The notes under the pieces are model-generated. The model made no database searches. It was given only the letters and a program-made list of their open reading frames with translations, and was not told the DNA's origin. This document shows positions 1 to 64,000 of a DNA stretch of 64,000 bases, one piece after another. Source of the stretch: an uncultured Alphaproteobacteria bacterium (GTDB lineage: Bacteria > Pseudomonadota > Alphaproteobacteria > Rs-D84); the NCBI GenBank assembly GCA_946623825.1, contig CAMORN010000001.1, forward strand, positions 80,202 through 144,201, read 5' to 3'. Positions within the stretch are counted from its first letter, which is position 1. Every line of letters starts with the position of its first letter. Both the position numbers and the translations under genes were made by a program.

Positions 1-151
1 TTAAATTTGCATATCCAGGTTGACTGGACCCAGCAGCCATATTTGCATTTGGGTTATCCCACGCAGTTTGAACCGCCGCATTTGCATTAAAAGCACAGCA
101 AATAATTGCGAGTAATGATATATTTAATTTACATATTTTTATAAAAGTCAT
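1..151 (-). CDS. N-terminus of a secreted protein, probably part of a type IV secretion cluster (runs off the window)
   Basis: Only the first 50 codons are inside the window. The ATG at 151 is followed by a typical Sec signal peptide: Lys residues in the first eight positions, a hydrophobic stretch (ISLLAIICCAF) and an Ala-x-Ala site (NANAA). The mature part begins Asn/Gly/Ala-rich. It starts 27 bases after the virB8-like gene on the same strand, so both are probably cotranscribed. In VirB operons a signal-peptide protein (VirB9) usually follows VirB8, but too little is visible to name it. Confidence 0.6.
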   Translation of the reverse strand, partial: MTFIKICKLNISLLAIICCAFNANAAVQTAWDNPNANMAAGSSQPGYANL

Positions 152-178
152 CTTTTATAATCCTTACCTTTCAAATCT

Positions 179-880
179 TTACCAAGATTCCACATCTGAA
201 TTTAATGGATCATCGCCGCCCTTGATTGTGTATTCAACAACTTGTATACCCAGCGGATTATCGCGCATTTTTTCAAGTTGATTGACCAATCCAGACAGTT
301 TTTTATCCAAATCAGATTGTATCCTTATTCGTATCTTATAATTTTTTTGGGTGGTCTGTCCACCAATATTTTCATTTTTACAAACCCATGTGAATTTTAC
401 TTCATAAGTATCGTCGTTTGTTTTCAATATCGGTTGGTCATTATTTACATGTTGGAAATTTACCGCACATGACATTGTTGGCACAAAATCATTAAGACGA
501 TATTGTTTATAAAGACTGGTTTTAGTAAATTCAGATAATACCTTTTTGTCAGACCAAGGTCTTACAATTCTGTCCCAATTGTTTCTTGTAATGATTGCTT
601 CGCGACCAATTCCCAATGTGTTTCGTGCAATGATATATTGACGAATGAAGCCTTCCTTGTATGTTTCAACAGTCAATTCGTTTGTTGCATCTGGTGTCAT
701 TGGTTCGATAACAACATTTGTTGCACGGGTAGGGGTGAATAAAAAGAAAACCTCTGGCCGTTCAAGTGGAATCATTTTTGCCAAAGTAATCACCAACGCG
801 CCCAATACAACAATTGACGTTGCGAGCACGAACGTCAGTATTCTGGATAATAAAACAGGTGGTTCAACGACCTTTGCCAA
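179..880 (-). CDS. virB8: VirB8-like type IV secretion inner-membrane protein
   Basis: VirB8 is a bitopic inner-membrane protein whose periplasmic NTF2-like domain nucleates the VirB9/VirB10 core. The 233-aa protein has a short cytoplasmic N-terminus, one membrane segment at about residues 12-34, then a soluble domain. The segment NPLGIQVVEYTIKGGDDPL near the C-terminus matches the VirB8 signature in which an NPxG motif precedes the last strand. The best start is a TTG at 880, preceded by GGGGAT at good distance; no in-frame ATG with a ribosome site exists upstream. It lies before a signal-peptide gene on the same strand, the usual VirB8-VirB9 order. A TrbF-like conjugation protein is the alternative. 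Confidence 0.75.
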   Translation of the reverse strand: MAKVVEPPVLLSRILTFVLATSIVVLGALVITLAKMIPLERPEVFFLFTPTRATNVVIEPMTPDATNELTVETYKEGFIRQYIIARNTLGIGREAIITRNNWDRIVRPWSDKKVLSEFTKTSLYKQYRLNDFVPTMSCAVNFQHVNNDQPILKTNDDTYEVKFTWVCKNENIGGQTTQKNYKIRIRIQSDLDKKLSGLVNQLEKMRDNPLGIQVVEYTIKGGDDPLNSDVESW

Positions 881-906
881 AATAATCCCCTACATTATGT
901 ATGTAG

Positions 907-936
907 ATTCTAGACAATTTTAATAAGGTAGTGCAA
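907..936 (-). promoter_or_regulatory. Probable sigma70-type promoter of the virB8 transcript
   Basis: Read on the minus strand: -35 TTGCAC (931-936), an 18-bp spacer and -10 TAGAAT (907-912), placing the start about 20 bases before the TTG codon of the virB8-like gene. Motif match only. Confidence 0.45.
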
Positions 937-1047
937 GTAAAAAATAATAAAATATTTACTTATATAATATGTATCGTGTTTTTTTATAAAAAACGGTGGC
1001 GCTTTTCTTCTTGCGAAAAAAACAAAAAAAGATTATAATATTTTCGC

Positions 1048-1075
1048 TTGATTTTTAATATAGGTGTGCTATGCT
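1048..1075 (+). promoter_or_regulatory. Probable promoter of tRNA-Trp-secE-nusG
   Basis: -35 TTGATT (1048-1053), 16-bp spacer, -10 TATGCT (1070-1075), about 70 bases before tRNA-Trp. The rest of the 881-1149 gap is AT-rich, with a small TTTTTTATAAAAAA-type hairpin near 980-996 and no credible gene. Confidence 0.45.
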
Positions 1076-1149
1076 TTCACCGATTATCAGTATAAAATGG
1101 CAGAAATGCTGGGGTGTGGTTATGGAACAGATTAAAAAGTGAGTATTTT

Positions 1150-1223
1150 AGGGGCTTAGTTCAACGGTAGAATATCGGTCTCCAAAACCGCGGATGAGGG
1201 TTCGATTCCTTCAGCCCCTGCCA
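1150..1223 (+). tRNA. tRNA-Trp (anticodon CCA)
   Basis: Complete cloverleaf: a seven-base acceptor (AGGGGCT pairing with AGCCCCT), D arm with GTTCAACGGTAGAA, anticodon loop CTCCAAA giving CCA, T arm with GGTTCGATTCC, discriminator G and encoded CCA. It sits just before secE, the trpT-secE-nusG arrangement common in bacteria. Confidence 0.97.
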
Positions 1224-1262
1224 GAAAAATGCTGATAAACACAAAGAAAATTGGGAAATTTT

Positions 1263-1442
1263 ATGAGAAAAGTAATAGAATTTATTAAATCGGTGCGTTC
1301 AGAATGGTTCAAAATTGTTTGGCCAACACGTGAAACTTTATTCAAGACTACTGTTCAGATATTGGTTTTTTCTGGGGTTGCAGCCTTGTTCTTTTTCTGT
1401 GTTGACGGTATTTTAAATGCGCTGGTTGGATGGATTTTCTAG
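1263..1442 (+). CDS. secE: Preprotein translocase subunit SecE
   Basis: A 59-aa single-span SecE, the clamp that stabilises SecY in the Sec translocon. The amphipathic N-terminal helix is followed by the family motif VRSEWFKIVWPTRETL, then one membrane helix (about residues 31-52). The ATG at 1263 is preferred because TTGGGA lies at ribosome-site distance; the upstream in-frame TTG at 1251 would use up that site. nusG follows 21 bases downstream, as in most bacteria. Confidence 0.95.
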   Translation: MRKVIEFIKSVRSEWFKIVWPTRETLFKTTVQILVFSGVAALFFFCVDGILNALVGWIF

Positions 1443-1463
1443 TAAAATACAAAGGAATGTAGT

Positions 1464-2009
1464 ATGGAAGAACAAATGCAGTGGTTTGTCGTAAATGTTC
1501 ACACGGGTTGCGAAGATAAAGTTGCACGTGAATTGCGCGAACAAATTGATAAACGTAAATTAAATGCTTTCTTTGGGGAAATTTTAGTCCCAACACGCGA
1601 AGTTTCCGAAGTTAAGGCTGGAAAACGTGTTAAAACAGAAAAGAAATTCTTCCCTGGATATATCGTTGTTCAAATGGTTATGAATAATGAAACATTTTCT
1701 TTGGTAAAATTAATGCCTCAGGTTGTTATGTTCTTGGGTCAGAAAGTTAAAAATCAGTCAAGACCTATTGCTATGAAAGAAGCAGAAGCTCGTCGTTTGT
1801 TGAAACAAGTCGAAGAAGGTTCTGTTGTTACAGAAGATACTGTTTATGAAGAAGGTCAAGAAGTTCATGTTATCGATGGACCATTTGCAAACTTTAATGG
1901 TGTTGCGTCCAAGGTTGATAATGTAAAACAAAAAATGACTGTGACAATTTTAGTATTTGATCGTGAAACAAGTGTTGATTTAGATTTCGCGCAAGTAGAA
2001 AGAGTTTAG
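1464..2009 (+). CDS. nusG: Transcription elongation/antitermination factor NusG
   Basis: 181 aa, normal length. The NGN domain begins with QWFVVNVHTGCEDKVA and includes the FFPGYIVV core. The C-terminal KOW domain has EGQEVHVIDGPFANFNG, which contacts Rho or ribosomal protein S10. NusG binds RNA polymerase and couples transcription to translation. It sits in the classical secE-nusG-rplKAJL-rpoBC order. Confidence 0.97.
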   Translation: MEEQMQWFVVNVHTGCEDKVARELREQIDKRKLNAFFGEILVPTREVSEVKAGKRVKTEKKFFPGYIVVQMVMNNETFSLVKLMPQVVMFLGQKVKNQSRPIAMKEAEARRLLKQVEEGSVVTEDTVYEEGQEVHVIDGPFANFNGVASKVDNVKQKMTVTILVFDRETSVDLDFAQVERV

Positions 2010-2098
2010 TCTTGATGACTAAAAACTGTGGTAGATACGCCATATCGTACCACAACACTAACCAGATGTGAAAACATCGTAAAAAAACGGAGTGAAAA

Positions 2099-2530
2099 AT
2101 GGCAAAAAAAGAACTTAAAGGGATTGTTAAATTAGTAGTCCCTGCAAAACAAGCAAATCCTGCGCCTCCTATTGGTCCGGCTTTGGGTGCTGCTGGTGTT
2201 AACATCGCAGAATTCTGCAAACAATTTAATGACAAGACAGCTGATAAAGAACCAGGAATGCCAATTCCTTGCATAATCACTGTTTATACAGACCGCAGTT
2301 TCGAATTTATTATGAAATTGCCACCTGTGTCATATTATATTAAAAAAGCATTGGGCTTGAAAATTGGTTCTCATAAACCAGGTCGTGATTTTGTAGGCAC
2401 TATTTCTAAAGCTCAAATTGAAGAAATCGCAAAAGCAAAAATGCCTGATTTGAATTGTGCAACTGTTGAATCTGCAATGAATATTGTTGCTGGTCAATGC
2501 CGTTCTATGGGTGTAAAAGTGGGGGACTAA
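2099..2530 (+). CDS. rplK: 50S ribosomal protein L11
   Basis: 143 aa, full length. The N-terminus [20 protein letters not shown] is the L11 signature that interacts with release factors and RelA. The C-terminal RNA-binding domain binds the 23S GTPase-associated centre. GGAGTG lies just before the ATG. rplA starts three bases after its stop, implying translational coupling. Confidence 0.98.
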
Positions 2531-2533
2531 GTC

Positions 2534-3208
2534 ATGAAAGTTACAAAAAGAAAACAGACTTGGAACTCTTTAGATTCCAAAAAAGTATATACTTTGAACG
2601 AAGCAATTGAAACATTGCGTGGTTTTTGCTCTTCTAAATTTGATGAAAGTTTAGAAATTGCTATCAAATTGGGTATTGATGTAACAAAAGCTGATCAAAA
2701 CATTCGTGGAATGTTATCTTTGCCAAACGGCACAGGTAAATCAGTTCGCGTTGCAGTATTTACTGTAAATTCCCAAGAAGAAGCTAAAAAAGCAGGCGCT
2801 GATGTTATCGGTGGCGAAGAATTGATTGATAAAGTAGCCAACGGATTTTTGGATTTTGATCGTGTTATTGCAACACCTGATATGATGCCAAAAATGTCAA
2901 AAGTTGCTCGCGTTTTGGGTCCAAAAGGTTTAATGCCTAATCCAAAATTGGGAACTGTTACAAATAACGTAGCAGAAGCAATTGCCAGTGCAAAAGCAGG
3001 ACAAATTGAATACCGTGCTGAAAAGAATGGTATTATCCATGCTGGTATTGGTAAAATGTCTTTTGCTACAGACAAATTGGTTGAAAATGCAAACGCTTTG
3101 ATTGACCAATTGAAAAAAGTTAAACCTGCATCTGCCAAGGGTCAATATATCTTGGGTTGCAGTGTTGCTACAACTCAGGGCCCAGGTCTGAAAGTTGAAG
3201 TAAAATAA
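2534..3208 (+). CDS. rplA: 50S ribosomal protein L1
   Basis: 224 aa. The L1 stalk protein controls E-site tRNA release and in enterobacteria represses its own rplK-rplA mRNA. Family motifs are visible: LPNGTGKSVRVAVF, RVLGPKGLMPNPKLGTVT and the C-terminal GQYILGCSVATTQGPGLKV. The start is three bases from the rplK stop. Confidence 0.98.
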   Translation: MKVTKRKQTWNSLDSKKVYTLNEAIETLRGFCSSKFDESLEIAIKLGIDVTKADQNIRGMLSLPNGTGKSVRVAVFTVNSQEEAKKAGADVIGGEELIDKVANGFLDFDRVIATPDMMPKMSKVARVLGPKGLMPNPKLGTVTNNVAEAIASAKAGQIEYRAEKNGIIHAGIGKMSFATDKLVENANALIDQLKKVKPASAKGQYILGCSVATTQGPGLKVEVK

Positions 3209-3379
3209 TCTATGGTGGGGCAACCCACCATAAACAAGATTTCTGTCCAAGACTGATGGTGTGATAATCACTTAATTTCCATCATAGACAAAGAAAAATT
3301 CTTTGGGGCAGGAACAAAAGCCCCACCGGTGGGAAACCACAGTGGAAAGTATAACAAAAGCTTAAAAGGATATAGAAAG
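3209..3379 (+). promoter_or_regulatory. Probable L10-type mRNA leader before rplJ-rplL
   Basis: The 171-base spacer holds four consecutive potential hairpins: TGGTGGG/CCCACCA with a GCAA loop (3213-3230), TGATGG/CCATCA (3254-3284), CAAAGAA/TTCTTTG around an AAA loop (about 3289-3305) and TGGGGC/GCCCCA (3304-3325). In many bacteria L10(L12)4 binds a structured leader at this position and represses rplJL. No U-tract follows the hairpins, so translational control is likelier than termination. Position and pairing are seen; the function is inferred from family practice. Confidence 0.55.
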
Positions 3380-3859
3380 ATGAGACGCGAAGAAAAATCA
3401 GATTTGATTTCAGCGTTGCAGTCGTCCTTGAAAGAAGCAGACGGTGTTTTCGTTATTGAAAACCATGGTTTGACAGTAAAAGAAATGGAATCTTTGCGTA
3501 ATGAATTACGTCCATTGGTTTCCGTTTTCAAAGTTGTTAAAAACCGTTTGATGAAATTGGCATTGAAAGATACCAATTTTGAACCTGTATCTGATTTGAT
3601 GAAACATCCAACCGCTGTTGCTGTTGCAACAGATGCTTTGGCTGTTACAAAAGTATTGGCAAAATTTGCTGATGAACATCAAAATTTGACCATCGTTGGT
3701 GGTAAAATGGATGCAGACCTTCTTGATAAAGACGGAATTGTGCAATTATCCAAGCTTCCATCCCTGTTGGAAATCCGTTCTACTATCGCACGTATATTGG
3801 TAGAACCAGCATCACGTTTAGCACGTGTTTCAGCAGAATATGGAAAAAAACAAAATTAA
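3380..3859 (+). CDS. rplJ: 50S ribosomal protein L10
   Basis: 159 aa from the ATG at 3380, chosen because AAAAGGA stands about eight bases upstream and the protein then starts MRREEKSDLI as in other L10s. Reading through from an upstream GTG would translate the structured leader. L10 anchors the L7/L12 dimers on the stalk; the motif LVSVFKVVKNRLMKLAL is typical. rplL follows 21 bases downstream. Confidence 0.96.
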   Translation: MRREEKSDLISALQSSLKEADGVFVIENHGLTVKEMESLRNELRPLVSVFKVVKNRLMKLALKDTNFEPVSDLMKHPTAVAVATDALAVTKVLAKFADEHQNLTIVGGKMDADLLDKDGIVQLSKLPSLLEIRSTIARILVEPASRLARVSAEYGKKQN

Positions 3860-3880
3860 AAACTCACAAGGAGTATTAAA

Positions 3881-4249
3881 ATGGCAGATATTCAAAAATT
3901 AGTTGAAGAATTGTCAAAATTAACTGTTCAAGAAGCAGTTGAATTATCAAAAGCATTGGAAGAAACATGGGGCGTAAGCGCTGCTGCTGCTGTTGCAGTT
4001 GCTGCTGGTCCTGCTGCTGGTGCTGCAGCTGAAGAAAAAACAGAATTTGATGTTATCTTGGCAGATGCCGGTGCAAACAAATTGGCTGTTATCAAAGCTG
4101 TTAAAGACATCACAGGTTTGGGTTTAGGCGAAGCAAAAGCTTTGGTTGAATCTGCACCTAAGGCTGTTAAAGAAGCAGTTGCAAAAGATGAAGCTGAAAA
4201 AATGAAAGCTACATTGGAAGCAGCTGGTGCAAAAGTAGAAATGAAATAA
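3881..4249 (+). CDS. rplL: 50S ribosomal protein L7/L12
   Basis: 122 aa. An N-terminal dimerisation helix, an Ala-rich hinge (about residues 33-52) and the C-terminal factor-binding domain ([32 protein letters not shown]). It recruits translational GTPases. A strong AAGGAG lies before the ATG. Confidence 0.98.
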
Positions 4250-4421
4250 TTTCTATTTTCTAGGAATCGAAAGATTCCAATAAAAAATTGATTGCAGAAA
4301 TGCAATTTTCGCCGCCCGCTGAAGATGTAAAAATCTGAGGCGGGCACACAGGCGTAAAAAGGTTGTTAAAACTTTTTTCGTTTGCAAAACACAGAAGAGA
4401 AAAAATAAAAGGATTCAGAAA
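4250..4421 (+). promoter_or_regulatory. rplL-rpoB spacer with three consecutive hairpins
   Basis: Three hairpins in a row: GGAATC-GAAA-GATTCC (4263-4278), TTGCA-GAAA-TGCAA (4292-4305) and a larger one with GCCCGC/GCGGGC arms (4314-4345) that also pairs AGAT with ATCT near its loop. None is followed by a U-tract. In enterobacteria this gap holds a partial terminator and an RNase III processing site; the same role is plausible but not shown. rpoB's own ribosome site (AAAAGGA) lies after the hairpins. Confidence 0.5.
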
Positions 4422-7400
4422 ATGGCAGTTATCCAGAAACTTAGAAAATCTTTTGGTAAAAGTTTTTTGCAAACTCCGCTTCCTGATTTGGTTGAAATTC
4501 AATACAATTCTTACAGAGATTTCTTGCAGGCAGACGTGGCCCCAGAAAACAGAAAAAATATGGGGTTGCAAAATGTATTTAAATCTATGTTTCCTATCAA
4601 AGATTATGCAGGAATCGCAGATTTGGAATTTATCGAATATACATTGGATAAACCTGTGTATAATGTTCAAGAATGTATGCTGCGTAATATGACATATTCC
4701 AGCAAACTGAAATTGAAGCTGAGATTGATTTTATGGGATGTCGCAGAAGATGGAAAGAAAACTTTGCGCGATATCAAAGAACAAGAAATATTTATGGGTG
4801 ATGTTCCTTTGATGACGGAACGCGGCAGTTTTATCGCCAATGGTGTTGAACGTGTCGTCGTATCTCAGATGCACAGAACCCAAGGTGTGGTATTCGATAC
4901 AACAAAAGAATCAAAAGCATCTGGAAACAAGGAATATACAGGCCGTATTATTCCAGAACATGGTTCATGGATTGATTTTGAAGAATCTAAAGGCATTATT
5001 AATGTTCGTATAGACCGCAGACGCAAAGCACCTGCTACAACATTGTTGCGTTGCTTGCCATCTAAGGAAGACGAAAAGAAATTTGCCGCAGATCCTCATA
5101 AAACTACAATCAATGGTATGTCTGCAGAAGAAATTTTGGAAAATTTCTACAAAAAGATTCCATTGAAATTTGATGGTAAATTGTGGGTCGGTGAAGTTTC
5201 TGTTTTTGATGGTTTGGATAAATATCGTTTGAATTATGATATTATTAATCCAAAAGACAAAAAAGTTTTAGCATCTAAGGGTGATCGTTTGAATGCCAGA
5301 CGCCTTGAAAAAATCAAAGCGACATCAAAAACATTTGGTATTGAAACATCATCTTTGCTTGATGAATATTTGTTCAGTGCTTTGACATTCGGTGAAGACA
5401 AAATCACAGAAGGTTCAAAAATCACAGAAGAAATTTTATCCAAGATTGAACAATTTGGAATCAAAGAATTGTCTTTGGTTTCCATTGATAATACAACAAT
5501 GTCTGCACATATTTGCAATACATTGGTTGCTGATAAAACATCTAATCGTGAAGAAGCTTTGTTTGCAATTTATGATTTGATTCGTCAGGGCGAACGCACA
5601 ACATTGGAAGCGGCAATTAATATGTTCTTGCGTCAAGGTTTTGACCCAGATTATTATGATTTGTCCGCAGTTGGTCGTTTCAAGATGAACAAACGTTTGC
5701 GTATAGATTCTGGTAAAAAACCAGAAGATGAACGCACATTGTCAAAATCTGATTTCTTGGCAGTGTTAAAGACATTAACAAACATCATTGATCATAAAGA
5801 TACAATTGATGATATTGATAATTTGTCTAACCGTCGTGTTCGTGCTGTTGGTGAATTGTTCGAACAAACTTTCCGTACAGGTATGTTGCGTATTGAAAGA
5901 GCTGTTCGTGAAAATTTAACATCACCAAACATTGCTACAATGCAACCACAAGATGTTATAAATGCAAAACCTTTGATGTCATTGGTTTCTGAATTCTTGG
6001 GAACATCTCAATTGTCTCAGTTTATGGATTCTTACAACCCATTGGCAGAAGTTGAACACAAACGTCTTATTTCAGCGTTGGGTCCTGGTGGATTAAACCG
6101 TGAACGCGCTGGTATCGAAGTTCGAGACGTTCATCCAACACATTATGGCAGATTGTGTCCTATTCACACACCAGAAGGTGCCAACATTGGTTTGATTTCA
6201 CACTTGTCTTCATATGCACGTGTGAATCCATATGGATTTATTGAAACACCTTACTATGAAGTGAAAAACGGTAAAATTACTGACAAAATGGTATATCTGA
6301 CAGCAGATGAAGAAATGGGACATAAAATTGCTCAGGGTAATACCCCAACAACATCAGCTGGTGTTTTGTCAGAAGATATGGTTACAGCACGTGTAAATGG
6401 CGAATTTACAATGGTGCCAAAAAACGAAATCGATTTAATCGACGTTGCCCCACGTCAGGTTGTGTCTATTGCAACTGGTTTGATTCCATTTGTTGCTAAT
6501 GACGACGCGAACCGTGCTTTGATGGGTTCAAACATGCAACGTCAGGGTGTTCCATTAATGCGTGTAGAAGCACCATTGGTTGGAACAGGTATCGAACGCG
6601 AAGTTGCTCGTGATTCCCGTACTGGTAAAGTTGCAAAACATTCTGGTATTGTTGAATCAGTCGATGCAAACCGTATCGTTGTTAAATGTATGAATTCTCG
6701 CAATGTTGTAACAGGTGTAGATATTTATAACTTGGAAAAATTCGAACGTTCAAATGGTGAAACTTTGGTTCATCAAAAACCATTGGTTCATGTTGGCGAC
6801 AGAATTTCCGCAGGTGATATTATTGCTGATGGTTCTTCTATGAACTATGGTGAATTGGCATTGGGTCGCAATGTATTGGTTGCCTTTGTGCCATGGCGTG
6901 GTTACAACTATGAAGATGCTATCGTGATTTCTGAACGTATTTCTCGTCAAGATGCATTTACATCTATCAAGATTGTAGAAAAAGAAATCAAAATGCGTGA
7001 TACACAATTGGGACCTGAAAGCTTTACACGTGACATTCCAAATGTTGGTGAAGAAGCACTTAAAAACTTGGACGAATCAGGTATCATTTATGTTGGTGCA
7101 CGCGTAAAACAAGGCGATATTTTAGTTGGTCGTGTTTCTCCTAAATCAGAAACATTGATGACATCTGAAGAATCTTTGTTGCGTAATATCTTTGGTGATA
7201 AAGCTTTGAATGTAAAAGATTCATCATTAAAGGTTGGACCAAACGAAGAAGGTACTGTTATCGGTGTTAATGTTTTGACACGTCATGGTGTCAAGAAAGA
7301 CGACAGAACACAAATGATTGAATTGCAAAAAATTGAAAAAATCAATAAAGACCGCAAAGAAGAAACGGATATTATTGAAAGAGGTTTTGCAGATCAAGTG

Positions 7401-8561
7401 TTCCAATTGGCTGAAAATGCAACAATTTCTGGTGTAAAAGGAACAAAAAATTCTTTGAATCCATTTATTGGTAAAAAACTTAATGCAGAAGTGTTTGAAG
7501 CAATCAGACCATCTGATATGAAGAATTTGATTGTTGCTGATAAAGAAATCCAAGCAAAATTGGATGAATTATCCGAACAACAGAAATTGAAATTAAAAGA
7601 ATTAAACGAACGTGCCGATGCTGAAATTGCAAAAGCAACAGAAAGCAATACTTTGGGTGCCGGTGTCTTGAAAGAAGTCAAGGTTTATATTGCACACAAA
7701 ATGAAATTGCAACCTGGTGATAAAATGGCTGGACGTCACGGAAACAAGGGTATCGTATCCCGTGTTGTGCCTATCGAAGATATGCCACACATGGAAGACG
7801 GAACACCTGTTGATATCGTGTTGAACCCATTGGGTGTGCCAAGCCGTATGAATATCGGTCAGATATTTGAAACTCACCTTGGTATGGCTGCTAGAGAATT
7901 GGGTAAACAAATCGGCGAAAAGCTCGAAGAAATAAAACAAAAACGCGCTGTCACAGACGATTTGCGTAAAATTATGGGCAAAATCTATGGAAAATCTGTT
8001 GCTGAAAAGTTAGATAAAATGACAGATACAGATGTCCGTGCTCAGGCCGCATTGTTGAAAGACGGTGTACCAATGGCAACACCTACATTTGATGGTGCAA
8101 CACCTGAAGAAATCAAACAAATGTTGAAATTGGCTGGATTACCAGAATCAGGTCAATTCACATTGTATGATGGTGTTACAGGTGAAAAATTTGCCCGTCC
8201 AGTTACTGTCGGTGTTATGTACATGATGAAATTGCATCACTTGGTTGATGAAAAGATTCATGCTCGTTCAATCGGTAATTACTCTTTGGTTACACAACAA
8301 CCTTTGTCTGGTAAAGCACACATGGGTGGTCAGAGACTTGGAGAAATGGAAGTTTGGGCATTGGAAGCACACGGTGCCGCACATCTGTTGCGCGAAATGT
8401 TAACGGTTAAATCTGACGATATCGTTGGAAGAAATAAGATGTATGAAGCTATTATTTCTGGAAACAATGATATTCAGATTGGAACCCCAGAAGCCTTTAA
8501 CGTACTTGTACGTGAATTGCGCGGATTGGGTTTGGCGTTAAATACAAAGAAAAATGATTAG
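4422..8561 (+). CDS. rpoB: DNA-directed RNA polymerase subunit beta
   Basis: 1379 aa, full length. All core blocks are present, among them the rifampicin-pocket segment (GTSQLSQFMDSYNPLAEVEH), the RRVRAVGELFE block, HYGRLCPIHTPEGANIGL, the Lys-rich active-site region around GDKMAGRHGNKGIVS (about residues 1105-1120) and the C-terminal clamp-connecting part (GGQRLGEMEVWALEAHGAAH). It works with RpoC in the catalytic core. It uses a local AAAAGGA ribosome site after a hairpin-rich spacer. Confidence 0.99.
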   Translation: MAVIQKLRKSFGKSFLQTPLPDLVEIQYNSYRDFLQADVAPENRKNMGLQNVFKSMFPIKDYAGIADLEFIEYTLDKPVYNVQECMLRNMTYSSKLKLKLRLILWDVAEDGKKTLRDIKEQEIFMGDVPLMTERGSFIANGVERVVVSQMHRTQGVVFDTTKESKASGNKEYTGRIIPEHGSWIDFEESKGIINVRIDRRRKAPATTLLRCLPSKEDEKKFAADPHKTTINGMSAEEILENFYKKIPLKFDGKLWVGEVSVFDGLDKYRLNYDIINPKDKKVLASKGDRLNARRLEKIKATSKTFGIETSSLLDEYLFSALTFGEDKITEGSKITEEILSKIEQFGIKELSLVSIDNTTMSAHICNTLVADKTSNREEALFAIYDLIRQGERTTLEAAINMFLRQGFDPDYYDLSAVGRFKMNKRLRIDSGKKPEDERTLSKSDFLAVLKTLTNIIDHKDTIDDIDNLSNRRVRAVGELFEQTFRTGMLRIERAVRENLTSPNIATMQPQDVINAKPLMSLVSEFLGTSQLSQFMDSYNPLAEVEHKRLISALGPGGLNRERAGIEVRDVHPTHYGRLCPIHTPEGANIGLISHLSSYARVNPYGFIETPYYEVKNGKITDKMVYLTADEEMGHKIAQGNTPTTSAGVLSEDMVTARVNGEFTMVPKNEIDLIDVAPRQVVSIATGLIPFVANDDANRALMGSNMQRQGVPLMRVEAPLVGTGIEREVARDSRTGKVAKHSGIVESVDANRIVVKCMNSRNVVTGVDIYNLEKFERSNGETLVHQKPLVHVGDRISAGDIIADGSSMNYGELALGRNVLVAFVPWRGYNYEDAIVISERISRQDAFTSIKIVEKEIKMRDTQLGPESFTRDIPNVGEEALKNLDESGIIYVGARVKQGDILVGRVSPKSETLMTSEESLLRNIFGDKALNVKDSSLKVGPNEEGTVIGVNVLTRHGVKKDDRTQMIELQKIEKINKDRKEETDIIERGFADQVFQLAENATISGVKGTKNSLNPFIGKKLNAEVFEAIRPSDMKNLIVADKEIQAKLDELSEQQKLKLKELNERADAEIAKATESNTLGAGVLKEVKVYIAHKMKLQPGDKMAGRHGNKGIVSRVVPIEDMPHMEDGTPVDIVLNPLGVPSRMNIGQIFETHLGMAARELGKQIGEKLEEIKQKRAVTDDLRKIMGKIYGKSVAEKLDKMTDTDVRAQAALLKDGVPMATPTFDGATPEEIKQMLKLAGLPESGQFTLYDGVTGEKFARPVTVGVMYMMKLHHLVDEKIHARSIGNYSLVTQQPLSGKAHMGGQRLGEMEVWALEAHGAAHLLREMLTVKSDDIVGRNKMYEAIISGNNDIQIGTPEAFNVLVRELRGLGLALNTKKND

Positions 8562-8601
8562 TGGCTGGGCCAACAGGCGTATAAAAACGCCTGCCGGCCA
8601 C
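8561..8601 (+). promoter_or_regulatory. Long hairpin between rpoB and rpoC
   Basis: Starting at the rpoB stop codon, GTGGC-TG-GGC pairs with GCC-GGCCAC and encloses an AGGCGT/ACGCCT stem with an ATAAAA loop. No U-tract follows, so it is more likely a processing or stability element than a terminator. rpoC has its own AAGGAG ribosome site downstream. Confidence 0.5.
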
Positions 8602-8636
8602 AAGCACTTTTAGTGACATAAAAGGAGCAAAAAAAT

Positions 8637-11600
8637 ATGGCAAAAACTCTGCAAAAAATATTTGGACAGTTGGAAACCAAGGAACAATTTGATGCGTTGC
8701 GTATTTCTATTGCGTCACCAGAAGAAATTTTGTCTTGGTCGCATGGTGAAGTTACAAAACCAGAAACAATCAATTATCATTCCTTGAAACCAGAAGCAGA
8801 CGGTTTGTTCTGTCAAAAGATTTTCGGTCCTGTAAAGGATTATGAATGTGCCTGCGGAAGATATAAACGTATTAAATTCCGTGGTGTTGTTTGTGAACGT
8901 TGTGGTGTAGAAGTTGGTTCTTCTTCCGTTCGTCGTGAACGTATGGGACATATTAAATTGGCTATACCTGTGGCACACACATGGTTCTTGCGCGAAGGTA
9001 AAATTGCAACATTGTTGGATAATTTACCTCAAAAGAAATTGGAACAAGTTATTTCTTACGATGCTTATATCGTTACAGAACCTGCGTTGACAAGTTTGAA
9101 AAAATATCAAGTTATCAGTGAAGATGAATACCAAAATGCGGTTGAAGAATTTGGTGAAGACGCTTTCCATGTTGGTATCGGTGCAGAAGGTATTCGTGAA
9201 ATCATTTCTAAATTGGATATGGGTGATGAAAGAACTCGTTTGCGTGAATTGTTAAATGAAACAAAATCTGACGCAAAACGCAAAGGTATCATCAAACAGT
9301 TAAAATTGGTAGAATCTTTCTTGGAATCTGATACAAAACCAGAATGGATGTTGCCAGATGTTTTGCCTGTGACACCACCTGATATGCGTCCATTGGTTAC
9401 ATTGGATGCGGGTCATGTTGCTGCATCTGATTTGAATGATTTGTATCGTCGTGTTATCATTCGTAACAATCGTTTAAAAAGATTTATGGAAATGCACGCA
9501 CCTGAAATCATCGTTCGTAATGAAAAACGTATGTTACAGGAAGCTGTAGATTCATTGTTTGATAATGAACACAAGGCACGTCCTATGGTTTCACAAAACC
9601 GTCGTCCTTTGAAATCTTTATCAGGCTCTTTGCGTGGTAAATCTGGTCGTTTCCGTATGAATATGTTGGGTAAACGTGTTGATTATTCAGGTCGTAGTGT
9701 TATTACACCTGGACCAACATTACGTATGCATCAGGTTGGTTTGCCAAAAACAATGGCATTGGAATTGTTTAAACCATTTGTTTTCGCAAAATTAATGGCT
9801 GGCGATTATGCTAATACAATTAAAGCAGCCCGTAAAATGGTTGAAAACGGTGATGATAAAGTTTGGGAAATTTTGGAACAAGTTATTTATCAACATCCTG
9901 TGTTGTTAAACCGTGCTCCATCTTTGCACAGATTGTCATTGTTGGCTTTTGAACCAGTTTTGATAGAAGGTAAAGCAATCCGTTTGCACCCATTGGTATG
10001 TAAGGGCTTTAATGCTGACTTTGACGGTGACCAGATGTCTGTTCACGTTCCAATTTCATTGGAAGCTCAACTTGAAGCACGTACATTAATGTTGGCAACA
10101 AACAATGTTTTGTCACCTGCTAATGGTGAACCTATGACAGTTCCATCTCAGGACATGGTTTTGGGTGTTTACTATATCTCTTTGGTAAACGGGGATTGGG
10201 ATGAACAAAAATCTCCAAAATTCTCTGGTATGGACGAAGTTAAATTGGCACTTGAAAACAAGACAATTACATTGCATACACCAATTTATGCCCGTGTAAA
10301 AGGTAAAAAATATGCTACAACAGCGGGTCGTATGATTTTGGGTGAATTATTACCAGAAGGAATGCCTTTTGATTCTGTGAATAAAAAGATGCCTGTTGGC
10401 GAAATCAAAAAATTGTTGGCAAAAACATACGAAGTATGTGGCGACAAAGCTATGATTTTGTTGGCTGACGCTTTGAAAGATACTGGTTTTGAACAGGCTG
10501 TTCGCAGTGGTATTTCAATTGGTTTTGATGATATTGTTATTCCAGAAGAAAAACAAAAATTGATTGAAAAATCTGAAAAAGATGCCGCAGAAATCGAAAA
10601 CCAATATCAAAACGGTTTGATTTCAAGTGGTGAACGTCATAACAAATTGATTGATTTGTGGCAACACACAACTGATGAATTAGGTAATTTGTCATTTGCT
10701 GCATTGGGTAAATCTAATGGCGACAATTGGAATTCTATCTATATGATGGCTGATTCAAAGGCTCGTGGTTCAAAAGCGCAGATTCAACAGTTAGCTGGTA
10801 TGCGTGGTATGATGGCTCGTCCAGACGGTTCTATTATTGAAGTTCCTATTATTTCGAACTTTAAAGAAGGTTTGACCATGTCTGAATACTTTACATCAAC
10901 CCACGGTGCTCGTAAAGGTATGTCGGATACAGCTTTGAAAACTGCAACTGCTGGTTATTTGACACGTCGTTTGGTTGATTTGGCTATCAACAATGTTATT
11001 ACAGAACATGATTGTGGCACACACGAATGTATTACTGCAAAACCTGTATATCAGGGTGCAAATGTAAGCATTCCTTTGGGCGATGTAATCTTGGGCAGAA
11101 CCGCTGCAAAAGATATCGTTGATCCAACCACAAATGAAATCATTGTGAAAGAAGGTGATTTGGTTACAAAAGCAGCAGCTCGCAGAATTAATGATTTGCA
11201 TGATGCTGGTTTGCAAAGCGCAGATGTTCGCAGTGTGTTGACATGTCAAAGTGATGGTTTGTGTGCAAAATGTTATGGTATGGATTTGTCTCGTAACGCA
11301 TTGGTTCACGTTGGCGAACCTGTCGGTTTGATTGCTGGTCAATCCGTTGGTGAACCTGGTACCCAGTTGACATTGCGTACTTTCCATATTGGTGGTATTG
11401 CGGAAGCAGGAACATCTGAATACAGCACACCATCTGCCGGTGATATCGTGTTGAAAGATATCAAAACTGTCGTGAACAGTTTGGGTCAGGTTGTTGTATT
11501 TAACAATGATGGTGAAATTTTGCTTACAAACGGTGATGCAATCGTTCGCAGATGGAAAGCAAAAAAGAATTTAATATTGTCTGTTGCAGACGGTGCCCAT

Positions 11601-12737
11601 GTTGAAAAGGGTATAATCGTTGCTAACGAAGATAATATGAATGCTATCGTTGCTAATGAAGATGGTATTGTTTCCTATAACGATTTGGAAGAAAATGTTT
11701 CTTATCAAGAAGAAGTTGATAACACAACAGGTATTGTTTCTGCAAAAGTTATAGATTGGAAAGGCAAAACTAAAAAATCTTTGAATCCTGCTATCAGATT
11801 GGTTAACAAAGATGGTGAAATTATCAGTTCTGGCAAAAAGAAAGCAGAATATTTGTTGCCAACATTTGCAACAATTATCGTTAAAAACGGTGATGAAGTA
11901 AAAGCAGGGGATGTGTTAGCACGTGTACCTGTTCAGACAACAAAGGCGGGCGATATTACAGGTGGTTTGCCACGTGTAGAAGAATTATTAGAAGTTCGTC
12001 GTCCTGCTAATCCTGCTACTTTGGCTGATAAAGAAGGTACAATTGAATTAGAAGATGCAAAATCTAAGACAATTATCCGTATTGAACCAGATGATGGCAG
12101 CCAGCCTGTTGAATATGCTGTACCAAAAGGAACAAATATCTTAGTTCGTTCTGGCGACCATGTTAACAAAGCTGATAAATTGGTAGAAGGTGAAGAAGTT
12201 CCACAAGATATCTTGAGAATCTTGGGACAAAAAGAATTGGCCCAATTTATGGTTGAAAAAGTACAACAGGTTTATCGTTTGCAGGGTGTGTCCATCAACG
12301 ACAAACATATTGAAATTTTGATACGTGAAATGACTCGTCGTGTTGAAATCAGTAATCCAGGTGATACTGCATTTATCAGTGGCGCAGTTGTTGATCGTGT
12401 TGATTTTGAAGAAGAAAATGAACGCGTAAGAAAATCTGGTGGTCGTGTCGCAGAAGCCTCTCAAGTTTTGGTTGGTTTGACACGTGCATCTTTGACATCT
12501 CGTTCATTTATATCTAATGCTTCGTTCCAACAAACAACAAAAGTTTTGGTTGACGCAGCAATCAGTGGTTCAACAGATAGATTGTTGGGTGTAAATGAAA
12601 ACTTGATTGTTGGTCGTTTGATACCAATTGGAACAGGTGCATATGTTCGTCGTGTTCGTGAAATTGCCAAAGAAGAAGAAAAAGCTGATAAATTGGCACG
12701 CGAAGGTGGCGAAAAACAACAACTGTTGGATGTTTAA
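8637..12737 (+). CDS. rpoC: DNA-directed RNA polymerase subunit beta'
   Basis: 1366 aa, full length. The N-terminal zinc site (CACGRYKRIKFRGVVCERCG) starts near residue 70. The catalytic Mg-binding loop NADFDGDQM is near residues 458-466. The second zinc site uses Cys residues from CGTHEC and CQSDGLCAKCYG (about 790-880). The trigger-loop region is followed by a conventional C-terminal jaw and the end segment that binds omega. The last gene of the rpl-rpo block. Confidence 0.99.
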   Translation: MAKTLQKIFGQLETKEQFDALRISIASPEEILSWSHGEVTKPETINYHSLKPEADGLFCQKIFGPVKDYECACGRYKRIKFRGVVCERCGVEVGSSSVRRERMGHIKLAIPVAHTWFLREGKIATLLDNLPQKKLEQVISYDAYIVTEPALTSLKKYQVISEDEYQNAVEEFGEDAFHVGIGAEGIREIISKLDMGDERTRLRELLNETKSDAKRKGIIKQLKLVESFLESDTKPEWMLPDVLPVTPPDMRPLVTLDAGHVAASDLNDLYRRVIIRNNRLKRFMEMHAPEIIVRNEKRMLQEAVDSLFDNEHKARPMVSQNRRPLKSLSGSLRGKSGRFRMNMLGKRVDYSGRSVITPGPTLRMHQVGLPKTMALELFKPFVFAKLMAGDYANTIKAARKMVENGDDKVWEILEQVIYQHPVLLNRAPSLHRLSLLAFEPVLIEGKAIRLHPLVCKGFNADFDGDQMSVHVPISLEAQLEARTLMLATNNVLSPANGEPMTVPSQDMVLGVYYISLVNGDWDEQKSPKFSGMDEVKLALENKTITLHTPIYARVKGKKYATTAGRMILGELLPEGMPFDSVNKKMPVGEIKKLLAKTYEVCGDKAMILLADALKDTGFEQAVRSGISIGFDDIVIPEEKQKLIEKSEKDAAEIENQYQNGLISSGERHNKLIDLWQHTTDELGNLSFAALGKSNGDNWNSIYMMADSKARGSKAQIQQLAGMRGMMARPDGSIIEVPIISNFKEGLTMSEYFTSTHGARKGMSDTALKTATAGYLTRRLVDLAINNVITEHDCGTHECITAKPVYQGANVSIPLGDVILGRTAAKDIVDPTTNEIIVKEGDLVTKAAARRINDLHDAGLQSADVRSVLTCQSDGLCAKCYGMDLSRNALVHVGEPVGLIAGQSVGEPGTQLTLRTFHIGGIAEAGTSEYSTPSAGDIVLKDIKTVVNSLGQVVVFNNDGEILLTNGDAIVRRWKAKKNLILSVADGAHVEKGIIVANEDNMNAIVANEDGIVSYNDLEENVSYQEEVDNTTGIVSAKVIDWKGKTKKSLNPAIRLVNKDGEIISSGKKKAEYLLPTFATIIVKNGDEVKAGDVLARVPVQTTKAGDITGGLPRVEELLEVRRPANPATLADKEGTIELEDAKSKTIIRIEPDDGSQPVEYAVPKGTNILVRSGDHVNKADKLVEGEEVPQDILRILGQKELAQFMVEKVQQVYRLQGVSINDKHIEILIREMTRRVEISNPGDTAFISGAVVDRVDFEEENERVRKSGGRVAEASQVLVGLTRASLTSRSFISNASFQQTTKVLVDAAISGSTDRLLGVNENLIVGRLIPIGTGAYVRRVREIAKEEEKADKLAREGGEKQQLLDV

Positions 12738-12749
12738 TAACAAATAAAT

Positions 12750-12789
12750 AAATGCCTGGAATTTGGTTCTTTCCAGAATTCAGGCATTT
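12750..12789 (+). terminator. Rho-independent terminator after rpoC
   Basis: AAATGCCTGGAATT pairs with AATTCAGGCATTT (one bulged G) around a 13-base loop. The trailing sequence is only moderately T-rich, so it may be leaky towards rpmF. Confidence 0.65.
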
Positions 12790-12874
12790 ATCATGGTTTT
12801 AATATATTATTTTTTTACTTGCAAAAGGGTAATAATTTAATAGAATTATGAACTGTAAATAAAAGGAATATAAA

Positions 12875-13024
12875 ATGGCAACACCAAAAAGTAAAACAAG
12901 TAAAGCACGTTCAGCACAACGTCGTTCACATGATGCTTTGTCTGTAATGCCTGTATCTGTATGCAAAAAATGTGGTGAAAAGAAACGTCCTCATCATGTT
13001 TGCCCTGCATGTGGTTCAAAATAA
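12875..13024 (+). CDS. rpmF: 50S ribosomal protein L32
   Basis: 49 aa: starts MATPKSKTSKARSAQRRSHD, the usual L32 N-terminus, and has the zinc-binding pairs CKKC (30-33) and CPAC (43-46), so it is the zinc-requiring form. AAAGGA lies before the ATG. It precedes plsX, the rpmF-plsX pairing conserved in many bacteria that joins ribosome and phospholipid synthesis. Confidence 0.97.
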   Translation: MATPKSKTSKARSAQRRSHDALSVMPVSVCKKCGEKKRPHHVCPACGSK

Positions 13025-13050
13025 AACTTGTGTAAAATAAAAGGAAATTA

Positions 13051-13083
13051 AAGGGCAGGGAAAACACCCTTGGCCCTTTTTTT
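13051..13083 (+). terminator. Intrinsic terminator or attenuator between rpmF and plsX
   Basis: AGGGC-AGGG pairs with CCCT-(TG)-GCCCT around AAAACA and is followed by TTTTTTT. It ends only nine bases before the plsX ATG, so plsX is either read through this structure or is transcribed from a promoter inside rpmF. Confidence 0.8.
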
Positions 13084-13091
13084 ATATCAAA

Positions 13092-14165
13092 ATGTCAGAA
13101 AATAAAAAAATTATCTCAGTAGATGCAATGGGTGGTGATCATGCGCCCCATGCTGTGTTGGGTGGAATTAATCAGTTTCTTTATCAATATGGTGAAGATT
13201 CTGTGTTTTTTCGTGTTTTTGGTAATGAAAGAATATTGCGTAAATTGTTAAAGAAATTTCCACGTGTTGCACGTAATTGCGAAATTATCCATGCAAACGA
13301 GGTTATTTCCGGTTCAGACAAGGTTCGTGATGTTATTCGTCATGCACAAGATACATCTATGTATATGGCAATAAAAGATGTCAGGGAAGGTAATTCTTCT
13401 GCGGTGGTGTCTGCGGGTAATACTGGGGTTTTGATGGCTTTGTCAAAATTGGCATTAAAAACAGTTGATGGTATTTCAAGACCTGCGATAACAACTATGT
13501 TGCCATCTGGTAATGGTGATACACGTGTTGTTGGGCTTGATTTGGGTGCAAATGTTCAATGTGATGAAGAAATTTTATTTGATTTTTCTATCTTGGGCAG
13601 TGTGTATGCCGAAATTATCGGTAATATGGAAAGACCAAAGGTTGGTATATTAAACATTGGTGAAGAAGAAACCAAGGGCAGCGAAACACTGCAACGTTTA
13701 AATAAAATATTAATCGAACATAAAGAAGAATTGCCATATGAATACATTGGTTTTGTAGAAGGAAACGATGTGACTGCTGGAAATGTTCAAGTTGTCGTCA
13801 CAGATGGCTTTACAGGCAATGTTATGTTAAAAACGGTAGAAGGAACCGCAAAAATGATTTCACGCATTGTAAAGGCAAATTATAAGCGTTCTTTCTTGGC
13901 TATATTGGGAACATTCTTTTTAATTCATTTGTTTAAGAGATTAAAAAATAAAATAGACCCACGTTCATATGCGGGTGCTGTGTTTTTGGGGTTAAATGGT
14001 TTCTCGATAAAAACACACGGGAATTCTGATGCGCTGTCTTGGACACATGCGCTGGAATATGCTGTGAATTTATCTAAATCAGATTTCTATGGCAAAATTC
14101 GTGAAAGAACAAATTCTTTATCGAATATAAAACAAGAAATCAAGAACACAGAATCAGCAGATTAA
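13092..14165 (+). CDS. plsX: Phosphate acyltransferase PlsX
   Basis: 357 aa. PlsX makes acyl-phosphate from acyl-ACP for the PlsY route to lysophosphatidic acid. Motifs: ISVDAMGGDHAP at the start, VVSAGNTGVLMALSKL, and GFTGNVMLKTVEGTAK. The ATG lies right after a terminator T-tract (TTTTTTATATCAAA) and has no visible ribosome site, which is unusual here. fabH, which often follows plsX, is absent; a terminator follows instead. Confidence 0.95.
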   Translation: MSENKKIISVDAMGGDHAPHAVLGGINQFLYQYGEDSVFFRVFGNERILRKLLKKFPRVARNCEIIHANEVISGSDKVRDVIRHAQDTSMYMAIKDVREGNSSAVVSAGNTGVLMALSKLALKTVDGISRPAITTMLPSGNGDTRVVGLDLGANVQCDEEILFDFSILGSVYAEIIGNMERPKVGILNIGEEETKGSETLQRLNKILIEHKEELPYEYIGFVEGNDVTAGNVQVVVTDGFTGNVMLKTVEGTAKMISRIVKANYKRSFLAILGTFFLIHLFKRLKNKIDPRSYAGAVFLGLNGFSIKTHGNSDALSWTHALEYAVNLSKSDFYGKIRERTNSLSNIKQEIKNTESAD

Positions 14166-14179
14166 AATATATATAAACA

Positions 14180-14206
14180 AAAAAACGGGCTTGTTCCCGT
14201 TTTTTT
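14180..14206 (+). terminator. Terminator of plsX
   Basis: AAAAACGGG-CTTGTT-CCCGTTTTTTT, a short strong hairpin flanked by A and T runs. Confidence 0.85.
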
Positions 14207-14229
14207 AATTATTATTGATGTTTATATCT

Positions 14230-14258
14230 AAAAAAATAAAACCACCGTTTCCGGTGGC
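14230..14258 (-). terminator. Terminator of the large secreted protein gene
   Basis: On the minus strand GCCACCG-GAAA-CGGTGG is followed by TTTTATTTTTT, directly after the stop of the gene that ends at 14266. Confidence 0.85.
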
Positions 14259-14265
14259 TTTATTA

Positions 14266-16737
14266 TTATTGTGATACTGGTACACAGAATAATGTTGGTG
14301 TGCCGTCTTCATCTTCGTCGTATTCAACACCACGATATCCTGTTGGACAATGACAAGATGTGACCTGACCACCTTCTGATTCTGTTGGAACAGCGGATGG
14401 GTATGCATCGCCTGCACCCACTGTAGGATAACCATCTGCATCCAATTTCTTTACTTGTGCAGTTGTACATTTTTTACAAGAAATTACACCATCATTATCA
14501 TTCAAATATTCGTTTGCGTTGCAGACCTGTAACATACTTGCAACCCAATCTGACATAGAACGCAATGTTAATGTTGAATTATCTTTTGGCATATATCCAC
14601 CAACAGACATACATGTTGATATATCAGCACGGCAAGCATTTACAGCAGTTGCAGAAGCTGTTGATTGTGGATTTGTTTCATCATACCCATTTGTGGACAA
14701 ACATGATGATACATCGCTGCGGCAATCTTCTGCATAATCTGCCAAGATAGAATCTTGTTGTAATTTAATCTTGGTCAATGCAGCAGCCAAATATTGACGG
14801 ATAACTTCGTTATCTGGTTGGTATTTGTCGCTTTTATAAGTATAATTCTGGCATTGTTTCATAACAGATGCGCACATACCATGAACTTTGTTATTGTCGC
14901 TGGAATCTATATAACCAATTTTGCGCAACAAATATACAGCAATGTCATCTGTTGATGATGTTGATGCATAATTATTAGATTTTGACCAATATTTTGTCAA
15001 AACAGAATCTATATAAGAATTAAGATTTTCAGATTTGCCACGACCCCATGGATTCAATATGTTTTGATCAGAAGAGCTAGCAAGTGCAGGCCCGTTGGTT
15101 GTTGTATAATTCCATACAGAATATAAATTATACATACCATGTGATGTCCAACCATTCAAATCTACTGATACAGAACTGCTGGCTTCTGAATCTTCTTCAT
15201 CACCACCTTGAGGTGAACCAATTGGTGTTGTGTTAACAACAGAACCACCGGAAACACCAGGTGTTCCACCTTTTACGAGTTCGCCATTAGCAAGATATTT
15301 ACCAGTTGGGTCCAAACATAATTCATAATCTGAACCACATACATATTCATCTTGCATACAAGAATCTATTGCAGCAACACAACCACGAACATCATAAGTG
15401 TTCTTGCTTTGTGCCAAAACAAGACGTGCCTGTTTCAAGATGGTTGTTGCATTTGAAACATTTTGTCTCATTTCAGAATTTGCATCATTTAAACTGCGTT
15501 CATATGCGATACATTGTTTATCAATTTCCAAATCATATGAATTTGTTATAACATTAGCGTCAATTCCCTGAGATACACAAGAATTCAACACAGCTGTTTT
15601 ACAACGATTTGTAGCTGTTTTATATAATTGTTCGCCACGTTGGTTAGAAACGCTGGATGTGTTTGAATTGTTACCAAGGAATGCGTTTATATTAAATCCA
15701 CCTTCTGTATCAAAATTGAATAATCCAGACGCGTCCATAGAAACGCCAGAATCATAAGAAGATGATCTTGGTGAAGATGCTTCAATGATGCTTTTCTTGA
15801 TTTTTTCAAGGCTGTTCTGCAAATCAGAAGAATCGTTTCTTCTTTTGTTCATTGTTTGTTCAGCAATTGTTTCATCAAACAAAGAATTGATTTGATCTGC
15901 GCTTAAACCAATGTATTTGATTTCTTGAACAACTTTTTGGAAGTTTTCAGTAGCATCTGCCAAGGCTTGTTCTACTCTTTCATAATTTTTTATGTTTTTA
16001 GAGCAAGAGCATCTGCCCTGATTATCATCCAATACATTACAATAATTATCCATACATGCAGCATATTGAGCCTTGCAATAATCGGTCAATTCTGCAATTG
16101 CAGTCAAATTAGATGTTGTTGTTGAAATGTCTTCTTCGGTGATAACTGGTGCTGCTACAGATACACTTGCCAAGCCGGTTGACATACGTGCGGTTGCACG
16201 ACGGTTGCTGGCTGCGCGGGCGCTGCCAGTTGAATTATATGTTTTGTTTGTATCGTCTATATATGCAGCGGTTGCACCGTTGTTCTTTAAAGCACCCATT
16301 GCTGTACCAGTTACGCTTGCGCGTGCGGTTACAGCCTTTGGTGTAGTTGTACGGGAAGAACGAGATGTAACATTTGAATTACGCGATACAGATGCACGAG
16401 AAACAACATTTGATGGACGTGCAGTCGCGCGTGAAACAGTTGTGCGTGCAGTTGTTGCACGGGAAGATGAAGCCATCGCACGTGAAGATGCGCCAGAACG
16501 CTGTGATGTTTGGTTCCCAGCAGCAGATATAGCACGTGATGTGGATCTATTTATTGTTGTACGTTGTGCAACATTTTTTGGTGCTGCGACTTCTTTTGCT
16601 TGTGCTTCTTCGGCCTCATCAGCGGCATCAAGCATTTCATCTGTATATTCGACGATTTCGTCATAGTACACAGGTGCAACCTCTGCAAAAGCAGGTAATA
16701 CAAGCAAACTACTTAATACAGTAATAAATCTTTTCAT
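14266..16737 (-). CDS. Large secreted Ser/Thr/Arg/Ala-rich, cysteine-containing protein of unknown function
   Basis: 823 aa, not recognised. A signal peptide (MKRFITVLSSLLVLPAFA) is followed by an acidic stretch (about 20-50). Then come about 150 residues of low complexity built from Ser, Thr, Arg, Ala and Val in SRAT/TRAS-like repeats. A cysteine-containing segment (YCKAQYAACMDNYCNVLDD near 215) leads into helical regions and further Cys pairs (CVAAIDSCMQDEYVCGSDYELC). The C-terminal part ends with close-spaced Cys (CKKC, SCHCPTGYRG) that look EGF-like. Disulfide-stabilised and exported, it is a candidate surface or adhesin-like protein. It lies 70 bases downstream of mraZ on the same strand. 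Confidence 0.75.
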   Translation of the reverse strand: MKRFITVLSSLLVLPAFAEVAPVYYDEIVEYTDEMLDAADEAEEAQAKEVAAPKNVAQRTTINRSTSRAISAAGNQTSQRSGASSRAMASSSRATTARTTVSRATARPSNVVSRASVSRNSNVTSRSSRTTTPKAVTARASVTGTAMGALKNNGATAAYIDDTNKTYNSTGSARAASNRRATARMSTGLASVSVAAPVITEEDISTTTSNLTAIAELTDYCKAQYAACMDNYCNVLDDNQGRCSCSKNIKNYERVEQALADATENFQKVVQEIKYIGLSADQINSLFDETIAEQTMNKRRNDSSDLQNSLEKIKKSIIEASSPRSSSYDSGVSMDASGLFNFDTEGGFNINAFLGNNSNTSSVSNQRGEQLYKTATNRCKTAVLNSCVSQGIDANVITNSYDLEIDKQCIAYERSLNDANSEMRQNVSNATTILKQARLVLAQSKNTYDVRGCVAAIDSCMQDEYVCGSDYELCLDPTGKYLANGELVKGGTPGVSGGSVVNTTPIGSPQGGDEEDSEASSSVSVDLNGWTSHGMYNLYSVWNYTTTNGPALASSSDQNILNPWGRGKSENLNSYIDSVLTKYWSKSNNYASTSSTDDIAVYLLRKIGYIDSSDNNKVHGMCASVMKQCQNYTYKSDKYQPDNEVIRQYLAAALTKIKLQQDSILADYAEDCRSDVSSCLSTNGYDETNPQSTASATAVNACRADISTCMSVGGYMPKDNSTLTLRSMSDWVASMLQVCNANEYLNDNDGVISCKKCTTAQVKKLDADGYPTVGAGDAYPSAVPTESEGGQVTSCHCPTGYRGVEYDEDEDGTPTLFCVPVSQ

Positions 16738-16807
16738 GATATTTTCATCCTTCCTTATGAAACAATTTTATCATATAGCAAGGACTTTTACAATAAAAAA
16801 AAGCAGA

Positions 16808-17257
16808 TTAATTATTGATTTTTATGCTTGGACGATTTTTTTGCAATTTAGATAAAGATTTTTCTTGGGTTAATGCGAAATCAGATGGATTCCATATTTG
16901 AAAACTGTTGCCACGACCAACAAATAAAGCAGTGTCTGTTATGTTTGCGTGCTTTAATAAATCTTCTGGAATAATTATACGTCCGGTTACATCAAATTGC
17001 AATGGACGGGCGTCTGCAAAAACAAGTGCGGATAAATCGTCAAGTTCACCATCAAACATTTCCATTTGATCGGTTGCGTTTGCAATTTTTTCCATGCGGG
17101 ACATAGAAACACCCTCAATACAATTATGGGTAAAAGAACGATATAAAACAACGCCAGAAAAATTTTCGTTATTCAATGAAGAACGAAAAGCAGCAGGTAC
17201 AGAAATACGTCCCTTTGTATCCAAACGATTTTCATAACAAGAAAGAAATAAACCCAT
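16808..17257 (-). CDS. mraZ: Transcriptional regulator MraZ
   Basis: 149 aa with the two AbrB-like repeats typical of MraZ: DTKGRISVPAAFR near residue 13 and DVTGRIIIPEDLL near residue 88. MraZ is a DNA-binding ring that usually heads the division and cell-wall (dcw) cluster and controls it. Here rsmH and ftsL do not follow; the neighbour is a secreted protein. The gene is therefore detached from the dcw cluster in this genome. GGGA precedes the ATG. No clear MraZ-box array is visible upstream. Confidence 0.95.
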   Translation of the reverse strand: MGLFLSCYENRLDTKGRISVPAAFRSSLNNENFSGVVLYRSFTHNCIEGVSMSRMEKIANATDQMEMFDGELDDLSALVFADARPLQFDVTGRIIIPEDLLKHANITDTALFVGRGNSFQIWNPSDFALTQEKSLSKLQKNRPSIKINN

Positions 17258-17423
17258 CTTTATTCCCTATAATTTTATTACTGCTTTAGGTTCTTCATTT
17301 TGGAATCTAGCACTTTGTTTTATGGTTGTCAATGACAACTTATAATTATTTTATGGGATTTTATGGTTTTATAAGTAAAATCTGCGATTTTTAAAATAAA
17401 ATGAAAATAAATAAATTTTGTGC

Positions 17424-17453
17424 TTGACGAACGAATCGTTTTTGTTCTAAGAT
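17424..17453 (+). promoter_or_regulatory. Probable promoter of the 109-aa hypothetical gene
   Basis: -35 TTGACG (17424-17429), 18-bp spacer, -10 TAAGAT (17448-17453). The remaining leader to 17628 is about 170 bases, A-rich, and contains the repeat GCAGAAATCTG twice (17489-17515). Otherwise nothing is recognised in the 17258-17628 gap. Confidence 0.5.
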
Positions 17454-17628
17454 GTTTGTATAGACAAGGAGAAAGTTAAACGAAACCGGCAGAAATCTGA
17501 AGAAAAGCAGAAATCTGGCGAAAAAATAAAAACCGAAAAAATCATAAATAAAAATTTGTAAATACAATCGTAAATACAAAAATAAAATGATTTTTTCTAC
17601 AAACAACAATGAAAGGGGGGATAACCAC

Positions 17629-17958
17629 ATGCCAAAAAATATAAAAGAAATTATGATTGCCCTGAACAAAGTATTAACAACAACAGTATGGGTGAACGCA
17701 GATAGACAAATCATTTCTTTAAGCGATGAATTGCATATTGGAAACAATAATGCACCACGTTCTATTGAAGATTTATCTCGTGCTGCTTTGATTGGTGCTT
17801 ATGTTTCATTGCAAATCAGAACAGATAATTTTGATGTGGCTGCCGAATCATTGGAAACATCTAAACTTGCACTGCGTGTAAAAGAAATGGTGTTTTCAGA
17901 AGCTAAAAAGATTATGGATTCGGGCGAAGTGAAAGAATCAGATCGCATAGCTGCATAA
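17629..17958 (+). CDS. Hypothetical 109-aa protein
   Basis: Not recognised. The ATG at 17629 follows a very strong GAAAGGGGGG ribosome site, better than the upstream in-frame ATG at 17587. The protein is soluble and mixed alpha/beta, with a likely helical C-terminal half (AAESLETSKLALRVKEMVFS). It has its own promoter and terminator, so it is a monocistronic, probably well expressed gene. Confidence 0.75.
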   Translation: MPKNIKEIMIALNKVLTTTVWVNADRQIISLSDELHIGNNNAPRSIEDLSRAALIGAYVSLQIRTDNFDVAAESLETSKLALRVKEMVFSEAKKIMDSGEVKESDRIAA

Positions 17959-17987
17959 CACAGTTTCCGTATATCGGAAGGAAGGGA

Positions 17988-18021
17988 GTCCCGCCACAGT
18001 AAAATGTGGCGGACTTTTTTT
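17988..18021 (+). terminator. Terminator of the 109-aa gene
   Basis: GTCCCGCCACA-GTAAAA-TGTGGCGGAC followed by TTTTTTT. The T-tract touches the stop codon of the convergent acetyltransferase-like gene. Confidence 0.9.
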
Positions 18022-18325
18022 ATCTGCCGTTGTTTAATAATCTGACATCATCAAATTCGGGGTGGTTTTTGAATATGTTTGATATATATGGACATATAGA
18101 CATTACTTTGCGGTGTTGTTCGCGTGCCATTTGTATTATTTGTTGAAGCATATTTAATTCAATATCTGAATCTTTGTATGATGGGTCTATTTCTGATTCT
18201 GAAATCATTATTTTATCTGTTCCAATTTTTACGAAAAATATACTGCCAACAGATTTGCCATCACATATTGCATAAATACGACAATCGTTATCTGAAATTT
18301 CGAAAGTAATATTGTTGATTGTCAT
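18020..18325 (-). CDS. Small GNAT-like N-acetyltransferase domain protein (YjdJ type)
   Basis: 101 aa. The segment AREQHRKVMSICPYISNIFKNHPEF matches the core of the compact acetyltransferase family exemplified by YjdJ and At1g77540, where a helix with basic residues binds CoA and a CxY/CPY motif precedes FxxxHPE. The substrate is unknown. Monocistronic; its 3' end abuts the convergent terminator. Confidence 0.75.
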   Translation of the reverse strand: MTINNITFEISDNDCRIYAICDGKSVGSIFFVKIGTDKIMISESEIDPSYKDSDIELNMLQQIIQMAREQHRKVMSICPYISNIFKNHPEFDDVRLLNNGR

Positions 18326-18405
18326 ATAAAAAAATCCTTTGGCTTGTTGTTAAAATTTACTATACCAAAGGATTTATTTTTGACTATAAGATTGATTTCT
18401 TTTGA

Positions 18406-19335
18406 TTAAATCGCATCGTAATTTTTGCGAATTATTTTTCCGCTTTTGCGCAACAGGGCGGATTCATTTGCACTCAATTTTGTATGCAGATTCATCAAAA
18501 CGCCTTTTTCACCGATGACGCGTGGCATGGACATAGCAACTGCATTTTTACCAATGCCATCAACGACAGATGTTGTTAAAACACGTTTTTCATCATTTAT
18601 TATTGCGTGCAATAAATCAGCAACCGCACCACCAATGCCGTCCCATGTTGCGCCGCGTCCGCGTATGATTTCATATGCTGCATTTCTGACACGATGTTCA
18701 ATAGTGTTTCGTGTTGTTTGCGGTAATGACAATTTTGCCTGTTTACAGAAATCGTCTAATGCAATTCCGCCAACATAAACCGCAGACCAATTCAACACAG
18801 ATGAATCACCATGTTCGCCCAACACATAAGATGTGATAGAACGTGTAGATATTCCCAATTGACGCGCCAATATAATTTTGAAACGCGCTGAATCGAGCAT
18901 TGTTCCGGTTCCAATAACACGCGATGCAGGCAATTTAGATAATTTTTGTGCCAACATAACCATAACATCTAATGGGTTTGTGACGATTATCAATTTAACT
19001 TTCTTTGCATCAACATTTTCCATAACCTTTGGTACAATGTCGGAAATAACAGCTGCGTTTTTATGTAATAAATCTGTTCTGGTTTCGCCAGGTTTTTGGT
19101 TTGCACCGGCGGCGATAATAACAATATCAGAACCGCGTATTCCACGATAGTTGCTGACCGCACTCAATTTAATATCGTAAGAAAACGCAGATGCATGTCC
19201 CAAATCTTCAGCGGCAGCGCGTGCGCGAATTCCGTCGCGGTCAAACAAAACGATTTCATGTGCCAATCCTGTATTTTGCACCGCAGTTGCAACCGCAGAA
19301 CCAACAGAACCAATACCAATAATTGCTATTTTCAT
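18406..19335 (-). CDS. ldh: L-lactate dehydrogenase (NAD-dependent)
   Basis: 309 aa of the LDH/MDH superfamily. The Rossmann motif is GIGSVGSAVA near residue 7. The substrate loop reads AGANQKPGETR, with Gln at the position that selects pyruvate (Arg would indicate malate). The catalytic His motif is GEHGDSSV near residue 178. It reduces pyruvate to L-lactate and regenerates NAD, fitting a fermentative lifestyle with the anaerobic genes elsewhere here. It starts at an ATG with a weak AGAG site. Confidence 0.9.
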   Translation of the reverse strand: MKIAIIGIGSVGSAVATAVQNTGLAHEIVLFDRDGIRARAAAEDLGHASAFSYDIKLSAVSNYRGIRGSDIVIIAAGANQKPGETRTDLLHKNAAVISDIVPKVMENVDAKKVKLIIVTNPLDVMVMLAQKLSKLPASRVIGTGTMLDSARFKIILARQLGISTRSITSYVLGEHGDSSVLNWSAVYVGGIALDDFCKQAKLSLPQTTRNTIEHRVRNAAYEIIRGRGATWDGIGGAVADLLHAIINDEKRVLTTSVVDGIGKNAVAMSMPRVIGEKGVLMNLHTKLSANESALLRKSGKIIRKNYDAI

Positions 19336-19362
19336 TTTCTCTCCATTTATTTTGATGAATAT

Positions 19363-19390
19363 ATTATATCATAAAATTGATATAAAAAAA
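19363..19390 (-). promoter_or_regulatory. Probable ldh promoter (extended -10)
   Basis: On the minus strand a T8 run is followed by TTTTATGATATAATA, an extended -10 (TG-N-TATAAT; the TATAAT is at 19363-19368). The same TTTTATGATATAATA block precedes two outer-membrane barrel genes (25.17 and 40.43 kb). The T-run may also be the tail of the proS terminator (weak GGGT-TTT-ACCC hairpin, 19394-19404). Confidence 0.5.
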
Positions 19391-19413
19391 ACTGGGTTTT
19401 ACCCCCGTTGATT

Positions 19414-20694
19414 TTAATGTTTAGATAATTCGTTTATCAAATCTTTTATTGTGTCTGAATAATTATTTATATCCAATGTATTTGGTAAATTGGTTGTGTC
19501 GTAATTATTTACACGATATTTTACTTCGATTTGATTTTGTGCCATATTTTTTGCAGAAACGATTAAACGAATTGGTGCAGAAATTAAATCTGCATCTGCA
19601 AATTTTTCACCAGCACGATTATCACGTGTATCAAGTAAAACTTCCACCCCAGCAGATTTCAAATTGTTATAAATTTCTTCTGCCTTTGGCAAAGTTTTTC
19701 CTTCTTTATCTGTTAAACCGATAACTTCGACTGCAAATGGTGCGGTTTCCATATTCCAAATTGGTCCGTTATCATCTGCGCTTTCTTCAATAATGGCAGC
19801 CATAACACGTGAAACACCGATTCCATAGCAACCCATGATAGGTGTTTTTTCGGTGCCGTCTTCGGCTGTATAAGTCATGTGCATAGAATCAGTATATTTT
19901 TTACCCAATTGGAAAATGTTTCCGATTTCAATACCACGAACCTTGTTCAAAGTTTTTCCACATTTTGGACATACGGTTGAATCTGTTTCTTCAAGTTCTT
20001 TGTTTGCACGGAAACCACAATCGCAGATATACAAAGTATCTTCGCCCATTTCGTTTATCAATTGAAATTCGTGTGCGATTTTTCCACCCATATCACCAGT
20101 TGCAGACATAACATCTGTTACATTTTTCAGACCGCATCTTTTATATATTTTATAGTATGCGTCAAAACAACGTTTATAATATTTTTCCAAATCTTCTTGT
20201 GTTTCATGGAAAGAATAACCGTCTTTCATGATAAATTCACGTGTTCTGATTAAACCAGCACGTACACGCAATTCATCACGGAATTTAGTTTGTATTTGAT
20301 AAACCATGAAAGGCATTTGACGATAAGATTTAATTACAGAACGTGCATAATCTGTGACAACTTCTTCGTGTGTTGGACAAATTACATAATCTGCACCAGA
20401 ACGACTTTTGAATTTTGCAATATTATCCATGGAATCATAACGCCCCGTTTCTTTCCATAAATCAGCGCCACAAACAACAGGCATCAACATTTCTTGACCG
20501 TCAATTGCGTTCATTTCTTCTCGAATAATATTTTCTATTTTACGAACAACAGACCAACCCAATGGTGTTAATGTATAACCGCCCTGAAAGGTTTGATATA
20601 TATAACCACCCTTAACAGCGATTTTATGTCCACGTGTTGTTGCGCCTGCAACATCTCCGTATAATCTATCTACGCATAAATTTTCAATTTTCAT
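19414..20694 (-). CDS. proS: Prolyl-tRNA synthetase, short form without the editing insert
   Basis: 426 aa against about 570 for the usual bacterial enzyme. Class II motifs: motif 1 region around TPLGWSVVRKIENIIREEM, motif 2 FRDELRVRAGLIRTREFIMKD, motif 3 GCYGIGVSRVMAAI. The region where the editing domain normally sits is replaced by a short four-Cys knuckle (CDCG, CPKCG; about 225-250). This compact form is typical of alphaproteobacteria and mitochondria. It charges tRNA-Pro. It is last in an olsB-plsC-proS operon (20-base gap). Confidence 0.95.
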   Translation of the reverse strand: MKIENLCVDRLYGDVAGATTRGHKIAVKGGYIYQTFQGGYTLTPLGWSVVRKIENIIREEMNAIDGQEMLMPVVCGADLWKETGRYDSMDNIAKFKSRSGADYVICPTHEEVVTDYARSVIKSYRQMPFMVYQIQTKFRDELRVRAGLIRTREFIMKDGYSFHETQEDLEKYYKRCFDAYYKIYKRCGLKNVTDVMSATGDMGGKIAHEFQLINEMGEDTLYICDCGFRANKELEETDSTVCPKCGKTLNKVRGIEIGNIFQLGKKYTDSMHMTYTAEDGTEKTPIMGCYGIGVSRVMAAIIEESADDNGPIWNMETAPFAVEVIGLTDKEGKTLPKAEEIYNNLKSAGVEVLLDTRDNRAGEKFADADLISAPIRLIVSAKNMAQNQIEVKYRVNNYDTTNLPNTLDINNYSDTIKDLINELSKH

Positions 20695-20714
20695 TTTTTT
20701 ACCACTCTATTTTT

Positions 20715-21524
20715 TTATTTGTCTTGAATATATTTGTCTGAAATTATTTTGTGCAGAGTATCTGCCATTTCTTTTCTGTCCATACCCGTTAAATCGGGAA
20801 TAGGTAAAATTTCTATTTCAACCAAAAATCCGCCCAGCATCATTATATGAAATACCTGCATAAATGCACTGCGTTCTATTTTGCAATATGGACCGCAATC
20901 CATTTTTTTATTATCAAAATAAGCAAAATGGTTTGCTAAATCTTCATCATTAATTTTTGTGCCGTCTTTCAAACGATAATGAACAACAACAGGTTGAACA
21001 CTTACACCTGTTTTTTCAATGACATCAAACATAGAACTTTTGAATTGTTTTACATATGCACCGTTTGTAGATGTTCCTTCTGGAAATATAAACAATGGGT
21101 AATCAACAGAATCTAATTCGTGTTTGATTGCATCTAAAGCTTCAACCGCATGTGATGGTCGTCTGTCAATAAATACAACACCGAATTTTTTTGCCATCCA
21201 ACCAATTAATGGCCACGATTCAATATCTTTCTTTGCAAAGAAAGAACCACCCAGTGCAGCAGCCATTGTTGATATTTCAAAAACAGAAATATGATTGCAT
21301 ACACAAAGCAATGGACGTTCAGAAGACAATTTGCCTTTTATTTTATAACTGACACCCATAAACCAGTTAAAATAACGCATGAAAAATTTCATGTATTTTA
21401 CAGAAATTTTACCACGTGGCATAAAACACAAAATAATTGCGTTTATAACCACATATGTCCATGCAACGATGAATTTGACAATTGCCCAAAGCGTATTGAA
21501 AATATTTTGTTTTCTTATTTTCAT
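20715..21524 (-). CDS. 1-acyl-glycerol-3-phosphate or lyso-ornithine-lipid acyltransferase (PlsC/OlsA family)
   Basis: 269 aa. An N-terminal membrane segment (about 10-32) is followed by acyltransferase motif I NHISVFE (HX4E, a variant also common in alphaproteobacterial PlsC/OlsA), then the FIDRR and FPEGTST motifs that bind the phosphate or head group. It begins five bases after the olsB-like gene, which suggests it O-acylates lyso-ornithine lipid (OlsA). A general PlsC role in phosphatidic acid synthesis cannot be excluded. Confidence 0.85.
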   Translation of the reverse strand: MKIRKQNIFNTLWAIVKFIVAWTYVVINAIILCFMPRGKISVKYMKFFMRYFNWFMGVSYKIKGKLSSERPLLCVCNHISVFEISTMAAALGGSFFAKKDIESWPLIGWMAKKFGVVFIDRRPSHAVEALDAIKHELDSVDYPLFIFPEGTSTNGAYVKQFKSSMFDVIEKTGVSVQPVVVHYRLKDGTKINDEDLANHFAYFDNKKMDCGPYCKIERSAFMQVFHIMMLGGFLVEIEILPIPDLTGMDRKEMADTLHKIISDKYIQDK

Positions 21525-21529
21525 TTTTT

Positions 21530-22498
21530 TTATTCGCCTTGTTTTTCAGATTCTTCTTCTGAATTTTCTTTGTCTATGTATTCGACATCATCTGCATCTT
21601 CACGCATAAACAATTCAGCGAATGCACGGATGGCTTTTGCAGCACCAGTGAAAGGTGATGCAACAATTTTACCCAATATTTGCAATGGTCCCGCTTTGAT
21701 TCCAAATTCATCAAAGGCATTTTCAGAACCTGCAAAATGTTTCTGGTATGTTTTATCAACATTTTTTGTTTGAACCATAACGAATACATCGCAGGTACCA
21801 AAACTTTTATCAATAAACACACCACGACCAAATGTTGCGCCCAATCTTAAATAACCCTTTATCAAAGGTGTCATTTGTTTCTTTGCTTCTTCTTCGTCAA
21901 CAAATGCGCGTGGCAAAATATTCATTTGTGTCATGCGTGGGTCAACCCCAGGTTCAAGTTTGTCTTTCAACACGGTTGCGCGCAAATGCAATGGTGATAA
22001 ATTGTTATAGTATAAATAAGAAATTGCCTGAGCAAATTGTGCAGGTTTGCTGCCCACCCAAGATGGAACACCAAACAAAATAACAATTTTACGTTTTACA
22101 ACATATTCACATAAACCCGCCCACAACAAACGCATAACCAAACCGTTTTCACGATATTCAGCATCAACGCACGCACGGGACATTTCTGCAATGTTGCCTT
22201 TCACTTTTTTTATTTTTGATAAATTGTATTCGCGTTCTGTATAGAAACCGCCCATTTTTTCAGCGGCGTCTCTGTCAATGATACGATATGTTCCAACAAT
22301 TTTATTGTTGTGGAATACAGCCATATAATCAGCATATGTATCATAAGAATCATATTCTTCGCCAAGATTTTTTTGTTCTTCTGTTGCAGAAGCTTCTTCT
22401 TCCAAACAGAAAACACGATAACGCAATTGGCGAACCTGTTTGCGTTCTTCTTTTGTACGGGTTAAACGGACTTCATAGTCACGAACTTTTATTGCCAT
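21530..22498 (-). CDS. olsB: Ornithine-acyl-ACP N-acyltransferase-like protein (OlsB)
   Basis: 322 aa of the GNAT-like OlsB family, which transfers a 3-hydroxyacyl chain from ACP to ornithine to make lyso-ornithine lipid. Motifs: LRYRVFCLEEE near residue 25, IVGTYRII near 65, EMSRACVDAEYRENGLVMRLLW near 105-125 and the PSWVGSKP segment. The last ~70 residues form an extension ending in an acidic tail rich in Glu/Asp, not usual for the family. First gene of the operon with plsC/olsA. Confidence 0.8.
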   Translation of the reverse strand: MAIKVRDYEVRLTRTKEERKQVRQLRYRVFCLEEEASATEEQKNLGEEYDSYDTYADYMAVFHNNKIVGTYRIIDRDAAEKMGGFYTEREYNLSKIKKVKGNIAEMSRACVDAEYRENGLVMRLLWAGLCEYVVKRKIVILFGVPSWVGSKPAQFAQAISYLYYNNLSPLHLRATVLKDKLEPGVDPRMTQMNILPRAFVDEEEAKKQMTPLIKGYLRLGATFGRGVFIDKSFGTCDVFVMVQTKNVDKTYQKHFAGSENAFDEFGIKAGPLQILGKIVASPFTGAAKAIRAFAELFMREDADDVEYIDKENSEEESEKQGE

Positions 22499-22607
22499 AA
22501 TATATTTCCTTTATAATAACATATGCTAAATGGTATCAAAGAAAAAGCATATAAGCAATAAATTTTATTTTTGCTGGACTTTTTATTTTTTTAGTGTAAG
22601 AGATTTT

Positions 22608-23663
22608 TTATTTTAATTTTTCAGACAATTCGCCAATGGCAATTGCATACCACGAAGAATTGTTCCATTTCTTGATTCTGTAAAAATTAGGATAGGTTAA
22701 ATACCCATAAATCACAGGTTTTGGTGCAATGTCAACATCTGGATCTAATTCGGCAGATTTTGATTCTAAATCCATTTTTGCGATTTCTTTTGTGTCCGCA
22801 ACAAGACCAACAATTGTGTCATTTGGAACCAATTGAATTGAATCATTTGTCATTATGCCTAATTTTGCCCATTCGGTAATAGATTTTTTTACATCGCCAT
22901 TAAGAATTTTTCTGTCTATGTCCGCAGGTATAATTACGCGTTGAATAATTTTTTCGTCTTTATTCCACCCCAGTTTGCTAAGGTAATTTGCAGCACTGTA
23001 CATTGCGTCGCCAATACTGTTTATGATGTCTATATGTCCATCATTATTGCCGTCAACACCGTATTGTTCCAATGTTGTTGGTATAAATTGAAAATGTCCC
23101 ATAGCGCCAGCCCAACTGCCGTGTATAGAATTTATTTTCAATTTATTTTTATCCGCAGTTTTCATCAAAGATAATAATTGTTTTGTGAAAAATTCTTCAC
23201 GGCGTCCGTCGTATATCAGTGTTATAAATGCATCACGCAATTGATATTTAGATTTGTTTTGACCGTAATTAGATTCCATTCCCCAAAACGCAAGAAGCAC
23301 GTTTTTTGGAATTCCAAATTTTGTAAAAGTGCGATTTAATAATGTTGGATATTCAGATTTCTTTTTTATTCCATTTTGTATTCTGGTTTTGCTGACTGTA
23401 CGATTGAGGTATTGTTCCAATGTCAATGTAAATTCAGATTGATTTCTGTCTGATTTTATAATGCTTGGAATAAAATCTGGTGTTTTTAATGTTTCGTCTA
23501 TGACTGATTCAGAAATTTTTTGTTGTTGTGCGCGATTGCGTATATTAGAAATCACATTATCCCAACGTTCATAATCAAATGCACCACGATCTGCAAATGC
23601 AGAATTAACAAAAATGCTGCACAAAAAACATATACTATAAAAGAGAGTATGTTTTTTCATCAT
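22608..23663 (-). CDS. Lytic murein transglycosylase, MltB/SltB family
   Basis: 351 aa with a signal peptide (cleavage near SAFA-DRG, about residue 25). No lipobox is seen, so it is soluble periplasmic. The catalytic Glu lies in WGMESNYGQ near residue 130. The segment GSWAGAMGHFQFIPTTLEQYGVDGNNDGH is the MltB substrate-groove signature. It cleaves peptidoglycan glycan strands to 1,6-anhydro products. The C-terminus YPNFYRIKKWNNSSWYAIAIGELS matches the family end. Confidence 0.9.
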   Translation of the reverse strand: MMKKHTLFYSICFLCSIFVNSAFADRGAFDYERWDNVISNIRNRAQQQKISESVIDETLKTPDFIPSIIKSDRNQSEFTLTLEQYLNRTVSKTRIQNGIKKKSEYPTLLNRTFTKFGIPKNVLLAFWGMESNYGQNKSKYQLRDAFITLIYDGRREEFFTKQLLSLMKTADKNKLKINSIHGSWAGAMGHFQFIPTTLEQYGVDGNNDGHIDIINSIGDAMYSAANYLSKLGWNKDEKIIQRVIIPADIDRKILNGDVKKSITEWAKLGIMTNDSIQLVPNDTIVGLVADTKEIAKMDLESKSAELDPDVDIAPKPVIYGYLTYPNFYRIKKWNNSSWYAIAIGELSEKLK

Positions 23664-23683
23664 AACATCTGTTTATTTCGTTA

Positions 23684-25150
23684 TTAAAATGCGTATTTAA
23701 TTCCGATATGTAATCCATAGGAACGCCATGTTGCATTTTTCAATGAATCTGTGACTTTTTCAGTATATGCAGGTTGGGTTTGCACAACCCATTCGCCTGG
23801 GTTTGTTTCGCTTTCTACATATATTGTTGATTCAGCAACATACAATTCGCCACCAATTTTACCGATGTGAAAATAGTCTGTGTTTGCAGTCAAAGATAAT
23901 TGTAAACGGTCAGACAATTGGTATGTGTATTCCATTTCTGCTTCGTAAGCGAATGCACCATTGTCACCTTCGTCAAGGAAACTTGGGTCTTGTTGCCAAT
24001 CATCACGATTTGGCCATGTTCCTTCTGATGAATATTTCGGCATACTTACCTGTACATAAAAACGCAGTTTATCAGCCAATGTCATTTGTTTTTCAAATTC
24101 CAACCCCAGATAAAAACCAGACCATGTTGTATTATAAATGTGTGTTGTGCCATTAACAACAATCATACCATCGCCACCGATTACGACACAGTCACCTTCG
24201 CCGACACCCCATGGAATATCACCCAGACTTGAATTCCAATCAACGGTTGTTAATGAATCTCCAATCAAGAATATGCCACTGCCACTGGACGAAGCAGGAA
24301 CAATTTTTATGTCTTCTGGGGACATACAAATCTGATATAAACCAGAATCATCGGAAACGATTGTATCTTGGGAAACAGCATAATAATTTTGTTCCATATC
24401 ACCAAAAACATAATCGCCAGATGTTGTCATCAATGGTAAATAAACACCTGGGTTAGGGTAAATATGGTTGCTCATTTTCATATTGTGTTTGAAAATTTCA
24501 TAACCAATATGAGGGGTCACTTTCCAACCGCCAAGATCCCATATGTGATGTGCACCAATACCGAATTTCAATTTACGTGTAGATGCAGTTTGATCACCGA
24601 TAGATATTGTGAAAATACCATCCGTTGGATATGCGTAATCATATGGTTCAAGGTCATAGTCCATAGACAGACCGCCTTTTTCAAGTTTTCCATATGAATA
24701 TTCAGCATACGCAGCCAAATCAAAACCGTGCAAATCAAACACATGTTTGATACCAACACCAATTTCATTGAACATCATGTCATCCCATTCCAAAATGGAA
24801 TTAACACCAGTCTTGAATTCAAAATCAGCAAAACGACGCATATATTTTGCATAAACAGATGTTCTGTAATCATTGCCGTTTGCGATGCCGTTTGTTGTCA
24901 TTGCACCGCGATCTGTTTTTTGAACGCGTCTTGGAACCTGATAAGAATAAGAATTGGAAGATAAAACCTGTTTTTTGCCAGTGTTTCCGACATAATTTGT
25001 ATAACCAAATTCTTGATATTTAGGATAAGCCTGACGATTTGCATTAACAATTTTATTTTGTCTGTAAAATGAAGGTACCCCCTCGTTAGAGGCCATAGCC
25101 ATCAACGGGGCAGAAATCATGCACAAAATAGACAAAAATCTACTTCTCAT
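23684..25150 (-). CDS. Large outer-membrane beta-barrel protein
   Basis: 488 aa. A signal peptide (MRSRFLSILCMISAPLMAMA) and a Tyr/Asn/Gln-rich N-terminal linker of about 60 residues precede many alternating amphipathic strands (VYAKYMRRFADFEFKTG, FYLGLEFEKQM). It ends with the aromatic residue of a barrel C-terminal signature (LHIGIKYAF). Omptin-like or porin-like size, but the family is not recognised. A long loop at about 245-330 is probably external. Its promoter matches that of the barrel gene at 39267-40400. Confidence 0.8.
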   Translation of the reverse strand: MRSRFLSILCMISAPLMAMASNEGVPSFYRQNKIVNANRQAYPKYQEFGYTNYVGNTGKKQVLSSNSYSYQVPRRVQKTDRGAMTTNGIANGNDYRTSVYAKYMRRFADFEFKTGVNSILEWDDMMFNEIGVGIKHVFDLHGFDLAAYAEYSYGKLEKGGLSMDYDLEPYDYAYPTDGIFTISIGDQTASTRKLKFGIGAHHIWDLGGWKVTPHIGYEIFKHNMKMSNHIYPNPGVYLPLMTTSGDYVFGDMEQNYYAVSQDTIVSDDSGLYQICMSPEDIKIVPASSSGSGIFLIGDSLTTVDWNSSLGDIPWGVGEGDCVVIGGDGMIVVNGTTHIYNTTWSGFYLGLEFEKQMTLADKLRFYVQVSMPKYSSEGTWPNRDDWQQDPSFLDEGDNGAFAYEAEMEYTYQLSDRLQLSLTANTDYFHIGKIGGELYVAESTIYVESETNPGEWVVQTQPAYTEKVTDSLKNATWRSYGLHIGIKYAF

Positions 25151-25167
25151 CTTTCCTTTCGTATGAC

Positions 25168-25200
25168 TATTATATCATAAAAATCGTCTTAAAAAAAGTG
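25168..25200 (-). promoter_or_regulatory. Promoter of the 488-aa barrel gene, shared type
   Basis: On the minus strand: CACTTTTTTTA, about 10 bases, then TTTTATGATATAATA (TATAAT at 25169-25174). This is nearly the same architecture and spacing as upstream of the 377-aa barrel gene at 40426-40458. Confidence 0.6.
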
Positions 25201-25245
25201 TTTGTTTATATTGAATTTTATTTTTTGTAATATATCATTTCTTTT

Positions 25246-26301
25246 ATGAATTATCCGCATAATCTTTATATTCATGTCCCGTTTTGTTTGTCTAAGTGCA
25301 AATATTGTGCATTTTATTCGATTGCGTGTGAAAAACCAGATTGGAAAGAATATTGTCAAAATATATGTGCTGAGATTAAATTTTGGGCGGAAAAATTGGG
25401 AAAAATTAAAATTCCTACGATATTTTTTGGTGGTGGGACCCCGTCTTTGATGCCGGTGAATGTTATGGAACAAATTTTAAAAACTGTTTCAGATAATTTT
25501 GAAATAGATACAGATTGTGAAATAACCATAGAATCAAACCCAAAGACAATAGATTCTGCAAAATTATCAGATTTTGTTTCAATTGGCATAAACAGATTAT
25601 CCATTGGTATCCAATCGTTAAATGATGATGAATTAAAATTTTTGGGCCGTCGTCATAATGTGAAAGAGGCACTTGATTTATTAACAACGGCACAAAATAT
25701 GAAAATCAGGGTTTCAGCCGATTTTATTTATGGATTGCCGGGGCATAATGTAAAATCTGTGGTGAATTTGTGTGATGAAATTAATAAATTAGGACTTGAA
25801 CATGTTTCAATGTATGAATTAACAATAGAAGAAAATACACCTTTTGGAAAAATGAATTTAGATATGCCAAATAATGAAACAATGGCACAAATGTACACTG
25901 AAATTCCGAATGTATTAAATTTACCACGATACGAAGTTTCTAACTATGCTGTTTGGGGTCAAGAATGTCGTCATAATAAAAATATATGGAATGGCGAACC
26001 TTATATCGGAATTGGCAGGGCTGCTGCTGGGCGTATTTATATGAACGGTGTGTGGTATGAACAAAAAGGCAATAATGAATTTTTTGAAAAAATGCCAAAT
26101 GATATGCGTGCGATTGAAAAAATAATTACTGGAATGAGAACAGTTTCTGGTGTAATGTTGGATTCAGATATAAAATCTCAATTAAATACAAATTGGATTT
26201 TAAAACATCCTGAATTGGTTGTTATGGATGAAAAATCATTGCGGGCAACTGATGCAGGAATGTTGATTCTGGACGATTTGATAATGGAAATAACGAAATG
26301 A
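25246..26301 (+). CDS. hemW: Radical SAM heme chaperone HemW-like protein
   Basis: 351 aa. The N-terminus LYIHVPFCLSKCKYCAFYS holds the CxxxCxxC cluster motif with the extra Cys-Phe context of HemW rather than HemN. FFGGGTPSLM follows, and the ADFIYGLPG and SMYELTIEENTPF segments fit. HemW is thought to deliver heme to membrane enzymes; older annotation calls it oxygen-independent coproporphyrinogen oxidase. Its stop overlaps the start of the M13 peptidase by four bases (ATGA). Confidence 0.88.
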   Translation: MNYPHNLYIHVPFCLSKCKYCAFYSIACEKPDWKEYCQNICAEIKFWAEKLGKIKIPTIFFGGGTPSLMPVNVMEQILKTVSDNFEIDTDCEITIESNPKTIDSAKLSDFVSIGINRLSIGIQSLNDDELKFLGRRHNVKEALDLLTTAQNMKIRVSADFIYGLPGHNVKSVVNLCDEINKLGLEHVSMYELTIEENTPFGKMNLDMPNNETMAQMYTEIPNVLNLPRYEVSNYAVWGQECRHNKNIWNGEPYIGIGRAAAGRIYMNGVWYEQKGNNEFFEKMPNDMRAIEKIITGMRTVSGVMLDSDIKSQLNTNWILKHPELVVMDEKSLRATDAGMLILDDLIMEITK

Positions 26302-28283
26302 AAAATAAAATATTAAACTTAATCGGAATAATTGCGGTTGTTGTCGCTTTATTTGTTGCGTTTTTTGTAATTAAAAAGGGGAATGTTATGAACGGTGGAA
26401 TAAAAATTGAAAATATGGATTTAAATGTAAAATATGGTGATGATTTTTATGAATATGCAACTGGTGGTTGGTTAAAGAAAAATCCTATTCCAAGTGATTA
26501 TACAAGATGGACTTCTTTTCATCAATTAGACGCGATGAATCTTGAACGTGTTCGTGATATCGCAGAACAAGATAATGGCAAGATAGGGTTGTTATATAAA
26601 ATTGCGATGAATACAGAAAAATTAAACAGCGAAAAAACAGTACCTGTGAAATCTTATCTGGAACAAATAGATAAAATTAAATCAGTCGAAGATTTAGCAG
26701 AATATTTGGGTAAAAGTCATCGTTATTCTTCTGCGTTTTGGGGTGATGGTGTTTTGTTAGATGATACCGACAGTACGCATTATATCTTTGTAATCGGTCA
26801 GGGCGGAATCGGTTTGTCCAGAGATTATTTTTTTGATACCGACGAAAAATCAAAACAGGTCAGAAGCGAATATAAAAAATATATCAAAAAAATTATGAAT
26901 AATTTTGGAATTGATGTTGATGTTGATAAATTGTATGCACTGGAAGAAAGAATGGCGAAATCTTTCTATACAAAAGAACAAGAAAGAAACCCATTGTTGA
27001 ATTATCACAAAAAATATGTTTCTGAATTGAAAACAGAAATGCCAAATTTTGATTGGGAAATTTTCTTGAAAGCGCGCGGTGTTAATGCGGAATATATAAA
27101 CATAGAACAAATTGAACCTATTGCAGAATCTATCGCAATTATGAATGATACAAATATAGATTTAATTAAAACATATCTGAAATACAGAATTGTAAATTCT
27201 GCGACTTCTTTGTTAGATGACAAAACATATGATATCGCGTTTGATTTTTATAACAGAATATTGTCTGGTCAACAGGAAAAAAAGCAACGTTGGAAAAGGG
27301 CTGTTGATATTCTTGACGGTTCATTGGGTGAAGAAATTGGTCAATTGTATGTGAAAAAATATTTTTCCAAGGAAGCAAAACATCGTATGGAATCTTTGGT
27401 GGAAAATTTAAGACGTGCATTAGAGGTTCGTATAAAAAATCTTGATTGGATGAGTGATGCTACAAAAAAACAAGCGCTTGATAAATTACATTCTTTCAAA
27501 GCTAAAATTGGTTATCCTGATAAATGGCGTGATTATTCTAAACTTGAAATCAAAGAAGACAGTTTATATGCAAACATGATGCGTGTCGCAGAATTTGAAG
27601 ATGAATTTTGGTTGAATAAAATTGGTAAAGAAAAAGATCCAAGTATATGGTATATGAATGCGCATGAAATAAATGCGTATTATGACCCATCTACAAATGA
27701 AATTTGTTTTCCAGCAGGAATTTTGCAATATCCGTTTTTTGATGTGAACGCAGATGATGCTTTTAATTATGGTGCAATTGGTTCTGTTATTGGACATGAA
27801 ATGACACACGGTTTTGATGACAGTGGTCGTCATTTTGACAAAGACGGTAATATGCGCGATTGGTGGACCAAGGAAGATGCAGAGCAATTTGAAAAACACG
27901 CAAATATTATGAAAGAACATTTTAATAATATTCTTGTTGCACCAAATTTACATGCAAACGGTGAATTTACATTGGGTGAAAATCTTGCTGATTATGGTGG
28001 GGTAACAATATCTTATACTGCGTATAAAATGTTTGGTAAAAAATCAGAAGAATATCTTGGGTTTGATTCAGACAAAAGATTCTTTCTGGCGTTTGCAATG
28101 ACAGAAGCAGGCAATATCAGAGATGCAGAATTAATTCGTTTAACAAAAACAAATGAACATTCTTTATCGCGTTGGCGTGTAAATGGAATATTGCCACATG
28201 TTGATGCTTGGTATGATGTGTTTAATATATCTGAATCAGACAAATTATATATTGCGCCTGATAAAAGGGTGAATTTATGGTAA
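26298..28283 (+). CDS. Membrane-anchored M13 family zinc metallopeptidase (PepO/neprilysin type)
   Basis: 661 aa. One N-terminal membrane segment (about 7-27) anchors the enzyme with its catalytic domain in the periplasm. The zinc motif is GHEMTHGFDD (HExxH near 499-503); the third ligand lies in ENLADYGG near 560. NAYYDPS is the substrate-binding block. The C-terminus RVNLW replaces the eukaryotic CxxW. M13 peptidases cleave oligopeptides. Overlapping hemW by four bases indicates translational coupling. Confidence 0.93.
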   Translation: MKNKILNLIGIIAVVVALFVAFFVIKKGNVMNGGIKIENMDLNVKYGDDFYEYATGGWLKKNPIPSDYTRWTSFHQLDAMNLERVRDIAEQDNGKIGLLYKIAMNTEKLNSEKTVPVKSYLEQIDKIKSVEDLAEYLGKSHRYSSAFWGDGVLLDDTDSTHYIFVIGQGGIGLSRDYFFDTDEKSKQVRSEYKKYIKKIMNNFGIDVDVDKLYALEERMAKSFYTKEQERNPLLNYHKKYVSELKTEMPNFDWEIFLKARGVNAEYINIEQIEPIAESIAIMNDTNIDLIKTYLKYRIVNSATSLLDDKTYDIAFDFYNRILSGQQEKKQRWKRAVDILDGSLGEEIGQLYVKKYFSKEAKHRMESLVENLRRALEVRIKNLDWMSDATKKQALDKLHSFKAKIGYPDKWRDYSKLEIKEDSLYANMMRVAEFEDEFWLNKIGKEKDPSIWYMNAHEINAYYDPSTNEICFPAGILQYPFFDVNADDAFNYGAIGSVIGHEMTHGFDDSGRHFDKDGNMRDWWTKEDAEQFEKHANIMKEHFNNILVAPNLHANGEFTLGENLADYGGVTISYTAYKMFGKKSEEYLGFDSDKRFFLAFAMTEAGNIRDAELIRLTKTNEHSLSRWRVNGILPHVDAWYDVFNISESDKLYIAPDKRVNLW

Positions 28284-28287
28284 AATA

Positions 28288-28313
28288 AAAACCGTCATTA
28301 TGACGGTTTTTTT
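28288..28313. terminator. Bidirectional terminator between the M13 peptidase gene and ihfA
   Basis: AAAACCGTCA-TTA-TGACGGTTTTTTT; A and T runs on both sides serve the convergent genes. Confidence 0.88.
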
Positions 28314-28319
28314 ATAATC

Positions 28320-28607
28320 TTATTTACCTGCAACCTGTTTTCTGAATTCCGTGCTTGGGTGGAAAGTAGCAACGCGGCGCGCGGATATAATTGCAGGAAC
28401 ACCTGTTTTTGGATTGCGTCCAATACGTGCAGATTTAGATAAAATTTTAAATGTACCAAAACCAGTGATTTTGACATCTTCGCCATGAATCAGAGATTGT
28501 TCTATTTCATCAAAAATAATATCTATCATTTTATAAGAATCTGCGCTGGTTAAACCGAAACGGTTTCTTAAAGCATTTGCCAATTCTATACGTGTAATGG
28601 TTGCCAT
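28320..28607 (-). CDS. ihfA: Integration host factor subunit alpha
   Basis: 95 aa of the HU/IHF family. The DNA-arm segment ARIGRNPKTGVPAIISARRVATFHPS has the Pro that intercalates DNA, and the N-terminus ITRIELANALRNRFGLTSADSY resembles IhfA rather than HU. It bends DNA at specific sites, acting with IhfB, which is not in the window. Confidence 0.88.
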   Translation of the reverse strand: MATITRIELANALRNRFGLTSADSYKMIDIIFDEIEQSLIHGEDVKITGFGTFKILSKSARIGRNPKTGVPAIISARRVATFHPSTEFRKQVAGK

Positions 28608-28712
28608 AATATTTCACCTGTTTTTTTATTTTGCCTTATTATACAAACACTTTAAAATATTGCAATCACTAAATGTTGATTTATTTTTTTATTGGTGTAG
28701 AATTTGGGGCGT

Positions 28713-28788
28713 GTCCTCATAGTTCAATTGGATAGAACAAATCCCTCCTAAGGATTAGATGCAGATTCGAGTTCTGCTGGGGATACCA
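28713..28788 (+). tRNA. tRNA-Arg (anticodon CCT)
   Basis: 76 bases. Acceptor GTCCTCA pairs with TGGGGAT (two G-U pairs); D arm GTTC/GAAC; anticodon stem AATCC/GGATT with loop CTCCTAA giving CCT for AGG codons; T arm GCAGA-TTCGAGT-TCTGC; discriminator A and encoded CCA. Confidence 0.93.
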
Positions 28789-28803
28789 AAAAAGAGGTTT
28801 AAT

Positions 28804-29130
28804 ATGAAAAATAAAGCAGTAAAAATCGGTGTAATAGCGTCAATATTGCCACATTTGTTTTGTTGTGTTTTGCCAATCGTTTTGTCTGTGGTTGGTTTGG
28901 TTGCACCGGAAATCAGTCATACTTCTTTTATTCCAGAATGGATAGAACCATGGTTGTTTGTGTTTTCTGCTTTGATGTTGGGATTGTCTTGGATATTGGT
29001 TTTACAAGATTGCCCATGTGCCGAATGCAAAGATGAAAAATCGCATCGTACACAAAAAATAATATTGTGTGTTATAACAATATTATTTGTTATCAGTGTG
29101 GTTTTACATTTGTTTGCACACGGACATTAA
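28804..29130 (+). CDS. Small membrane protein with paired cysteines, MerC/MerT-like
   Basis: 108 aa from the ATG at 28804, preceded by AGAGG. Three or four hydrophobic helices. The first contains HLFCCVLPIVLS, a CC pair next to a Pro as in mercury or metal transport proteins of the MerC/MerT kind. A cytoplasmic or loop CPCAEC cluster and a C-terminal HLFAHGH also suggest metal handling. The homology is not secure; the motif pattern is the only evidence. It lies 15 bases after tRNA-Arg. Confidence 0.65.
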   Translation: MKNKAVKIGVIASILPHLFCCVLPIVLSVVGLVAPEISHTSFIPEWIEPWLFVFSALMLGLSWILVLQDCPCAECKDEKSHRTQKIILCVITILFVISVVLHLFAHGH

Positions 29131-29132
29131 AT

Positions 29133-29870
29133 TTATTTCAATGTAAATTCAGCAGATTCGTTTTCAATCGCGTGTTCACGCAAGGTATCAATTATCCCAC
29201 GGTTTCTTATCTTGCGAAAAGCAATATACATAGGTGTCACAGGTTGGGTTACATTAGCATCGTGTGAAGAATTTTTAGAACGATATATGCTTTTGTACAC
29301 CATTTCGATTTCTTCTTGTTTGAAACCGTTTTTCTTTACAGTGCGATAATCGCGCATAATATTTTTATATATTGTTTGTGCTTCGTGTTTTATTTTACGA
29401 AATTCTGAATTTGAAACAACAACTGGTGTAAAAATCCAATTGTTTTTTGTTAATGAATATATTGCACCGGTTCTGAAATGCTTTCTGTGGTTCACATTGT
29501 TCACATTTTCAAAAGAAATATCAATTTTTCTGCCGTAAATACTGCAATGATGTGTCATTGCCCAATTATAATAAAACAAAGTCATACTTTGTTCCACGCG
29601 TACATCAGGATTTCTTTCTGCGATTTTATCTAAATCTAGCAATATGCACATATCCATATCAGATTTACGGTTGTAAAAATAGTTTGTGATTGAACCGTAT
29701 AGAAATATTTCTTTGATATCAGAATTATAAATTTTTACACCCATTTTACAACGCGCATTATCGATATATCCCCATGCCATGGACAATAACATTTCGCGCA
29801 CTTCGTTTCGCAAAGAATTATCTTTGTTCCATATTTTTGGTTCAAGATGTTTGTGTTTCACGATTTTCAT
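29133..29870 (-). CDS. Nucleotidyltransferase-fold protein
   Basis: 245 aa. FLYGSITNYFYNRKSDMDMCILL near residue 55-75 is the pol-beta type nucleotidyltransferase motif GSxxx...SDxD, with two of the acidic metal ligands. A third acidic residue may be in RKIDISFE. The C-terminal half is helical and basic. The substrate is unknown; it could be an antibiotic- or RNA-modifying nucleotidyltransferase. It is probably cotranscribed with the glycosyltransferase-like gene upstream (13-base gap). Confidence 0.7.
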   Translation of the reverse strand: MKIVKHKHLEPKIWNKDNSLRNEVREMLLSMAWGYIDNARCKMGVKIYNSDIKEIFLYGSITNYFYNRKSDMDMCILLDLDKIAERNPDVRVEQSMTLFYYNWAMTHHCSIYGRKIDISFENVNNVNHRKHFRTGAIYSLTKNNWIFTPVVVSNSEFRKIKHEAQTIYKNIMRDYRTVKKNGFKQEEIEMVYKSIYRSKNSSHDANVTQPVTPMYIAFRKIRNRGIIDTLREHAIENESAEFTLK

Positions 29871-29883
29871 TTTTTATTATCCA

Positions 29884-30699
29884 TTACATATTTACAATTT
29901 TTAAGAACCAGAATAAAAATTTATATTTCCATGGTATATATGTTCCAGGGATTTTTTTTGCGCAATATTTTAAACTGCTTTTATCATGTTGATAAATACC
30001 CGCATCTATTATGCGTGGAATTATGTTTGCAAAATACATTTTCCAGAATTTTTTATTAAAAGAATTTTTGTTTTCTTGGAAATTATCTATCAAATATTTA
30101 TATTCAATTGCAGCGATATCAAGATTTCTGGTTTCTTGTAATACGCAAATTAAACCCGTTTTAACAATTGCGTCTGTTTTTGCAAGTATATTAAATATGA
30201 ACAATTCTTCTGGGGTGCGATAAGTCTTAGATTGTAAAAATTCGCGTTTAAAACAAAATTCAGACAAAGAATCAAACATATTTTGCATTATTTTTTCTTT
30301 TCTGACCGTGTAACGGAAAGAGCATTTATACATTATGTTTTCTAATTCAGGTCTTTTTTCAGCAAATAAAGTTGAATATACGATAATGTCTGCCATTGTT
30401 GGTTCAATCATCTGGTTTATAAAATCAAGTGCGTTTGGCACGAAATAATCATTTGAATTTAATATGATTATATATTGTCCAGATGTTTGGTGTATCGCAT
30501 TGTTAATGTCATCAGATTTATTATTCGTTTCATTTATGATGTGAAATCTTGAATCAGATTCGACAATTTTTTGAATGTCATGGTGTTTGTTTCCGATAAT
30601 AAAACATTCCCAATTTGTGATTTGTTGGTGTAATATAGAAACTATACAGTCGATATAGTTTGAATCTTTTATAATAAAACTAAATAATTTATTGGTCAT
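29884..30699 (-). CDS. Glycosyltransferase family 2-like protein
   Basis: 271 aa. The N-terminus FSFIIKDSNYIDCIVSILHQQITNWECFIIG and the block NNAIHQTSGQYIIILNSNDYFVP reproduce the GT-A fold of family 2 transferases. The metal-binding DxD is replaced by the looser SND, so activity is uncertain. It overlaps the upstream secreted-protein gene by 11 bases. Role in surface glycan assembly is an inference from the family. Confidence 0.7.
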   Translation of the reverse strand: MTNKLFSFIIKDSNYIDCIVSILHQQITNWECFIIGNKHHDIQKIVESDSRFHIINETNNKSDDINNAIHQTSGQYIIILNSNDYFVPNALDFINQMIEPTMADIIVYSTLFAEKRPELENIMYKCSFRYTVRKEKIMQNMFDSLSEFCFKREFLQSKTYRTPEELFIFNILAKTDAIVKTGLICVLQETRNLDIAAIEYKYLIDNFQENKNSFNKKFWKMYFANIIPRIIDAGIYQHDKSSLKYCAKKIPGTYIPWKYKFLFWFLKIVNM

Positions 30700-31504
30700 A
30701 ATAATGTGAAGATGGTGTGTAAGAAGAGGTTGAAGATGGTGTGTAAGAAGAGATTAATTTTTGTCCTTTCAGAATAGCTGTTTCTTCGTCTGTGTTGTAT
30801 TTGCATTGTATTGTTTTATTTTCATAATCAACATAATTAAAAGATCCCGTCGTATCTGAAAAATCTTCTTTATAACAATCAGCGATGGTATAAAATTTCC
30901 ATGTGTTTGCGAGTATGGAAAAGCTGTCGTATTCATATGTAGTTGCATCAACAAGGCCACCTTCACATGGTGCACATTCAACATCGCTCGTACATAATAA
31001 TGTTAATAAATCACTAGCAACTGTATAAGGTATTTTTTCGCTGTCTTTTAATGTTTCTCCATTTCCTTCGCGACGATTTATTTCAGCGTTTTCAGAATCT
31101 GTTTTTGTTATATCTGCGTCGGTTATGTTTTTTATAATACCGGTTTGTCCAGCTGTGCTGAGTATTGAATCAGGACCGGCCTGATCAAAAAAATATCTTA
31201 ATGCTTTAATTTTTTCTGCGTGAAGTGCTGATAGTTCTTCTGTTGTGGCGTCTTCCTCTAAATCTTCATAGTATGAAGGAATTGTTAATGCAGGTATTTT
31301 TTTCCCTTGTTTTTCATCGGCGGAAAAACGTCCACCTTTTAACCAATTTGTACCAACAGCATAACCACTGCAAGATTTTACATATTGATTTTTTGGGCAT
31401 ATGGTTTTTGTGTATCTTATTTCTTCTGCATCAGAAGGTCTGTGGTAAAAAAATACCACAAGAGCACAAAATAATCTCCATAAAAAATTCCCAGTTTTTG
31501 ACAT
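30689..31504 (-). CDS. Secreted cysteine-containing protein of unknown function
   Basis: 271 aa, not recognised. A hydrophobic N-terminus (FLWRLFCALVVFFY) ending near DAEE looks like a signal peptide. Cys residues recur through the mature part (ICPKNQYVKSCSGY, CTSDVECAPCEGG). The C-terminus carries a short tandem repeat, SSYTPSS, twice. The CPKNQY/ECAPCEGG pattern recalls Cys-rich repeats in other secreted proteins of this genome, such as the 823-aa one. First gene of a three-gene minus-strand operon. Confidence 0.65.
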   Translation of the reverse strand: MSKTGNFLWRLFCALVVFFYHRPSDAEEIRYTKTICPKNQYVKSCSGYAVGTNWLKGGRFSADEKQGKKIPALTIPSYYEDLEEDATTEELSALHAEKIKALRYFFDQAGPDSILSTAGQTGIIKNITDADITKTDSENAEINRREGNGETLKDSEKIPYTVASDLLTLLCTSDVECAPCEGGLVDATTYEYDSFSILANTWKFYTIADCYKEDFSDTTGSFNYVDYENKTIQCKYNTDEETAILKGQKLISSYTPSSTSSYTPSSHYYDQ

Positions 31505-31629
31505 CTTTTTCTCTTAATCAAGATTCTATATATTTTAATCTTTTTAAGCAAGAGAAAAATCAAAAAATGCTTGCTTTTATATGGCTGTTATTTCTATAAT
31601 CTTGCAAAAGGAATAAAAGGAGCTTGTTT

Positions 31630-32190
31630 ATGAAATTATCTAAAATTTTTGGTTTTATGTTATTTGCTGGTTTTGTTGGCAATGCAATGGCTGCAGATAT
31701 AACAGTGTATTATTCGCCAACATGTCCACATTGTCATCATGCACGTGATTTTATCAAAAGTGAATTGATTTATGTTTATGATGATTTAAAGGTCGAAGAA
31801 GTTAATGTTATGGACACTTCAAATCGTCAAAGATTTTTTGATACCGTGAAAAAATGCGGTTATGAATCAGGCGGTGTTCCTGTGTTGGTGATTGGTGAAA
31901 AATGTTTCCAAGGATACGCAGATTCTATGCAACAAGATATTCGTGATGCAGTAGAAATTGATTTAAGTGCAGAACAAAAGAAATCTGCTGAATTAAACAA
32001 AAAAGAATTGGACAAAGACAGACAATCTTTTGTTTCTTCTCATTCAGACAGATTAAACGCAATTGTTGATAATGGGGCAAAAAAAAAATTAAATAAAGCG
32101 TCCAGTGATTACACAAATATTGCATTATTTGTGATAATGATTTTGTTGGTCGTTGGATTGGGTACTTTGTTATTCAAAAAACAAAAATAG
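31630..32190 (+). CDS. Membrane-anchored periplasmic thioredoxin/glutaredoxin-like protein
   Basis: 186 aa from the ATG at 31630, preceded by AAAAGGAGC; a TTG six bases earlier is disfavoured. A signal peptide ends at AMA-ADI. The active site is YSPTCPHCHHA (CPHC near 31-34), with the cis-Pro loop GGVPVLVIG near 83. A charged helical linker leads to a C-terminal membrane helix (about 160-180). It probably handles disulfides in the periplasm, useful given many Cys-rich exported proteins here. Precedes cvpA by nine bases. Confidence 0.82.
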   Translation: MKLSKIFGFMLFAGFVGNAMAADITVYYSPTCPHCHHARDFIKSELIYVYDDLKVEEVNVMDTSNRQRFFDTVKKCGYESGGVPVLVIGEKCFQGYADSMQQDIRDAVEIDLSAEQKKSAELNKKELDKDRQSFVSSHSDRLNAIVDNGAKKKLNKASSDYTNIALFVIMILLVVGLGTLLFKKQK

Positions 32191-32199
32191 GCAAAATAA

Positions 32200-32895
32200 A
32201 TGTTAGATTTAACAATACTTGATTATATTTATATTGTGATGGTGATTGGTTCTACCATTTGGGCAACTGTGCGTGGTGGAATATATGAAACAATTGCGAC
32301 TTTGTCTTGGGTGGTGGCTGCGGTCAGTGCGCGTTTTGTGTCGCCACATCTTGATAAATTATTGCAATCTTGGTTTCATGTGTCTGAATCAACAGTCGTT
32401 ACATTATTGGTGTCTTATTTTATAGTGTTTTTTGCAATTTTGATAATTGTTGGTTTTATCAATCAAAAATTGCGTGAAAGAATCCAAGACAGTATTTTAT
32501 CTGTTACTGATAAAACATTGGGTGTTATTTTCGGAATAATTCGCAGTGTTGTTATTATGGGATTTGTTTATTGGGGTGTGTTGTGGTATTATTCAGATAT
32601 GCCACGTGGTTTGCCTAAATGGGTTGCAGATGCATCTACACGTCCGGTTATGCAATTAACAGCTGTGAAATTAGATGAATGGTTTTTCTTTGGAAATAAT
32701 AAATTGTTGCAACGTGATATGACCGGTGCCAAGGAAGCCAAGGAATTATATGATAATTTAATAAATCCTGTGGTTGAAAACAAAGAAAAGAAAGATACTG
32801 AAACCGGCTATAAATCATCAGAGCGCGAGGCATTGGAAAACCAATTATTACAAATAGAATCGGTTGCCAACGCAATTCAGGAAAAAGAAAAATAA
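32200..32895 (+). CDS. cvpA: CvpA family membrane protein
   Basis: 231 aa. Four hydrophobic helices in the N-terminal 130 residues with the family elements LDYIYIVMVIGSTIWATVRGG and GFINQKLRERIQDSILSVTDKTLGVIFGIIRS. The C-terminal tail is charged and coiled-coil-like. CvpA proteins support colicin V production and envelope integrity; the exact role is unsettled. It forms an operon with the thioredoxin-like gene and ends at a terminator. Confidence 0.88.
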   Translation: MLDLTILDYIYIVMVIGSTIWATVRGGIYETIATLSWVVAAVSARFVSPHLDKLLQSWFHVSESTVVTLLVSYFIVFFAILIIVGFINQKLRERIQDSILSVTDKTLGVIFGIIRSVVIMGFVYWGVLWYYSDMPRGLPKWVADASTRPVMQLTAVKLDEWFFFGNNKLLQRDMTGAKEAKELYDNLINPVVENKEKKDTETGYKSSEREALENQLLQIESVANAIQEKEK

Positions 32896-32900
32896 AACAA

Positions 32901-32926
32901 GGGTCGCAAACGCGACCTTTTCTTTT
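32901..32926 (+). terminator. Terminator after cvpA
   Basis: GGTCGC-AAAC-GCGACC followed by TTTTCTTTT. Confidence 0.85.
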
Positions 32927-32975
32927 GGAAAAGTGTCCTGATGATATTTTATTTTTTATTGCATATAATGTTTAT

Positions 32976-33302
32976 ATGCGAAAACTAAAAATTGTTTTAA
33001 GTATTTTGTCTGTGTATGAATTTGTTGCGGTTTCAATATTAGTAATACCGAATTATTGTATGTGGTTGTTTAATAAAAATTTTTGTGAAATTGGTTTTTA
33101 TAAATATTTTCTGGTTTGTGTGATGTTGCCGGTGTTTGTTGGGTTGTTGTTTTGGTGGGGAAATGATTTAAGGAAAAAGCCTGAAAATGATAACACAAAA
33201 TTTATATATGCGATTTTATCATTATTAATAAACAGATTTATAAAAAAACACCCAAACATAAGACAGATTATAACCGATATTTCCAATATTATGAATAAAT
33301 AA
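32976..33302 (+). CDS. Small membrane protein, possibly translated from a leaderless mRNA
   Basis: 108 aa, not recognised. Two clear hydrophobic segments (about 5-27 and 42-62) precede a charged tail, with a possible third short one. The ATG at 32976 has no ribosome site; instead a -10 like TATAAT (TTGCATATAATG, an extended form) ends about seven bases before it, so the transcript may start at or next to the ATG. Confidence 0.6.
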   Translation: MRKLKIVLSILSVYEFVAVSILVIPNYCMWLFNKNFCEIGFYKYFLVCVMLPVFVGLLFWWGNDLRKKPENDNTKFIYAILSLLINRFIKKHPNIRQIITDISNIMNK

Positions 33303-33331
33303 TTGACAAAAATAATATTTTGTATTATATA
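33303..33331 (+). promoter_or_regulatory. Promoter of the HNH protein gene
   Basis: -35 TTGACA (33303-33308), 17-bp spacer, -10 TATATA (33326-33331); an AAAGGAAA ribosome site follows before the ATG at 33354. Confidence 0.6.
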
Positions 33332-33353
33332 TCATATATAAAGGAAATATTAA

Positions 33354-34370
33354 ATGTCTGAAAAATTTTGTATATTTTGCGGTAAAAAGCCTGAAAACAA
33401 GAATTTGGAACATGTTATTCCGCAATGGTTGATACGTCTTGCCGGTCAAGAACGCAAAGATGTTTTTGCTTTTTTACCGAAAGAACACAGGCATTTAACC
33501 TTTTTGAATTATAAATTCCCAGCCTGTACAAAATGCAACACAAAATATGCAGATATGGAAGCACGTGTAAAACCAGTTGTAGAAAATGTTTTATCTGGTG
33601 GTGCTATCAATGGTGCAGAGACCAGTTTATTATTAGATTGGTTCGACAAAGTGCGTGTTGGTTTATGGCTGACTGAAATGTTTTATAATCCAAAATTGAA
33701 AGACGAAGTTGAACCGCACTTTTTCATAGATTCACGTGTTGGAACCGCAGACAGAATGTTATCTATTAAAAAATTAGATATTGGTGCAACGGACGGTGGT
33801 ATTTTGTTTAACGGTACAAACAGCGTTTTGTTCACATATTGCCCCAGTGCGTTTACCATGGTTATAAATGATTATTATTTCTTTAATGCATCAAATACAA
33901 ATATTGTTTCACCACGAATTGGTTTTCCAATTGTTCGTCATGCGGTGGTTGAAGATAAAATAACTGGAAAATTTTCCGGTGATATAGATTTTGGTCGTCA
34001 GAAAATTTTAAGTCCAGTGATAAAGGGATTTTTGCCAGACAAAGATTCAATAACTTTTTATCAGCCAATTTATAAAGATTTTATTGGTGTTCAAATGCCA
34101 GATGCAACCGCTGAATATGTTGCACAACACAGTTATGATATCGCAAACGGAATTGGTGGCGTCTTTGTCCAGAAAGGTAACACAAACAATATTAGATATT
34201 TGCAAGAAACAGATAAAACAAATATAAATATCAAACCAATAAAATTTCCAGATATCGCGCGTGATGTTGTAAATTTTCAAAATACGATTTATGAAGTGTC
34301 TCCGGTGAAAAACGCAGAAACACAATTGGGAATGATGATAAATAAACAGTTCCTTGAAAATACAAAATAA
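33354..34370 (+). CDS. HNH-type zinc-binding putative endonuclease
   Basis: 338 aa. The first 70 residues hold the recognisable part: CIFCGKKPENKNLEHVIPQWL, then ACTKCNTKYADME. The two CxxC pairs bind structural zinc, and the EH...P plus C..CN arrangement is that of HNH/McrA-like nucleases. The remaining 270 residues match nothing I know. Such proteins occur in defence and mobile elements, but this one stands alone with its own promoter and terminator. Confidence 0.7.
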   Translation: MSEKFCIFCGKKPENKNLEHVIPQWLIRLAGQERKDVFAFLPKEHRHLTFLNYKFPACTKCNTKYADMEARVKPVVENVLSGGAINGAETSLLLDWFDKVRVGLWLTEMFYNPKLKDEVEPHFFIDSRVGTADRMLSIKKLDIGATDGGILFNGTNSVLFTYCPSAFTMVINDYYFFNASNTNIVSPRIGFPIVRHAVVEDKITGKFSGDIDFGRQKILSPVIKGFLPDKDSITFYQPIYKDFIGVQMPDATAEYVAQHSYDIANGIGGVFVQKGNTNNIRYLQETDKTNINIKPIKFPDIARDVVNFQNTIYEVSPVKNAETQLGMMINKQFLENTK

Positions 34371-34395
34371 AAAACGCACCATTCGGTGCGTTTTT
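34371..34395 (+). terminator. Terminator of the HNH gene
   Basis: AAAACGCACC-ATTC-GGTGCGTTTTT. Confidence 0.88.
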
Positions 34396-34401
34396 AATTT
34401 C

Positions 34402-34477
34402 TGGTGCCGGTTGTCGGACTTGAACCAACGACCCTCTGATTACAAATCAGATGCTCTACCAGCTGAGCTAAACCGGC
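34402..34477 (-). tRNA. tRNA-Thr (anticodon TGT)
   Basis: Minus strand, 76 bases: acceptor GCCGGTT with AACCGGC, D arm AGCTCAGCTGGTAGAGC, anticodon loop TTTGTAA giving TGT, T arm with GGTTCAAGTCC, discriminator A and encoded CCA. Confidence 0.97.
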
Positions 34478-34536
34478 GATGCGAGTTATATATTATATGT
34501 ATTTAAACCGTTTTGCAAGAAAAAAATGTATTTATT

Positions 34537-35127
34537 TTATATCTCGTCTATGTGTTGAATATTTTCCATTACGCATTGTGCCAAATACATATCTTTGACA
34601 CGTTGATATAATTTAACATAGTTCGGTTGCTTTGAGATTGGTATATTCAATGTTTCATACAATACTTTCATTTGATCGTGTCTTTTTATGCCGTATTTTT
34701 TTGTTGTTGGGTTATAACCAATTTCATATAACAAAATTTCCATGCCAAAAACACGATATGTTTCGAAATTCTTGCTTGGGTTAAAAACAATATTTGTGTG
34801 TGGTAATGTTTTGTTAAACAGATTATCTGGGTTTTTGTCTTTTGTTGTGAACATTTTATAAAATTCATATTGGAAATTTACCCACGAATATAATTCACCC
34901 GGTTCCAATATAAGTTCTGTATCCAAATTTCTTTTCTTATATTCATCCAATAACAGAGGGCTGCGGTCTATTTCATATTCGCCACAGAATTTGTCATAAT
35001 GAATATCAAATAAAACACCGCTGTTATTAAATACGAAAAAATGATTTTTTTCATAATGTACGCCAGAAACCAACAATAAATCTTGATACATCTTTGTCAT
35101 TTGTTTCGAAATTTCGTTGTTGTTCAT
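34537..35127 (-). CDS. Hypothetical 196-aa protein
   Basis: Not recognised. Soluble, rich in Tyr, Asn and Phe, no signal peptide or membrane segment. It lies 12 bases downstream of another orphan gene on the same strand, so the two are probably an operon. Low-GC composition does not differ from neighbours. Confidence 0.65.
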   Translation of the reverse strand: MNNNEISKQMTKMYQDLLLVSGVHYEKNHFFVFNNSGVLFDIHYDKFCGEYEIDRSPLLLDEYKKRNLDTELILEPGELYSWVNFQYEFYKMFTTKDKNPDNLFNKTLPHTNIVFNPSKNFETYRVFGMEILLYEIGYNPTTKKYGIKRHDQMKVLYETLNIPISKQPNYVKLYQRVKDMYLAQCVMENIQHIDEI

Positions 35128-35139
35128 AATCGCACCTTT

Positions 35140-35508
35140 TTAATGTTTTCTGATTGAATTTTCATGCAAGAATTTTGATATAGCAATTTCTTTTCTGGTC
35201 ATATTTGATTTAAATGCCCCATGTTGCAGGGCATTTTTTTCTGCGAAATGTGCGATGATAGTCCATATAAAATAATTGTCCATAAATTGTTCTTCTGTCC
35301 GTGCGAGATGGTTTATATGTGCAAAATATTTATTATTTATCATTATTGTTGCACGTGGAAATTCTACATCAAAGACATCTGCAGACATCAATAATTTATT
35401 TTTTTCACCGAATAATTCATACATAAAATGTTCATTAGAAAATTCGGTATATTTTACCGTATTATGTTTTATGTTATATAAAATATCTTGTAATATTTCG
35501 TGTGTCAT
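35140..35508 (-). CDS. Hypothetical 122-aa protein
   Basis: Not recognised. The ATG at 35508 (MTHEILQDILYNIK) is preferred to an in-frame TTG seven codons upstream; neither has a strong ribosome site. Soluble, mixed alpha/beta. Probably cotranscribed with the 196-aa gene that follows it. Confidence 0.6.
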   Translation of the reverse strand: MTHEILQDILYNIKHNTVKYTEFSNEHFMYELFGEKNKLLMSADVFDVEFPRATIMINNKYFAHINHLARTEEQFMDNYFIWTIIAHFAEKNALQHGAFKSNMTRKEIAISKFLHENSIRKH

Positions 35509-35614
35509 AGTGTTTTTATTTTTGCACAAAAATATGTATTGTCAATATTTTTATAACAATACCTTGAAATTTGGTTTTTATTTGATAAAATTTCACGGAA
35601 AAAACAAGGGATAA

Positions 35615-36862
35615 ATGATGACTAAATTACCAGAATTATTGGCCCCAGGTGGAACATTAGACGCGTTTAAAACCGCTATTTTATACGGTGCAGATGCTAT
35701 TTATGCGGGTTTGCCGGGGTTTTCTATGCGTGCGCGTGCTAAAATCACAGTTGAAGAAGTAAAGCAGGGTATTGATTTTGCGCATGAACATGGGAAAAAG
35801 GTTTATTTAGCATTTAATTTATTCGCACATGACCGCGATTATGCAAATATGCCGCGTGTCAGCGAGGTCTTGAATTATCTGCGCCCAGACGCCTTGATTG
35901 TGTCTGATGCGGGGGTTATTATGTGGTTGCGTGAAAATCATCCCGATATTCCAATTCATATTTCAACCCAAGCGAATATTTGCAGTGCGTCTACGGTTAA
36001 ATTTTGGCAAAATGCTGGTGCGGTTCAATGTGTTTTGGCAAGAGAGGTTTCGCACCCTGAATTTATATCTATTCGTGAACAATGCCCAGATATAGGTCTT
36101 GAAATATTTATTCATGGCGCAATGTGTATGTCTTATTCGGGGCGTTGTTTGTTGTCTAATTATATAACGGGTCGTCCGTCTAATCGTGGTGCGTGCGCGC
36201 AATTATGTCGTTGGAAATATGATGTTATTTTGCGCGAAAAAGAAAGTGGCATTGAAATGCCATTGGAAGAAGACGAACGCGGTGCATATATTATGAATTC
36301 CAAAGACTTGTGTTTGATGCCTCGTTTGAAAGAAGTTATTGAATCACACCCAGATACATTAAAGATAGAAGGTCGCAACCGCAGTGAATATTATGTTGGT
36401 ATGGTAACTCGTGCATATCGTAATGCGCTGGACGCATATGCTCGCGACCCAGAACATTTTGACCCAACACCATTTATGGAAGATTTGAATTTGTTGGAAA
36501 CACGTGGTTATACGACGGCTTTCTTTGATGGGCCATTGCCAGTGGATGCACACGATTATGAACAAACACATTCTAATTCTGATTATTGTGTGGCGGGCGT
36601 GGTTAGTGATGTGAACGATAAAGAAATCACACTTGAATTACGTAATGAAATCAAGGCAGGGGACACAATTAATTTTGTTTTGCCTTTTATCCAAGACAAA
36701 GTTCCCGTCGTTCTGGACAAGATTATAAACGCAAAAACACGTGAAGAATTACCAAAGATGTCTGCGGGTCAGAAAAATTCTTTGATTATTCCAATGGAAA
36801 AGATTCCAGAACAATATCGTTCTAAAATTGAACCTTTGGTTTTGTCTTATAAACATAAATAA
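35615..36862 (+). CDS. U32 family protein, TrhP-type tRNA uridine hydroxylase
   Basis: 415 aa. ELLAPGGTLDAFKTAILYGADAIYAGL is the U32 N-terminal signature, and the Cys-rich core (HGAMCMSYSGRCLLSNYITGR, RGACAQLCRWKYD) holds the four Cys expected to bind an iron-sulfur cluster. IEGRNRSEYYVGMVTRAYR fits too. In E. coli the YegQ/TrhP member makes 5-hydroxyuridine at tRNA position 34 using prephenate-derived chemistry; length and sequence fit that group better than RlhA. Start is ATG at 35615 or 35618 behind AAGGGA. Confidence 0.8.
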   Translation: MMTKLPELLAPGGTLDAFKTAILYGADAIYAGLPGFSMRARAKITVEEVKQGIDFAHEHGKKVYLAFNLFAHDRDYANMPRVSEVLNYLRPDALIVSDAGVIMWLRENHPDIPIHISTQANICSASTVKFWQNAGAVQCVLAREVSHPEFISIREQCPDIGLEIFIHGAMCMSYSGRCLLSNYITGRPSNRGACAQLCRWKYDVILREKESGIEMPLEEDERGAYIMNSKDLCLMPRLKEVIESHPDTLKIEGRNRSEYYVGMVTRAYRNALDAYARDPEHFDPTPFMEDLNLLETRGYTTAFFDGPLPVDAHDYEQTHSNSDYCVAGVVSDVNDKEITLELRNEIKAGDTINFVLPFIQDKVPVVLDKIINAKTREELPKMSAGQKNSLIIPMEKIPEQYRSKIEPLVLSYKHK

Positions 36863-36863
36863 T

Positions 36864-37433
36864 ATGAAAATCGAAATAAAAAATTTTAATCTGAAAAATG
36901 CGCTGCCAATTATGGGGCAGGCGTTTGATGTTATAAAAATAAATAGACAAAGATTAGAACCATGGTTTTGGTGGACCAGTGCCAAGGTTACTCCAAATAA
37001 AACAAAGACAATAATCTTTATGTTGCTTTATTTATTAGATACAAAACGCAAAGAAATTGCACATAAATTAGATTCCAAGAAAGAATATGATGAACAATTT
37101 TTGATATTTGTTGATGGTAAATTTAGTGGAATGATGGGATTGGATAATATCAATATTACAAAACGTGATGCAGAACTTTGGTATTTTGTATCATCTGAAA
37201 ACGAAGGACGTGGTATTGCTAGTGAATCTATACAATATCTTGAAAATTATTCATTAAATGAAAATAAATTGAATTCATTATATGCGAAAGTGAATACAGA
37301 AAATACAAGAAGTAGAAATTTGATGGAACGAAATAATTATGTTTGCACAGATATTAAATATAAAACTCGTACATCAAAACGAAACCCAAAAATAGCAGAT
37401 ATAATGACATGGGAAAAAGTTTTGACTAAATAA
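36864..37433 (+). CDS. GNAT acetyltransferase, RimJ/RimL-like
   Basis: 189 aa from the ATG one base after the upstream stop. The block ELWYFVSSENEGRGIASESIQYL has the CoA-binding R/GxxGxG/A-like turn (GRGIAS), and LYAKVNTENTRSRNLMERNNYV is the closing motif of RimJ/L-type N-acetyltransferases. Substrate unknown. It is coupled to the U32 gene and ends at a terminator. Confidence 0.8.
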   Translation: MKIEIKNFNLKNALPIMGQAFDVIKINRQRLEPWFWWTSAKVTPNKTKTIIFMLLYLLDTKRKEIAHKLDSKKEYDEQFLIFVDGKFSGMMGLDNINITKRDAELWYFVSSENEGRGIASESIQYLENYSLNENKLNSLYAKVNTENTRSRNLMERNNYVCTDIKYKTRTSKRNPKIADIMTWEKVLTK

Positions 37434-37458
37434 AAAAACGCCGTTCGGCGTTTTTTTT
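37432..37458. terminator. Terminator between convergent genes at 37.4 kb
   Basis: AAAAAACGCCG-TTC-GGCGTTTTTTTT, usable from both sides. Confidence 0.88.
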
Positions 37459-39235
37459 ATTGCTGTTGTTGTTTCTTTAAATCTGGAATTTCAACATAAT
37501 CGTTATATTTAGCCAAGAATCGACCACCAGTCATACAAACAAAGTTAGACAAAGAATCATTATATGTACGGACTGCTTCGACCCAACGTTGTTCCAATTC
37601 TGTTTTTGCACCCTGATATCCGGCAAATCCACCCAATGCACCACCAGCAGCGGTTCCGATTAAGGTTGCTTTTGCGCGGGCTTCGTTGTTTATATCAATC
37701 AAGCCACCGTCTTCGGCATCTTTCGCGCTTGGTTGGAATTCATATTGTTTTTCGTCTTTTTTTTCTGAATCATCTGATTGTTCTTCGGTTGCAACAGCAG
37801 TGGTTATATTGTTTTTATAAAGCAATTTACCAGTCTTTTTATCGTTATTGCGTGCATATGCAACATAATTTTGTAAATCTGCATCTGTGTTAAAATCATT
37901 AATTGTATAACCAAAAGCAGGTTTTTTTATGTGATTATCATATACTGCGAACGCCGGTGTATAAGATGAAATTGTGTCTGCTCTCTTAACGATAAAATAC
38001 CCACCGTTTTGAGATGTTGCAGAAGAATCAAGTTTAAATTTTGATTTATTATTTTCAGTAACAGGTCTGTATACCACAGAGATATCGTGTACCTTAGATT
38101 TTTCTTTGGTAATCATTGAATCATAATCAATGTCTTCGCCACCGTCACCGTTTAATTTAATGTGCAATAATCCGCTGGCTGTACGGCAGTTGTGGAAATT
38201 ACCTTCTGTTTCAGTGTTTGTTGTGTTTAGTTCGCATTTCAACAAATCGCCAGACATATTAATCAGATAAACATCTTTTGCTGTATCAGAATATTCAACA
38301 GGTTTACCCTTGGTCACAAGATTACCAATGATACAATCTTTTTCAATGTCGGAACCATCAGGAACACATTTTGTGAAAGATAACACACTGTTTCCACCAG
38401 CCATCCCAGCAGCCATATTTCCAACCAACATACCTGCTGTTGCGTTCACAGCCGTAGATTTAATTGTATCACCAGCCACTTTGCCAGAATATGTGCTGGC
38501 CGCCATGATTCCAGCACTGGCAGTCATACCAAGTGCGGTATCCATTATCTGTGTTTTGCTGGTTCCCATTAATTTTGTGTCGCCATAACTTTTTGGTGCC
38601 AACATATTGCCCGCAACACCACCTATGATGGCGGCGGCTGCAATTTTCAGACCAGCATTTTGTTTTTGTTCTTCATTTAAAACTTTTTCAACATCCTGCA
38701 TAGTAGGTGGGGTGTCGTTTGGAACTTCTACCTTTTCAATTGCAGGCAACAACCCAGATACTGGAAACATATCTGCGTTACAACGCATTGAATCGCCCGC
38801 TGCAACAGTTGTAACCGCCAACACAGCATTTGTGTTTGCGTCAATCAATTTAACAATAGAAACGCATTGTGGAATTTGATTCATACGAACGCCAGATTCC
38901 GGAATAGACCATTTAAATTCGCCGTTTGGATAAATCATTGAACACAATTCCAAATCGGACATATTAACAGAATCAGACGAGTTATTTAAGATTGCTTCTG
39001 CCAGATTTTTATCATCAACGGCAACTGGTAAATTTGCAGTCTGGCTGGCTGTGGTTACATTGGTTGCGGTTGCATCATAATAGGCCTGTTGTTGTTGAAT
39101 TGCAGCAACCTGATTATAAGCATTTGCATAACTTCTGTTAGAATTTTTTGTTTTGATAGCGGCGTCCACCGGCGTATTTGCTATACACGCCAACATTGCG
39201 GAAAATAAAGATATTTTACATATTTTGTTTTTCAT
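37457..39235 (-). CDS. Large secreted protein with glycine-zipper segments, unknown function
   Basis: 592 aa, not recognised. A signal peptide (KISLFSAMLACIANTPVDA) is followed by a Gln/Ala-rich region. Two Gly/Ala-rich hydrophobic stretches occur: IAAAAIIGGVAGNM near 200 with GMTASAGIMAASTYSG near 235, and GTAAGGALGGFAGYQG near 545. These glycine zippers could insert in or associate with membranes. Six or more Cys are spread between. Encoded 31 bases downstream of the 377-aa barrel gene on the same strand, so the two may work together at the outer membrane. Confidence 0.7.
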   Translation of the reverse strand: MKNKICKISLFSAMLACIANTPVDAAIKTKNSNRSYANAYNQVAAIQQQQAYYDATATNVTTASQTANLPVAVDDKNLAEAILNNSSDSVNMSDLELCSMIYPNGEFKWSIPESGVRMNQIPQCVSIVKLIDANTNAVLAVTTVAAGDSMRCNADMFPVSGLLPAIEKVEVPNDTPPTMQDVEKVLNEEQKQNAGLKIAAAAIIGGVAGNMLAPKSYGDTKLMGTSKTQIMDTALGMTASAGIMAASTYSGKVAGDTIKSTAVNATAGMLVGNMAAGMAGGNSVLSFTKCVPDGSDIEKDCIIGNLVTKGKPVEYSDTAKDVYLINMSGDLLKCELNTTNTETEGNFHNCRTASGLLHIKLNGDGGEDIDYDSMITKEKSKVHDISVVYRPVTENNKSKFKLDSSATSQNGGYFIVKRADTISSYTPAFAVYDNHIKKPAFGYTINDFNTDADLQNYVAYARNNDKKTGKLLYKNNITTAVATEEQSDDSEKKDEKQYEFQPSAKDAEDGGLIDINNEARAKATLIGTAAGGALGGFAGYQGAKTELEQRWVEAVRTYNDSLSNFVCMTGGRFLAKYNDYVEIPDLKKQQQQ

Positions 39236-39266
39236 TTTATGTCCGCCAATCCCAAATCTGGTTTAA

Positions 39267-40400
39267 TTAGAATTCAAGTCTCAATCTGACACCAACGTCC
39301 AAATTGCTTAATCTGCCACTTTCATACCAATTTGTATAATGGAAAACGCTGTCATAAGGGGCTTCGTATTCATCGCCAGCACCATCACTTAACCATTCTG
39401 TTTGTGAAACGACGATTGAACCAGATGTTTTAATTTTACCCAAATTTGCGTAACGAACAAAGAAATCAAGTTTTAAACCTTCGTTCATTTCTGTTGTAAC
39501 ACCGGCTTCTAAACTGAAAGCCAATTGTTCCATCGTTCCGCCATTGTGGTATGCGTAAACATCACTGATACCGGTTAAACCACCCGCGGGAATATCCCCA
39601 GGAACACCACCGCCGGTTTCATCATAAAATGTTCCATCAAATACAACATAGTCTGCAATTGTGTTTAATGCCAAACCAACACCAGCGCCAACATAAGGAC
39701 GCAAAGCACCGCCCATCATATAACCGGTAAATGAATCAATGTTGTAATAAACATTTAACATTGTTGAATTAGATGTGATTGCGCCACCGGATACGGATGC
39801 TTCTGTATAAGAATCACCAGTAAATGTTTGAACATTATCAGCATAAGACAAACCCGATATACGCAAGAACGAGAAATCAACACGGATATCGCTGTTGATA
39901 GCTGCACCAACAGAAACCTGTAAAGGAATAACTGTGTCTTTTTTGAAATCAGATTCACGGAAAGAACCAGGTGCAAAGAATGCCTTGTCTTCGTTGGCAT
40001 AATCTGCGGACATACCGCCACTTATCATTGTGCTGTATGCAGCGGAAACACCGATATAAAGCCCACTTTCAGCCAATCTGTTATAATCAGCAGCCTGATA
40101 ATATTGACGGCCCGCGTTTGTAGCAGAAGAACCCACGCGTGGCAGGGAACCCGTAATACGATTAGGATTAGTTTGTGCGACATTCAACATTGGACGCCCG
40201 TTTGTTACGGATGCAGCCTGTAATTGTTGTGGCGTAATATTAGTTTTTTGTGCCTGTTGTACATAATACCCGTTGCCATTCATAACAAAACCATTATTTG
40301 CCATTGCCTGGGGATTATATACAGGATACGCGGCACCTGCCACGACGGGCACAGATGCTATAAATCCAGCCAAAATCGTAAGAAACTTGGTCTTTCTCAT
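39267..40400 (-). CDS. Outer-membrane beta-barrel surface protein (377 aa)
   Basis: A signal peptide (cleavage near VAGA-AYP) and a Gln/Asn-rich linker (about 25-105) precede a barrel of alternating strands (LYIGVSAAYSTMISGG, IRVDFSFLRISGLSYAD, LRPYVGAGVGLALNTIADY). It ends LDVGVRLRLEF with the terminal Phe needed by the BAM machinery. Size and GLYIGVSAAY/RPYVGAGVG elements resemble opacity or Msp2/P44-type surface antigens of alphaproteobacteria. The promoter resembles that of the 488-aa barrel gene. Confidence 0.82.
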   Translation of the reverse strand: MRKTKFLTILAGFIASVPVVAGAAYPVYNPQAMANNGFVMNGNGYYVQQAQKTNITPQQLQAASVTNGRPMLNVAQTNPNRITGSLPRVGSSATNAGRQYYQAADYNRLAESGLYIGVSAAYSTMISGGMSADYANEDKAFFAPGSFRESDFKKDTVIPLQVSVGAAINSDIRVDFSFLRISGLSYADNVQTFTGDSYTEASVSGGAITSNSTMLNVYYNIDSFTGYMMGGALRPYVGAGVGLALNTIADYVVFDGTFYDETGGGVPGDIPAGGLTGISDVYAYHNGGTMEQLAFSLEAGVTTEMNEGLKLDFFVRYANLGKIKTSGSIVVSQTEWLSDGAGDEYEAPYDSVFHYTNWYESGRLSNLDVGVRLRLEF

Positions 40401-40425
40401 CTTTCTTCAGACTTCCTTTTGTTGT

Positions 40426-40458
40426 TATTATATCATAAAACGGGGTCTAAAAAAAGTG
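40426..40458 (-). promoter_or_regulatory. Promoter of the 377-aa barrel gene, shared type
   Basis: On the minus strand CACTTTTTTTAGACCCCG then TTTTATGATATAATA, with TATAAT at 40427-40432. Compare 25168-25200. Confidence 0.6.
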
Positions 40459-40475
40459 TATTTTTATATAAAAAT

Positions 40476-40508
40476 TATAAAAAAACACCCGAAAGAAAAT
40501 TCGGGTGT
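40476..40508 (-). terminator. Terminator of the 336-aa barrel gene
   Basis: On the minus strand ACACCCGAA-TTTTCT-TTCGGGTGT followed by TTTTTTTATAA. Confidence 0.88.
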
Positions 40509-40535
40509 AATTGTCCAATATAATTTTTTGTTTTT

Positions 40536-41546
40536 TTAGAAACGTGCGTTGAATCTAAAGCCCGCTTCTGCTTTGATGTCGGTTCCATTTTGAGAACCAG
40601 AATGGGAATCATCAAATGTGTATTCCGCGAACATAGCAATTTGCATATCGTCAGAAATGCTGTATGCAACATTTGCCTTTAATACATATTCATCCCAACC
40701 ATCTTTCATGTTTTTGGTTGCTGCTAACAATTCTTCAACTTTTTGTTGTTGAGCATATTGGTATGCAGGGATGGTGTGTTTTTTTAATTTTGTATGAATA
40801 CTTTTTACACCATTATCTGTGTGTTCAATGTATTCAAAACCACCACCAAATGACCATTTGGAATTCATTTGATACATTGCATCAAAACCCGCAACCGTTT
40901 CATGTGTAGATTTTAGGTTTACAGAAATTTCATCTTTACCAAACAAATTTGCTAAAGCTGGAATTCCGATGCCAATTTTGTTGTTGTGGTTTCCGAATGT
41001 TTGTAAATATTCAACATGGGCGGCCAATGTGAATTTATCCCATGTTTTACCAAAACGTGTTCCGGCGATTATACCATAACGACCATTTGCATAATTATCA
41101 AACTTAAAACCGTCTAGTTTATATGTGCCTTTCATTGGGGAAACGCCTGATAAATATGAATCAACATATAAATCAAGAACCAATGGTTTATCTTCGGTCA
41201 ATGCACGATACATTAAACCAATACGACCGCGGTGCATACCCTGACGGGAAATGTCTTCGTCATGTGTATAACCAAAATGTCCATGGATATCTAATCTGTC
41301 GGTGATTCCGTATCCAATATCACCCGCAAAACGCCAAATTGGGTTTTCTACATCCCCATCCATGTGTTTTTTTCTTGTTGCTTCGGTGCTGTCTGCTTTT
41401 TTATACATAAATGCAGCGCCTGTTTTAAGGTAGACCTCTCTGTTCTTAGGCATATAAAGAGGATTTTCCATGTTTGATGCAGCGAACGCAGTTGCAGAAA
41501 CAACAGATGCAGTCAATGCAATCAAACTTACCAAAGGACTTTTCAT
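40536..41546 (-). CDS. Outer-membrane beta-barrel, porin-like (336 aa)
   Basis: Signal peptide (ALTASVVSATAFA) followed directly by strands, ending GFRFNARF. Alternating segments include RFAGDIGYGITDRLDIHGHFGYTH, GRYGIIAGTRFGKTWDKFTLAAHVEY and LKANVAYSISDDMQIAMFAEYTF. A Lys/Gln-rich insertion (KLKKHTIPAYQYAQQQKVEE) is probably an external loop. Family not recognised. Its upstream region holds repeated operator-like sequences. Confidence 0.8.
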   Translation of the reverse strand: MKSPLVSLIALTASVVSATAFAASNMENPLYMPKNREVYLKTGAAFMYKKADSTEATRKKHMDGDVENPIWRFAGDIGYGITDRLDIHGHFGYTHDEDISRQGMHRGRIGLMYRALTEDKPLVLDLYVDSYLSGVSPMKGTYKLDGFKFDNYANGRYGIIAGTRFGKTWDKFTLAAHVEYLQTFGNHNNKIGIGIPALANLFGKDEISVNLKSTHETVAGFDAMYQMNSKWSFGGGFEYIEHTDNGVKSIHTKLKKHTIPAYQYAQQQKVEELLAATKNMKDGWDEYVLKANVAYSISDDMQIAMFAEYTFDDSHSGSQNGTDIKAEAGFRFNARF

Positions 41547-41585
41547 CTAAATTCTCCTTTCTATTAAGTGATGAAATAACCAACC

Positions 41586-41635
41586 CCCATTATTGGCAAG
41601 ATTGGTGTTATATCCATACCACCCATTATTGGCAA
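41586..41635 (-). repeat. Two direct repeats in the promoter region of the 336-aa barrel gene
   Basis: CCCATTATTGGCAA occurs at 41586-41599 and again at 41622-41635, exactly 36 bp apart, 40-90 bases upstream of the barrel ATG. The core CCATTATTGG is nearly palindromic. Likely binding sites for a regulator. Confidence 0.55.
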
Positions 41636-41679
41636 TAGTACGCTTTGCGATATAACAAACATATTTTTATACATTATTT

Positions 41680-41745
41680 AAGTGATGTCAAAAAATAAAT
41701 TATCTTGACATATCACTTGAAATATGTCAGACGCAACCTATATCT
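41680..41745 (+). promoter_or_regulatory. Overlapping inverted repeats and probable promoter of the 178-aa gene
   Basis: TGACATAT-N8-ATATGTCA is a perfect inverted repeat (41706-41729). It overlaps a second pairing of AAGTGATGTCAA (41680-41691) with TTGACATATCACTT (41705-41718). A promoter with -35 TTGAAA (41717-41722) and -10 TATATC (41739-41744) would lie across them. AAGTGATG occurs once more at 41566-41573, near the divergent barrel gene. Confidence 0.5.
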
Positions 41746-41791
41746 ATATCAGAGAGATGTGGGAAACCCAATAAAACCAAAGGGGTGCGCC

Positions 41792-42328
41792 ATGATACAG
41801 CCATTATACACAGACAAACAAAGACAAGAATTGCGCCGTCATCAAATTTTGATGCACGGTGGCAGAACACAAAAAAATCAACTTTCTCAGGAAACAATTA
41901 AACAAATCAAAAAAGATTATTATGAAATGTTTATCGGTTTTACATCTGTGAATTGGTCAAAGCGTGATACAAAACTTGGCACAGCATGGCAAAAGGCGTT
42001 GGGACAAATGGAAACATATATCAAAACCAAGTCAAAAATTCAAAACAACCCTGTCTATGAATGTTTGGTTGATATACACAAAAAATTCAGCAAAAGAATT
42101 TCTGAACATATTATGAAATGTCGTGGTCGTGAATCTGAAACGGTATTGCCAGAAAGATTGCATAAAAAATTTGCCCAAGACGAAAAAATGATAGTTGAAG
42201 GTAAAAGTGCGCTGGACAGTGTTTACACACAATATATGCCAAAGCAAACAATTCAACCGAAAATGGCACCACAAGATATACGAAAAATATTGTTGCAAGA
42301 ATATCTGGCCAGACAAAGGGCTGCTTAA
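41792..42328 (+). CDS. Hypothetical 178-aa helical protein
   Basis: Not recognised. The ATG at 41792 follows AAAGGGGTGCGCC and is preferred over an upstream in-frame start at 41705 that lies inside the operator. Strongly basic and helical (KQIKKDYYEMF, RISEHIMKCRGRESE, IRKILLQEYLARQRAA). No signal peptide. Shares its AGGGGT ribosome site type with several orphan genes here. Confidence 0.65.
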   Translation: MIQPLYTDKQRQELRRHQILMHGGRTQKNQLSQETIKQIKKDYYEMFIGFTSVNWSKRDTKLGTAWQKALGQMETYIKTKSKIQNNPVYECLVDIHKKFSKRISEHIMKCRGRESETVLPERLHKKFAQDEKMIVEGKSALDSVYTQYMPKQTIQPKMAPQDIRKILLQEYLARQRAA

Positions 42329-42335
42329 AACAAAT

Positions 42336-42364
42336 AAAAAAAACTGCCGTTTGGCAGTTTTTTT
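42336..42364. terminator. Terminator between the 178-aa gene and glyQS
   Basis: AAAAACTGCC-GTTT-GGCAGTTTTTTT, usable in both directions. Confidence 0.85.
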
Positions 42365-42378
42365 ATTTTGCATATTTT

Positions 42379-43740
42379 TTATTGGTTAACGATTTCAAGA
42401 ACACGTTTTACAACATCTTCTGATTTAATTCTTTCTTGTTCCATGCTGTCGCGGTGTCTTAATGTGACAGTGCCGTCTTCCAATGTTTGGTGATCAACGG
42501 TTATGCAAACCGGGGTTCCAATTTCATCATGACGACGATAGTTTTTACCAATATTTCCAGAATTTTCCAATTCTATTTTGCCGATACCTAATTTTCTTAA
42601 ATCATCAACAATTTTATTGGACAAATCTACGATTTCAGGAACATTTCTGACCAATGGAATAACTGCAGCCTTGACCGGTGATAACCATGGTTTCAATTTC
42701 AATACAACACGTGATTTACCATCGCCCAAATCTTCTTCGTCGTATGATTCTATCATCACAGCCAACATCGCACGATTTACACCCATGGCGGTTTCAATTA
42801 CATATGGAATGAAACTTTCACCGCTTTGTGCATCGCTGTAAGACAATTTTGTTGTAGAATCTTTATTTTCCATGACTTTTGCAGCCAATTTGAATTCTTT
42901 TTGAGATTTTGTATGTGAACCCAAATCAAAATCTTGACGGTTATGGACACCTTCTACTTCGTCAAAGCCGTCTGGGAATGCGTATTCAATATCAACTGCA
43001 GCCTTGGCATAGTGTGCCAATTTTACATGTGGTAAAAATCTCAATTTTTCAGCAGGTATTCCCAAAACATTTGTCCACCATGCAAGTCTGTTTGCTTTCC
43101 AATATTCAAAATATTTTTCATCGTCGCTTGGGTTAACAAAATATTGCATTTCAGCCTGTTCAAATTCACGCATACGAAATACAAAACCACGTGGGGAAAT
43201 TTCATTACGAAATGCCTTTCCGATTTGTGCAATTCCAAATGGTAATTTGTGTGGTTTAGAATCAAGAACATTTTTGAAATTCACATAGGTTGTTGTTGCA
43301 GTTTCAGGACGCAAATAAGCATTTATTGCACCGTCTGCCATTGCACCAATGGATAAACCCATCATTAATTGGTATGCGCGTGGTTCTGTGATGTCAGTGC
43401 TGCCACAATTATCGCATTTTGTTGGGTCTTTCATTTTATCTTGGCGCATGCGGGCACCACATTTTTTACATTCAACAAGTGGGTCTGAAAAACTTCCTTC
43501 GTGTCCAGAATATTTCCACATTAAACGATTGGAAATAAGTGCGGCATCAAGTCCTTCTATATCATTTCTTGAATAAATCATTGCGTTCCACCATGCGTTG
43601 CGAATATTACGCATTAATTCAACACCGTATGGACCGTAATCGTATGCACCACCAAGTCCGCCATAGATTTCAGAACCTGTGAAAATAAAACCACGTCTTT
43701 TGCAAAGTGCTACGATATCATTTATTGATTTTGCTGGCAT
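42379..43740 (-). CDS. glyQS: Glycyl-tRNA synthetase, single-chain homodimeric type
   Basis: 453 aa. The class II core is complete: motif 1 area GGAYDYGPYGVELMRNIRNAW, a zinc knuckle (CKKCGARM...CDNCG, about 90-120), motif 2 IAQIGKAFRNEISPRGFVFRMREFEQAE, motif 3 GVNRAMLAVMIES, and a C-terminal anticodon domain. Most proteobacteria use the unrelated alpha2beta2 enzyme (GlyQ plus GlyS); this is the archaeal/eukaryotic/Gram-positive form. It charges tRNA-Gly. Stands alone between a terminator and the ferredoxin gene. Confidence 0.95.
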   Translation of the reverse strand: MPAKSINDIVALCKRRGFIFTGSEIYGGLGGAYDYGPYGVELMRNIRNAWWNAMIYSRNDIEGLDAALISNRLMWKYSGHEGSFSDPLVECKKCGARMRQDKMKDPTKCDNCGSTDITEPRAYQLMMGLSIGAMADGAINAYLRPETATTTYVNFKNVLDSKPHKLPFGIAQIGKAFRNEISPRGFVFRMREFEQAEMQYFVNPSDDEKYFEYWKANRLAWWTNVLGIPAEKLRFLPHVKLAHYAKAAVDIEYAFPDGFDEVEGVHNRQDFDLGSHTKSQKEFKLAAKVMENKDSTTKLSYSDAQSGESFIPYVIETAMGVNRAMLAVMIESYDEEDLGDGKSRVVLKLKPWLSPVKAAVIPLVRNVPEIVDLSNKIVDDLRKLGIGKIELENSGNIGKNYRRHDEIGTPVCITVDHQTLEDGTVTLRHRDSMEQERIKSEDVVKRVLEIVNQ

Positions 43741-43775
43741 TTTTCTACCCCTATAATTTTTTTGCCATTTTTATC

Positions 43776-43985
43776 TTATTTATTTGTTGTTGGTTTTGGT
43801 GTGTCTGGTACATCTGGTGCGATAGCAGCCATTGGACATACAGCGGCACATGTTCCGCAACCCATACATTTTTTTGGGTCAATTACACATTTTCCATCTG
43901 GTGAATCAGATATTGCCATTGCAGGGCAAACACCCATACATGTGTGACAACCGATACATTTTGCTGGGTCAATTTTATAAGCCAT
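43776..43985 (-). CDS. 2[4Fe-4S] ferredoxin
   Basis: 69 aa with two CxxCxxCxxxCP clusters: CIGCHTCMGVCP near residue 10-21 and CMGCGTCAAVCP near 40-51, separated by the usual hinge. A low-potential electron carrier such as feeds radical SAM enzymes or hydrogen/pyruvate metabolism; the partner is not evident. Preceded by GGAAG. A Pro/Thr/Lys tail follows the second cluster. Confidence 0.93.
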   Translation of the reverse strand: MAYKIDPAKCIGCHTCMGVCPAMAISDSPDGKCVIDPKKCMGCGTCAAVCPMAAIAPDVPDTPKPTTNK

Positions 43986-44018
43986 TTTGTCTTCCTTTTT
44001 TTATTTGTTTTTTTTATT

Positions 44019-44726
44019 TTAATCTCTGTTGTTCAATAATCCAAGTATATATTCAAACAAAGCGACAAATGATATATACATGTGCAAAGCGCCCAATACA
44101 GCCAATTGGTCCCTTTGTGTGTCGTCGCTGATAACATTATAAGCATTTTTCAATGTCTGCATATCATATGCTGCGAACAAAGCAAAAATCAACACACCCA
44201 GTAAACATACAACAGAACTGAATGTTGCGCCAAATGGAACAAATATAGATACGATTCCAACCAATATTAAACCAATCATACCCAAGAATAAAAATACGCC
44301 CAAGAAAGATAAATCTTTTACCGTTTTATATCCAAACAAAGTCATGCAACCGAACATCAAAGCAGCCAACACCAACGCCATCACAACAGAAGCGCCACTG
44401 GATACCAAAACCATAGGGCTGATGATGATTCCCATTAAAACAGAATACAGAAATAATAATATAGTTGCGGTAGATGCCTGCATTGAAAATGCGCGTGCCT
44501 GTGCCCACAGGGATAATCCCAATGCGCCAAACGCAATAATATAATATGCAACAGACAAACCGCCGTTGCTGATTAAATTCATAACAGAATCAGTTGCGAT
44601 CATTGCGAATGTTGTCAGGGCAGTTAAACCAACCGCGCCAGCCATCAAACCGAATATGCGTTTGAAGTATAATTCAATTCCGCCAATTTTATTTACTTTC
44701 TTTGCAATAGATTTTGTTGCAACCAT
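44019..44726 (-). CDS. BAX inhibitor-1 family membrane protein (YbhL/YccA type)
   Basis: 235 aa with seven hydrophobic helices. Family marks: FKRIFGLMAGAVGLTALTTF at the start, SLWAQARAFSMQASTATILLFLYSVLMGI, and the C-terminal FALFAAYDMQTLKNAY...ALHMYISFVALFEYILGLL with the conserved Asp residues of the pore. Members act as pH-sensitive calcium leaks or inhibit FtsH; the role here is not known. Located upstream of the ferredoxin gene on the same strand. Confidence 0.93.
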   Translation of the reverse strand: MVATKSIAKKVNKIGGIELYFKRIFGLMAGAVGLTALTTFAMIATDSVMNLISNGGLSVAYYIIAFGALGLSLWAQARAFSMQASTATILLFLYSVLMGIIISPMVLVSSGASVVMALVLAALMFGCMTLFGYKTVKDLSFLGVFLFLGMIGLILVGIVSIFVPFGATFSSVVCLLGVLIFALFAAYDMQTLKNAYNVISDDTQRDQLAVLGALHMYISFVALFEYILGLLNNRD

Positions 44727-44816
44727 TTTTATTCTCCTTGTTTTTATATGACAGAAATATAATACACTTGTGTTTGCAATTCAAGATTAAAGCAAATATA
44801 TTTTTTACACAAACAC

Positions 44817-44845
44817 TTGACAAATGACTTTTTGTCAATTATATT
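44817..44845 (+). promoter_or_regulatory. Promoter with operator-like palindrome for the three-gene orphan operon
   Basis: -35 TTGACA (44817-44822), 17-bp spacer, -10 TATATT (44840-44845). The -35 and spacer form a perfect inverted repeat TTGACAAA-TGACTT-TTTGTCAA (44817-44838), a likely repressor site. Confidence 0.6.
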
Positions 44846-44878
44846 ATTAGCATAAAACACGACCAAGAGGGGTTAGAT

Positions 44879-45151
44879 ATGGCTAATGATGCAGTAATAC
44901 CAAAAGATGTTTACAAAAAACAATGTGAAGAACGTCTTGCACAAAAACGCAAAGATATAGAAGTATTGAATAAAAAATTGAAAACTTTGGTTCCGGGTTC
45001 TGCTGAATATCAACAATGTCAAATTGATTTGGCAAAGGCTGAAAAGAAAGCGAAAGAATATGTTCAATCTATTTATATTATGGATGTTCAAATGAATGCG
45101 AAAACATATGCAAGATTTATGGGTATTCCAATGATACCTAACGTTAGATAA
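44879..45151 (+). CDS. Hypothetical 90-aa helical protein (first of three)
   Basis: Not recognised. The ATG follows AGAGGGGTTAGAT. Mostly a charged helix (EERLAQKRKDIEVLNKKLKTL and QIDLAKAEKKAKEY), consistent with a short coiled coil, with a hydrophobic C-terminal turn (FMGIPMIP). Heads an operon with two similarly sized orphans and its own palindromic promoter. Confidence 0.65.
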   Translation: MANDAVIPKDVYKKQCEERLAQKRKDIEVLNKKLKTLVPGSAEYQQCQIDLAKAEKKAKEYVQSIYIMDVQMNAKTYARFMGIPMIPNVR

Positions 45152-45186
45152 ATAAAAAATTAAATAAATAAAAAAAGGGAAATAAT

Positions 45187-45489
45187 ATGAATTTGGAATG
45201 TAAAGTATTGCCGGGTATCGGTTGTGCTATGGCAACAAAAGAACGTCTTGGACAACAATATATTGAAATGACAAAGAATTTTCGCAAAGAAAGAATCAAG
45301 GGCTATATGTCTGACAAAGTTATTGCGAATTATGAAAGAATTATCGCAGAGAAAAGACGTTATTTCCCAGATTTTATAAAGGGCAGAATAGAAAAATTGC
45401 AAATTCAGATTGATTGTTGTTCTGACAAAAGATACGAAAAACAAGTTGCTTTGAATTTCTGGTTGAAGAAACAAAAACAATATGCTTAA
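45187..45489 (+). CDS. Hypothetical 100-aa protein (second of three)
   Basis: Not recognised. Basic and helical, with five Cys/Met-rich points (LECKVLPGIGCAM, IDCCSDK). Preceded by AAAAGGGAAA. Gaps of 35 and 15 bases to its neighbours indicate one transcript. Confidence 0.6.
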   Translation: MNLECKVLPGIGCAMATKERLGQQYIEMTKNFRKERIKGYMSDKVIANYERIIAEKRRYFPDFIKGRIEKLQIQIDCCSDKRYEKQVALNFWLKKQKQYA

Positions 45490-45504
45490 AAAGGGAATAT
45501 ACAA

Positions 45505-45798
45505 ATGAAACACGAAGATCCAAGACAAAAATATTTGCGTGTACGCCAATCTATAAGACAAAGCGTGGAAAGAGAAGTAGCATTTACATGTGTTATGAAT
45601 TTTCCTGCTAATCAGACTGCAAATATTGAAAAATGGAAACAAAAAATTGTTGAAATCAAAAAAGATAAAACATTGAAAACCGTTGAAAAGAAACAAAAAA
45701 TAGAACGTTGTAATCAAAAAATTGCAGAAATTGCATCTTCTATTGAACTGTTTTATGTTCAACATCCTTATGTTAAAAGAGAAGTTTTAACAAAATAA
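45505..45798 (+). CDS. Hypothetical 97-aa helical protein (third of three)
   Basis: Not recognised. Strongly basic coiled-coil-like helix (EKWKQKIVEIKKDKTLKTVEKK). AAAAGGGAA ribosome site. A terminator follows directly. Confidence 0.6.
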   Translation: MKHEDPRQKYLRVRQSIRQSVEREVAFTCVMNFPANQTANIEKWKQKIVEIKKDKTLKTVEKKQKIERCNQKIAEIASSIELFYVQHPYVKREVLTK

Positions 45799-45829
45799 AT
45801 TAAAGCCACGAAATGTGGCTTTAATTTTT
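45799..45829 (+). terminator. Terminator of the three-gene orphan operon
   Basis: TTAAAGCCAC-GAAAT-GTGGCTTTAA followed by TTTTTA. Confidence 0.82.
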
Positions 45830-45886
45830 AGTTGAAAGATAATTTGTTTTAATAAACAATAGCGATAACAAAGAAAGGTTTGAATT

Positions 45887-46708
45887 ATGGCTGTTGTTGT
45901 AAATCCTATATCTTCGGTTGCGTTCAGTATTTTTGGTTTGCCTGTGCGCTGGTATGCGTTGGCATATATAACCGCTTTCTTTTTCGGTTTTTATTTTATG
46001 AAAGATTTAACCAGCAGAAAAGACGCAGAAATTCAATTGTCATCGAAACAGATGGATGATTTGCTGACTTATTTCGTGTTGGGGGTAATTATTGGCGGAC
46101 GTTTGGGATATATATTGTTCTATAATTTCAATATGTTTTTGCATAACCCATTGGAAATATTCGCAGTTTGGCATGGCGGAATGAGTTTTCATGGTGGTTT
46201 TATCGGGGTTATCGTTGCAACTGTGTTATATGTTATGTCGCAAAAATTCAGCGGTGGTACGGTTAAAAATTCTTTCAAGATATTAGATGTGTTGTCTGTT
46301 TTAACACCAATTGGGTTGGGGTTGGGACGTATCGCTAATTTTATAAATATGGAAGTTATGGGGCGTGAAACAACTTCTGAATTTGGTGTTGTTTTTGCAG
46401 GTGGTCAATATATTCCACGTCACCCAAGTCCAATTTACGAAGCAACATTGGAAGGATTGGTCTTATTTATAATTATGTGGTTGTTGTATTCCAGAACAAA
46501 TATCAGAAAATATACGGGGGCGCTGTCCGGTGTGTTTTGTATGTTATATGCGATATTCAGAATTATTTGCGAACAATTCAGACAACCAGATTCACAAATC
46601 GGTTTTTTGACATCATGGGGATTGACAATGGGGCAATTGTTGTCGATATGTGTGTTTTTAATCGGGCTGACCGTTTTTGGTTGCGCAATCCGTAAAAATA
46701 AAATATAA
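45887..46708 (+). CDS. lgt: Prolipoprotein diacylglyceryl transferase
   Basis: 273 aa, seven membrane helices. Motifs: VRWYALAYITAFFFGF, GGRLGYILFYN, WHGGMSFHGGFIG (with the essential His), the Lgt signature GLGRIANFINMEVMGR near 145-160 and RHPSPIYEATLEG. It transfers diacylglycerol from phosphatidylglycerol to the lipobox Cys, the first step of lipoprotein maturation. Monocistronic with an AAAGG ribosome site. Confidence 0.95.
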   Translation: MAVVVNPISSVAFSIFGLPVRWYALAYITAFFFGFYFMKDLTSRKDAEIQLSSKQMDDLLTYFVLGVIIGGRLGYILFYNFNMFLHNPLEIFAVWHGGMSFHGGFIGVIVATVLYVMSQKFSGGTVKNSFKILDVLSVLTPIGLGLGRIANFINMEVMGRETTSEFGVVFAGGQYIPRHPSPIYEATLEGLVLFIIMWLLYSRTNIRKYTGALSGVFCMLYAIFRIICEQFRQPDSQIGFLTSWGLTMGQLLSICVFLIGLTVFGCAIRKNKI

Positions 46709-46826
46709 TTACAGTGAATAAACAAAGGATATATGAAATGGAAACTCCTATTGTAGAAGGCTAAAAAAATAAATTGACTTTTTGTTATGCAAAATATAAA
46801 CTACCTATGCTTATCTTAAAAGTTTA

Positions 46827-46916
46827 GGATGGGTGGCAGAGCGGTCGAATGCGACGGTCTTGAAAACCGCTGAAGTCGCAAGGCTTCCGGGGGTTCGAAT
46901 CCCTCCCCATCCGCCA
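46827..46916 (+). tRNA. tRNA-Ser (anticodon TGA)
   Basis: 90 bases, class II with a long variable arm. Acceptor GGATGGG pairs with CCCATCC; anticodon loop CTTGAAA gives TGA; variable arm GAAGTCGCAAGGCTTC; T arm GGGGGTTCGAATCCCTC; discriminator G and encoded CCA. The last 14 bases recur at 47073-47086. Confidence 0.96.
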
Positions 46917-46925
46917 CAAAAAATT

Positions 46926-46953
46926 AAACACCCAAACGGGTGTTTTATTTTTT
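46926..46953 (+). terminator. Terminator of tRNA-Ser
   Basis: AAACACCC-AAAC-GGGTGTTTTATTTTTT. Confidence 0.85.
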
Positions 46954-46956
46954 GTT

Positions 46957-47086
46957 ATGTATGTGTCGGGACAAGAACGCACGGAACGGGGGTCGACAAC
47001 AAGTAGATTACACAAACAAAGTGCAGTGTAATCGTCACGGTTGCCCCGCAGACACAAAGTGGCGAGGGAATACTCCCCATCCGCCA
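46957..47086 (+). other. GC-rich unassigned stretch ending in a copy of the tRNA-Ser 3' end
   Basis: No gene is seen. The stretch is visibly richer in G and C than the surrounding spacers, has a perfect hairpin GATTACAC/GTGTAATC (47006-47033) and a GGGGGTCGAC segment resembling a T arm. It ends with CTCCCCATCCGCCA (47073-47086), identical to the 3' end of tRNA-Ser (46903-46916). The 5' half of a tRNA is absent. Best explained as an integration (att) scar or a decayed tRNA-derived RNA. The rest of the gap to 47264 is AT-rich with one hairpin. Confidence 0.5.
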
Positions 47087-47173
47087 GAAAAAACTTGACT
47101 TTCATATATCTGAAAATTAAACTGGTTTCGTAATGAATCATTTAGAACATAAATTTTTTGGTTTGTTTTTTGC

Positions 47174-47198
47174 CCTGTAGGACAGGGCTGATTTTTCA
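47174..47198 (+). terminator. Possible weak terminator
   Basis: GCCCTGT-AGG-ACAGGGC followed by TGATTTTTCAT. No gene clearly ends before it, so it may close an RNA transcribed from the preceding stretch. Confidence 0.4.
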
Positions 47199-47264
47199 TA
47201 CATTTTTTTCAAATTAAATATACTTACTTATTTTATTAACAAAAAACAATAAAAGGATTTTTTT

Positions 47265-47507
47265 ATGATAAATTCTAAATATATACCTATGTATGTAAAA
47301 TATTTCTGGCAACCGTCAATGTCTTACAGATGTCCAGACAAACCATCGCCGGAACAAACAGAGGTAGAAAAAATACATGCCAGAATATTATGTTTGGATA
47401 CGCGTAAACGGAACGAATTATTCAAAATGATATCTGCAAATTATGAACTTAAAATTATAAAGAAAAAAACATTTTTATCTTTGGTTCAAAAAACAAAAGA
47501 AGACTAA
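47265..47507 (+). CDS. Hypothetical 80-aa protein
   Basis: Not recognised. AAAAGGA before the ATG and a strong terminator after it support a real gene. Basic C-terminal half (LDTRKRNELFKMIS, LKIIKKKTF), no membrane segment. First gene of the accessory region after tRNA-Ser. Confidence 0.6.
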   Translation: MINSKYIPMYVKYFWQPSMSYRCPDKPSPEQTEVEKIHARILCLDTRKRNELFKMISANYELKIIKKKTFLSLVQKTKED

Positions 47508-47537
47508 AAACACACACCCAAACGGGTGTGTTTTTTA
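47506..47537 (+). terminator. Terminator of the 80-aa gene
   Basis: ACACACCC-AAAC-GGGTGTGT followed by TTTTT. Confidence 0.88.
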
Positions 47538-47552
47538 TTCTGTTTATCATGA

Positions 47553-47580
47553 TTGACAAATTTGGTTTTTATGCTAAATT
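47553..47580 (+). promoter_or_regulatory. Promoter of the methyltransferase-like gene
   Basis: -35 TTGACA (47553-47558), 16-bp spacer, -10 TAAATT (47575-47580). Confidence 0.55.
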
Positions 47581-47607
47581 TACTTCACTATAAAAATGGA
47601 TAAATGT

Positions 47608-48411
47608 ATGAAACCAGATATTAAAACAGCAAAAGAATGTTTGGAAAATTGGGGTTTTTCAGAATATTCCAAGGCATATATTATGACAAACGAAGTTTTG
47701 CGTTTGTCTGTTAAAAACATTCCAACAAAATCTGATATTTTAACTGTTGCAGGTTCTGGGGACCATCCGTTGTTTTGTTTATTACGGGAACCGAAAAGTG
47801 TTGATACATTTGATGTTTCTTATAATGCGAAAGTGATTATGGATATAAAAACATCGGCTATCCCAAAATTGCCGTTTGCTGGATACAGAAATTTGCTGAA
47901 TGGTTTATACGAAGAGTATGATATCAAAGATATTTATGAATTACCTGAAATCATAAAAACTTTACCAGCAGAAGAACAAGAATACATAGAACAAATCAAT
48001 GGAAAAGGATTCATTCGTTCTGATATGACTTTGTTTTTCAGCCCTTATTTGTTTATGCAAAAAAAAGAATATGAACAAATCAGGAAAAGATTACATGGAC
48101 CGTTCAATTTTATATGGACCGATATTACATCATTACACGCTAAATTAAACAAGACATATGATTTTATGCATTTATCAAATATATTTGATTATATGGGTAT
48201 ACAAAAAATAATATATGTTTTGTCATCGTTGGTTCCGTATGTAAATAATGGTGGAAAAATATATTTTGAATATGGAATGAATTCTGAACCAAAACCAAAA
48301 AATTTCCATAATTTTTGCAGTGATGTTTCCAATAAATATAATCAAGAATTGAAATTCAGAGTTAAATATGACGGAAACAGAAAAAAATGTATATTGCAAC
48401 GAACAAGATAA
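47608..48411 (+). CDS. Rossmann-fold methyltransferase-like protein (DUF3419/BtaA-like)
   Basis: 267 aa from the ATG at 47608, which has GGAT upstream; an ATG at 47596 would add four residues. ILTVAGSGDHPLFCLLREPKSVDTFDVSYNAKV near residue 40-75 is a SAM-binding motif I/II pattern like that of DUF3419 and BtaA proteins, and the acidic FDVSYNA occupies the ribose-binding position. LSSLVPYVNNGGKIYFEYG matches a late motif. BtaA relatives make betaine lipids; substrate here is not known. Confidence 0.65.
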   Translation: MKPDIKTAKECLENWGFSEYSKAYIMTNEVLRLSVKNIPTKSDILTVAGSGDHPLFCLLREPKSVDTFDVSYNAKVIMDIKTSAIPKLPFAGYRNLLNGLYEEYDIKDIYELPEIIKTLPAEEQEYIEQINGKGFIRSDMTLFFSPYLFMQKKEYEQIRKRLHGPFNFIWTDITSLHAKLNKTYDFMHLSNIFDYMGIQKIIYVLSSLVPYVNNGGKIYFEYGMNSEPKPKNFHNFCSDVSNKYNQELKFRVKYDGNRKKCILQRTR

Positions 48412-48438
48412 AAACACCCGCAATCGCGGGTGTTTTTA
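48411..48438. terminator. Terminator between the methyltransferase-like gene and the 65-aa repeat gene
   Basis: AAAACACCCGC-AATC-GCGGGTGTTTTT; suitable for both converging genes. Confidence 0.88.
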
Positions 48439-48636
48439 TTAATGAGACAATGGGATTGTGCTGATTTGACGACCGTGTTCATCAAACACATATACCCAAT
48501 TACCACCGCGTGTTACGGAAACGGTTGAACCCGTGAATCCGTATAATTGTCCCGCGATAGTTGTTATTTGACGACCGGATTCGTCATAGACGTAAACCCA
48601 ATTGCTGCCTCTTTGTACTGCTGTTCCAATAGACAT
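48439..48636 (-). CDS. 65-aa protein made of two tandem NWVYVxDExGRQI repeats
   Basis: Not recognised as a named family. The ATG at 48636 follows AAAAGGAAAAAGCC and lies about 50 bases from the -10 of its promoter. Two near-identical units, RGSNWVYVYDESGRQITTI and RGGNWVYVFDEHGRQISTI, are separated by 15 residues (GQLYGFTGSTVSV). Each reads as a beta-hairpin with a DExGR turn, as in sheet-forming or ligand-binding repeats. Cytoplasmic (no signal). Its promoter carries the AGAC-N7-GTCT element shared with three other transcription units. Confidence 0.75.
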   Translation of the reverse strand: MSIGTAVQRGSNWVYVYDESGRQITTIAGQLYGFTGSTVSVTRGGNWVYVFDEHGRQISTIPLSH

Positions 48637-48689
48637 GGCTTTTTCCTTTTTTTGTTTGTTGAATGAAAACAAATTTTTATTTGTCTTCA

Positions 48690-48729
48690 ATAATAATATA
48701 AAACATGAATCAGACAAAAATGGTCTTGT
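48690..48729 (-). promoter_or_regulatory. Shared promoter/operator element, copy 1 (65-aa gene)
   Basis: On the minus strand ACAAGACCATTTTTGTCTGA (48710-48729) contains AGAC-N7-GTCT. Its TTGTCT serves as -35 and is followed after exactly 16 bp by TATTAT (48690-48695). Confidence 0.75.
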
Positions 48730-48759
48730 ATAAATTAAAACGCTCGAAAAATGTTTTTT

Positions 48760-50526
48760 TTATTCGCTGATGAATCCGCCAGATTGCATTTTCCACAATT
48801 TTGCATATACACCGTTTTTGCGCAATAATGCGGAATGCGTTCCTGTTTCTACGATTTTACCGCCGTCCAATACAATTAATTTATCCATATTGCGTAATGT
48901 AGATAAACGGTGGGCGATAACCAATGTTGTTTTGTTCTTGGATAATTTTGCAAAAGATTTTTGGATAACAGATTCTGTTTCACTGTCCAATGCAGAAGTT
49001 GCTTCGTCTAGTATCAATATAGGTGCGTTTTTCAAGAATGCACGTGCGATAGCGATTCTTTGCCTCTGTCCCCCAGATAATTTTATTCCGCGGTCGCCAA
49101 CAAAAGATTCGTATTTGTTTGGTGTTGATAAAATAAATTTATCAGCAGACGCGTTTTTTGCAGCGGTTTTAATTTCTGAATCTGTCGCGTTTAATTTTCC
49201 ATATTTTATATTTTCACGAATTGTTCGGTTGAACATGGTTGAATCTTGTGGAATAAAACCAATGTTTTCGTGTAAAGATTTTTGAGTTATTGTGCGAATA
49301 TCTGTTCCGTCTATCAAAATAGAACCATTTGTTGGGTCATATAAACGCATAATCAAATTGACCAAAGTTGTTTTGCCCGCACCAGATAAACCAACAATAC
49401 CGACTTTTTCACCCGAATTTATTGTGAAATTCAAATTTTTCAGAACCATATCTTTGTTGTATTTAAAACTTAAATCTTTGATTTCAATTATTGCTTTTTT
49501 GATTTTTAGGTTTTTTGCACCGTCAATATCTGTGATAGATATCGGTTGAATTAAGGTGTCATATGAACCAATTGCCTTGCCCAATTTTTCAATAAAGTTT
49601 TTGATTTCCATTATCAAACTGAATGATACAGCACTGATTCCTGTGAAAATACTAAGCGCAAAAGAAATGTCTGCGATTGTTGATTGACCCGTTGAATACA
49701 TATAACCACAAACCAATATCAAAGCAGTCATTCCAAACGCGTCCATTGCGAAATTACCCGGTCCCCAAAAGAATCTCGATATTGCATGTCCGGTGCGTGC
49801 AGTCTTTTCATAATCACGACGGAAAGGTTCTGCACATTTTTGTTCATATTCAGAATGTGCGAAAGTTTTAACGGCTATGAAATTTGATAATGCGTCCAAC
49901 AGGCGTCCATGCAACATATTGAATTTTTGTGATGCTTTTGCAGATGCTTTTAGTGTGCTTTTAACCCGATATATTCCCCATAATATACGCGCCAATGCCG
50001 CAATTATAATAACCACCAGATATTGCCAACCAATTACAAATAAACCACCGATTGCCAATAAAAATGCGCCAAGCACCGCCAATAAATTCCCAAACACCGC
50101 ACCAATCATTTCATAAAAACCAGTGGCAACACCGTCTATTTGCGAATTTATTTTCCCCGGCATGGAATTGGCATAAAAATCAATACTCTGTTTATATACA
50201 TATTCGTATAAATCGCGTGAAATATGATTGTAAGAACGATATTTAATTGTGTTATCAAAAACAACCCAACGCATAATTGCGCCACCAACCAATATCGAAC
50301 GCAACATTAAATAACCAACAGCAATAGGGACTATTTTATCAAACCCAAGCGATATAGGATTGTTTTCCAATGTAGCGACTATCATTTTAATAAAGAAAGC
50401 CGGTATAACCGTATGACCTGCTGTATCAAATATTGAAAATAATGTGAATACAAAAGGCCATCCTTTCGCATAACGAAATAAATTCTTAAAATAAAAAGAT
50501 AAAACTGATTTTGGGAATTTCATCAT
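48760..50526 (-). CDS. MsbA-like ABC exporter (fused membrane and ATPase domains)
   Basis: 588 aa. Six membrane helices in the first ~320 residues, then an ATPase domain with Walker A GLSGAGKTT near 376, signature LSGGQRQRIA near 483 and Walker B ILILDEATSALD near 500, plus the H-loop IAHRLST. Homodimeric exporters of this type move lipids, drugs or peptides. The start (ATG ATG at 50526) has no ribosome site; a TTTATGATATAAT block lies seven bases upstream, and the shared promoter element lies about 40-75 bases upstream. It is the only transporter in the regulon, so its cargo may be linked to the neighbouring small proteins. Confidence 0.9.
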   Translation of the reverse strand: MMKFPKSVLSFYFKNLFRYAKGWPFVFTLFSIFDTAGHTVIPAFFIKMIVATLENNPISLGFDKIVPIAVGYLMLRSILVGGAIMRWVVFDNTIKYRSYNHISRDLYEYVYKQSIDFYANSMPGKINSQIDGVATGFYEMIGAVFGNLLAVLGAFLLAIGGLFVIGWQYLVVIIIAALARILWGIYRVKSTLKASAKASQKFNMLHGRLLDALSNFIAVKTFAHSEYEQKCAEPFRRDYEKTARTGHAISRFFWGPGNFAMDAFGMTALILVCGYMYSTGQSTIADISFALSIFTGISAVSFSLIMEIKNFIEKLGKAIGSYDTLIQPISITDIDGAKNLKIKKAIIEIKDLSFKYNKDMVLKNLNFTINSGEKVGIVGLSGAGKTTLVNLIMRLYDPTNGSILIDGTDIRTITQKSLHENIGFIPQDSTMFNRTIRENIKYGKLNATDSEIKTAAKNASADKFILSTPNKYESFVGDRGIKLSGGQRQRIAIARAFLKNAPILILDEATSALDSETESVIQKSFAKLSKNKTTLVIAHRLSTLRNMDKLIVLDGGKIVETGTHSALLRKNGVYAKLWKMQSGGFISE

Positions 50527-50562
50527 AGGAATAATTATATCATAAAGATATTATTATTCCAA

Positions 50563-50602
50563 ATTATAAAACTGAATTTTAACCAGACAAAAATGGTCTT
50601 GT
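50563..50602 (-). promoter_or_regulatory. Shared promoter/operator element, copy 2 (ABC exporter)
   Basis: On the minus strand ACAAGACCATTTTTGTCTGG (50583-50602). The -35 TTGTCT is followed after 16 bp by TATAAT (50563-50568). Confidence 0.75.
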
Positions 50603-50688
50603 GTAATCGTGGAAACATATTTTTTTATTGATTTGTATGTATGAAAATAAAAAATTAAATATAAATAAATTTTTATAAAAAAGGTGAA

Positions 50689-51942
50689 GTGATGAAAATT
50701 TGTATTTATAGAGGAACAAATGAAATAGGTGGAAATTGTATAGAATTATCAAGCAATAAAACGCGTATATTATTGGATGCGGGAATACCGTTGATTTCAA
50801 TGGAACAGAAAGATGTTCCAATCAGCGAATATAAAGTGCCTGTTGTCGGATTGTATGAAAACGAAACACCAACTGTGAATGCAATATTTATAACGCATTG
50901 TCATCCCGACCATTATGGGTTATTGCCGTTGGTGAATAAAAAAATACCTGTTTACATGTCAAAAACATTACATAAAATTTTGACCGAGATTCAACCTTTG
51001 TTGCCGGGTGGTTTTGATATATCGCATCTTGATATTCGTGATATAGACGCAGATGAATCTGTGAAAATTGGTAATATGACAATAACTGCGCGTGCGGTTG
51101 ATCATGCACCGTCTGCATATGCTTACGAAATAGATGATGGTAAAAAACGTGTCGTTTATACAGGTGATATTCGTTTCCATTCAAACCAACGTATGAAATC
51201 GTGGGCATTGGCACGCAAATCTAAAAATCCAGATTATTTGATTATGGAAGGAACGCGTCTTTCCCGTCCGGAATTAACAGAAAAATATCCAACCGAAGAA
51301 TCTGTGTCGCGTGGTATAACCGATTTAATTAAAGATTCTGGCAAGGTGACTTTTATAACAATGTCTTCGCAAAATATGGACCGTGTTGTTTCTGTTATCA
51401 AGGCGTGTAACAAGGCAAAAAAGACATTTGTTATTGACCCTTATACCGCTTCTTTGTTTGATATCTATCATGAATTATCACCAAAATTTCCGTTGTTGAA
51501 AGATTTAGATAACGTGCGAATTTATTTTGGTATGTCTGATGGTATTGTGGAACGTATGAAAAAATCAGGTTTGTTTTATAAACACAAATCTAAAAAAATT
51601 ACTGCAAAAGAAATTGCACAAAATCCAGATAGATATCTTATTAAAAACAACTTGAATTTGACGAGATATCTATTGAATAATATTGTCAAAGATTATGATT
51701 TTATTTATTCTATGTGGCATGGTTATTTAACAAGACAGCATACATGGGATAAATTCAAGAATCATATCATTGAAATTCATACATCTGGGCATGCTGCGAT
51801 AAAAGATTTGCAGAAATTTGTAAAACAGATAGATGCAAAAAACTTGATTCCAGTTCACACAGAATGCAAAAATGATTATGAAAAAATATTTGGCATAAAA
51901 AACATTATTGTTTTAGACGATAATGAACAGAAAAGGCTTTAA
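50689..51942 (+). CDS. Metallo-beta-lactamase-fold hydrolase, RNase J-like
   Basis: 417 aa. NEIGGNCIEL at the start, the metal motif THCHPDHYGLLPLV (HxHxDH near 68-73), YTGDIRFH near 157 and the C-terminal IHTSGHAAIKDLQKFV plus LIPVHTE near 364-392 follow the RNase J order, including the beta-CASP-like His motifs. At 417 aa it is well short of true RNase J (about 550), lacking the C-terminal domain, so it is a paralogue. It is expected to act on RNA or DNA. It heads a four-gene operon with a nuclease-like protein and a WYL regulator. AGGTGAAGTG precedes the ATG. Confidence 0.8.
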   Translation: MMKICIYRGTNEIGGNCIELSSNKTRILLDAGIPLISMEQKDVPISEYKVPVVGLYENETPTVNAIFITHCHPDHYGLLPLVNKKIPVYMSKTLHKILTEIQPLLPGGFDISHLDIRDIDADESVKIGNMTITARAVDHAPSAYAYEIDDGKKRVVYTGDIRFHSNQRMKSWALARKSKNPDYLIMEGTRLSRPELTEKYPTEESVSRGITDLIKDSGKVTFITMSSQNMDRVVSVIKACNKAKKTFVIDPYTASLFDIYHELSPKFPLLKDLDNVRIYFGMSDGIVERMKKSGLFYKHKSKKITAKEIAQNPDRYLIKNNLNLTRYLLNNIVKDYDFIYSMWHGYLTRQHTWDKFKNHIIEIHTSGHAAIKDLQKFVKQIDAKNLIPVHTECKNDYEKIFGIKNIIVLDDNEQKRL

Positions 51943-51944
51943 TT

Positions 51945-52880
51945 ATGACTCGTGCTTTGAAACTAGATTTTTATAATGAATTTAAGAATGGTTGCTTCAC
52001 ACCTTTGATAGATATGTTGAATGTAAAAAATGGAAAATATAAATCAAGATTCATGATGAATTTGCGGGGAAATCGTGTAATTGTTTATTACAAGGGTGTT
52101 GTTGCGGTAACAATATATGATAAAACAAAACGAAATAAATCTTATGGGATTGAAGTGCAAAAAATGTATGAAACCGGGGATTCTAGCGGATACAGAAAGT
52201 TTTATAAATCAGAACAAGAATTATCCAGTTTTCATTGGGAACAATTTTTATCAAATATTGCAGATGGTATAGATGCGTATGATAAAAAAGATAATTCTGA
52301 AAAAGAAGTCCAACAAAGAATCTGGTATGAAAACAATGTGGCCAGAAACGCAAATTCAACAGATTATTTTATTGTTGATACAGAATACAAAGATAAAAAG
52401 GGTGGTCGTTTTGATTTAATCGCTTTTTATTGGCCGGCGGGTGAAAACAAACAGGGACACAAAGAAAAACCTAAAAAAATATCTGTTATAGAATTGAAAT
52501 TCGGTGATAATGCGGTTGGCGGTTCTTCTAATGAACAAACTGCAACATTATCTACGCATTTACAAGATTTCAAGAATTTTGGGTTTTCTGATGATTTCTT
52601 GAAAGATATGACATGTGTATTTTTTCAATTATATGATTTAGGTTTAATAAATATTAAATTTGGCAAAAAGGTAAGGGGTGTTGAAAATTTAATATCTTCA
52701 ACAGATGTAAAACAAATGATGTTTATATTGGCAAATTATAATCAAAAATCTAATAATCTCGCTAATCAACTGAATAAAATGAAAAAACAAATATTGCCAG
52801 ATGATAGAGAGGTTGTATTTGCAACTTCTTCATTTATGGGGTATGGTTTGTATGATGTTGGTATGAAACACGATTTATAA
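51945..52880 (+). CDS. PD-(D/E)XK nuclease-like protein
   Basis: 311 aa, not a family I can name. The central part has the PD-(D/E)XK pattern: a helical Glu in EVQQRIWYENNVAR near 125, GRFDLIAFYW near 155, then ISVIELKFGDNAVGG near 180-194 giving D...ExK. The N-terminal domain (about 1-100) looks like a beta sheet substrate module. It starts two bases after the RNase J-like stop, so the two proteins are made together. Confidence 0.65.
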   Translation: MTRALKLDFYNEFKNGCFTPLIDMLNVKNGKYKSRFMMNLRGNRVIVYYKGVVAVTIYDKTKRNKSYGIEVQKMYETGDSSGYRKFYKSEQELSSFHWEQFLSNIADGIDAYDKKDNSEKEVQQRIWYENNVARNANSTDYFIVDTEYKDKKGGRFDLIAFYWPAGENKQGHKEKPKKISVIELKFGDNAVGGSSNEQTATLSTHLQDFKNFGFSDDFLKDMTCVFFQLYDLGLINIKFGKKVRGVENLISSTDVKQMMFILANYNQKSNNLANQLNKMKKQILPDDREVVFATSSFMGYGLYDVGMKHDL

Positions 52881-52892
52881 AAAGAGGGCAAC

Positions 52893-53906
52893 ATGGCTAA
52901 AAAACAAAAAGGTTCAAGAGACGATTATGCTTTGTTTGGCAGTATGTTGGATGTGGCAAAAGCATTATCAAGACCAGGAAACGGAATCCCATATGAAGAA
53001 GTCATGGATATAATGTCTTGCTCTCATAAGAAAGCAGAACGCGTGGTTCAATTTTTTCAAAAAAGATACCCTTATAATTTTGAAGAACATCGTGATCCAA
53101 TGGTCCCACAAAAAAAATTATTTAAATTAGATGGTGCAGATTGTGTTCCATTAGATTATATAAATGATGCTGAAATGTTTGCATTAAATGGTTCTACTAA
53201 AAAAATTAAAGACGACGCGATAAAATTACCATTGGTTTCGTTGGAATATAAATTAAACAGATTACTTGAAAGAAGAAAAACAGTTGCCCAAATGAATGAT
53301 ATGGAAGGTATTTCTATGGGTGAAGCGGTTGTTTCTGGACCGCGTATTAAAAACAAAAACGATGACGAAATTTTAAGAAAATTGCGCAAGGCTATTTTAG
53401 AAAACAAGGTTATAAATTGTTCTTATTACAGTGTCAGCGATAAGAAAAAAAAGAAAATAACAGTATGCCCATTGGGAATATTGTGGGGAAATTGGAATAA
53501 TTATTTAGTGGTTCTTGAAAATGGCAAGACTGCGCAAAAGATTTTATCTAATATCAGTGATGTAAAAATCACAAACGAAGAATTCAGATCTGGTAATTTT
53601 TCAATAGATGAATATGCCAAGAAAAGTTTTGGTGCGTATCATACACCAAACGGTCCTTTTGATGTGGAATGGTATGTCAGCCCAGATGCAAAAGAGAGTG
53701 CTTTGAAATACGAATTTCACCCAGACCAAAAGGTAATACCACATACAGACGGTTCTTTGACAATTAAATTTAAAAGTGATGGTTGGCGCGAAATGTCTTG
53801 GTATTTATTCAGATGGAGTGGTGCTATCGTCCCAATCAAACCAAAAGCATTGGTTGACGAATACAAAAACATAATCAAAAAAATTTCTGATTCTGTTAAA
53901 TTGTAA
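52893..53906 (+). CDS. WYL-domain transcriptional regulator
   Basis: 337 aa. The N-terminal ~75 residues form a winged helix-like DNA-binding unit (ALSRPGNGIPYEEVMDIMSC, KKAERVVQFFQKRYPY). The WYL domain spans about 155-225 (AILENKVINCSYYSVSDKKK, CPLGILWGNWNNYLVVL), and a WCX-like C-terminal module follows (FDVEWYVSPDAKESA, LTIKFKSDGWREMSWYLFRWSG). WYL proteins sense ligands, often nucleic acid, and control many phage-defence loci. Third in the operon (12-base gap). It is the natural candidate to bind the AGAC-N7-GTCT elements nearby. Confidence 0.88.
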   Translation: MAKKQKGSRDDYALFGSMLDVAKALSRPGNGIPYEEVMDIMSCSHKKAERVVQFFQKRYPYNFEEHRDPMVPQKKLFKLDGADCVPLDYINDAEMFALNGSTKKIKDDAIKLPLVSLEYKLNRLLERRKTVAQMNDMEGISMGEAVVSGPRIKNKNDDEILRKLRKAILENKVINCSYYSVSDKKKKKITVCPLGILWGNWNNYLVVLENGKTAQKILSNISDVKITNEEFRSGNFSIDEYAKKSFGAYHTPNGPFDVEWYVSPDAKESALKYEFHPDQKVIPHTDGSLTIKFKSDGWREMSWYLFRWSGAIVPIKPKALVDEYKNIIKKISDSVKL

Positions 53907-53922
53907 AATATAGGAAATTGAA

Positions 53923-54675
53923 ATGTCTTTGAATCAAAAAATAAAATCGCAAATATTGAATTTTATTAAACAACCAATTCCACAAGATATAGATATTGTA
54001 AAAAAATCTATACCTGTACCTTTTTTTGGAAATATTGAAAAAGCACGTGTGGCAACCATTTCTATAAATCCATCTAATAAAGAATTTGAAGATAAAAATC
54101 ATAAAACTTTGATTAAATCTAAAAAAAGATTTTCAGACAGAGAGATTTTAAATGCGACAGACAATGATGTTTTAAATGACGAGCAAAGATTGACAGTTTT
54201 TGATTCTTTGATAAATTATTTTAATCAAAAAAATAATAATTATTATCACCCATATAAAACATGGTTTAATTGGCTTGACAGATATGTAGGTGATATGTTT
54301 GGTTGTTCTTATTATGACGGGACAATGGTAAATTTAGACATTTATCCATGGGCGACAGCAATTAAATGGGGTAATATAGACCCAAAAACAAAAGATAATA
54401 TATTAAAACAATATAGTTTATTAAAAGACATATTGTTGGATAAAGAGGCTTTGTTTGATTATGTTTATATAAATGGCGCAACTGTAAAGAACCAGATAGA
54501 AAAATATCTTGGGGTTACAATTCCAGAATATAGTTGCGGTCAATTATCTATATATAATTACAAAATGCCAAATGGAATTATTCTTGTCGGTTCCAGTTGT
54601 TATATACAAAATTCTCATAAGACAAGTGAAGAATTAAAAAATCTTCATGCAATAATAAAATCAAGCATCAAATAA
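53923..54675 (+). CDS. Uracil-DNA-glycosylase-superfamily-like protein
   Basis: 250 aa. PVPFFGNIEKARVATISINPSNKEF near 30-57 matches the first strand and loop of uracil-DNA-glycosylase-fold proteins (GxNPS). LDIYPWATAIKWG near 140 and IILVGSSCYIQNSH near 225-238 fit the later strands, the last carrying a His at the position of the catalytic HPSP loop. Activity on uracil is not implied; the superfamily includes several divergent proteins. Last of the four-gene operon (16-base gap after the WYL gene). Confidence 0.6.
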   Translation: MSLNQKIKSQILNFIKQPIPQDIDIVKKSIPVPFFGNIEKARVATISINPSNKEFEDKNHKTLIKSKKRFSDREILNATDNDVLNDEQRLTVFDSLINYFNQKNNNYYHPYKTWFNWLDRYVGDMFGCSYYDGTMVNLDIYPWATAIKWGNIDPKTKDNILKQYSLLKDILLDKEALFDYVYINGATVKNQIEKYLGVTIPEYSCGQLSIYNYKMPNGIILVGSSCYIQNSHKTSEELKNLHAIIKSSIK

Positions 54676-54725
54676 AATACAACCCCTTTGCGGATTTTTT
54701 ATTCATTTTAAAATATTAATTTTAT

Positions 54726-54765
54726 ACAAGACCATTTTTGTCTGGTATATGTTTTATATTATAAA
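54726..54765 (+). promoter_or_regulatory. Shared promoter/operator element, copy 3 (131-aa gene)
   Basis: ACAAGACCATTTTTGTCTGG (54726-54745). The -35 TTGTCT (54738-54743) is followed after 16 bp by TATAAA (54760-54765). Confidence 0.75.
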
Positions 54766-54802
54766 TATAGAAAATAAAAAACAACAACCAAAGGGGTAAA
54801 AA

Positions 54803-55198
54803 ATGAAACAATACACATACGAAGAAAACAAAAAAATTGCATCTATACGTCATAGCAATACAAAATATGATAAATATGATGTTTTTTATCATGTCTTTCT
54901 GGGTGAAAGAAAAAAATTAAATTGGAATTGTGCGCAATTTAATAATTCAGAAATGGATTTATTTGATTTTGTATCTGCAACAAATCAAATTGAATCTGAT
55001 GTGAATTTGTACAGACGCGCAAACCAAAAAAAGTTTATTGAAAAAAGTATCATCGATTTACGCGAAATTTATCCAGATGAAAGTAAAAATTTTCTTAAAA
55101 ATATAGCGCATAAAATGTTGAAAAAAACATTGCAAACACAAGAAAAAAGAAATCTGGCGCGCGTAAAACCTTGCAGACTATATTTTCAAGAAGACTAA
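54803..55198 (+). CDS. Hypothetical 131-aa protein of the shared-promoter regulon
   Basis: Not recognised. AAAGGGGTAAAAA precedes the ATG. Soluble, strongly basic, largely helical (RRANQKKFIEKSIIDLREIYPDE, KMLKKTLQTQEKRNLARVK); the basic end suggests nucleic acid or ribosome contact. It has its own copy of the AGAC-N7-GTCT promoter, and the next copy follows immediately after its stop. Confidence 0.7.
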   Translation: MKQYTYEENKKIASIRHSNTKYDKYDVFYHVFLGERKKLNWNCAQFNNSEMDLFDFVSATNQIESDVNLYRRANQKKFIEKSIIDLREIYPDESKNFLKNIAHKMLKKTLQTQEKRNLARVKPCRLYFQED

Positions 55199-55207
55199 AT
55201 ATTATAT

Positions 55208-55247
55208 ACAAGACCGTTTTTGTCTGGTTGTGTATATATAATATAAA
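55208..55247 (+). promoter_or_regulatory. Shared promoter/operator element, copy 4 (53-aa gene and AAA+ ATPase)
   Basis: ACAAGACCGTTTTTGTCTGG (55208-55227), one base different from copies 2 and 3. The -35 TTGTCT (55220-55225) is followed after 16 bp by TATAAA (55242-55247). Confidence 0.75.
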
Positions 55248-55272
55248 TTGAAGAAACAAAAAAGGGGTAGAT

Positions 55273-55434
55273 ATGCCAAGATATACTTTTCAATGGGACG
55301 GTTCTGATGTCGTTATTTACACTTTGCCAAGTCGTAATTATTGGCGTCGTGTAAAGTGGGCAAAAGATGCCTATCATGACGGAAAAGCAATTGTCGTTAT
55401 TGGTAATTGCAACGAAGTCATAAGATTTGAATAA
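55273..55434 (+). CDS. 53-aa protein upstream of the AAA+ ATPase
   Basis: Not recognised. AAAAGGGGTAGAT precedes the ATG at 55273, and the AAA+ gene starts 23 bases after the stop, so they form one unit. Sequence features: YTFQWDGSDVVIYTLPS, an aromatic/basic segment (RNYWRRVKWAKDAYHDG) and a beta-like end (AIVVIGNCNEVIRF). A small adaptor, substrate or toxin-like partner of the ATPase is possible; none is shown. Confidence 0.65.
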   Translation: MPRYTFQWDGSDVVIYTLPSRNYWRRVKWAKDAYHDGKAIVVIGNCNEVIRFE

Positions 55435-55457
55435 AAAACAAAACACAGGGGTCAAAC

Positions 55458-57569
55458 ATGAACTTACGCGAAAAACAAATTTTTGGGTATTATCTCAAAA
55501 ACATTTTGGCATCAGAATGTCAACCAGAAGACACAGACAGTTTTCTTAGTTTTATTTGGCGTTATTCTGATGATGTTTTTGGAATTAATATGCGTCCTTT
55601 GATACGCAGAAGAAAAATGCAATCGTTCCATGATCATGATGATTCAGATTTATCGGAACTGGAACAAATGCGTTTGTTGCGTGGTATGGTCAATGGCGAA
55701 TTTATAAATTGTGGTTTGGTATCAGACGAAGCTGAAATCGCAAGAATTGAAAATATTGTCCATCAAAACAAAACAGATGTGTTTGATATTGACATAACAC
55801 AACACGATTTTGATAAAAGTTTTACTGTGATTTGTGACGCTTTTGATTTAGATGAAAAATCACGCCCATTATTACAATATTTTATGTATGCAACCAAGAT
55901 TTCCGCATTGCACAGAATGGTTGGTTTGTTTAACGACAGATTCAGTGATGGTTTGATGCATAATGATAATGTAGATGTTATGTCTGGATTTTCAAAAACA
56001 TCATTGGAAGATATTAAACAAATTTTATCTATCAATGGCCCATTGATGGATAAAGGAATTTTAACTTCCAGATATGGGGACAGGTCTTTCAGTGGTATGT
56101 TCAATAAATTGATTGGAACATATTTTGAATCTGTGCGTGAAGTGCAAAATTTCTTGGTTGGAAATCCGTTTGAAAGTGATTTAAACCGTGAAAATTTTGA
56201 TTATATTGCAAAAGATTATGACATAATCAGCAATATTCTGAAAAACGCGAAAGAAAAACAACAAAAGGGTGTAAACATATTATTATATGGTCATCCGGGC
56301 TGTGGCAAAACTGAATTGGCAAAATCTGTTTGTGTGTCGCAACATCTTGATTTATATACAACCCCTGAAAACAAAGAATCAAAAGATGAACGTTTAAGCA
56401 GTCTGTGTCAGGTGCAAACAATATTGAAAAAATCTGAAAACGGTGTCATTTTGTTTGATGAAGCCGAAGATGTTTTTTCGCTTAATCCGTTCAGCGCGCA
56501 TACGCCAAGTAAATTATTCTTGAATCGCAGATTGGAACAAAATATAACACCTGTGATATGGATAACAAACAATGTTCAATATATGGACCCTGCATACATT
56601 CGCAGATTTACCATCAGTATAGAAGTCCAAGACCCAGATATAAAAGCAAAAACAATTGCTTGGAAACGGGTTTTTGATAAACACGGTGTTGAAATATCTG
56701 ATGAAAAATTGGAAAAAATCGTCAAAAAATATGATGTACCAATTGCGTTGGTTGATACCGCAGTCAAAAATGTTAAATTGTTGAATGATCCAGATATGTT
56801 GGAATATACAATTGATAATCTGGTTAAAGCGACAACAGGTGTCAAACCAACAGACAAGAAAAAACAAGATGAAGTTAAATTTGAAACATCTTTGTTAAAT
56901 ACAGATGTTGATTTGAAAAATTTAGCAGACAAAATTAAAGAAAAAAATATGAAAAACTTTTCTTTATGTTTGTATGGTGCACCGGGGACTGGTAAATCTG
57001 CATATGCTAAATTTCTGGCAGAAATATTAGATATGCCGATTATTTCCAAAAAAGCCAGTGATATTAAATCAATGTGGGTTGGTGGTACAGAAAAAAATAT
57101 TGCGCGTGCATTCGCAGAAGCCAGAGAAAAGAAAGCATTGTTGATTTTTGACGAAGCAGATTCTTTCTTGTCTGACAGACGTGGTGCAAACGCATCATGG
57201 GAAGTTTCTGGTGTAAATGAAATGTTGACCCAAATGGAAAATGCAGAATACCCATTTGTTTGCACAACAAATTTAATGGATGGTTTAGATAAAGCCGCAT
57301 TGCGTCGTTTCTCGTTCAAGGTTAAATATGATTATATGACAACGACACAGGTTAAATCTGCATGTAAATTATTTTTAGATATAGATGTTTCTGAAAATGA
57401 AATTGCAAAATACAATAAATTGGCACCGGGTGATTTTGCCGTTGTAAAAAAACAGGCATCTTTGTTGGAAATAACAGACAAGGCCGAATTGTTGAAAATG
57501 TTGAAAACAGAACAAGATGCAAAAGACATAACCGCATCTGGTAATGTTAAAACAAAAATCGGTTTCTAG
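55458..57569 (+). CDS. Tandem AAA+ ATPase
   Basis: 703 aa. A helical N-terminal domain (about 1-250) is followed by two AAA+ modules. The first has Walker A GHPGCGKT near 278 and Walker B VILFDEAED near 330. The second has Walker A GAPGTGKS near 507, Walker B LLIFDEADSF near 562 and an arginine-finger-like ALRRF; the second resembles the SpoVK/FtsH classical clade. Likely a hexameric unfoldase or remodeller. No protease domain is fused. Under the shared promoter together with the 53-aa protein, after an ACAGGGGTC ribosome site. Confidence 0.85.
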   Translation: MNLREKQIFGYYLKNILASECQPEDTDSFLSFIWRYSDDVFGINMRPLIRRRKMQSFHDHDDSDLSELEQMRLLRGMVNGEFINCGLVSDEAEIARIENIVHQNKTDVFDIDITQHDFDKSFTVICDAFDLDEKSRPLLQYFMYATKISALHRMVGLFNDRFSDGLMHNDNVDVMSGFSKTSLEDIKQILSINGPLMDKGILTSRYGDRSFSGMFNKLIGTYFESVREVQNFLVGNPFESDLNRENFDYIAKDYDIISNILKNAKEKQQKGVNILLYGHPGCGKTELAKSVCVSQHLDLYTTPENKESKDERLSSLCQVQTILKKSENGVILFDEAEDVFSLNPFSAHTPSKLFLNRRLEQNITPVIWITNNVQYMDPAYIRRFTISIEVQDPDIKAKTIAWKRVFDKHGVEISDEKLEKIVKKYDVPIALVDTAVKNVKLLNDPDMLEYTIDNLVKATTGVKPTDKKKQDEVKFETSLLNTDVDLKNLADKIKEKNMKNFSLCLYGAPGTGKSAYAKFLAEILDMPIISKKASDIKSMWVGGTEKNIARAFAEAREKKALLIFDEADSFLSDRRGANASWEVSGVNEMLTQMENAEYPFVCTTNLMDGLDKAALRRFSFKVKYDYMTTTQVKSACKLFLDIDVSENEIAKYNKLAPGDFAVVKKQASLLEITDKAELLKMLKTEQDAKDITASGNVKTKIGF

Positions 57570-57598
57570 GTTTTGTATTGTTTCCTTTGGTTGTAAAT

Positions 57599-57627
57599 AA
57601 AAAAGCGACCGTCTGGTCGCTTTTTTT
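57599..57627. terminator. Terminator between the AAA+ gene and the 201-aa barrel gene
   Basis: AAAAAGCGACC-GTCT-GGTCGCTTTTTTT, bidirectional. Confidence 0.88.
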
Positions 57628-57641
57628 ATTTCTGTATTTTT

Positions 57642-58247
57642 TTAGAATACATATTTGACGGCACCACCGGCAATATATGATGCCTTGATTCCGTATGCGT
57701 CACGCATTGGAACAAACAAACGTGTTTGTGCAGACAATGTTATATTGTGTGTCAATTCGAAATCAAGCCCCGCTTTTAATTCAACCAATGATGACCATCT
57801 TGTCAAATCACTGCCACCGTCTTTGGAATCTGCGTAATATTCCATCATACCAAGTCCCGCGCCCAAAACCAAATCTATACGTTTCATTTTATCGCCACTT
57901 AAACGCATATAATTATCAAATGTTGCAGAAAATACATTTGTATTGATTTTTGCAAGTGTTGCATCTGAAAATTTATCCTTGATTTTTTCACGGCTTGAAT
58001 TGTCATAGTTTACAGAAAAACCATAGTTGTAAATTTTATTGTATTCGCCGAAACGTGCGCCCGCTTCCAATCCAAATGTGATGGAATCTTTTGGACTGTC
58101 AATATTTGAAGAATCCAATTTGGAATTATAATATGCACCCTGCAAACCCATTGTTGCACCTGTAAATGGACGAATTGTTGTTGCATTTGCGCCCATAACA
58201 GTTGCCAAAACGGTTGCAATACCTGTTAAAAATATTTTTGATGTCAT
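57642..58247 (-). CDS. Small outer-membrane beta-barrel (201 aa)
   Basis: A signal peptide (FLTGIATVLATVMGANA) precedes about eight strands (TGATMGLQGAYYN, ITFGLEAGARFGEYN, LVELKAGLDFELTHNITLSAQTRLF). It ends GGAVKYVF with the aromatic barrel signal. The size fits an OmpA/OmpX-like eight-strand barrel. TTTCTCC-type ribosome site read in reverse (GGAGAAAAAA) before the ATG. Confidence 0.8.
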   Translation of the reverse strand: MTSKIFLTGIATVLATVMGANATTIRPFTGATMGLQGAYYNSKLDSSNIDSPKDSITFGLEAGARFGEYNKIYNYGFSVNYDNSSREKIKDKFSDATLAKINTNVFSATFDNYMRLSGDKMKRIDLVLGAGLGMMEYYADSKDGGSDLTRWSSLVELKAGLDFELTHNITLSAQTRLFVPMRDAYGIKASYIAGGAVKYVF

Positions 58248-58316
58248 GATTTTTTCTCCTTTTACTGTGCTGTTAAAATTATAATCTAAAAAAAGCCAAT
58301 ATACAAGATTTGTTTT

Positions 58317-58886
58317 TTAATAAATTTTGTCCCATTCGTGGTCTGGAATACATTGTTTTTGCAAATCTAGGTATTTTTCAGGCACCCCAGACGCGATTTT
58401 ATCGCCGCGTTCGGTATTATAAAAACGTTGTTCGTATCCATAACCCCATGATAAACGTATTCTGTCCGCGTCCCACAAACACGCAGATACATAATCAGGT
58501 GCAATTTCGCCATTTGTATGGTTTGCGATTGCGAACAAAATGTTTTCTTCTGTTTTGTCATCTAATAAATTTTTATATTTATCCATAATGATTTTTGCCA
58601 ATGGGACGGCATTTGGCCCATGTTGTAAATTAAATTCATCATCGGTACGTGCCATATCATGGAAAGCACACGCAAAAACAACCGGCATGGCATTTTGTTT
58701 CAAAGACAGGGCGCAATCTATGCCACGAAAAACAACGGCATCAGTATGTGTCGTTAAACCGTGGTATCCGGTAAGTTCTTGTGTTCCCATTTCTGCAATG
58801 ATTGGTCTTAATTCGTTTATATAAAAATTAAAAAGTTCAGAGATTTGTTTTTTATCTATATTTTCAGTGTTTATGATATTGAACAT
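58317..58886 (-). CDS. HD-domain phosphohydrolase-like protein
   Basis: 189 aa from the ATG at 58886, preceded by GGGGGTAAAT. HD pattern: GYHGLTTHTDAVVFRGI (first His), FACAFHDMART (His-Asp), an additional His in AIANHTNG and the closing DADRIRLSWG. The order matches metal-dependent phosphohydrolases of nucleotides or cyclic dinucleotides. The substrate is unknown. Divergent from the YjbR gene. Confidence 0.82.
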   Translation of the reverse strand: MFNIINTENIDKKQISELFNFYINELRPIIAEMGTQELTGYHGLTTHTDAVVFRGIDCALSLKQNAMPVVFACAFHDMARTDDEFNLQHGPNAVPLAKIIMDKYKNLLDDKTEENILFAIANHTNGEIAPDYVSACLWDADRIRLSWGYGYEQRFYNTERGDKIASGVPEKYLDLQKQCIPDHEWDKIY

Positions 58887-58972
58887 ATTTACCCCCAACA
58901 AAGTGAGATTTTATATTTTTTTGCCGGTTTTATCAAGGACATAAAAATGTATATATTTTTTCAAATTTGATG

Positions 58973-58978
58973 TATAAT
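58973..58978 (+). promoter_or_regulatory. -10 element placing the yjbR-like transcript start next to its ATG
   Basis: TATAAT ends ten bases before the ATG at 58988, so the mRNA would begin at or within a few bases of the start codon. No ribosome site is present. The upstream gap 58902-58972 shows no other signal. Confidence 0.4.
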
Positions 58979-58987
58979 ATATATAAT

Positions 58988-59341
58988 ATGAAAGAAAAAA
59001 TATTAGCCCTTGTAAAAAAGAAATATAAAGTAAGCGGCGACAGACCGTGGGCAAAATATCCAGACAATATTGTTTTAAGACATCGTGAAAATAGAAAATG
59101 GTTTGGATTGATTATGAATATACCATATGTTAAATTGGGTATAAATAAATCTGGCAATGTAGATGTGTTGAATATTAAAAAAGACAATGTTGTAATAGGT
59201 TCTTTTTTGCAAGATGGAATTTTGCCTGCGTATCATATGAACAAGGCATCATGGGTTTCTGTATTATTGGACGGAACTGTTTCGGAACAAGATATAGAAT
59301 TTTTATTAAATGTATCATTTGAATTAACCAAGGGAAAATAA
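58988..59341 (+). CDS. MmcQ/YjbR family protein
   Basis: 117 aa. YPDNIVLRHRENRKWFGLIMNIP and the end SWVSVLLDGTVSEQDIEFLLNVSFELT are typical of the CyaY-like fold YjbR/MmcQ family (WV/S...LDG...D). Proposed DNA-binding or unknown roles. The ATG at 58988 is preferred over an upstream in-frame ATG that lies inside the -10. Coupled to the TM2 gene one base later. Confidence 0.85.
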   Translation: MKEKILALVKKKYKVSGDRPWAKYPDNIVLRHRENRKWFGLIMNIPYVKLGINKSGNVDVLNIKKDNVVIGSFLQDGILPAYHMNKASWVSVLLDGTVSEQDIEFLLNVSFELTKGK

Positions 59342-59342
59342 A

Positions 59343-59693
59343 ATGGCTATGATTTATTGTCGCGAATGCGGATATAGACATTCTGATAAAGCAAAAGCGT
59401 GTCCAAAATGTGGGTATGTTTTCAACGAAACATTGACCAGTCGAGCAAACAGATTAGTAAATGGAAAATCTATCGTTGTTTATTTGGTGCTAGCATGGTT
59501 TTTGGGTGTTTTTGGCGCGCACAGATTTTATGCGGGTAAAATTGAATCTGCATGGGCAATGTTTTTGATGAGTACAATTGGAATCATATTGATTATACCT
59601 GTTTTTATTTCTGCGATATGGGCATTGGTAGATTTGGTTGTTGGTATATGTAATATCGGTACACCTGAAAATATATTTAATTCTGATAAATAA
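59343..59693 (+). CDS. TM2-domain membrane protein with N-terminal zinc ribbon
   Basis: 116 aa. A zinc ribbon (CRECGYRHSDKAKACPKCG, residues 6-24) is followed by the TM2 fold: two helices joined by a short turn, with GVFGAHRFYAGK and the later ALVDLVVGICN. Function of TM2 proteins in bacteria is not established. It starts one base after the upstream stop. Confidence 0.9.
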   Translation: MAMIYCRECGYRHSDKAKACPKCGYVFNETLTSRANRLVNGKSIVVYLVLAWFLGVFGAHRFYAGKIESAWAMFLMSTIGIILIIPVFISAIWALVDLVVGICNIGTPENIFNSDK

Positions 59694-59697
59694 AACA

Positions 59698-59722
59698 ACC
59701 GCCAAATATGGCGGTTCTTTTT
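59698..59722 (+). terminator. Terminator of the yjbR-TM2 operon
   Basis: ACCGCC-AAATAT-GGCGGT followed by TCTTTTTT. Confidence 0.87.
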
Positions 59723-59819
59723 TCACAAAAGGAAACCGTTCCTGCGGACAAGCATGCGTGTTTTATATATAATAATTGTGTCTTAAAAGACTTTAACCAT
59801 TTAACCACAGGAGAAAAAA

Positions 59820-60053
59820 ATGGGAGCACTTACACACTATGTATTAAAACCGTTGTCTTTAATTGGGGCATTGAATTGGGGATTGGTCGGAATTTTTAAT
59901 TTCGATTTGGTTGCTTGGATTTTTGGTCCAATGACTTTGTTGTCCCGTTTGGTTTATGCTGTTATCGGTGTGGCTGCATTAATCTGGTTGTTTATCTGGA
60001 TTTTTGGTGACAAAACAACATGTGCAGCAGAATATACAAAGCATCGTAATTAA
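59820..60053 (+). CDS. DUF378 family small membrane protein
   Basis: 77 aa. Two membrane helices with the DUF378 pattern LIGALNWGLVGIFNFDLVAWIFG and RLVYAVIGVAALIWL. Unknown function; common in gut bacteria. ACAGGAG precedes the ATG; a TATATATAAT-like -10 is near 59764-59774. Confidence 0.9.
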   Translation: MGALTHYVLKPLSLIGALNWGLVGIFNFDLVAWIFGPMTLLSRLVYAVIGVAALIWLFIWIFGDKTTCAAEYTKHRN

Positions 60054-60079
60054 AGACACACTTCCTTTATAATATCAAT

Positions 60080-60106
60080 GAATGCCTGCAACGGCATTCT
60101 TTTTTT
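60080..60106 (+). terminator. Terminator of the DUF378 gene
   Basis: GAATGCC-TGCAAC-GGCATTC followed by TTTTTTT. Confidence 0.88.
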
Positions 60107-60132
60107 GCAATTAATTTTTTTTATGCTAGAAT
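60105..60132 (+). promoter_or_regulatory. Promoter of a small RNA
   Basis: -35 TTGCAA (60105-60110), 16-bp spacer, -10 TAGAAT (60127-60132), followed by no open reading frame but by a terminated structured transcript. Confidence 0.5.
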
Positions 60133-60138
60133 AAAAAT

Positions 60139-60233
60139 CAAGCGAGAGCAGAGAAGAGAGAATATATATGGGGTGATGGCTTTCGCATGATTCTGAATTT
60201 TCAGGTTTGGGTCGTCCCGTCATCCCATTTTTT
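60139..60233 (+). ncRNA. Candidate small RNA of about 95 bases
   Basis: After a purine-rich 5' part, TGGGGTGATGG (60169-60179) pairs with CCGTCATCCCA (60217-60227) through eleven pairs including two G-U. It encloses a CTGA-ATTT-TCAG hairpin and is followed directly by TTTTTT. It does not carry the SRP RNA apical loop (GGAAG...AGCA) nor tRNA or tmRNA marks. Identity unknown. Confidence 0.5.
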
Positions 60234-60552
60234 AGCCCTGTTTTTTGTCAATAAAACCACTTTTTTAATGTGCAAAATAATAAAAATGCCTATATTCAAT
60301 AACATAGTTAAAAAATCAATATATTGTTTCGAATCGGAATAAAAACAACTATATTTTGATTTTTTTGTAAAAATCGAATCGTGTTTTTGGTCGTTTTTTT
60401 ACAAAAATATATACAAAAAAATGTTTGGTGTTGAAAATGACTACGAATCGGTGTTGGGAAAAAGCTCTTAAACCCGCATCCAGTCTGGATTACAAAAATG
60501 CAAGTGGAAAATGCAAAAAAAAATTTTTTTTCATAATGAGAATTCTATCAAA
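60234..60552 (+). other. AT-rich region before nrdD with short repeats
   Basis: No gene is seen. CGAATCG occurs at 60330, 60375 and 60444, twice extended to CGAATCGG. TTTTTTGTAAAAA (60361-60373) and TTTTTTTACAAAAA (60394-60407) can pair. A small CCAG/CTGG hairpin lies near 60480-60489. These may be regulatory, but no known motif is matched. Confidence 0.35.
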
Positions 60553-60601
60553 ATACTGTATATTGTGTCTAAAGGAACCTAAAAAACACTATATATAGTA
60601 T
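60553..60601 (+). promoter_or_regulatory. Two NrdR-type boxes upstream of nrdD
   Basis: ATACTGTATATTGTGT (60553-60568) and ACACTATATATAGTAT (60586-60601) match the NrdR consensus ACACwATATATwGTGT. They lie 33 bp apart, three helical turns, as in known nrd operators. NrdR with ATP/dATP represses ribonucleotide reductase genes. The second box ends 24 bases before the nrdD ATG. Confidence 0.85.
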
Positions 60602-60625
60602 TTTTGTCAAATTAAGGGGAAAAAG

Positions 60626-62662
60626 ATGGCTGGTGACAAAGGTGAAATTAAAATTCAAGTTATATCAACATTAACTTGTGAACTTGAATCTATTAAAAAA
60701 CGTAATGGCGAAATTGTTCCATTCGATGCTAAAAAGATTTATGAAGCAATCAAGAAAGCGGTTGCGGTGACTCGTGAAATATCTGATGCCGATATTGTTA
60801 AGATTACTCAAGATGTTCTGAAAAGATTGGACAAGAAATTTGCCGGTCAAACACCAGAAGTTGAAAATATCCAAGATACAGTTGTGCAAACTTTGATGGA
60901 TGCACATGCATACAAGACTGCTGAATCTTATATTATATATCGTCAAAAACGCACTGAAATCCGTGATTCTATGGTTGATGCTGTTGATGTTATTAATGGT
61001 TATGTTTCCGAAGCAGACTGGCGCGTGAAAGAAAACGCAAATGTTGGTTATTCTATTGGTGGCTTGATTTTAAGAACCAGTGAACGCGTTACTGCTGAAT
61101 ATTGGTTAAGTTTATATCCAAAAGAAATCGCAGAAGCTCACAAAGAAGCAGCCTTGCATATTCACGATTTGGGTTGGTTAACTGGGTATTGCGCCGGTTG
61201 GTCTTTGCGTGAATTGTTATACCAAGGTTTCAACGGTGTTCCGGGCTATTTACAATGTGAACCTGCAAAACATATGGCAACTGCTATTTCACACATGGTG
61301 AATTTCTTGGGGACTTTGCAAAACGAATTCGCAGGTGCTCAGGCTTTTTCTTCCGTGGATACTTATTTGGCACCTTATGTCAGATTGGATAATTTATCAT
61401 ACGCAGATGTTAAAAATGCTATGCAGACATTGGTGTTCAATTGTTCTGTGCCATGTCGTTGGGGTACACAAACACCATTTATTAATTTCACATTCGATTG
61501 GACTTGCCCAAAAGATTTAAGGGAACAACGCCCATTTGTTGGTAAAAAGATGGTTGATTTCACATACGGCGATTTGCAACCTGAAATGGACATGATTAAC
61601 AAAGCTTTCCTTGAAGTTATGACAGAAGGCGATGCAATGGGACGTCCATTTACATTCCCAATTCCAACATATAACATCACAGACGATTTTCCATGGGAAC
61701 ATCCAAATGTAAAACCTTTGTTCGAATTGGCTGCTAAATACGGTATTCCAAATTTCCAGAATTTCTTGAATTCTGATTTGAACCCAACAGATGTTCGTTC
61801 TATGTGTTGCAGATTGCGTTTAGATGTTCGTGAATTGTTGAAACGCGGTGGCGGTTTGTTCGGTTCTGCTGAAAAGACAGGTTCTATCGGTGTTATCACT
61901 ATCAATTTAGCACGTCTTGGCTATACACACAAGGGCGACCGCGAAGGTTTATTACGTGAATTGAAACGCTTGCTTGATTTGGCGCGTGATGCACTTGAAA
62001 TCAAACGTAAAATTATTTCCAAGAATATGGAACGCGGTTTGTATCCATTTACAAAACGTTATTTGGGCGACTGGAATCACCATTTCTCTACAATTGGTGT
62101 GAACGGTGCAAATGAAATGGTTCTGAATTTCACAAACGGAACAGACAATATCGCAACAGTGTTCGGTAAAAATTTAGTCTTGGAAGTTATGGATTTCATC
62201 AGAACTAATTTGGCTGACTATCAAGAAACAACAGGTAATCTGTATAATTTGGAAGCAACCCCAGCAGAAGGCTGTGCATATCGTTTCGCGAAAACTGATA
62301 AAAAGAATTTCCCAGATATTATCACAGCGGGAACTGATGATGCGCCATATTATACAAATTCAACACAATTGCCTGTGAATTTCACAGACGACCCATTCGT
62401 CGCCTTGGAACATCAGGAAGAATTACAACGTAAATATACAGGTGGAACAATGTTGCATTTGTATATGGGCGAACCTGTATCTTCTGGCGAAGCAGCAGAA
62501 AAAATTGTAAGGACTATATTTGAAAATTACAAAATACCTTATATGACTTTGACACCAACATTTTCAATTTGTCCAAAACATGGCTATTTACCGGGAAGAC
62601 ATGATTTCTGTCCAAAATGCGATGCAGAAAGAGTGGCTAACCAAAACGAAGAACAAAAATAA
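60626..62662 (+). CDS. nrdD: Anaerobic ribonucleoside-triphosphate reductase, catalytic part lacking the glycyl radical segment
   Basis: 678 aa. An ATP-cone (about 20-110: IKKRNGEIVPFDAKKIYEAI) precedes the ten-stranded barrel with family blocks HIHDLGWLTGYCAGWSL, CRLRLDVRELLKRGGG and GTDNIATVFGKNL. The C-terminal zinc knuckle (CPKHGYLPGRHDFCPKC) is present, but the protein then ends (DAERVANQNEEQK). The RxxGY glycyl radical motif normally follows; here it is supplied by the next gene, which has its own ribosome site. It reduces NTPs to dNTPs without oxygen. AAGGGGA precedes the ATG. Confidence 0.92.
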   Translation: MAGDKGEIKIQVISTLTCELESIKKRNGEIVPFDAKKIYEAIKKAVAVTREISDADIVKITQDVLKRLDKKFAGQTPEVENIQDTVVQTLMDAHAYKTAESYIIYRQKRTEIRDSMVDAVDVINGYVSEADWRVKENANVGYSIGGLILRTSERVTAEYWLSLYPKEIAEAHKEAALHIHDLGWLTGYCAGWSLRELLYQGFNGVPGYLQCEPAKHMATAISHMVNFLGTLQNEFAGAQAFSSVDTYLAPYVRLDNLSYADVKNAMQTLVFNCSVPCRWGTQTPFINFTFDWTCPKDLREQRPFVGKKMVDFTYGDLQPEMDMINKAFLEVMTEGDAMGRPFTFPIPTYNITDDFPWEHPNVKPLFELAAKYGIPNFQNFLNSDLNPTDVRSMCCRLRLDVRELLKRGGGLFGSAEKTGSIGVITINLARLGYTHKGDREGLLRELKRLLDLARDALEIKRKIISKNMERGLYPFTKRYLGDWNHHFSTIGVNGANEMVLNFTNGTDNIATVFGKNLVLEVMDFIRTNLADYQETTGNLYNLEATPAEGCAYRFAKTDKKNFPDIITAGTDDAPYYTNSTQLPVNFTDDPFVALEHQEELQRKYTGGTMLHLYMGEPVSSGEAAEKIVRTIFENYKIPYMTLTPTFSICPKHGYLPGRHDFCPKCDAERVANQNEEQK

Positions 62663-62691
62663 ATAAACAAATAAAAAGGAAGGAGTAAAAA

Positions 62692-62880
62692 ATGGCAAAC
62701 ACAAACAATAACGGCAGAACACCATGCGAAGTATTTTCACGTTCAATGGGATATATCAGACCTGTTAAAAACTTTAACATTGGTAAATATTCCGAATTCT
62801 GCGAAAGAAAAACATTTACAGAATCTAATGCTTTGACAACAGGTTCTCGTCACGAAGATTTGATGAAGAAAGCCGCTTAA
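62692..62880 (+). CDS. Stand-alone glycyl radical domain of the anaerobic ribonucleotide reductase
   Basis: 62 aa. EVFSRSMGYIRPVKNFNIGK followed by YSEFCERKTF matches the C-terminal end of NrdD: RxxGY with the radical-bearing Gly (Gly20), then the N-x-GK and charged E...R helix. An AAGGAAGGAG ribosome site and ATG, 29 bases after the nrdD stop, show a separate gene rather than a frameshift. The activase gene starts four bases after its stop. By analogy with GrcA/YfiD for pyruvate formate-lyase, it probably docks into NrdD to complete the active site. Confidence 0.85.
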   Translation: MANTNNNGRTPCEVFSRSMGYIRPVKNFNIGKYSEFCERKTFTESNALTTGSRHEDLMKKAA

Positions 62881-62884
62881 TATC

Positions 62885-63589
62885 ATGAAGCAATTACAAA
62901 TCGGCGGTCTGGTTTCCTTTACAACGATAGATTATCCTGGGAAATTGGCCGCCGTATTATTTTTAGTCGGTTGTCCATTTAATTGTGCGTATTGTTCTAA
63001 TTCGCACCTGATTCCTGTGGGTGATGGCGAATACGACCCTGAAAAAGTTTTTGATTGGTTGAAAAATCGTGTTGGTAAATTAGAAGGTGTTGTTTTTTCA
63101 GGTGGCGAAGCATTGATGCAGGCAGATGCAACAATTGAATATATGAAACGTGTCAAAGATTTGGGTTTTTTAATCGGTCTGCATACAAACGGATTTTATC
63201 CACAAATATTGAAACAGGTTTCAGATATTGTTGATTGGATTGGAATTGATTTCAAAACAACACGCGAACATTACAAAGATTTGACTGGGTTGGATATAGC
63301 ATACGATAAAATGATTGAATCAATTCAATATTGGATATCAACGGGCAAGGGAATAGAGGTTCGTATCACATGCGACCCACGTTATGTCAGCAAAGAAGAT
63401 TTGTTGTCTGTCGCAAAAATAACCAGTGATATGGGTGTGAAAAATTTTGCAGTGCAAAAATATACACCATACCACGAATGCGAATGCCATCAAACAACGG
63501 ATGCTGACCGCGAACAATTTTTCAATGACGCCGAATTAAAACAAAAAATAGAATCTTTGTTTGACAAAGTAATCTGGCGAAATGTGTAA
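62885..63589 (+). CDS. nrdG: Anaerobic ribonucleotide reductase activating protein (radical SAM)
   Basis: 234 aa. VGCPFNCAYCSN carries the CxxxCxxC cluster motif near residue 30-37. FSGGEALMQ and GLHTNGFYPQ are the SAM-binding motifs. It generates the glycyl radical on the partner's Gly. TIDYPGKLAAVLFL is typical of the NrdG-like group of this length. No ribosome site is visible before the ATG, so translation is probably coupled to the 62-aa gene. The end YHECECHQTTD has extra Cys/His of unknown use. Confidence 0.9.
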   Translation: MKQLQIGGLVSFTTIDYPGKLAAVLFLVGCPFNCAYCSNSHLIPVGDGEYDPEKVFDWLKNRVGKLEGVVFSGGEALMQADATIEYMKRVKDLGFLIGLHTNGFYPQILKQVSDIVDWIGIDFKTTREHYKDLTGLDIAYDKMIESIQYWISTGKGIEVRITCDPRYVSKEDLLSVAKITSDMGVKNFAVQKYTPYHECECHQTTDADREQFFNDAELKQKIESLFDKVIWRNV

Positions 63590-63599
63590 AATATACAAA

Positions 63600-63632
63600 T
63601 AAAAAAATACCGGCATTTGCCGGTGTTTTTTT
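63600..63632 (+). terminator. Terminator of the nrd operon
   Basis: AAAAATACCGGC-ATTT-GCCGGTGTTTTTTT. Confidence 0.9.
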
Positions 63633-63647
63633 ATACGAAATTAATTA

Positions 63648-63675
63648 TTGAAAACGATAATGAATCTTTTATAAT
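63648..63675 (+). promoter_or_regulatory. Promoter of the structured RNA
   Basis: -35 TTGAAA (63648-63653), 16-bp spacer and a consensus -10 TATAAT (63670-63675); transcription should start near 63682. Confidence 0.6.
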
Positions 63676-63681
63676 GGGAAT

Positions 63682-63902
63682 TGAATCCAAGGGATTGGGT
63701 TCGGGGCTGTTGCAAGCCTTACATCTTCGGTGCGAAAGCATCGTTATCTGGTGTTATCGGTGTCTTTTGCACCGTTATCATCCCTGACTTTTTGGTCGGG
63801 GGGTCGTTGGTCATAAAACAGGGGTAACCCGAAAGCCACGAAATCATTTAAGATGTATGATTGCAAACTCCCTGACCGCCAATTTCTTGACGGTCTTTTT
63901 TT
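63682..63902 (+). ncRNA. Unassigned structured RNA, riboswitch-like leader or independent RNA
   Basis: About 220 bases. Local hairpins: GAATCCAA/TTGGGTTC (63683-63702), GGCT/AGCC (63705-63718), CGGTGC-GAAA-GCATCG (63728-63743), GGTG..CGGTG/CACCG..CATC with matching TTAT internal loops (63750-63782), CCCTGAC/GTCGGGG (63782-63801) and GGG-GTAA-CCC (63821-63830). Long-range pairs: ACATCTT with AAGATGT (63721/63850), TTGCAA with TTGCAA (63710/63861), TCGGGG with CCCTGA (63701/63870), ATTGG with CCAAT (63694/63879). The last two overlap the 5' arm of a terminator (63874-63902). None of the conserved cores I know (RNase P, tmRNA, SRP, TPP, FMN, cobalamin, glycine) is evident. Confidence 0.6.
63874..63902 (+). 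terminator. Terminator after the structured RNA, ahead of the last gene
   Basis: GACCGCCAA-TTTC-TTGACGGTC (one C-A mismatch) followed by TTTTTTT; the next ribosome site begins five bases later. Confidence 0.82.
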
Positions 63903-63917
63903 ATAAAGGAGTAAAAA

Positions 63918-64000
63918 ATGAAAAAAATATTGTTTGCTTTGTTTTGTGTGTTGAATATGTTTTCTGCATATTCTGCCAAAATGAAAGTGACAGATATATA
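63918..64000 (+). CDS. N-terminus of a secreted protein (runs off the window)
   Basis: 27 codons visible. AAAGGAGTAAAAA precedes the ATG. KKILFALFCVLNMFSAYSA is a signal peptide; the mature part begins KMKVTD. The gene could be controlled by the structured RNA and terminator directly upstream. The product cannot be named from this length. Confidence 0.7.
   Translation, partial: MKKILFALFCVLNMFSAYSAKMKVTDI

Follow-up and report, generated by a model that had tools for sequence, protein, structure and literature searches.

The inverted-repeat element described here is probably the operator of a DriD-type WYL regulon, which would provide a LexA-independent response to DNA damage. This reading draws on the element itself, the register of its -10 hexamer, its co-occurrence and linkage with a WYL gene, the kinship of the WYL protein with DriD, and a matched change of recognition helix and box, all of which we observed.

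Four copies of one element and the genes behind them

The window, a stretch of 64,000 nucleotides, belongs to the assembly G000 (933,390 bases in 16 contigs, 75.66% complete). An earlier note on this DNA had placed four 20-bp copies in it; their positions and strands were confirmed with 0 mismatches each, as were the hexamers TATTAT, TATAAT, TATAAA and TATAAA, each 16 bp after TTGTCT. The note had seen no fifth copy in the window, and a whole-genome search returned four exact 20-bp copies, all in the window. The next-best match in G000 has 3 mismatches, a quality that a reversed control pattern reaches three times. The four copies are far above chance (in 100 shuffles of the window, a mean of 0.02 matches at ≤3 mismatches, 0 of 100 reaching 4) and are the sole good ones in the 933-kb assembly; the many copies in unrelated coding contexts that would have spoken against regulation are absent for the 20-bp element in this genome. 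Two -10 candidates are listed for each box, one in the register derived from DriD promoters (see below) and the one of the earlier note.

48442–48636, minus strand: 65-aa protein with two WVYVxDExGRQ repeats
48710–48729, minus strand: box 1 (core GACCATTTTTGTC, 48713–48725), precedes the 65-aa gene; -10 hexamers TATATT 48695–48700 (DriD register) and TATTAT 48690–48695 (earlier note)
48760–50526, minus strand: ABC exporter, 588 aa (ABC_membrane and ABC_tran)
50583–50602, minus strand: box 2 (core 50586–50598), precedes the ABC exporter; AGTTTT 50568–50573 (DriD register) and a perfect TATAAT 50563–50568, 16 bp after TTGTCT
50692–51942, plus strand: metallo-beta-lactamase (MBL)/RNase J-like hydrolase, 416 aa
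51945–52880, plus strand: 311-aa protein with an FD-X(n)-IELKF stretch, no family match above cut-off
52893–53906, plus strand: WYL-domain regulator, 337 aa, the proposed regulator; closest solved relative DriD
53923–54675, plus strand: 250-aa protein, no Pfam match
54726–54745, plus strand: box 3 (core 54730–54742), precedes the 131-aa gene; TATATT 54755–54760 (DriD register) and TATAAA 54760–54765
54803–55198, plus strand: 131-aa protein with an IRHxxTxYD motif
55208–55227, plus strand: box 4 (core 55212–55224), precedes the 53-aa/AAA+ unit; TATAAT 55237–55242 (DriD register) and TATAAA 55242–55247
55273–55434, plus strand: 53-aa protein, 100% identical in G001
55458–57569, plus strand: tandem AAA+ ATPase, 703 aa (phrog_10401; second module resembles IetA)

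The WYL gene of the window sits behind two genes that have no box copy in front of them. By eye, we take the FD-X(n)-IELKF stretch of the 311-aa protein for a possible PD-(D/E)XK motif. The 131-aa protein matches DUF2293 weakly (E 0.099, below cut-off), its structure prediction (pLDDT 59) is too poor for use, and boxed relatives of it occur in G001, G035, G148, G178 and G196. G001, of the same genus, has five copies of the element (0 to 3 mismatches). Four stand at the genes that have them here, the fifth before another gene, and an FtsK-like gene with its own box replaces the 250-aa gene there. A similar MBL gene with its own box is present in G148. In the survey of core sites across the genus, the box targets include the tandem AAA+ ATPase, which is the commonest gene after a box (17 downstream frames), the ~60-aa and 131-aa proteins, the ABC exporter and FtsK-like ATPases. 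McrBC was dropped as a target (G021, locus L103), since the adjoining box is directed at a ~60-aa gene of the opposite strand. The ~60-aa family, to which the 65-aa protein belongs, is found in 18 of 31 genomes with a WYL gene vs 7 of 110 without; upstream of the ~60-aa gene in six WYL-positive genomes, GAC-N7-GTC was looked for and not found.

Association with a DriD-like WYL protein

Among 141 sampled genomes of the genus, 31 carry the WYL gene (one of them, G032, by a 40-residue fragment match only) and 110 do not. The core pattern GACC[AG][AT]TTTTGTC occurs at 67 sites in the 31 WYL-positive genomes (7 for the same pattern reversed) and at 22 sites in the 110 WYL-negative ones (control 29), where copies in unrelated coding contexts do exist: most lie inside reading frames and lack a -10, and their number stays at the level of the reversed control. 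Counted by genome, the core is present in 23 of 31 vs 20 of 110 (Fisher p 1.1e-8), although such counts are not independent because the genomes are related; the exact core is absent from 8 of the 31. Of the 67 sites, 39 lie within 15 kb of the WYL gene; the other 28 lie far from it or on other contigs, and 16 of these have a -10-like hexamer. The idea of a shared regulatory element at promoters is thus supported, but since the boxes of relatives are dispersed in this way, the regulon is not only local as the earlier note had it. Its proposal of the WYL protein as the likely regulator gains support from the co-occurrence and the linkage within 15 kb, and this protein very likely acts through the box, presumably by binding it.

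Boxes located no more than 400 bp upstream of a WYL gene are all directed away from that gene (15 of 15) in a count filtered by box centre and hexamer; the filter left out a C..G box of G174 (locus L083), which points at the WYL gene, unlike in DriD. When eight box-bearing genomes were asked for a WYL gene, one was positive, and among the five with an exact match to box plus -10 this was G206 alone, three of the five being already WYL-negative in earlier searches. G206 had been selected for its boxes, and the WYL gene found there (3.2e-103) lies 29 bp ahead of one of them; in G097, selected likewise, none was found.

Among solved structures, the best sequence matches of the WYL protein are DriD chains (4.6e-29 and 6e-29), PafC follows at 0.7, and neither BrxR nor CapW appears at E≤10. 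A Foldseek search with its model, whose domain placement is poor (pTM 0.44, TM about 0.28), gave DriD at 3e-20, PafBC at 3e-11, BrxR at 8.5e-8 and CapW at 8e-7. The alignment with DriD covers residues 15–323 of 337, spanning wHTH, helical bundle, WYL and WCX. At the aligned places, by a residue numbering that we inferred, the RNA polymerase contacts of DriD in the helical bundle and the wHTH loop are not evidently kept (Gly18 to R, Ala20 to G, Arg120–122 to T/V/A, Pro125 to N), although the loop is loosely aligned.

The AGAC-N7-GTCT dyad of the earlier note holds in the window; relatives mostly have GGAC-N7-GTCC or CGAC-N7-GTCG, and the dyad is short. We offer a simple candidate rule that relates this outer base pair to the residue before the recognition-helix Arg, which is invariant in 33 of 33 WYL genes. 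G..C is the outer pair in 0 of 14 core sites from 11 genomes whose sole WYL protein has Glu before the Arg, and in 42 of 52 from 17 genomes with K, N, Q, Y or R there; DriD itself combines Glu with C..G, and G174 has both kinds of WYL protein, each beside its own kind of box. The correspondence amounts mainly to one split of the WYL family.

Boxes with a -10 in G011, G037, G152 and G097 (79, 78, 94 and 72% complete), where no WYL gene was detected, would be accommodated if another HTH protein or an alternative sigma factor owned the box and the WYL gene merely travelled with it. We consider this very improbable given the linkage and co-occurrence, the match to known DriD half-sites, the agreement of helix and box with two kinds in one genome, and a -10 that is an ordinary TATAWT. 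There is next to no chance that duplication of promoter pieces, or repeats with no regulator in common, account for the copies: the 63-nt stretches that hold boxes 3 and 4 are indeed 76% alike, and a 66-nt stretch with box 1 matches the box 3 region in inverted orientation (82%), but the wider pattern in the genus disfavours it, as the sites precede unrelated genes and box presence correlates with the WYL gene. Furthermore, a profile of 43 non-redundant sites (out of 50 chosen for their -10, the core columns being fixed by the search pattern) carries little information in most columns outside box and -10. A mobile repeat was set aside, the likeness between copies being of promoter size only.

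Register of the -10 hexamer and mode of control

In the relatives, GTC is followed at 12 nt by a TATAWT -10 (offset 12, i.e., 11 bp after TTGTCY). Offsets were counted for all 89 sites (67 WYL-positive, 22 WYL-negative). At offset 12, 31 of the 67 WYL-positive sites match TATAAT at at least 5 of 6 positions (tail 3e-31), against a mean of 1.73 over 22 other offsets (4 to 27, without 12 and 17). At a threshold of at least 4 of 6 the count is 47 of 67, with about 8 expected from other offsets, vs 3 of 22 in WYL-negative genomes (p 4e-6); 20 of the 67 have no -10-like hexamer there. Offset 17, the -10 of the earlier note, forms a weaker but real second peak (12 of 67 at at least 5 of 6, tail 1e-7). 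At at least 4 of 6, 26 WYL-positive sites have offset 12 only, 21 have both and 10 have offset 17 only. The 16-bp spacing is present in the window copies, but as a general rule it was rejected, since the counts favour a -10 that is 5 bp nearer. Judged by the window alone, the two offsets fit equally well; three of the four copies have both hexamers, and the ABC-exporter copy only the farther one. At the C..G boxes of G157 and G083 the hexamer found at offset 12 is poor (TAACCT and GAGTAT).

DriD is described as a WYL activator of the Caulobacter DNA-damage response that binds single-stranded DNA and recognises GAC-N7-GTC, whose guanines are contacted (PMC12340889). In two DriD promoters published there, driD-divergent ATACGACCGTTTCTGTCGCAA and didA ATACGTCCGTTTCTGGCGCAT, the element stands 12 nt before a CAAxxT hexamer, a register that we derived from the sequences and text (PMC12340889). 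In the earlier note, the dyad covers TTGTCT as a -35, 16 bp from the -10; the register instead matches that of the DriD promoters and leaves no usable -35. Provided that the offset-12 hexamer is used, the -35 to -30 hexamer matches TTGACA at a mean of 0.69 of 6 positions, which points to activation. The WYL protein likely activates in the fashion of DriD, judged from this promoter layout. We propose that a dimer of the product of 52893–53906 would contact the half-sites NGAC and GTCN, which are separated by 7 bp with their centre near -31, and would span the usual place of sigma region 4. RNA polymerase would be recruited to promoters with a good TATAWT -10 12 nt after GTC and no usable -35. 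By homology, the trigger may be binding of single-stranded DNA to the WYL domain, and the genes would therefore be turned on upon DNA damage, stalled replication or perhaps phage attack. Single-stranded DNA or damage is a reasonably likely signal on these grounds.

In an opposite scheme, the WYL protein would be a repressor of the BrxR/CapW kind, TTGTCY, which matches TTGACA at 4 of 6 positions, would be a working -35, and the dimer would block polymerase until a signal arrives. At 16 bp, a hexamer resembling TATAAT in 5 or 6 of 6 positions is found in all four window copies, in that of the ABC exporter only there, offset 17 is a second peak in the genus, and WYL repressors are described at many defence islands (PMC9122601). 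Nevertheless we judge it unlikely: the highest peak is at offset 12, with its 26 exclusive sites, the closest kin is DriD, the upstream boxes point away from the WYL gene, and the BrxR operator as described, an 11-bp repeat with a 5-bp spacer just downstream of its own promoter (PMC9122601), is unlike the box. Such a repressor was set aside as first choice on sequence and Foldseek kinship with DriD. Mixed control, somewhat less improbable, would combine DriD-type activation at most promoters with repression or modulation at the ABC exporter, where the box lies 5 bp (half a turn) farther from the -10. At offset 12 a good -10 is missing from the ABC-exporter boxes in G000, G001 and G178, and in the first two of these genomes offset 17 holds a perfect TATAAT; however, these are three related genes only, and their -10 could be a weak one of the activated kind as in the Caulobacter DriD promoters.

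Relation to known systems

The activation scheme resembles that of DriD in its alignable WYL protein, its GAC-N7-GTC box and its poor -35. The operator likewise covers the -35 region with constant spacing to the -10, as seen at 47 of 67 WYL-positive sites and at three window copies, the exception being the ABC exporter, and in relatives the box faces a gene that diverges from the WYL gene. The core of the driD-divergent promoter, GACCGTTTCTGTC, shares 12 of 13 positions with that of box 4 and 11 of 13 with the commoner A form. Here and in two Caulobacter promoters the half-sites enclose a T-rich centre, which the published consensus leaves free. The systems differ in the -10, which is good and AT-rich here, in the outer base pair (A..T, G..C or C..G here) and in the targets: didA, bapE, recJ, dnaG and CCNA_03891/CCNA_01149 in Caulobacter crescentus, against AAA+, ~60-aa, 131-aa, ABC exporter, FtsK-like, DUF2130 and MBL genes here. 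The present system is also accessory (31 of 141 genomes) and often locus-linked.

No LexA came over the cut-off in any of 24 same-genus genomes tested (G020 has two weak partial matches), and RecA was found in 23 of the 24. A LexA box was rejected on this count; the regulon would act as an accessory, LexA-independent response. The alphaproteobacterial LexA/SOS box, given as GTTC-N7-GTTC (PMC4211646), likewise serves a damage regulon and has two 4-bp halves 7 bp apart, but it is a direct repeat of other bases, whereas the box here is inverted. With BrxR/CapW the WYL protein shares the position beside DNA-processing and defence-like genes; in sequence and fold these are farther from it than DriD, and their operator is described as inverted repeats of about 10–11 bp with a 5-bp spacer (PMC9122601), compared to 4-bp halves 7 bp apart here.

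PafBC of Actinobacteria is likewise a WYL activator of damage genes, but a heterodimer and far in sequence. The right half of the box resembles its RecA-NDp promoter motif, TTGTCRGTG-N8-TANNNT; this candidate was rejected as PafC reaches only E 0.7. A single-stranded DNA trigger is described for PafBC (PMC11804915).

The operator and promoter geometry of DriD, known from a handful of Caulobacter promoters, is extended here to ~47 candidate promoters, about 8 of which are expected to score as well at the -10 by chance. Among the matches listed in a search covering part of the literature, we found no report of a DriD-type regulon outside Caulobacter. The findings suggest a way in which DNA damage may still be sensed in a lineage with no detectable LexA. 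More tentatively, the system might be a portable alarm in a genus that lost LexA: a DriD-type WYL sensor switched on by single-stranded DNA, which would travel with its AAA+-target locus, change its half-site preference with the recognition helix and command scattered DNA-processing and possibly anti-phage genes, an SOS substitute partly for immunity. Candidate damage- or infection-response genes are those for the ~60-aa repeat protein, the 131-aa protein (DUF2293-like motif), the 53-aa protein and the tandem AAA+ ATPase. The hosts are gut Alphaproteobacteria with genomes near 1 Mb.

The box in the window and in a close relative

The WYL protein encoded among the boxed genes most likely acts through the 20-bp box, as suggested by comparisons of genomes, of promoters, with DriD of Caulobacter crescentus, and of recognition helices with their boxes. 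An earlier note had placed the element ACAAGACC(A/G)TTTTTGTCTG(G/A) at four promoters, and its coordinates were exact:

48710-48729 (-), box 1, before a 65-aa gene
50583-50602 (-), box 2, before an ABC exporter gene
54726-54745 (+), box 3, before a 131-aa gene
55208-55227 (+), box 4, before a 53-aa/AAA+ gene pair
52893-53906, gene of the WYL-domain protein, among the boxed genes
52893-54675, WYL gene and the next gene (250-aa protein), compared with 11064-13080 of locus L044 in the same-genus relative G001, where the next gene is FtsK-like

Shuffled sequence yielded a mean of 0.02 matches to this element at ≤3 mismatches. The note had seen no fifth copy, and the full assembly (933,390 bases, 75.66% complete) holds none at ≤2 mismatches. 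Among 148 genomes searched at ≤2 mismatches, the same four-gene cluster occurred in one other, G001, while five further genomes had single matches and the reversed search pattern gave six. G001 carries five boxes, before the same four genes and before an FtsK-like gene (FtsK_SpoIIIE, 7.1e-32) that replaces the 250-aa gene following WYL in the window. Since eight neighbour proteins share 88-100% identity with their G001 counterparts and the WYL proteins only 52%, WYL and the following gene look like a cassette exchanged within an otherwise conserved locus. A tRNA-Ser lies near the low end of the window locus (46827-46916), and in G001 (L044:4345-4727) the 5' part and the 3' end of a tRNA-Ser are partly duplicated, as at an integration site.

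Co-occurrence of box and WYL gene

Single-protein and profile searches detected a WYL homologue in 31 of 141 sampled genomes, one of them (G032) by a fragment match. The 13 inner bases of the box, GACC[AG][AT]TTTTGTC, matched without mismatch at 89 sites in 43 of the 141 genomes: 67 sites in 23 of the 31 genomes with the homologue and 22 in 20 of the 110 without (Fisher p 1.1e-8 by genome, with one assembly per species but mutually related genomes). The reversed pattern gave 36 sites, 7 and 29 respectively; thus, core sites are at background in genomes without the homologue and about tenfold above it in those with it. Thirty-nine of the 67 sites lie ≤15 kb from a WYL gene, and a -10-like hexamer stands in register at 31 of these and at 16 of the 28 elsewhere. 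All 15 boxes found in the 400 bp preceding a WYL gene, by mechanically called gene starts, are directed away from it, often towards a divergent tandem AAA+ gene.

An order-wide search for box plus -10 at ≤1 mismatch found 81 sites, spread over 38 of the 201 genomes (reversed control 27). Two exact sites were found in G206 before its WYL status was checked, and a profile search then revealed a WYL gene (3.2e-103) with a box 29 bp beyond its matched end. The prediction from the boxes held in this genome but not in others. Profile searches gave no match in G097, which belongs to another family and has boxes beside AAA+ and MBL genes, or, as in earlier searches, in G011, G037 and G152, although three of these four exact-box genomes are <80% complete and incompleteness affects absences. 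G223, G224 and G235, with one-mismatch sites only, gave no match either.

Promoter register, DriD and the recognition helix

The 16-bp-spaced -10 of the earlier note begins 17 nt after the GTC of the box (offset 17). Among offsets 4-27, the best match to TATAAT occurred at offset 12 (mean 3.91/6), followed by offset 17 (3.30); the proposed -10 is a real second peak, but weaker than offset 12 across relatives. Offset-12 hexamers reached ≥5/6 at 31 of the 67 sites in genomes with WYL, where the 22 offsets other than 12 and 17 averaged 1.73 such sites. In genomes without WYL, ≥4/6 was reached at offset 12 by only 3 of the 22 sites, namely in G011, G037 and G152; in G011 and G037 the gene behind the box encodes a ~60-aa protein. 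Of the window's copies, three carry both hexamers and the ABC-exporter copy offset 17 only. As offset 17 fits the window alone as well overall as offset 12, it is the relatives and DriD that decide the register. From 43 non-redundant sites, selected for having a -10 and with the GACC-to-GTC core fixed by the search pattern, we obtained the profile GGACC[AG][AT]TTTTGTCC-N11-TATAWT.

In the promoter sequences of PMC12340889, the core of the driD-divergent site, GACCGTTTCTGTC, equals that of box 4 at 12 of 13 bases, and its seven central bases recur in the didA site. At each of these two promoters the -12 position follows the right half after 12 nt, a register derived here from the printed sequences, while the bapE promoter as printed there scored 7/14 against the consensus, with no clear site. 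Among solved structures the window protein matches DriD best, ahead of PafBC, BrxR and CapW, by sequence (4.6e-29) and likewise by predicted fold (3e-20), in a model of uncertain domain placement (pTM 0.44), but several DriD contact residues are absent at the aligned positions.

The recognition-helix Arg (R50 in the window protein) is present in 16/16 aligned WYL proteins and in all 33 WYL genes examined. It is preceded by K, N, Q, Y or R in 20 of the 33 and by E, as in DriD, in 13. For 19 of the 20 genes of the first type the locus holds a GGAC..GTCC box, and in 17 genomes with this type only, 42 of 52 core sites have the outer pair G..C. By comparison, 11 genomes with only the E type have 14 core sites and this pair in none (A..T 5, C..T 2, C..G 2, G..T 2, G..G 1, T..T 1, T..C 1). 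G174 contains one WYL gene of each kind, and its CGAC..GTCG and GGAC..GTCC boxes each lie beside their own kind; in G157 and G083, C..G boxes are followed by poor hexamers at offset 12. A joint change of regulator helix and operator outer pair is suggestive, not independent proof, because the sequences reflect mainly one split of the WYL family.

Proposed mechanism and genes behind the boxes

We propose that the WYL domain would bind single-stranded DNA left by DNA damage, by stalled replication forks or by replicating phages. The dimer would grip the half-sites NGAC and GTCN around a centre near -31, holding RNA polymerase at a promoter with a -10 but without a -35. Expression of the AAA+ unit would follow, along with that of the small proteins, the exporter and further genes for DNA processing. 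We infer activation and ssDNA sensing from DriD, which does both; a role of the products in defence or in DNA repair is guessed from their family names.

Frames downstream of core sites resemble the AAA+ (17), 65-aa (10, two of them from G011 and G037, where no WYL gene was detected), 131-aa (6) and ABC exporter (3) proteins of the window. Pfam matches behind boxes include FtsK-like ATPases (G001, G148, G178) and DUF2130 proteins (G148, G178), and an MBL hydrolase occurs behind a box in G148. A 101-103-aa family behind boxes has an IRHxxTxYD-like motif in common with the 131-aa protein, and both families match DUF2293 weakly, below cut-off. The ~60-aa family is found in 18/31 genomes with WYL vs 7/110 without (p 1.9e-9), and GAC-N7-GTC precedes 14 of 26 copies of its gene. 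The tandem AAA+ ATPase (55458-57569 in the window, and in relatives) may derive from a phage or a defence system, since it matches phrog_10401 (6.6e-91) and its second module matches IetA models.

As far as tested, the genus seems to have lost LexA and kept RecA, because LexA exceeded the curated cut-off in 0/24 same-genus genomes and RecA was present in 23/24, while 10/16 other members of the order had LexA over cut-off. Close to WYL, five loci of relatives (L081, L083, L085, L086, L101) share recurring genes for 234-238-aa, 98-aa (absent from L101) and 80-/68-aa proteins and an MBL hydrolase, in a run ending in FtsK-like or ankyrin-type genes. Ankyrin-like repeats, recognised by eye, stand beside WYL in L081, L085 and L104, alone or fused to FtsK- or nuclease-like domains.

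Follow-up and report, generated by a model that had tools for sequence, protein, structure and literature searches.

The operon described here appears to belong to a modular island regulon that is inducible by ssDNA and carries candidate anti-phage effectors, a reading to which we assign a probability of roughly 0.6. The gene identities, the operators with their -10 spacing, the exchange of a cassette and the recurrence of a nuclease pair are supported by the observations below, while phage defence as the purpose of the island is what we infer.

Organisation of the locus

Within the 64,000-nucleotide stretch of DNA that was analysed (the window), the ORF coordinates confirm four genes on the plus strand separated by gaps of 2, 12 and 16 bases, as the initial annotation had proposed (Table 1). 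It was also right in placing a WYL sensor and a protein with a base-excision fold in the same operon as two putative nucleases, and its domain calls hold, MBL with RMMBL and WYL with WCX by Pfam, and the UDG fold by structure modelling. It lacked, however, the AAA+ ATPase and the ~65-aa beta-repeat protein, both of which are recurring members of the set. A GTG start at position 50689 is possible for the MBL gene (50689-51942, 417 aa), but translation more probably begins with the ATG at 50692, given that the homologues start with MKICIYRG.

Table 1. Predicted genes and operators of the island (window coordinates).
Feature	Position	Strand	Evidence or remark
~65-aa two-repeat beta protein, recurring partner	48439..48636	-	homologues adjoin WYL/MBL elsewhere
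DriD-like operator AGACCATTTTTGTCT	48712..48726	-	small beta protein promoter
ABC transporter, divergent from MBL operon	48760..50526	-	operator in its promoter; ORF list
DriD-like operator between ABC transporter and MBL operon	50585..50599	-	
MBL / beta-CASP nuclease-like protein	50692..51942	+	416 aa from ATG; Pfam Lactamase_B_2 + RMMBL; nearest solved 2az4
PD-(D/E)XK-like partner protein, 311 aa	51945..52880	+	GRFD...IELK motif; homology to ~320-aa MBL-adjoining plasmid proteins
Exchangeable cassette WYL+UDG	52889..54719	.	WYL+FtsK-like instead in sister genome G001
DriD-type WYL regulator (wHTH-3HB-WYL-WCX), 337 aa	52893..53906	+	8tp8 E 4.6e-29; Pfam WYL + WCX
UDG-superfamily, Brig-like DNA glycosylase, 250 aa	53923..54675	+	pLDDT 91 model; 4zby Z 11.4; Brig3 residues conserved
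DriD-like operator	54729..54743	+	-10 TATATT at 54755-54760
131-aa protein, own operator	54803..55198	+	
DriD-like operator AGACCGTTTTTGTCT	55211..55225	+	TATAAT 11 bp downstream
53-aa ORF, operator on one side, AAA+ gene on other	55273..55434	+	sequence
Tandem AAA+ ATPase, 703 aa	55458..57569	+	Pfam AAA

The WYL regulator and its operators

The closest solved protein to the WYL regulator was DriD of Caulobacter crescentus (PDB 8TP8, 9PFV), with an E value of 4.6e-29 for the single sequence and 2.5e-49 for the profile. The homology spans the wHTH, 3HB, WYL and WCX regions, nearly the whole length of the protein, and its assignment by sequence comparison as a DriD-type regulator is well supported. 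In Caulobacter, DriD is a DNA-damage activator that is switched on by ssDNA and works independently of SOS; nuclease, recJ and dnaG genes are under its control (PMC12340889). By analogy, ssDNA would be the ligand of the WYL regulator, which would activate rather than repress and would do so from GAC-N7-GTC boxes. DriD is, however, a core checkpoint regulator, whereas the WYL gene of the window is an accessory island gene placed in a nuclease operon, with ssDNA binding putative. It encodes the only WYL protein in the window assembly.

With regard to the promoters, the window genome contains four exact 15-bp GAC-N7-GTC sites, every one of them inside this island, and the shared-promoter regulon of the initial annotation is thus real. 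A comparison of the native DriD promoter ATACGACCGTTTCTGTCG with the window operator ATACAAGACCGTTTTTGTCT, together with the published DriD consensus ATACGAC(X)7GTCGTAT that overlaps the -35 region (PMC12340889), indicates a DriD-type arrangement in which the predicted box lies over the -35 region at a constant distance from the -10. In relatives, the regulator gene also diverges from its target with one box between them, just as in Caulobacter. At the one DriD-like locus found in other alphaproteobacteria, the small beta protein gave no match to the divergent gene. The operator at 50585 points towards the ABC transporter, with TATAAT 16 bp downstream and not 11; in the MBL direction no clear -10 was seen.

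Exact operator sites numbered 28 in 132 genomes of the genus, mostly at divergent AAA+|WYL promoters or ahead of small-protein, MBL/ABC, FtsK or glycosylase genes; in one genome (G008) an unlinked glycosylase gene has an operator ~340 bp ahead of it. TANNNT was found 11 bp downstream of the operator at 17 of the 28 sites, against a background of ~4% per position, and a relaxed -10 at 20 of the 28. Since a reversed-pattern control gave ~18 sites, so that the operator count is in only modest excess, the case for the operator rests on position and spacing. At MBL loci outside the genus, no convincing operator of this kind was found in the regions checked.

Our first idea, that the operator corresponds to the -26 motif of PafBC, was dropped in favour of DriD. 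PafBC is a mycobacterial WYL activator that also answers ssDNA from a site upstream of the -10, but it is a heterodimer with a non-palindromic motif, unlike the window system, and the similarity of PafC to the WYL regulator reached only E 0.7. DriD was preferred because it agrees with the window system in the palindrome, in where the site lies in the promoter and in protein sequence.

The kinship with DriD also bears on the main rival to the defence reading, a role in genotoxic stress. The island could be a DNA-damage repair regulon. Under genotoxic stress, its DriD-type activator would then induce the glycosylase for base excision along with an efflux-like ABC transporter, the nucleases and the AAA+ ATPase, and so protect a host that lacks LexA. 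A role in DNA repair would suit a DriD-type regulon equally well, given what DriD itself controls, and the ABC transporter belongs to the regulon; LexA was not found among 24 genomes of the genus. We nevertheless consider this explanation unlikely in view of the distribution of the genes and the pocket of the glycosylase, as detailed below.

The putative nuclease pair

By its sequence, the MBL protein is predicted to be an RNase J-like member of the beta-CASP MBL superfamily: the HxHxDH motif, the further H and D ligands, HxSGHA and the C-terminal P-x-H are invariant in 16 homologues. It shares catalytic motifs and the RMMBL domain with beta-CASP MBL proteins of the RNase J and EF2904 types, but differs from them in its length of ~417 aa, its score and its pairing with a PD-(D/E)XK-like protein. 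The score of 76 bits against a cut-off of 400 for the RNase J model places it below the housekeeping enzyme, and another RNase J-like ORF, of ~616 aa, is found at a different site of the window genome, in agreement with the earlier proposal that it is a short paralogue and not housekeeping RNase J.

The 311-aa protein is putatively PD-(D/E)XK-like, a call made from homology at the profile-profile level and from a conserved D...ExK motif. In the ~320-aa plasmid partners of the MBL protein RxD...FWEAK is invariant, and at three loci (L034, L036 and L046) the PD-(D/E)XK motif is altered. A single-sequence structure model of the 311-aa protein had a pLDDT of 43, too low to use. The alignment of its homologues is diverse.

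The MBL gene and the PD-(D/E)XK-like gene occurred together at 14 of 16 loci in the genus and at 9 of 13 loci outside it, across phyla and including plasmids, and neighbourhood analysis showed that the MBL, PD-type and WYL genes co-occur again at other loci. No MBL homologues were found in viral contigs. The MBL gene is patchy (16 of 141 genomes of the genus) and plasmid copies of the pair lie near restriction genes, both of which argue against a repair regulon. MBL-fold nucleases are known from defence in the trypsin-MBL modules of Hachiman, AVAST and Lamassu, but those MBLs are, unlike the one in the window, ComEC-like and partnered with a protease (PMC12799240).

The island might instead be an abortive or cell-death module, whose nucleases, kept off by the regulator at other times, would be induced by severe damage or infection and degrade the nucleic acid of the host. 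The gene bapE, which DriD activates, encodes an endonuclease whose effect resembles apoptosis (PMC12340889), and toxic nucleases would fit tight regulation; however, no immunity partner was identified and host survival has been reported with a Brig-type enzyme, which makes such a module improbable.

The glycosylase and cassette exchange

The model of the 250-aa protein (pLDDT 91) matched 4zby over 173 aligned residues with an rmsd of 3.7 Å, which predicts a UDG-superfamily fold. This top structural match is the one reported for Brig1 too, whose best DALI match is likewise the S. tokodaii UDG (PMC11078745). The base-excision-like fold of the initial annotation thus stands, but the resemblance to the Brig anti-phage glycosylases had been missed. 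Likened by residues and not by whole-sequence comparison, the protein shares with Brig3 the N-x4-E and Y-x2-W-F spacings and the catalytic and pocket residues, which in Brig3 are F31, N50, P51, S52, E55, Y97, W100, F101, H125 and D127 (PMC13160076). Equivalents of N50, P51, S52, E55, W100, F101 and D127 were present in 40 of 40 family members, that of H125 in 39, and those of F31 and Y97 in 38. The window glycosylase retains every tested residue except H125 (N137), and is the sole member with Asn for this base-stacking His. In the region of the inserting asparagine N225 of Brig3, the family loop reads N-x-Q-S-S and that of the window protein is a divergent SSCYIQNS, for which the alignment register is ambiguous. 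Because of the His-to-Asn change and the divergent loop, its substrate or activity may differ; its placement in a WYL regulon also sets it apart from Brig1 and Brig3. The E55-type pocket, together with no profile match to a repair UDG family, speaks against a repair regulon.

Homologues of the glycosylase in the genome contigs numbered 0 by single-sequence search and 44 by alignment search. The gene was present in 5 of 141 genomes of the genus, a patchiness that again counts against repair. Other relatives belong to a thymidylate synthase-glycosylase-aGPT-PPlase module (21 of 47), and aGPT-PPlase and UDG are included among the defence systems predicted by DefensePredictor (PMC13092281). One relative lies on a viral contig (L057); none was found in the phage records searched.

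In sister genome G001, the WYL and UDG genes are exchanged for a different WYL gene and an FtsK-like motor, with flanks of 93% DNA identity up to 52888 and 91% from 54720. Such exchange of cassettes is not what a repair regulon would suggest. It also bears on the system implied by the initial annotation, in which all four proteins would act jointly on the same substrate as one dedicated machine. The short gaps and single direction agree with this; however, MBL and PD stay 93-97% identical in the sister genome despite the swap, the UDG gene adjoins MBL at 1 of 29 MBL loci examined, and glycosylase relatives elsewhere sit in other modules. The four genes are therefore not a fixed set, a single machine is highly improbable, and the UDG-like protein is island cargo. 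Homologues of the ~65-aa beta protein adjoin WYL or MBL at L032, L033, L040, L041, L048, L110, L111, L114 and L118, and those of the AAA+ ATPase lie within the island at L032, L040, L041, L043, L048 and L133.

Proposed function and significance

In the ssDNA-inducible regulon that we favour, the DriD-type WYL activator would sense ssDNA from damage, replication stress or infecting DNA and bind GAC-N7-GTC boxes overlapping the -35 region, thereby switching on the promoters of the small beta protein, the ABC transporter and the AAA+ ATPase, and probably that of the MBL operon. The products would act on nucleic acid, the presumed target of a beta-CASP MBL nuclease and its PD-(D/E)XK-like partner, joined by swappable cargo. 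The cargo here, a Brig-like glycosylase, would excise modified bases, its presumed substrate, from invading DNA and leave abasic sites.

PADLOC-DB 2.0.0 gave no component-model matches for the MBL, 311-aa and UDG proteins and generic ones for the WYL protein; the AAA+ ATPase matched IetA models, with no IetS partner seen. A literature search for an MBL and WYL system found none, so that, as noted earlier from the sequence, no named system covering the four genes was found in either source. We tentatively propose a regulon, undescribed so far and moving horizontally, whose DriD-type WYL protein, activated by ssDNA, serves as infection or DNA-damage sensor for the MBL and PD-(D/E)XK pair, the AAA+ ATPase and the ~65-aa beta protein; the effectors beside the regulator, a Brig-like glycosylase, an FtsK-like motor or ankyrin-FtsK, would be interchangeable.

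Such a regulon would tie an SOS-independent, ssDNA-sensing activator of the DriD type to candidate defence effectors, a possible route by which infection or damage switches on base-excising and nuclease immunity. PADLOC has no model for the MBL and PD-(D/E)XK pair, which is found repeatedly on plasmids of different phyla. In tiny gut genomes that yielded no LexA, unlinked effectors may be located by means of the operator.

Operator architecture and the WYL regulator

The four ORFs and intergenic gaps given for the operon in the initial annotation were recovered unchanged, ATG 50692 being the most likely start of the first gene (MBL). The source assembly is alphaproteobacterial (0.93 Mb, 76% complete), its close relatives being MAGs from the rumen and gut, and it contains four copies of RGACCNTTTTTGTCY, every one inside the island. 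Across 132 genus genomes this operator occurs at 28 sites in 17 genomes, compared with about 18 sites for the reversed-pattern control, so that site position counts more than site number. Eight of the 28 occupy the space between an AAA+ gene and a divergent WYL gene, and one adjoins a WYL gene paired with a different partner. Three each are located ahead of the small beta protein, between ABC and MBL genes, ahead of FtsK-like genes or operons, and ahead of the 131-aa gene or AAA+ leader; in genome G008 one precedes an unlinked glycosylase gene, and at least three further sites look like chance occurrences. Moreover, a TANNNT box follows exactly 11 bp after the operator in 17 of the 28 sites, as against an average of about 1/28 at other spacings (a secondary peak at 13 bp probably stems from overlapping TATATT).

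The consensus of DriD, the ssDNA-activated DNA-damage activator of Caulobacter, is ATACGAC(X)7GTCGTAT, which overlaps the -35 and keeps a fixed distance from the -10 (PMC12340889). On the opposite strand the driD promoter from that study includes ATACGACCGTTTCTGTCG, whose window counterpart is ATACAAGACCGTTTTTGTCT. DriD is likewise divergent from its target across a single box, as at the AAA+/WYL loci. Operator positions, -10 spacing and the DriD-like site and arrangement thus identify the WYL protein as the predicted regulator. Its top solved match is DriD 8TP8 (E 4.6e-29, nearly full length; profile E 2.5e-49), while PafC gave E 0.7. No other WYL protein was found in the assembly. The DNA-binding domain of LexA was not detected in any of the 24 genus genomes tested; LexA was detected in 13 of 16 other members of the order.

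A recurring predicted nuclease pair

The MBL protein (Lactamase_B_2 and RMMBL domains) scores far from the RNase J cut-off, and the same genome holds a second RNase J-like ORF of ~616 aa. Its catalytic motifs show no variation in 16 genus homologues, and the closest solved structure is 2az4 (EF2904; E 3e-28). Plasmid-borne homologues (24-29% identity) were found in Ochrobactrum, Rhizobium, Cereibacter, Sphingomonas, Cupriavidus, Butyrivibrio and Prevotella, several of them near restriction or mobile genes.

A PD-(D/E)XK-like gene of the 311/320 or ~240-aa type adjoins MBL in 14 of 16 genus loci and in 9 of 13 outside the genus. The 311-aa family is homologous to the plasmid 320-aa partners (hhalign 93%, E 3e-7), and their motifs are GRFD...IELK and RxD...FWEAK, respectively; motif residues are lost in some relatives (loci L034, L036 and L046). 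The second, ~240-aa family carries a YLLELKR motif and is encoded upstream of MBL genes; in several of these cases ankyrin proteins come next, their FtsK-like C-termini being degenerate.

Modularity and the glycosylase cargo

In the sister genome G001, whose DNA flanks are 91-93% identical to the window on both sides, the WYL-UDG segment gives way to a WYL gene that shares 52% identity, plus an FtsK-like motor. The AAA+ and ~65-aa beta proteins are repeatedly found with WYL or MBL: WYL | small protein-PD-MBL in genome G326 (L118), and WYL-AAA+-MBL-PD in G223 (L133). Of the five genus loci with the glycosylase, two (window and G021) have it next to WYL/AAA+, for which the chance is roughly estimated at about 2e-4. 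These loci were collected by homology to window genes, so their counts represent co-occurrence and not an unbiased census. Beyond the tRNA-Ser at the island border lies a DUF3419-like protein in the window and different content in the sister genome, which suggests an insertion hot spot.

The glycosylase model is confident (pLDDT 91) and resembles the family-4 UDG 4zby (Z 11.4, rmsd 3.7 A, 173 residues); the top match of the anti-phage glycosylase Brig1 was also S. tokodaii UDG (PMC11078745). With Brig3 reference residues taken from PMC13160076, the equivalents of N50, P51, S52, E55, W100, F101 and D127 are invariant in 40 relatives, those of Y97 and F31 are conserved in 38, and that of H125 in 39, the sole exception being the window glycosylase, which has Asn.

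In 21 of 47 glycosylase relatives examined, the neighbours include both a homologue of thymidylate synthase and a clade 3 aGPT-PPlase; 20 of these loci also have an ImmA-like protein, and the 21 include a Leptospira plasmid and a viral (phage-like) contig, L057. The synthase homologue and the clade 3 protein, with the Brig-like glycosylase, an ImmA/HTH protein and a small HigB-like protein, form a conserved cross-phylum module. Both aGPT-PPlase and UDG are among the predicted defence domains in DefensePredictor (PMC13092281). An unnamed ~290-305-aa protein with an FPHPGxEH motif adjoins the glycosylase in four distant genomes; its length and its place in the locus are reminiscent of BapA of Brig3.

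Positions of features in the window and in the loci examined (L)
Feature	Location	Coordinates
tRNA-Ser at island border and the differing segment after it	window	46827-46916 and 47265-48411
WYL-UDG segment swapped in G001	window	52889-54719
~240-aa PD-(D/E)XK-like family, upstream of MBL	L034-L038, L040, L041, L046, L047	
Also listed for second ~240-aa PD-(D/E)XK-like family	L108	6136-6969
Thymidylate synthase-glycosylase-aGPT-PPlase module	L031	6910-10743
Same module	L057	4909-9237
Same module	L075, L078, L080-L083, L085, L086, L088-L090	
Same module	L092, L094-L096, L100-L102, L105	
FPHPGxEH protein	L066	8794-9675
FPHPGxEH protein	L068	8735-9622
FPHPGxEH protein	L070	8766-9683
FPHPGxEH protein	L076	9095-9967
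DUF6994, fused to (G021) or adjoining (G110) the glycosylase	L048, L065	6238-7812, 8751-9596

The regulon is thus of DriD type, with a recurring predicted nuclease pair and exchangeable cargo, which in the window is a Brig-like glycosylase. It is probably activated by ssDNA, and anti-phage function is its most likely, though inferred, purpose.
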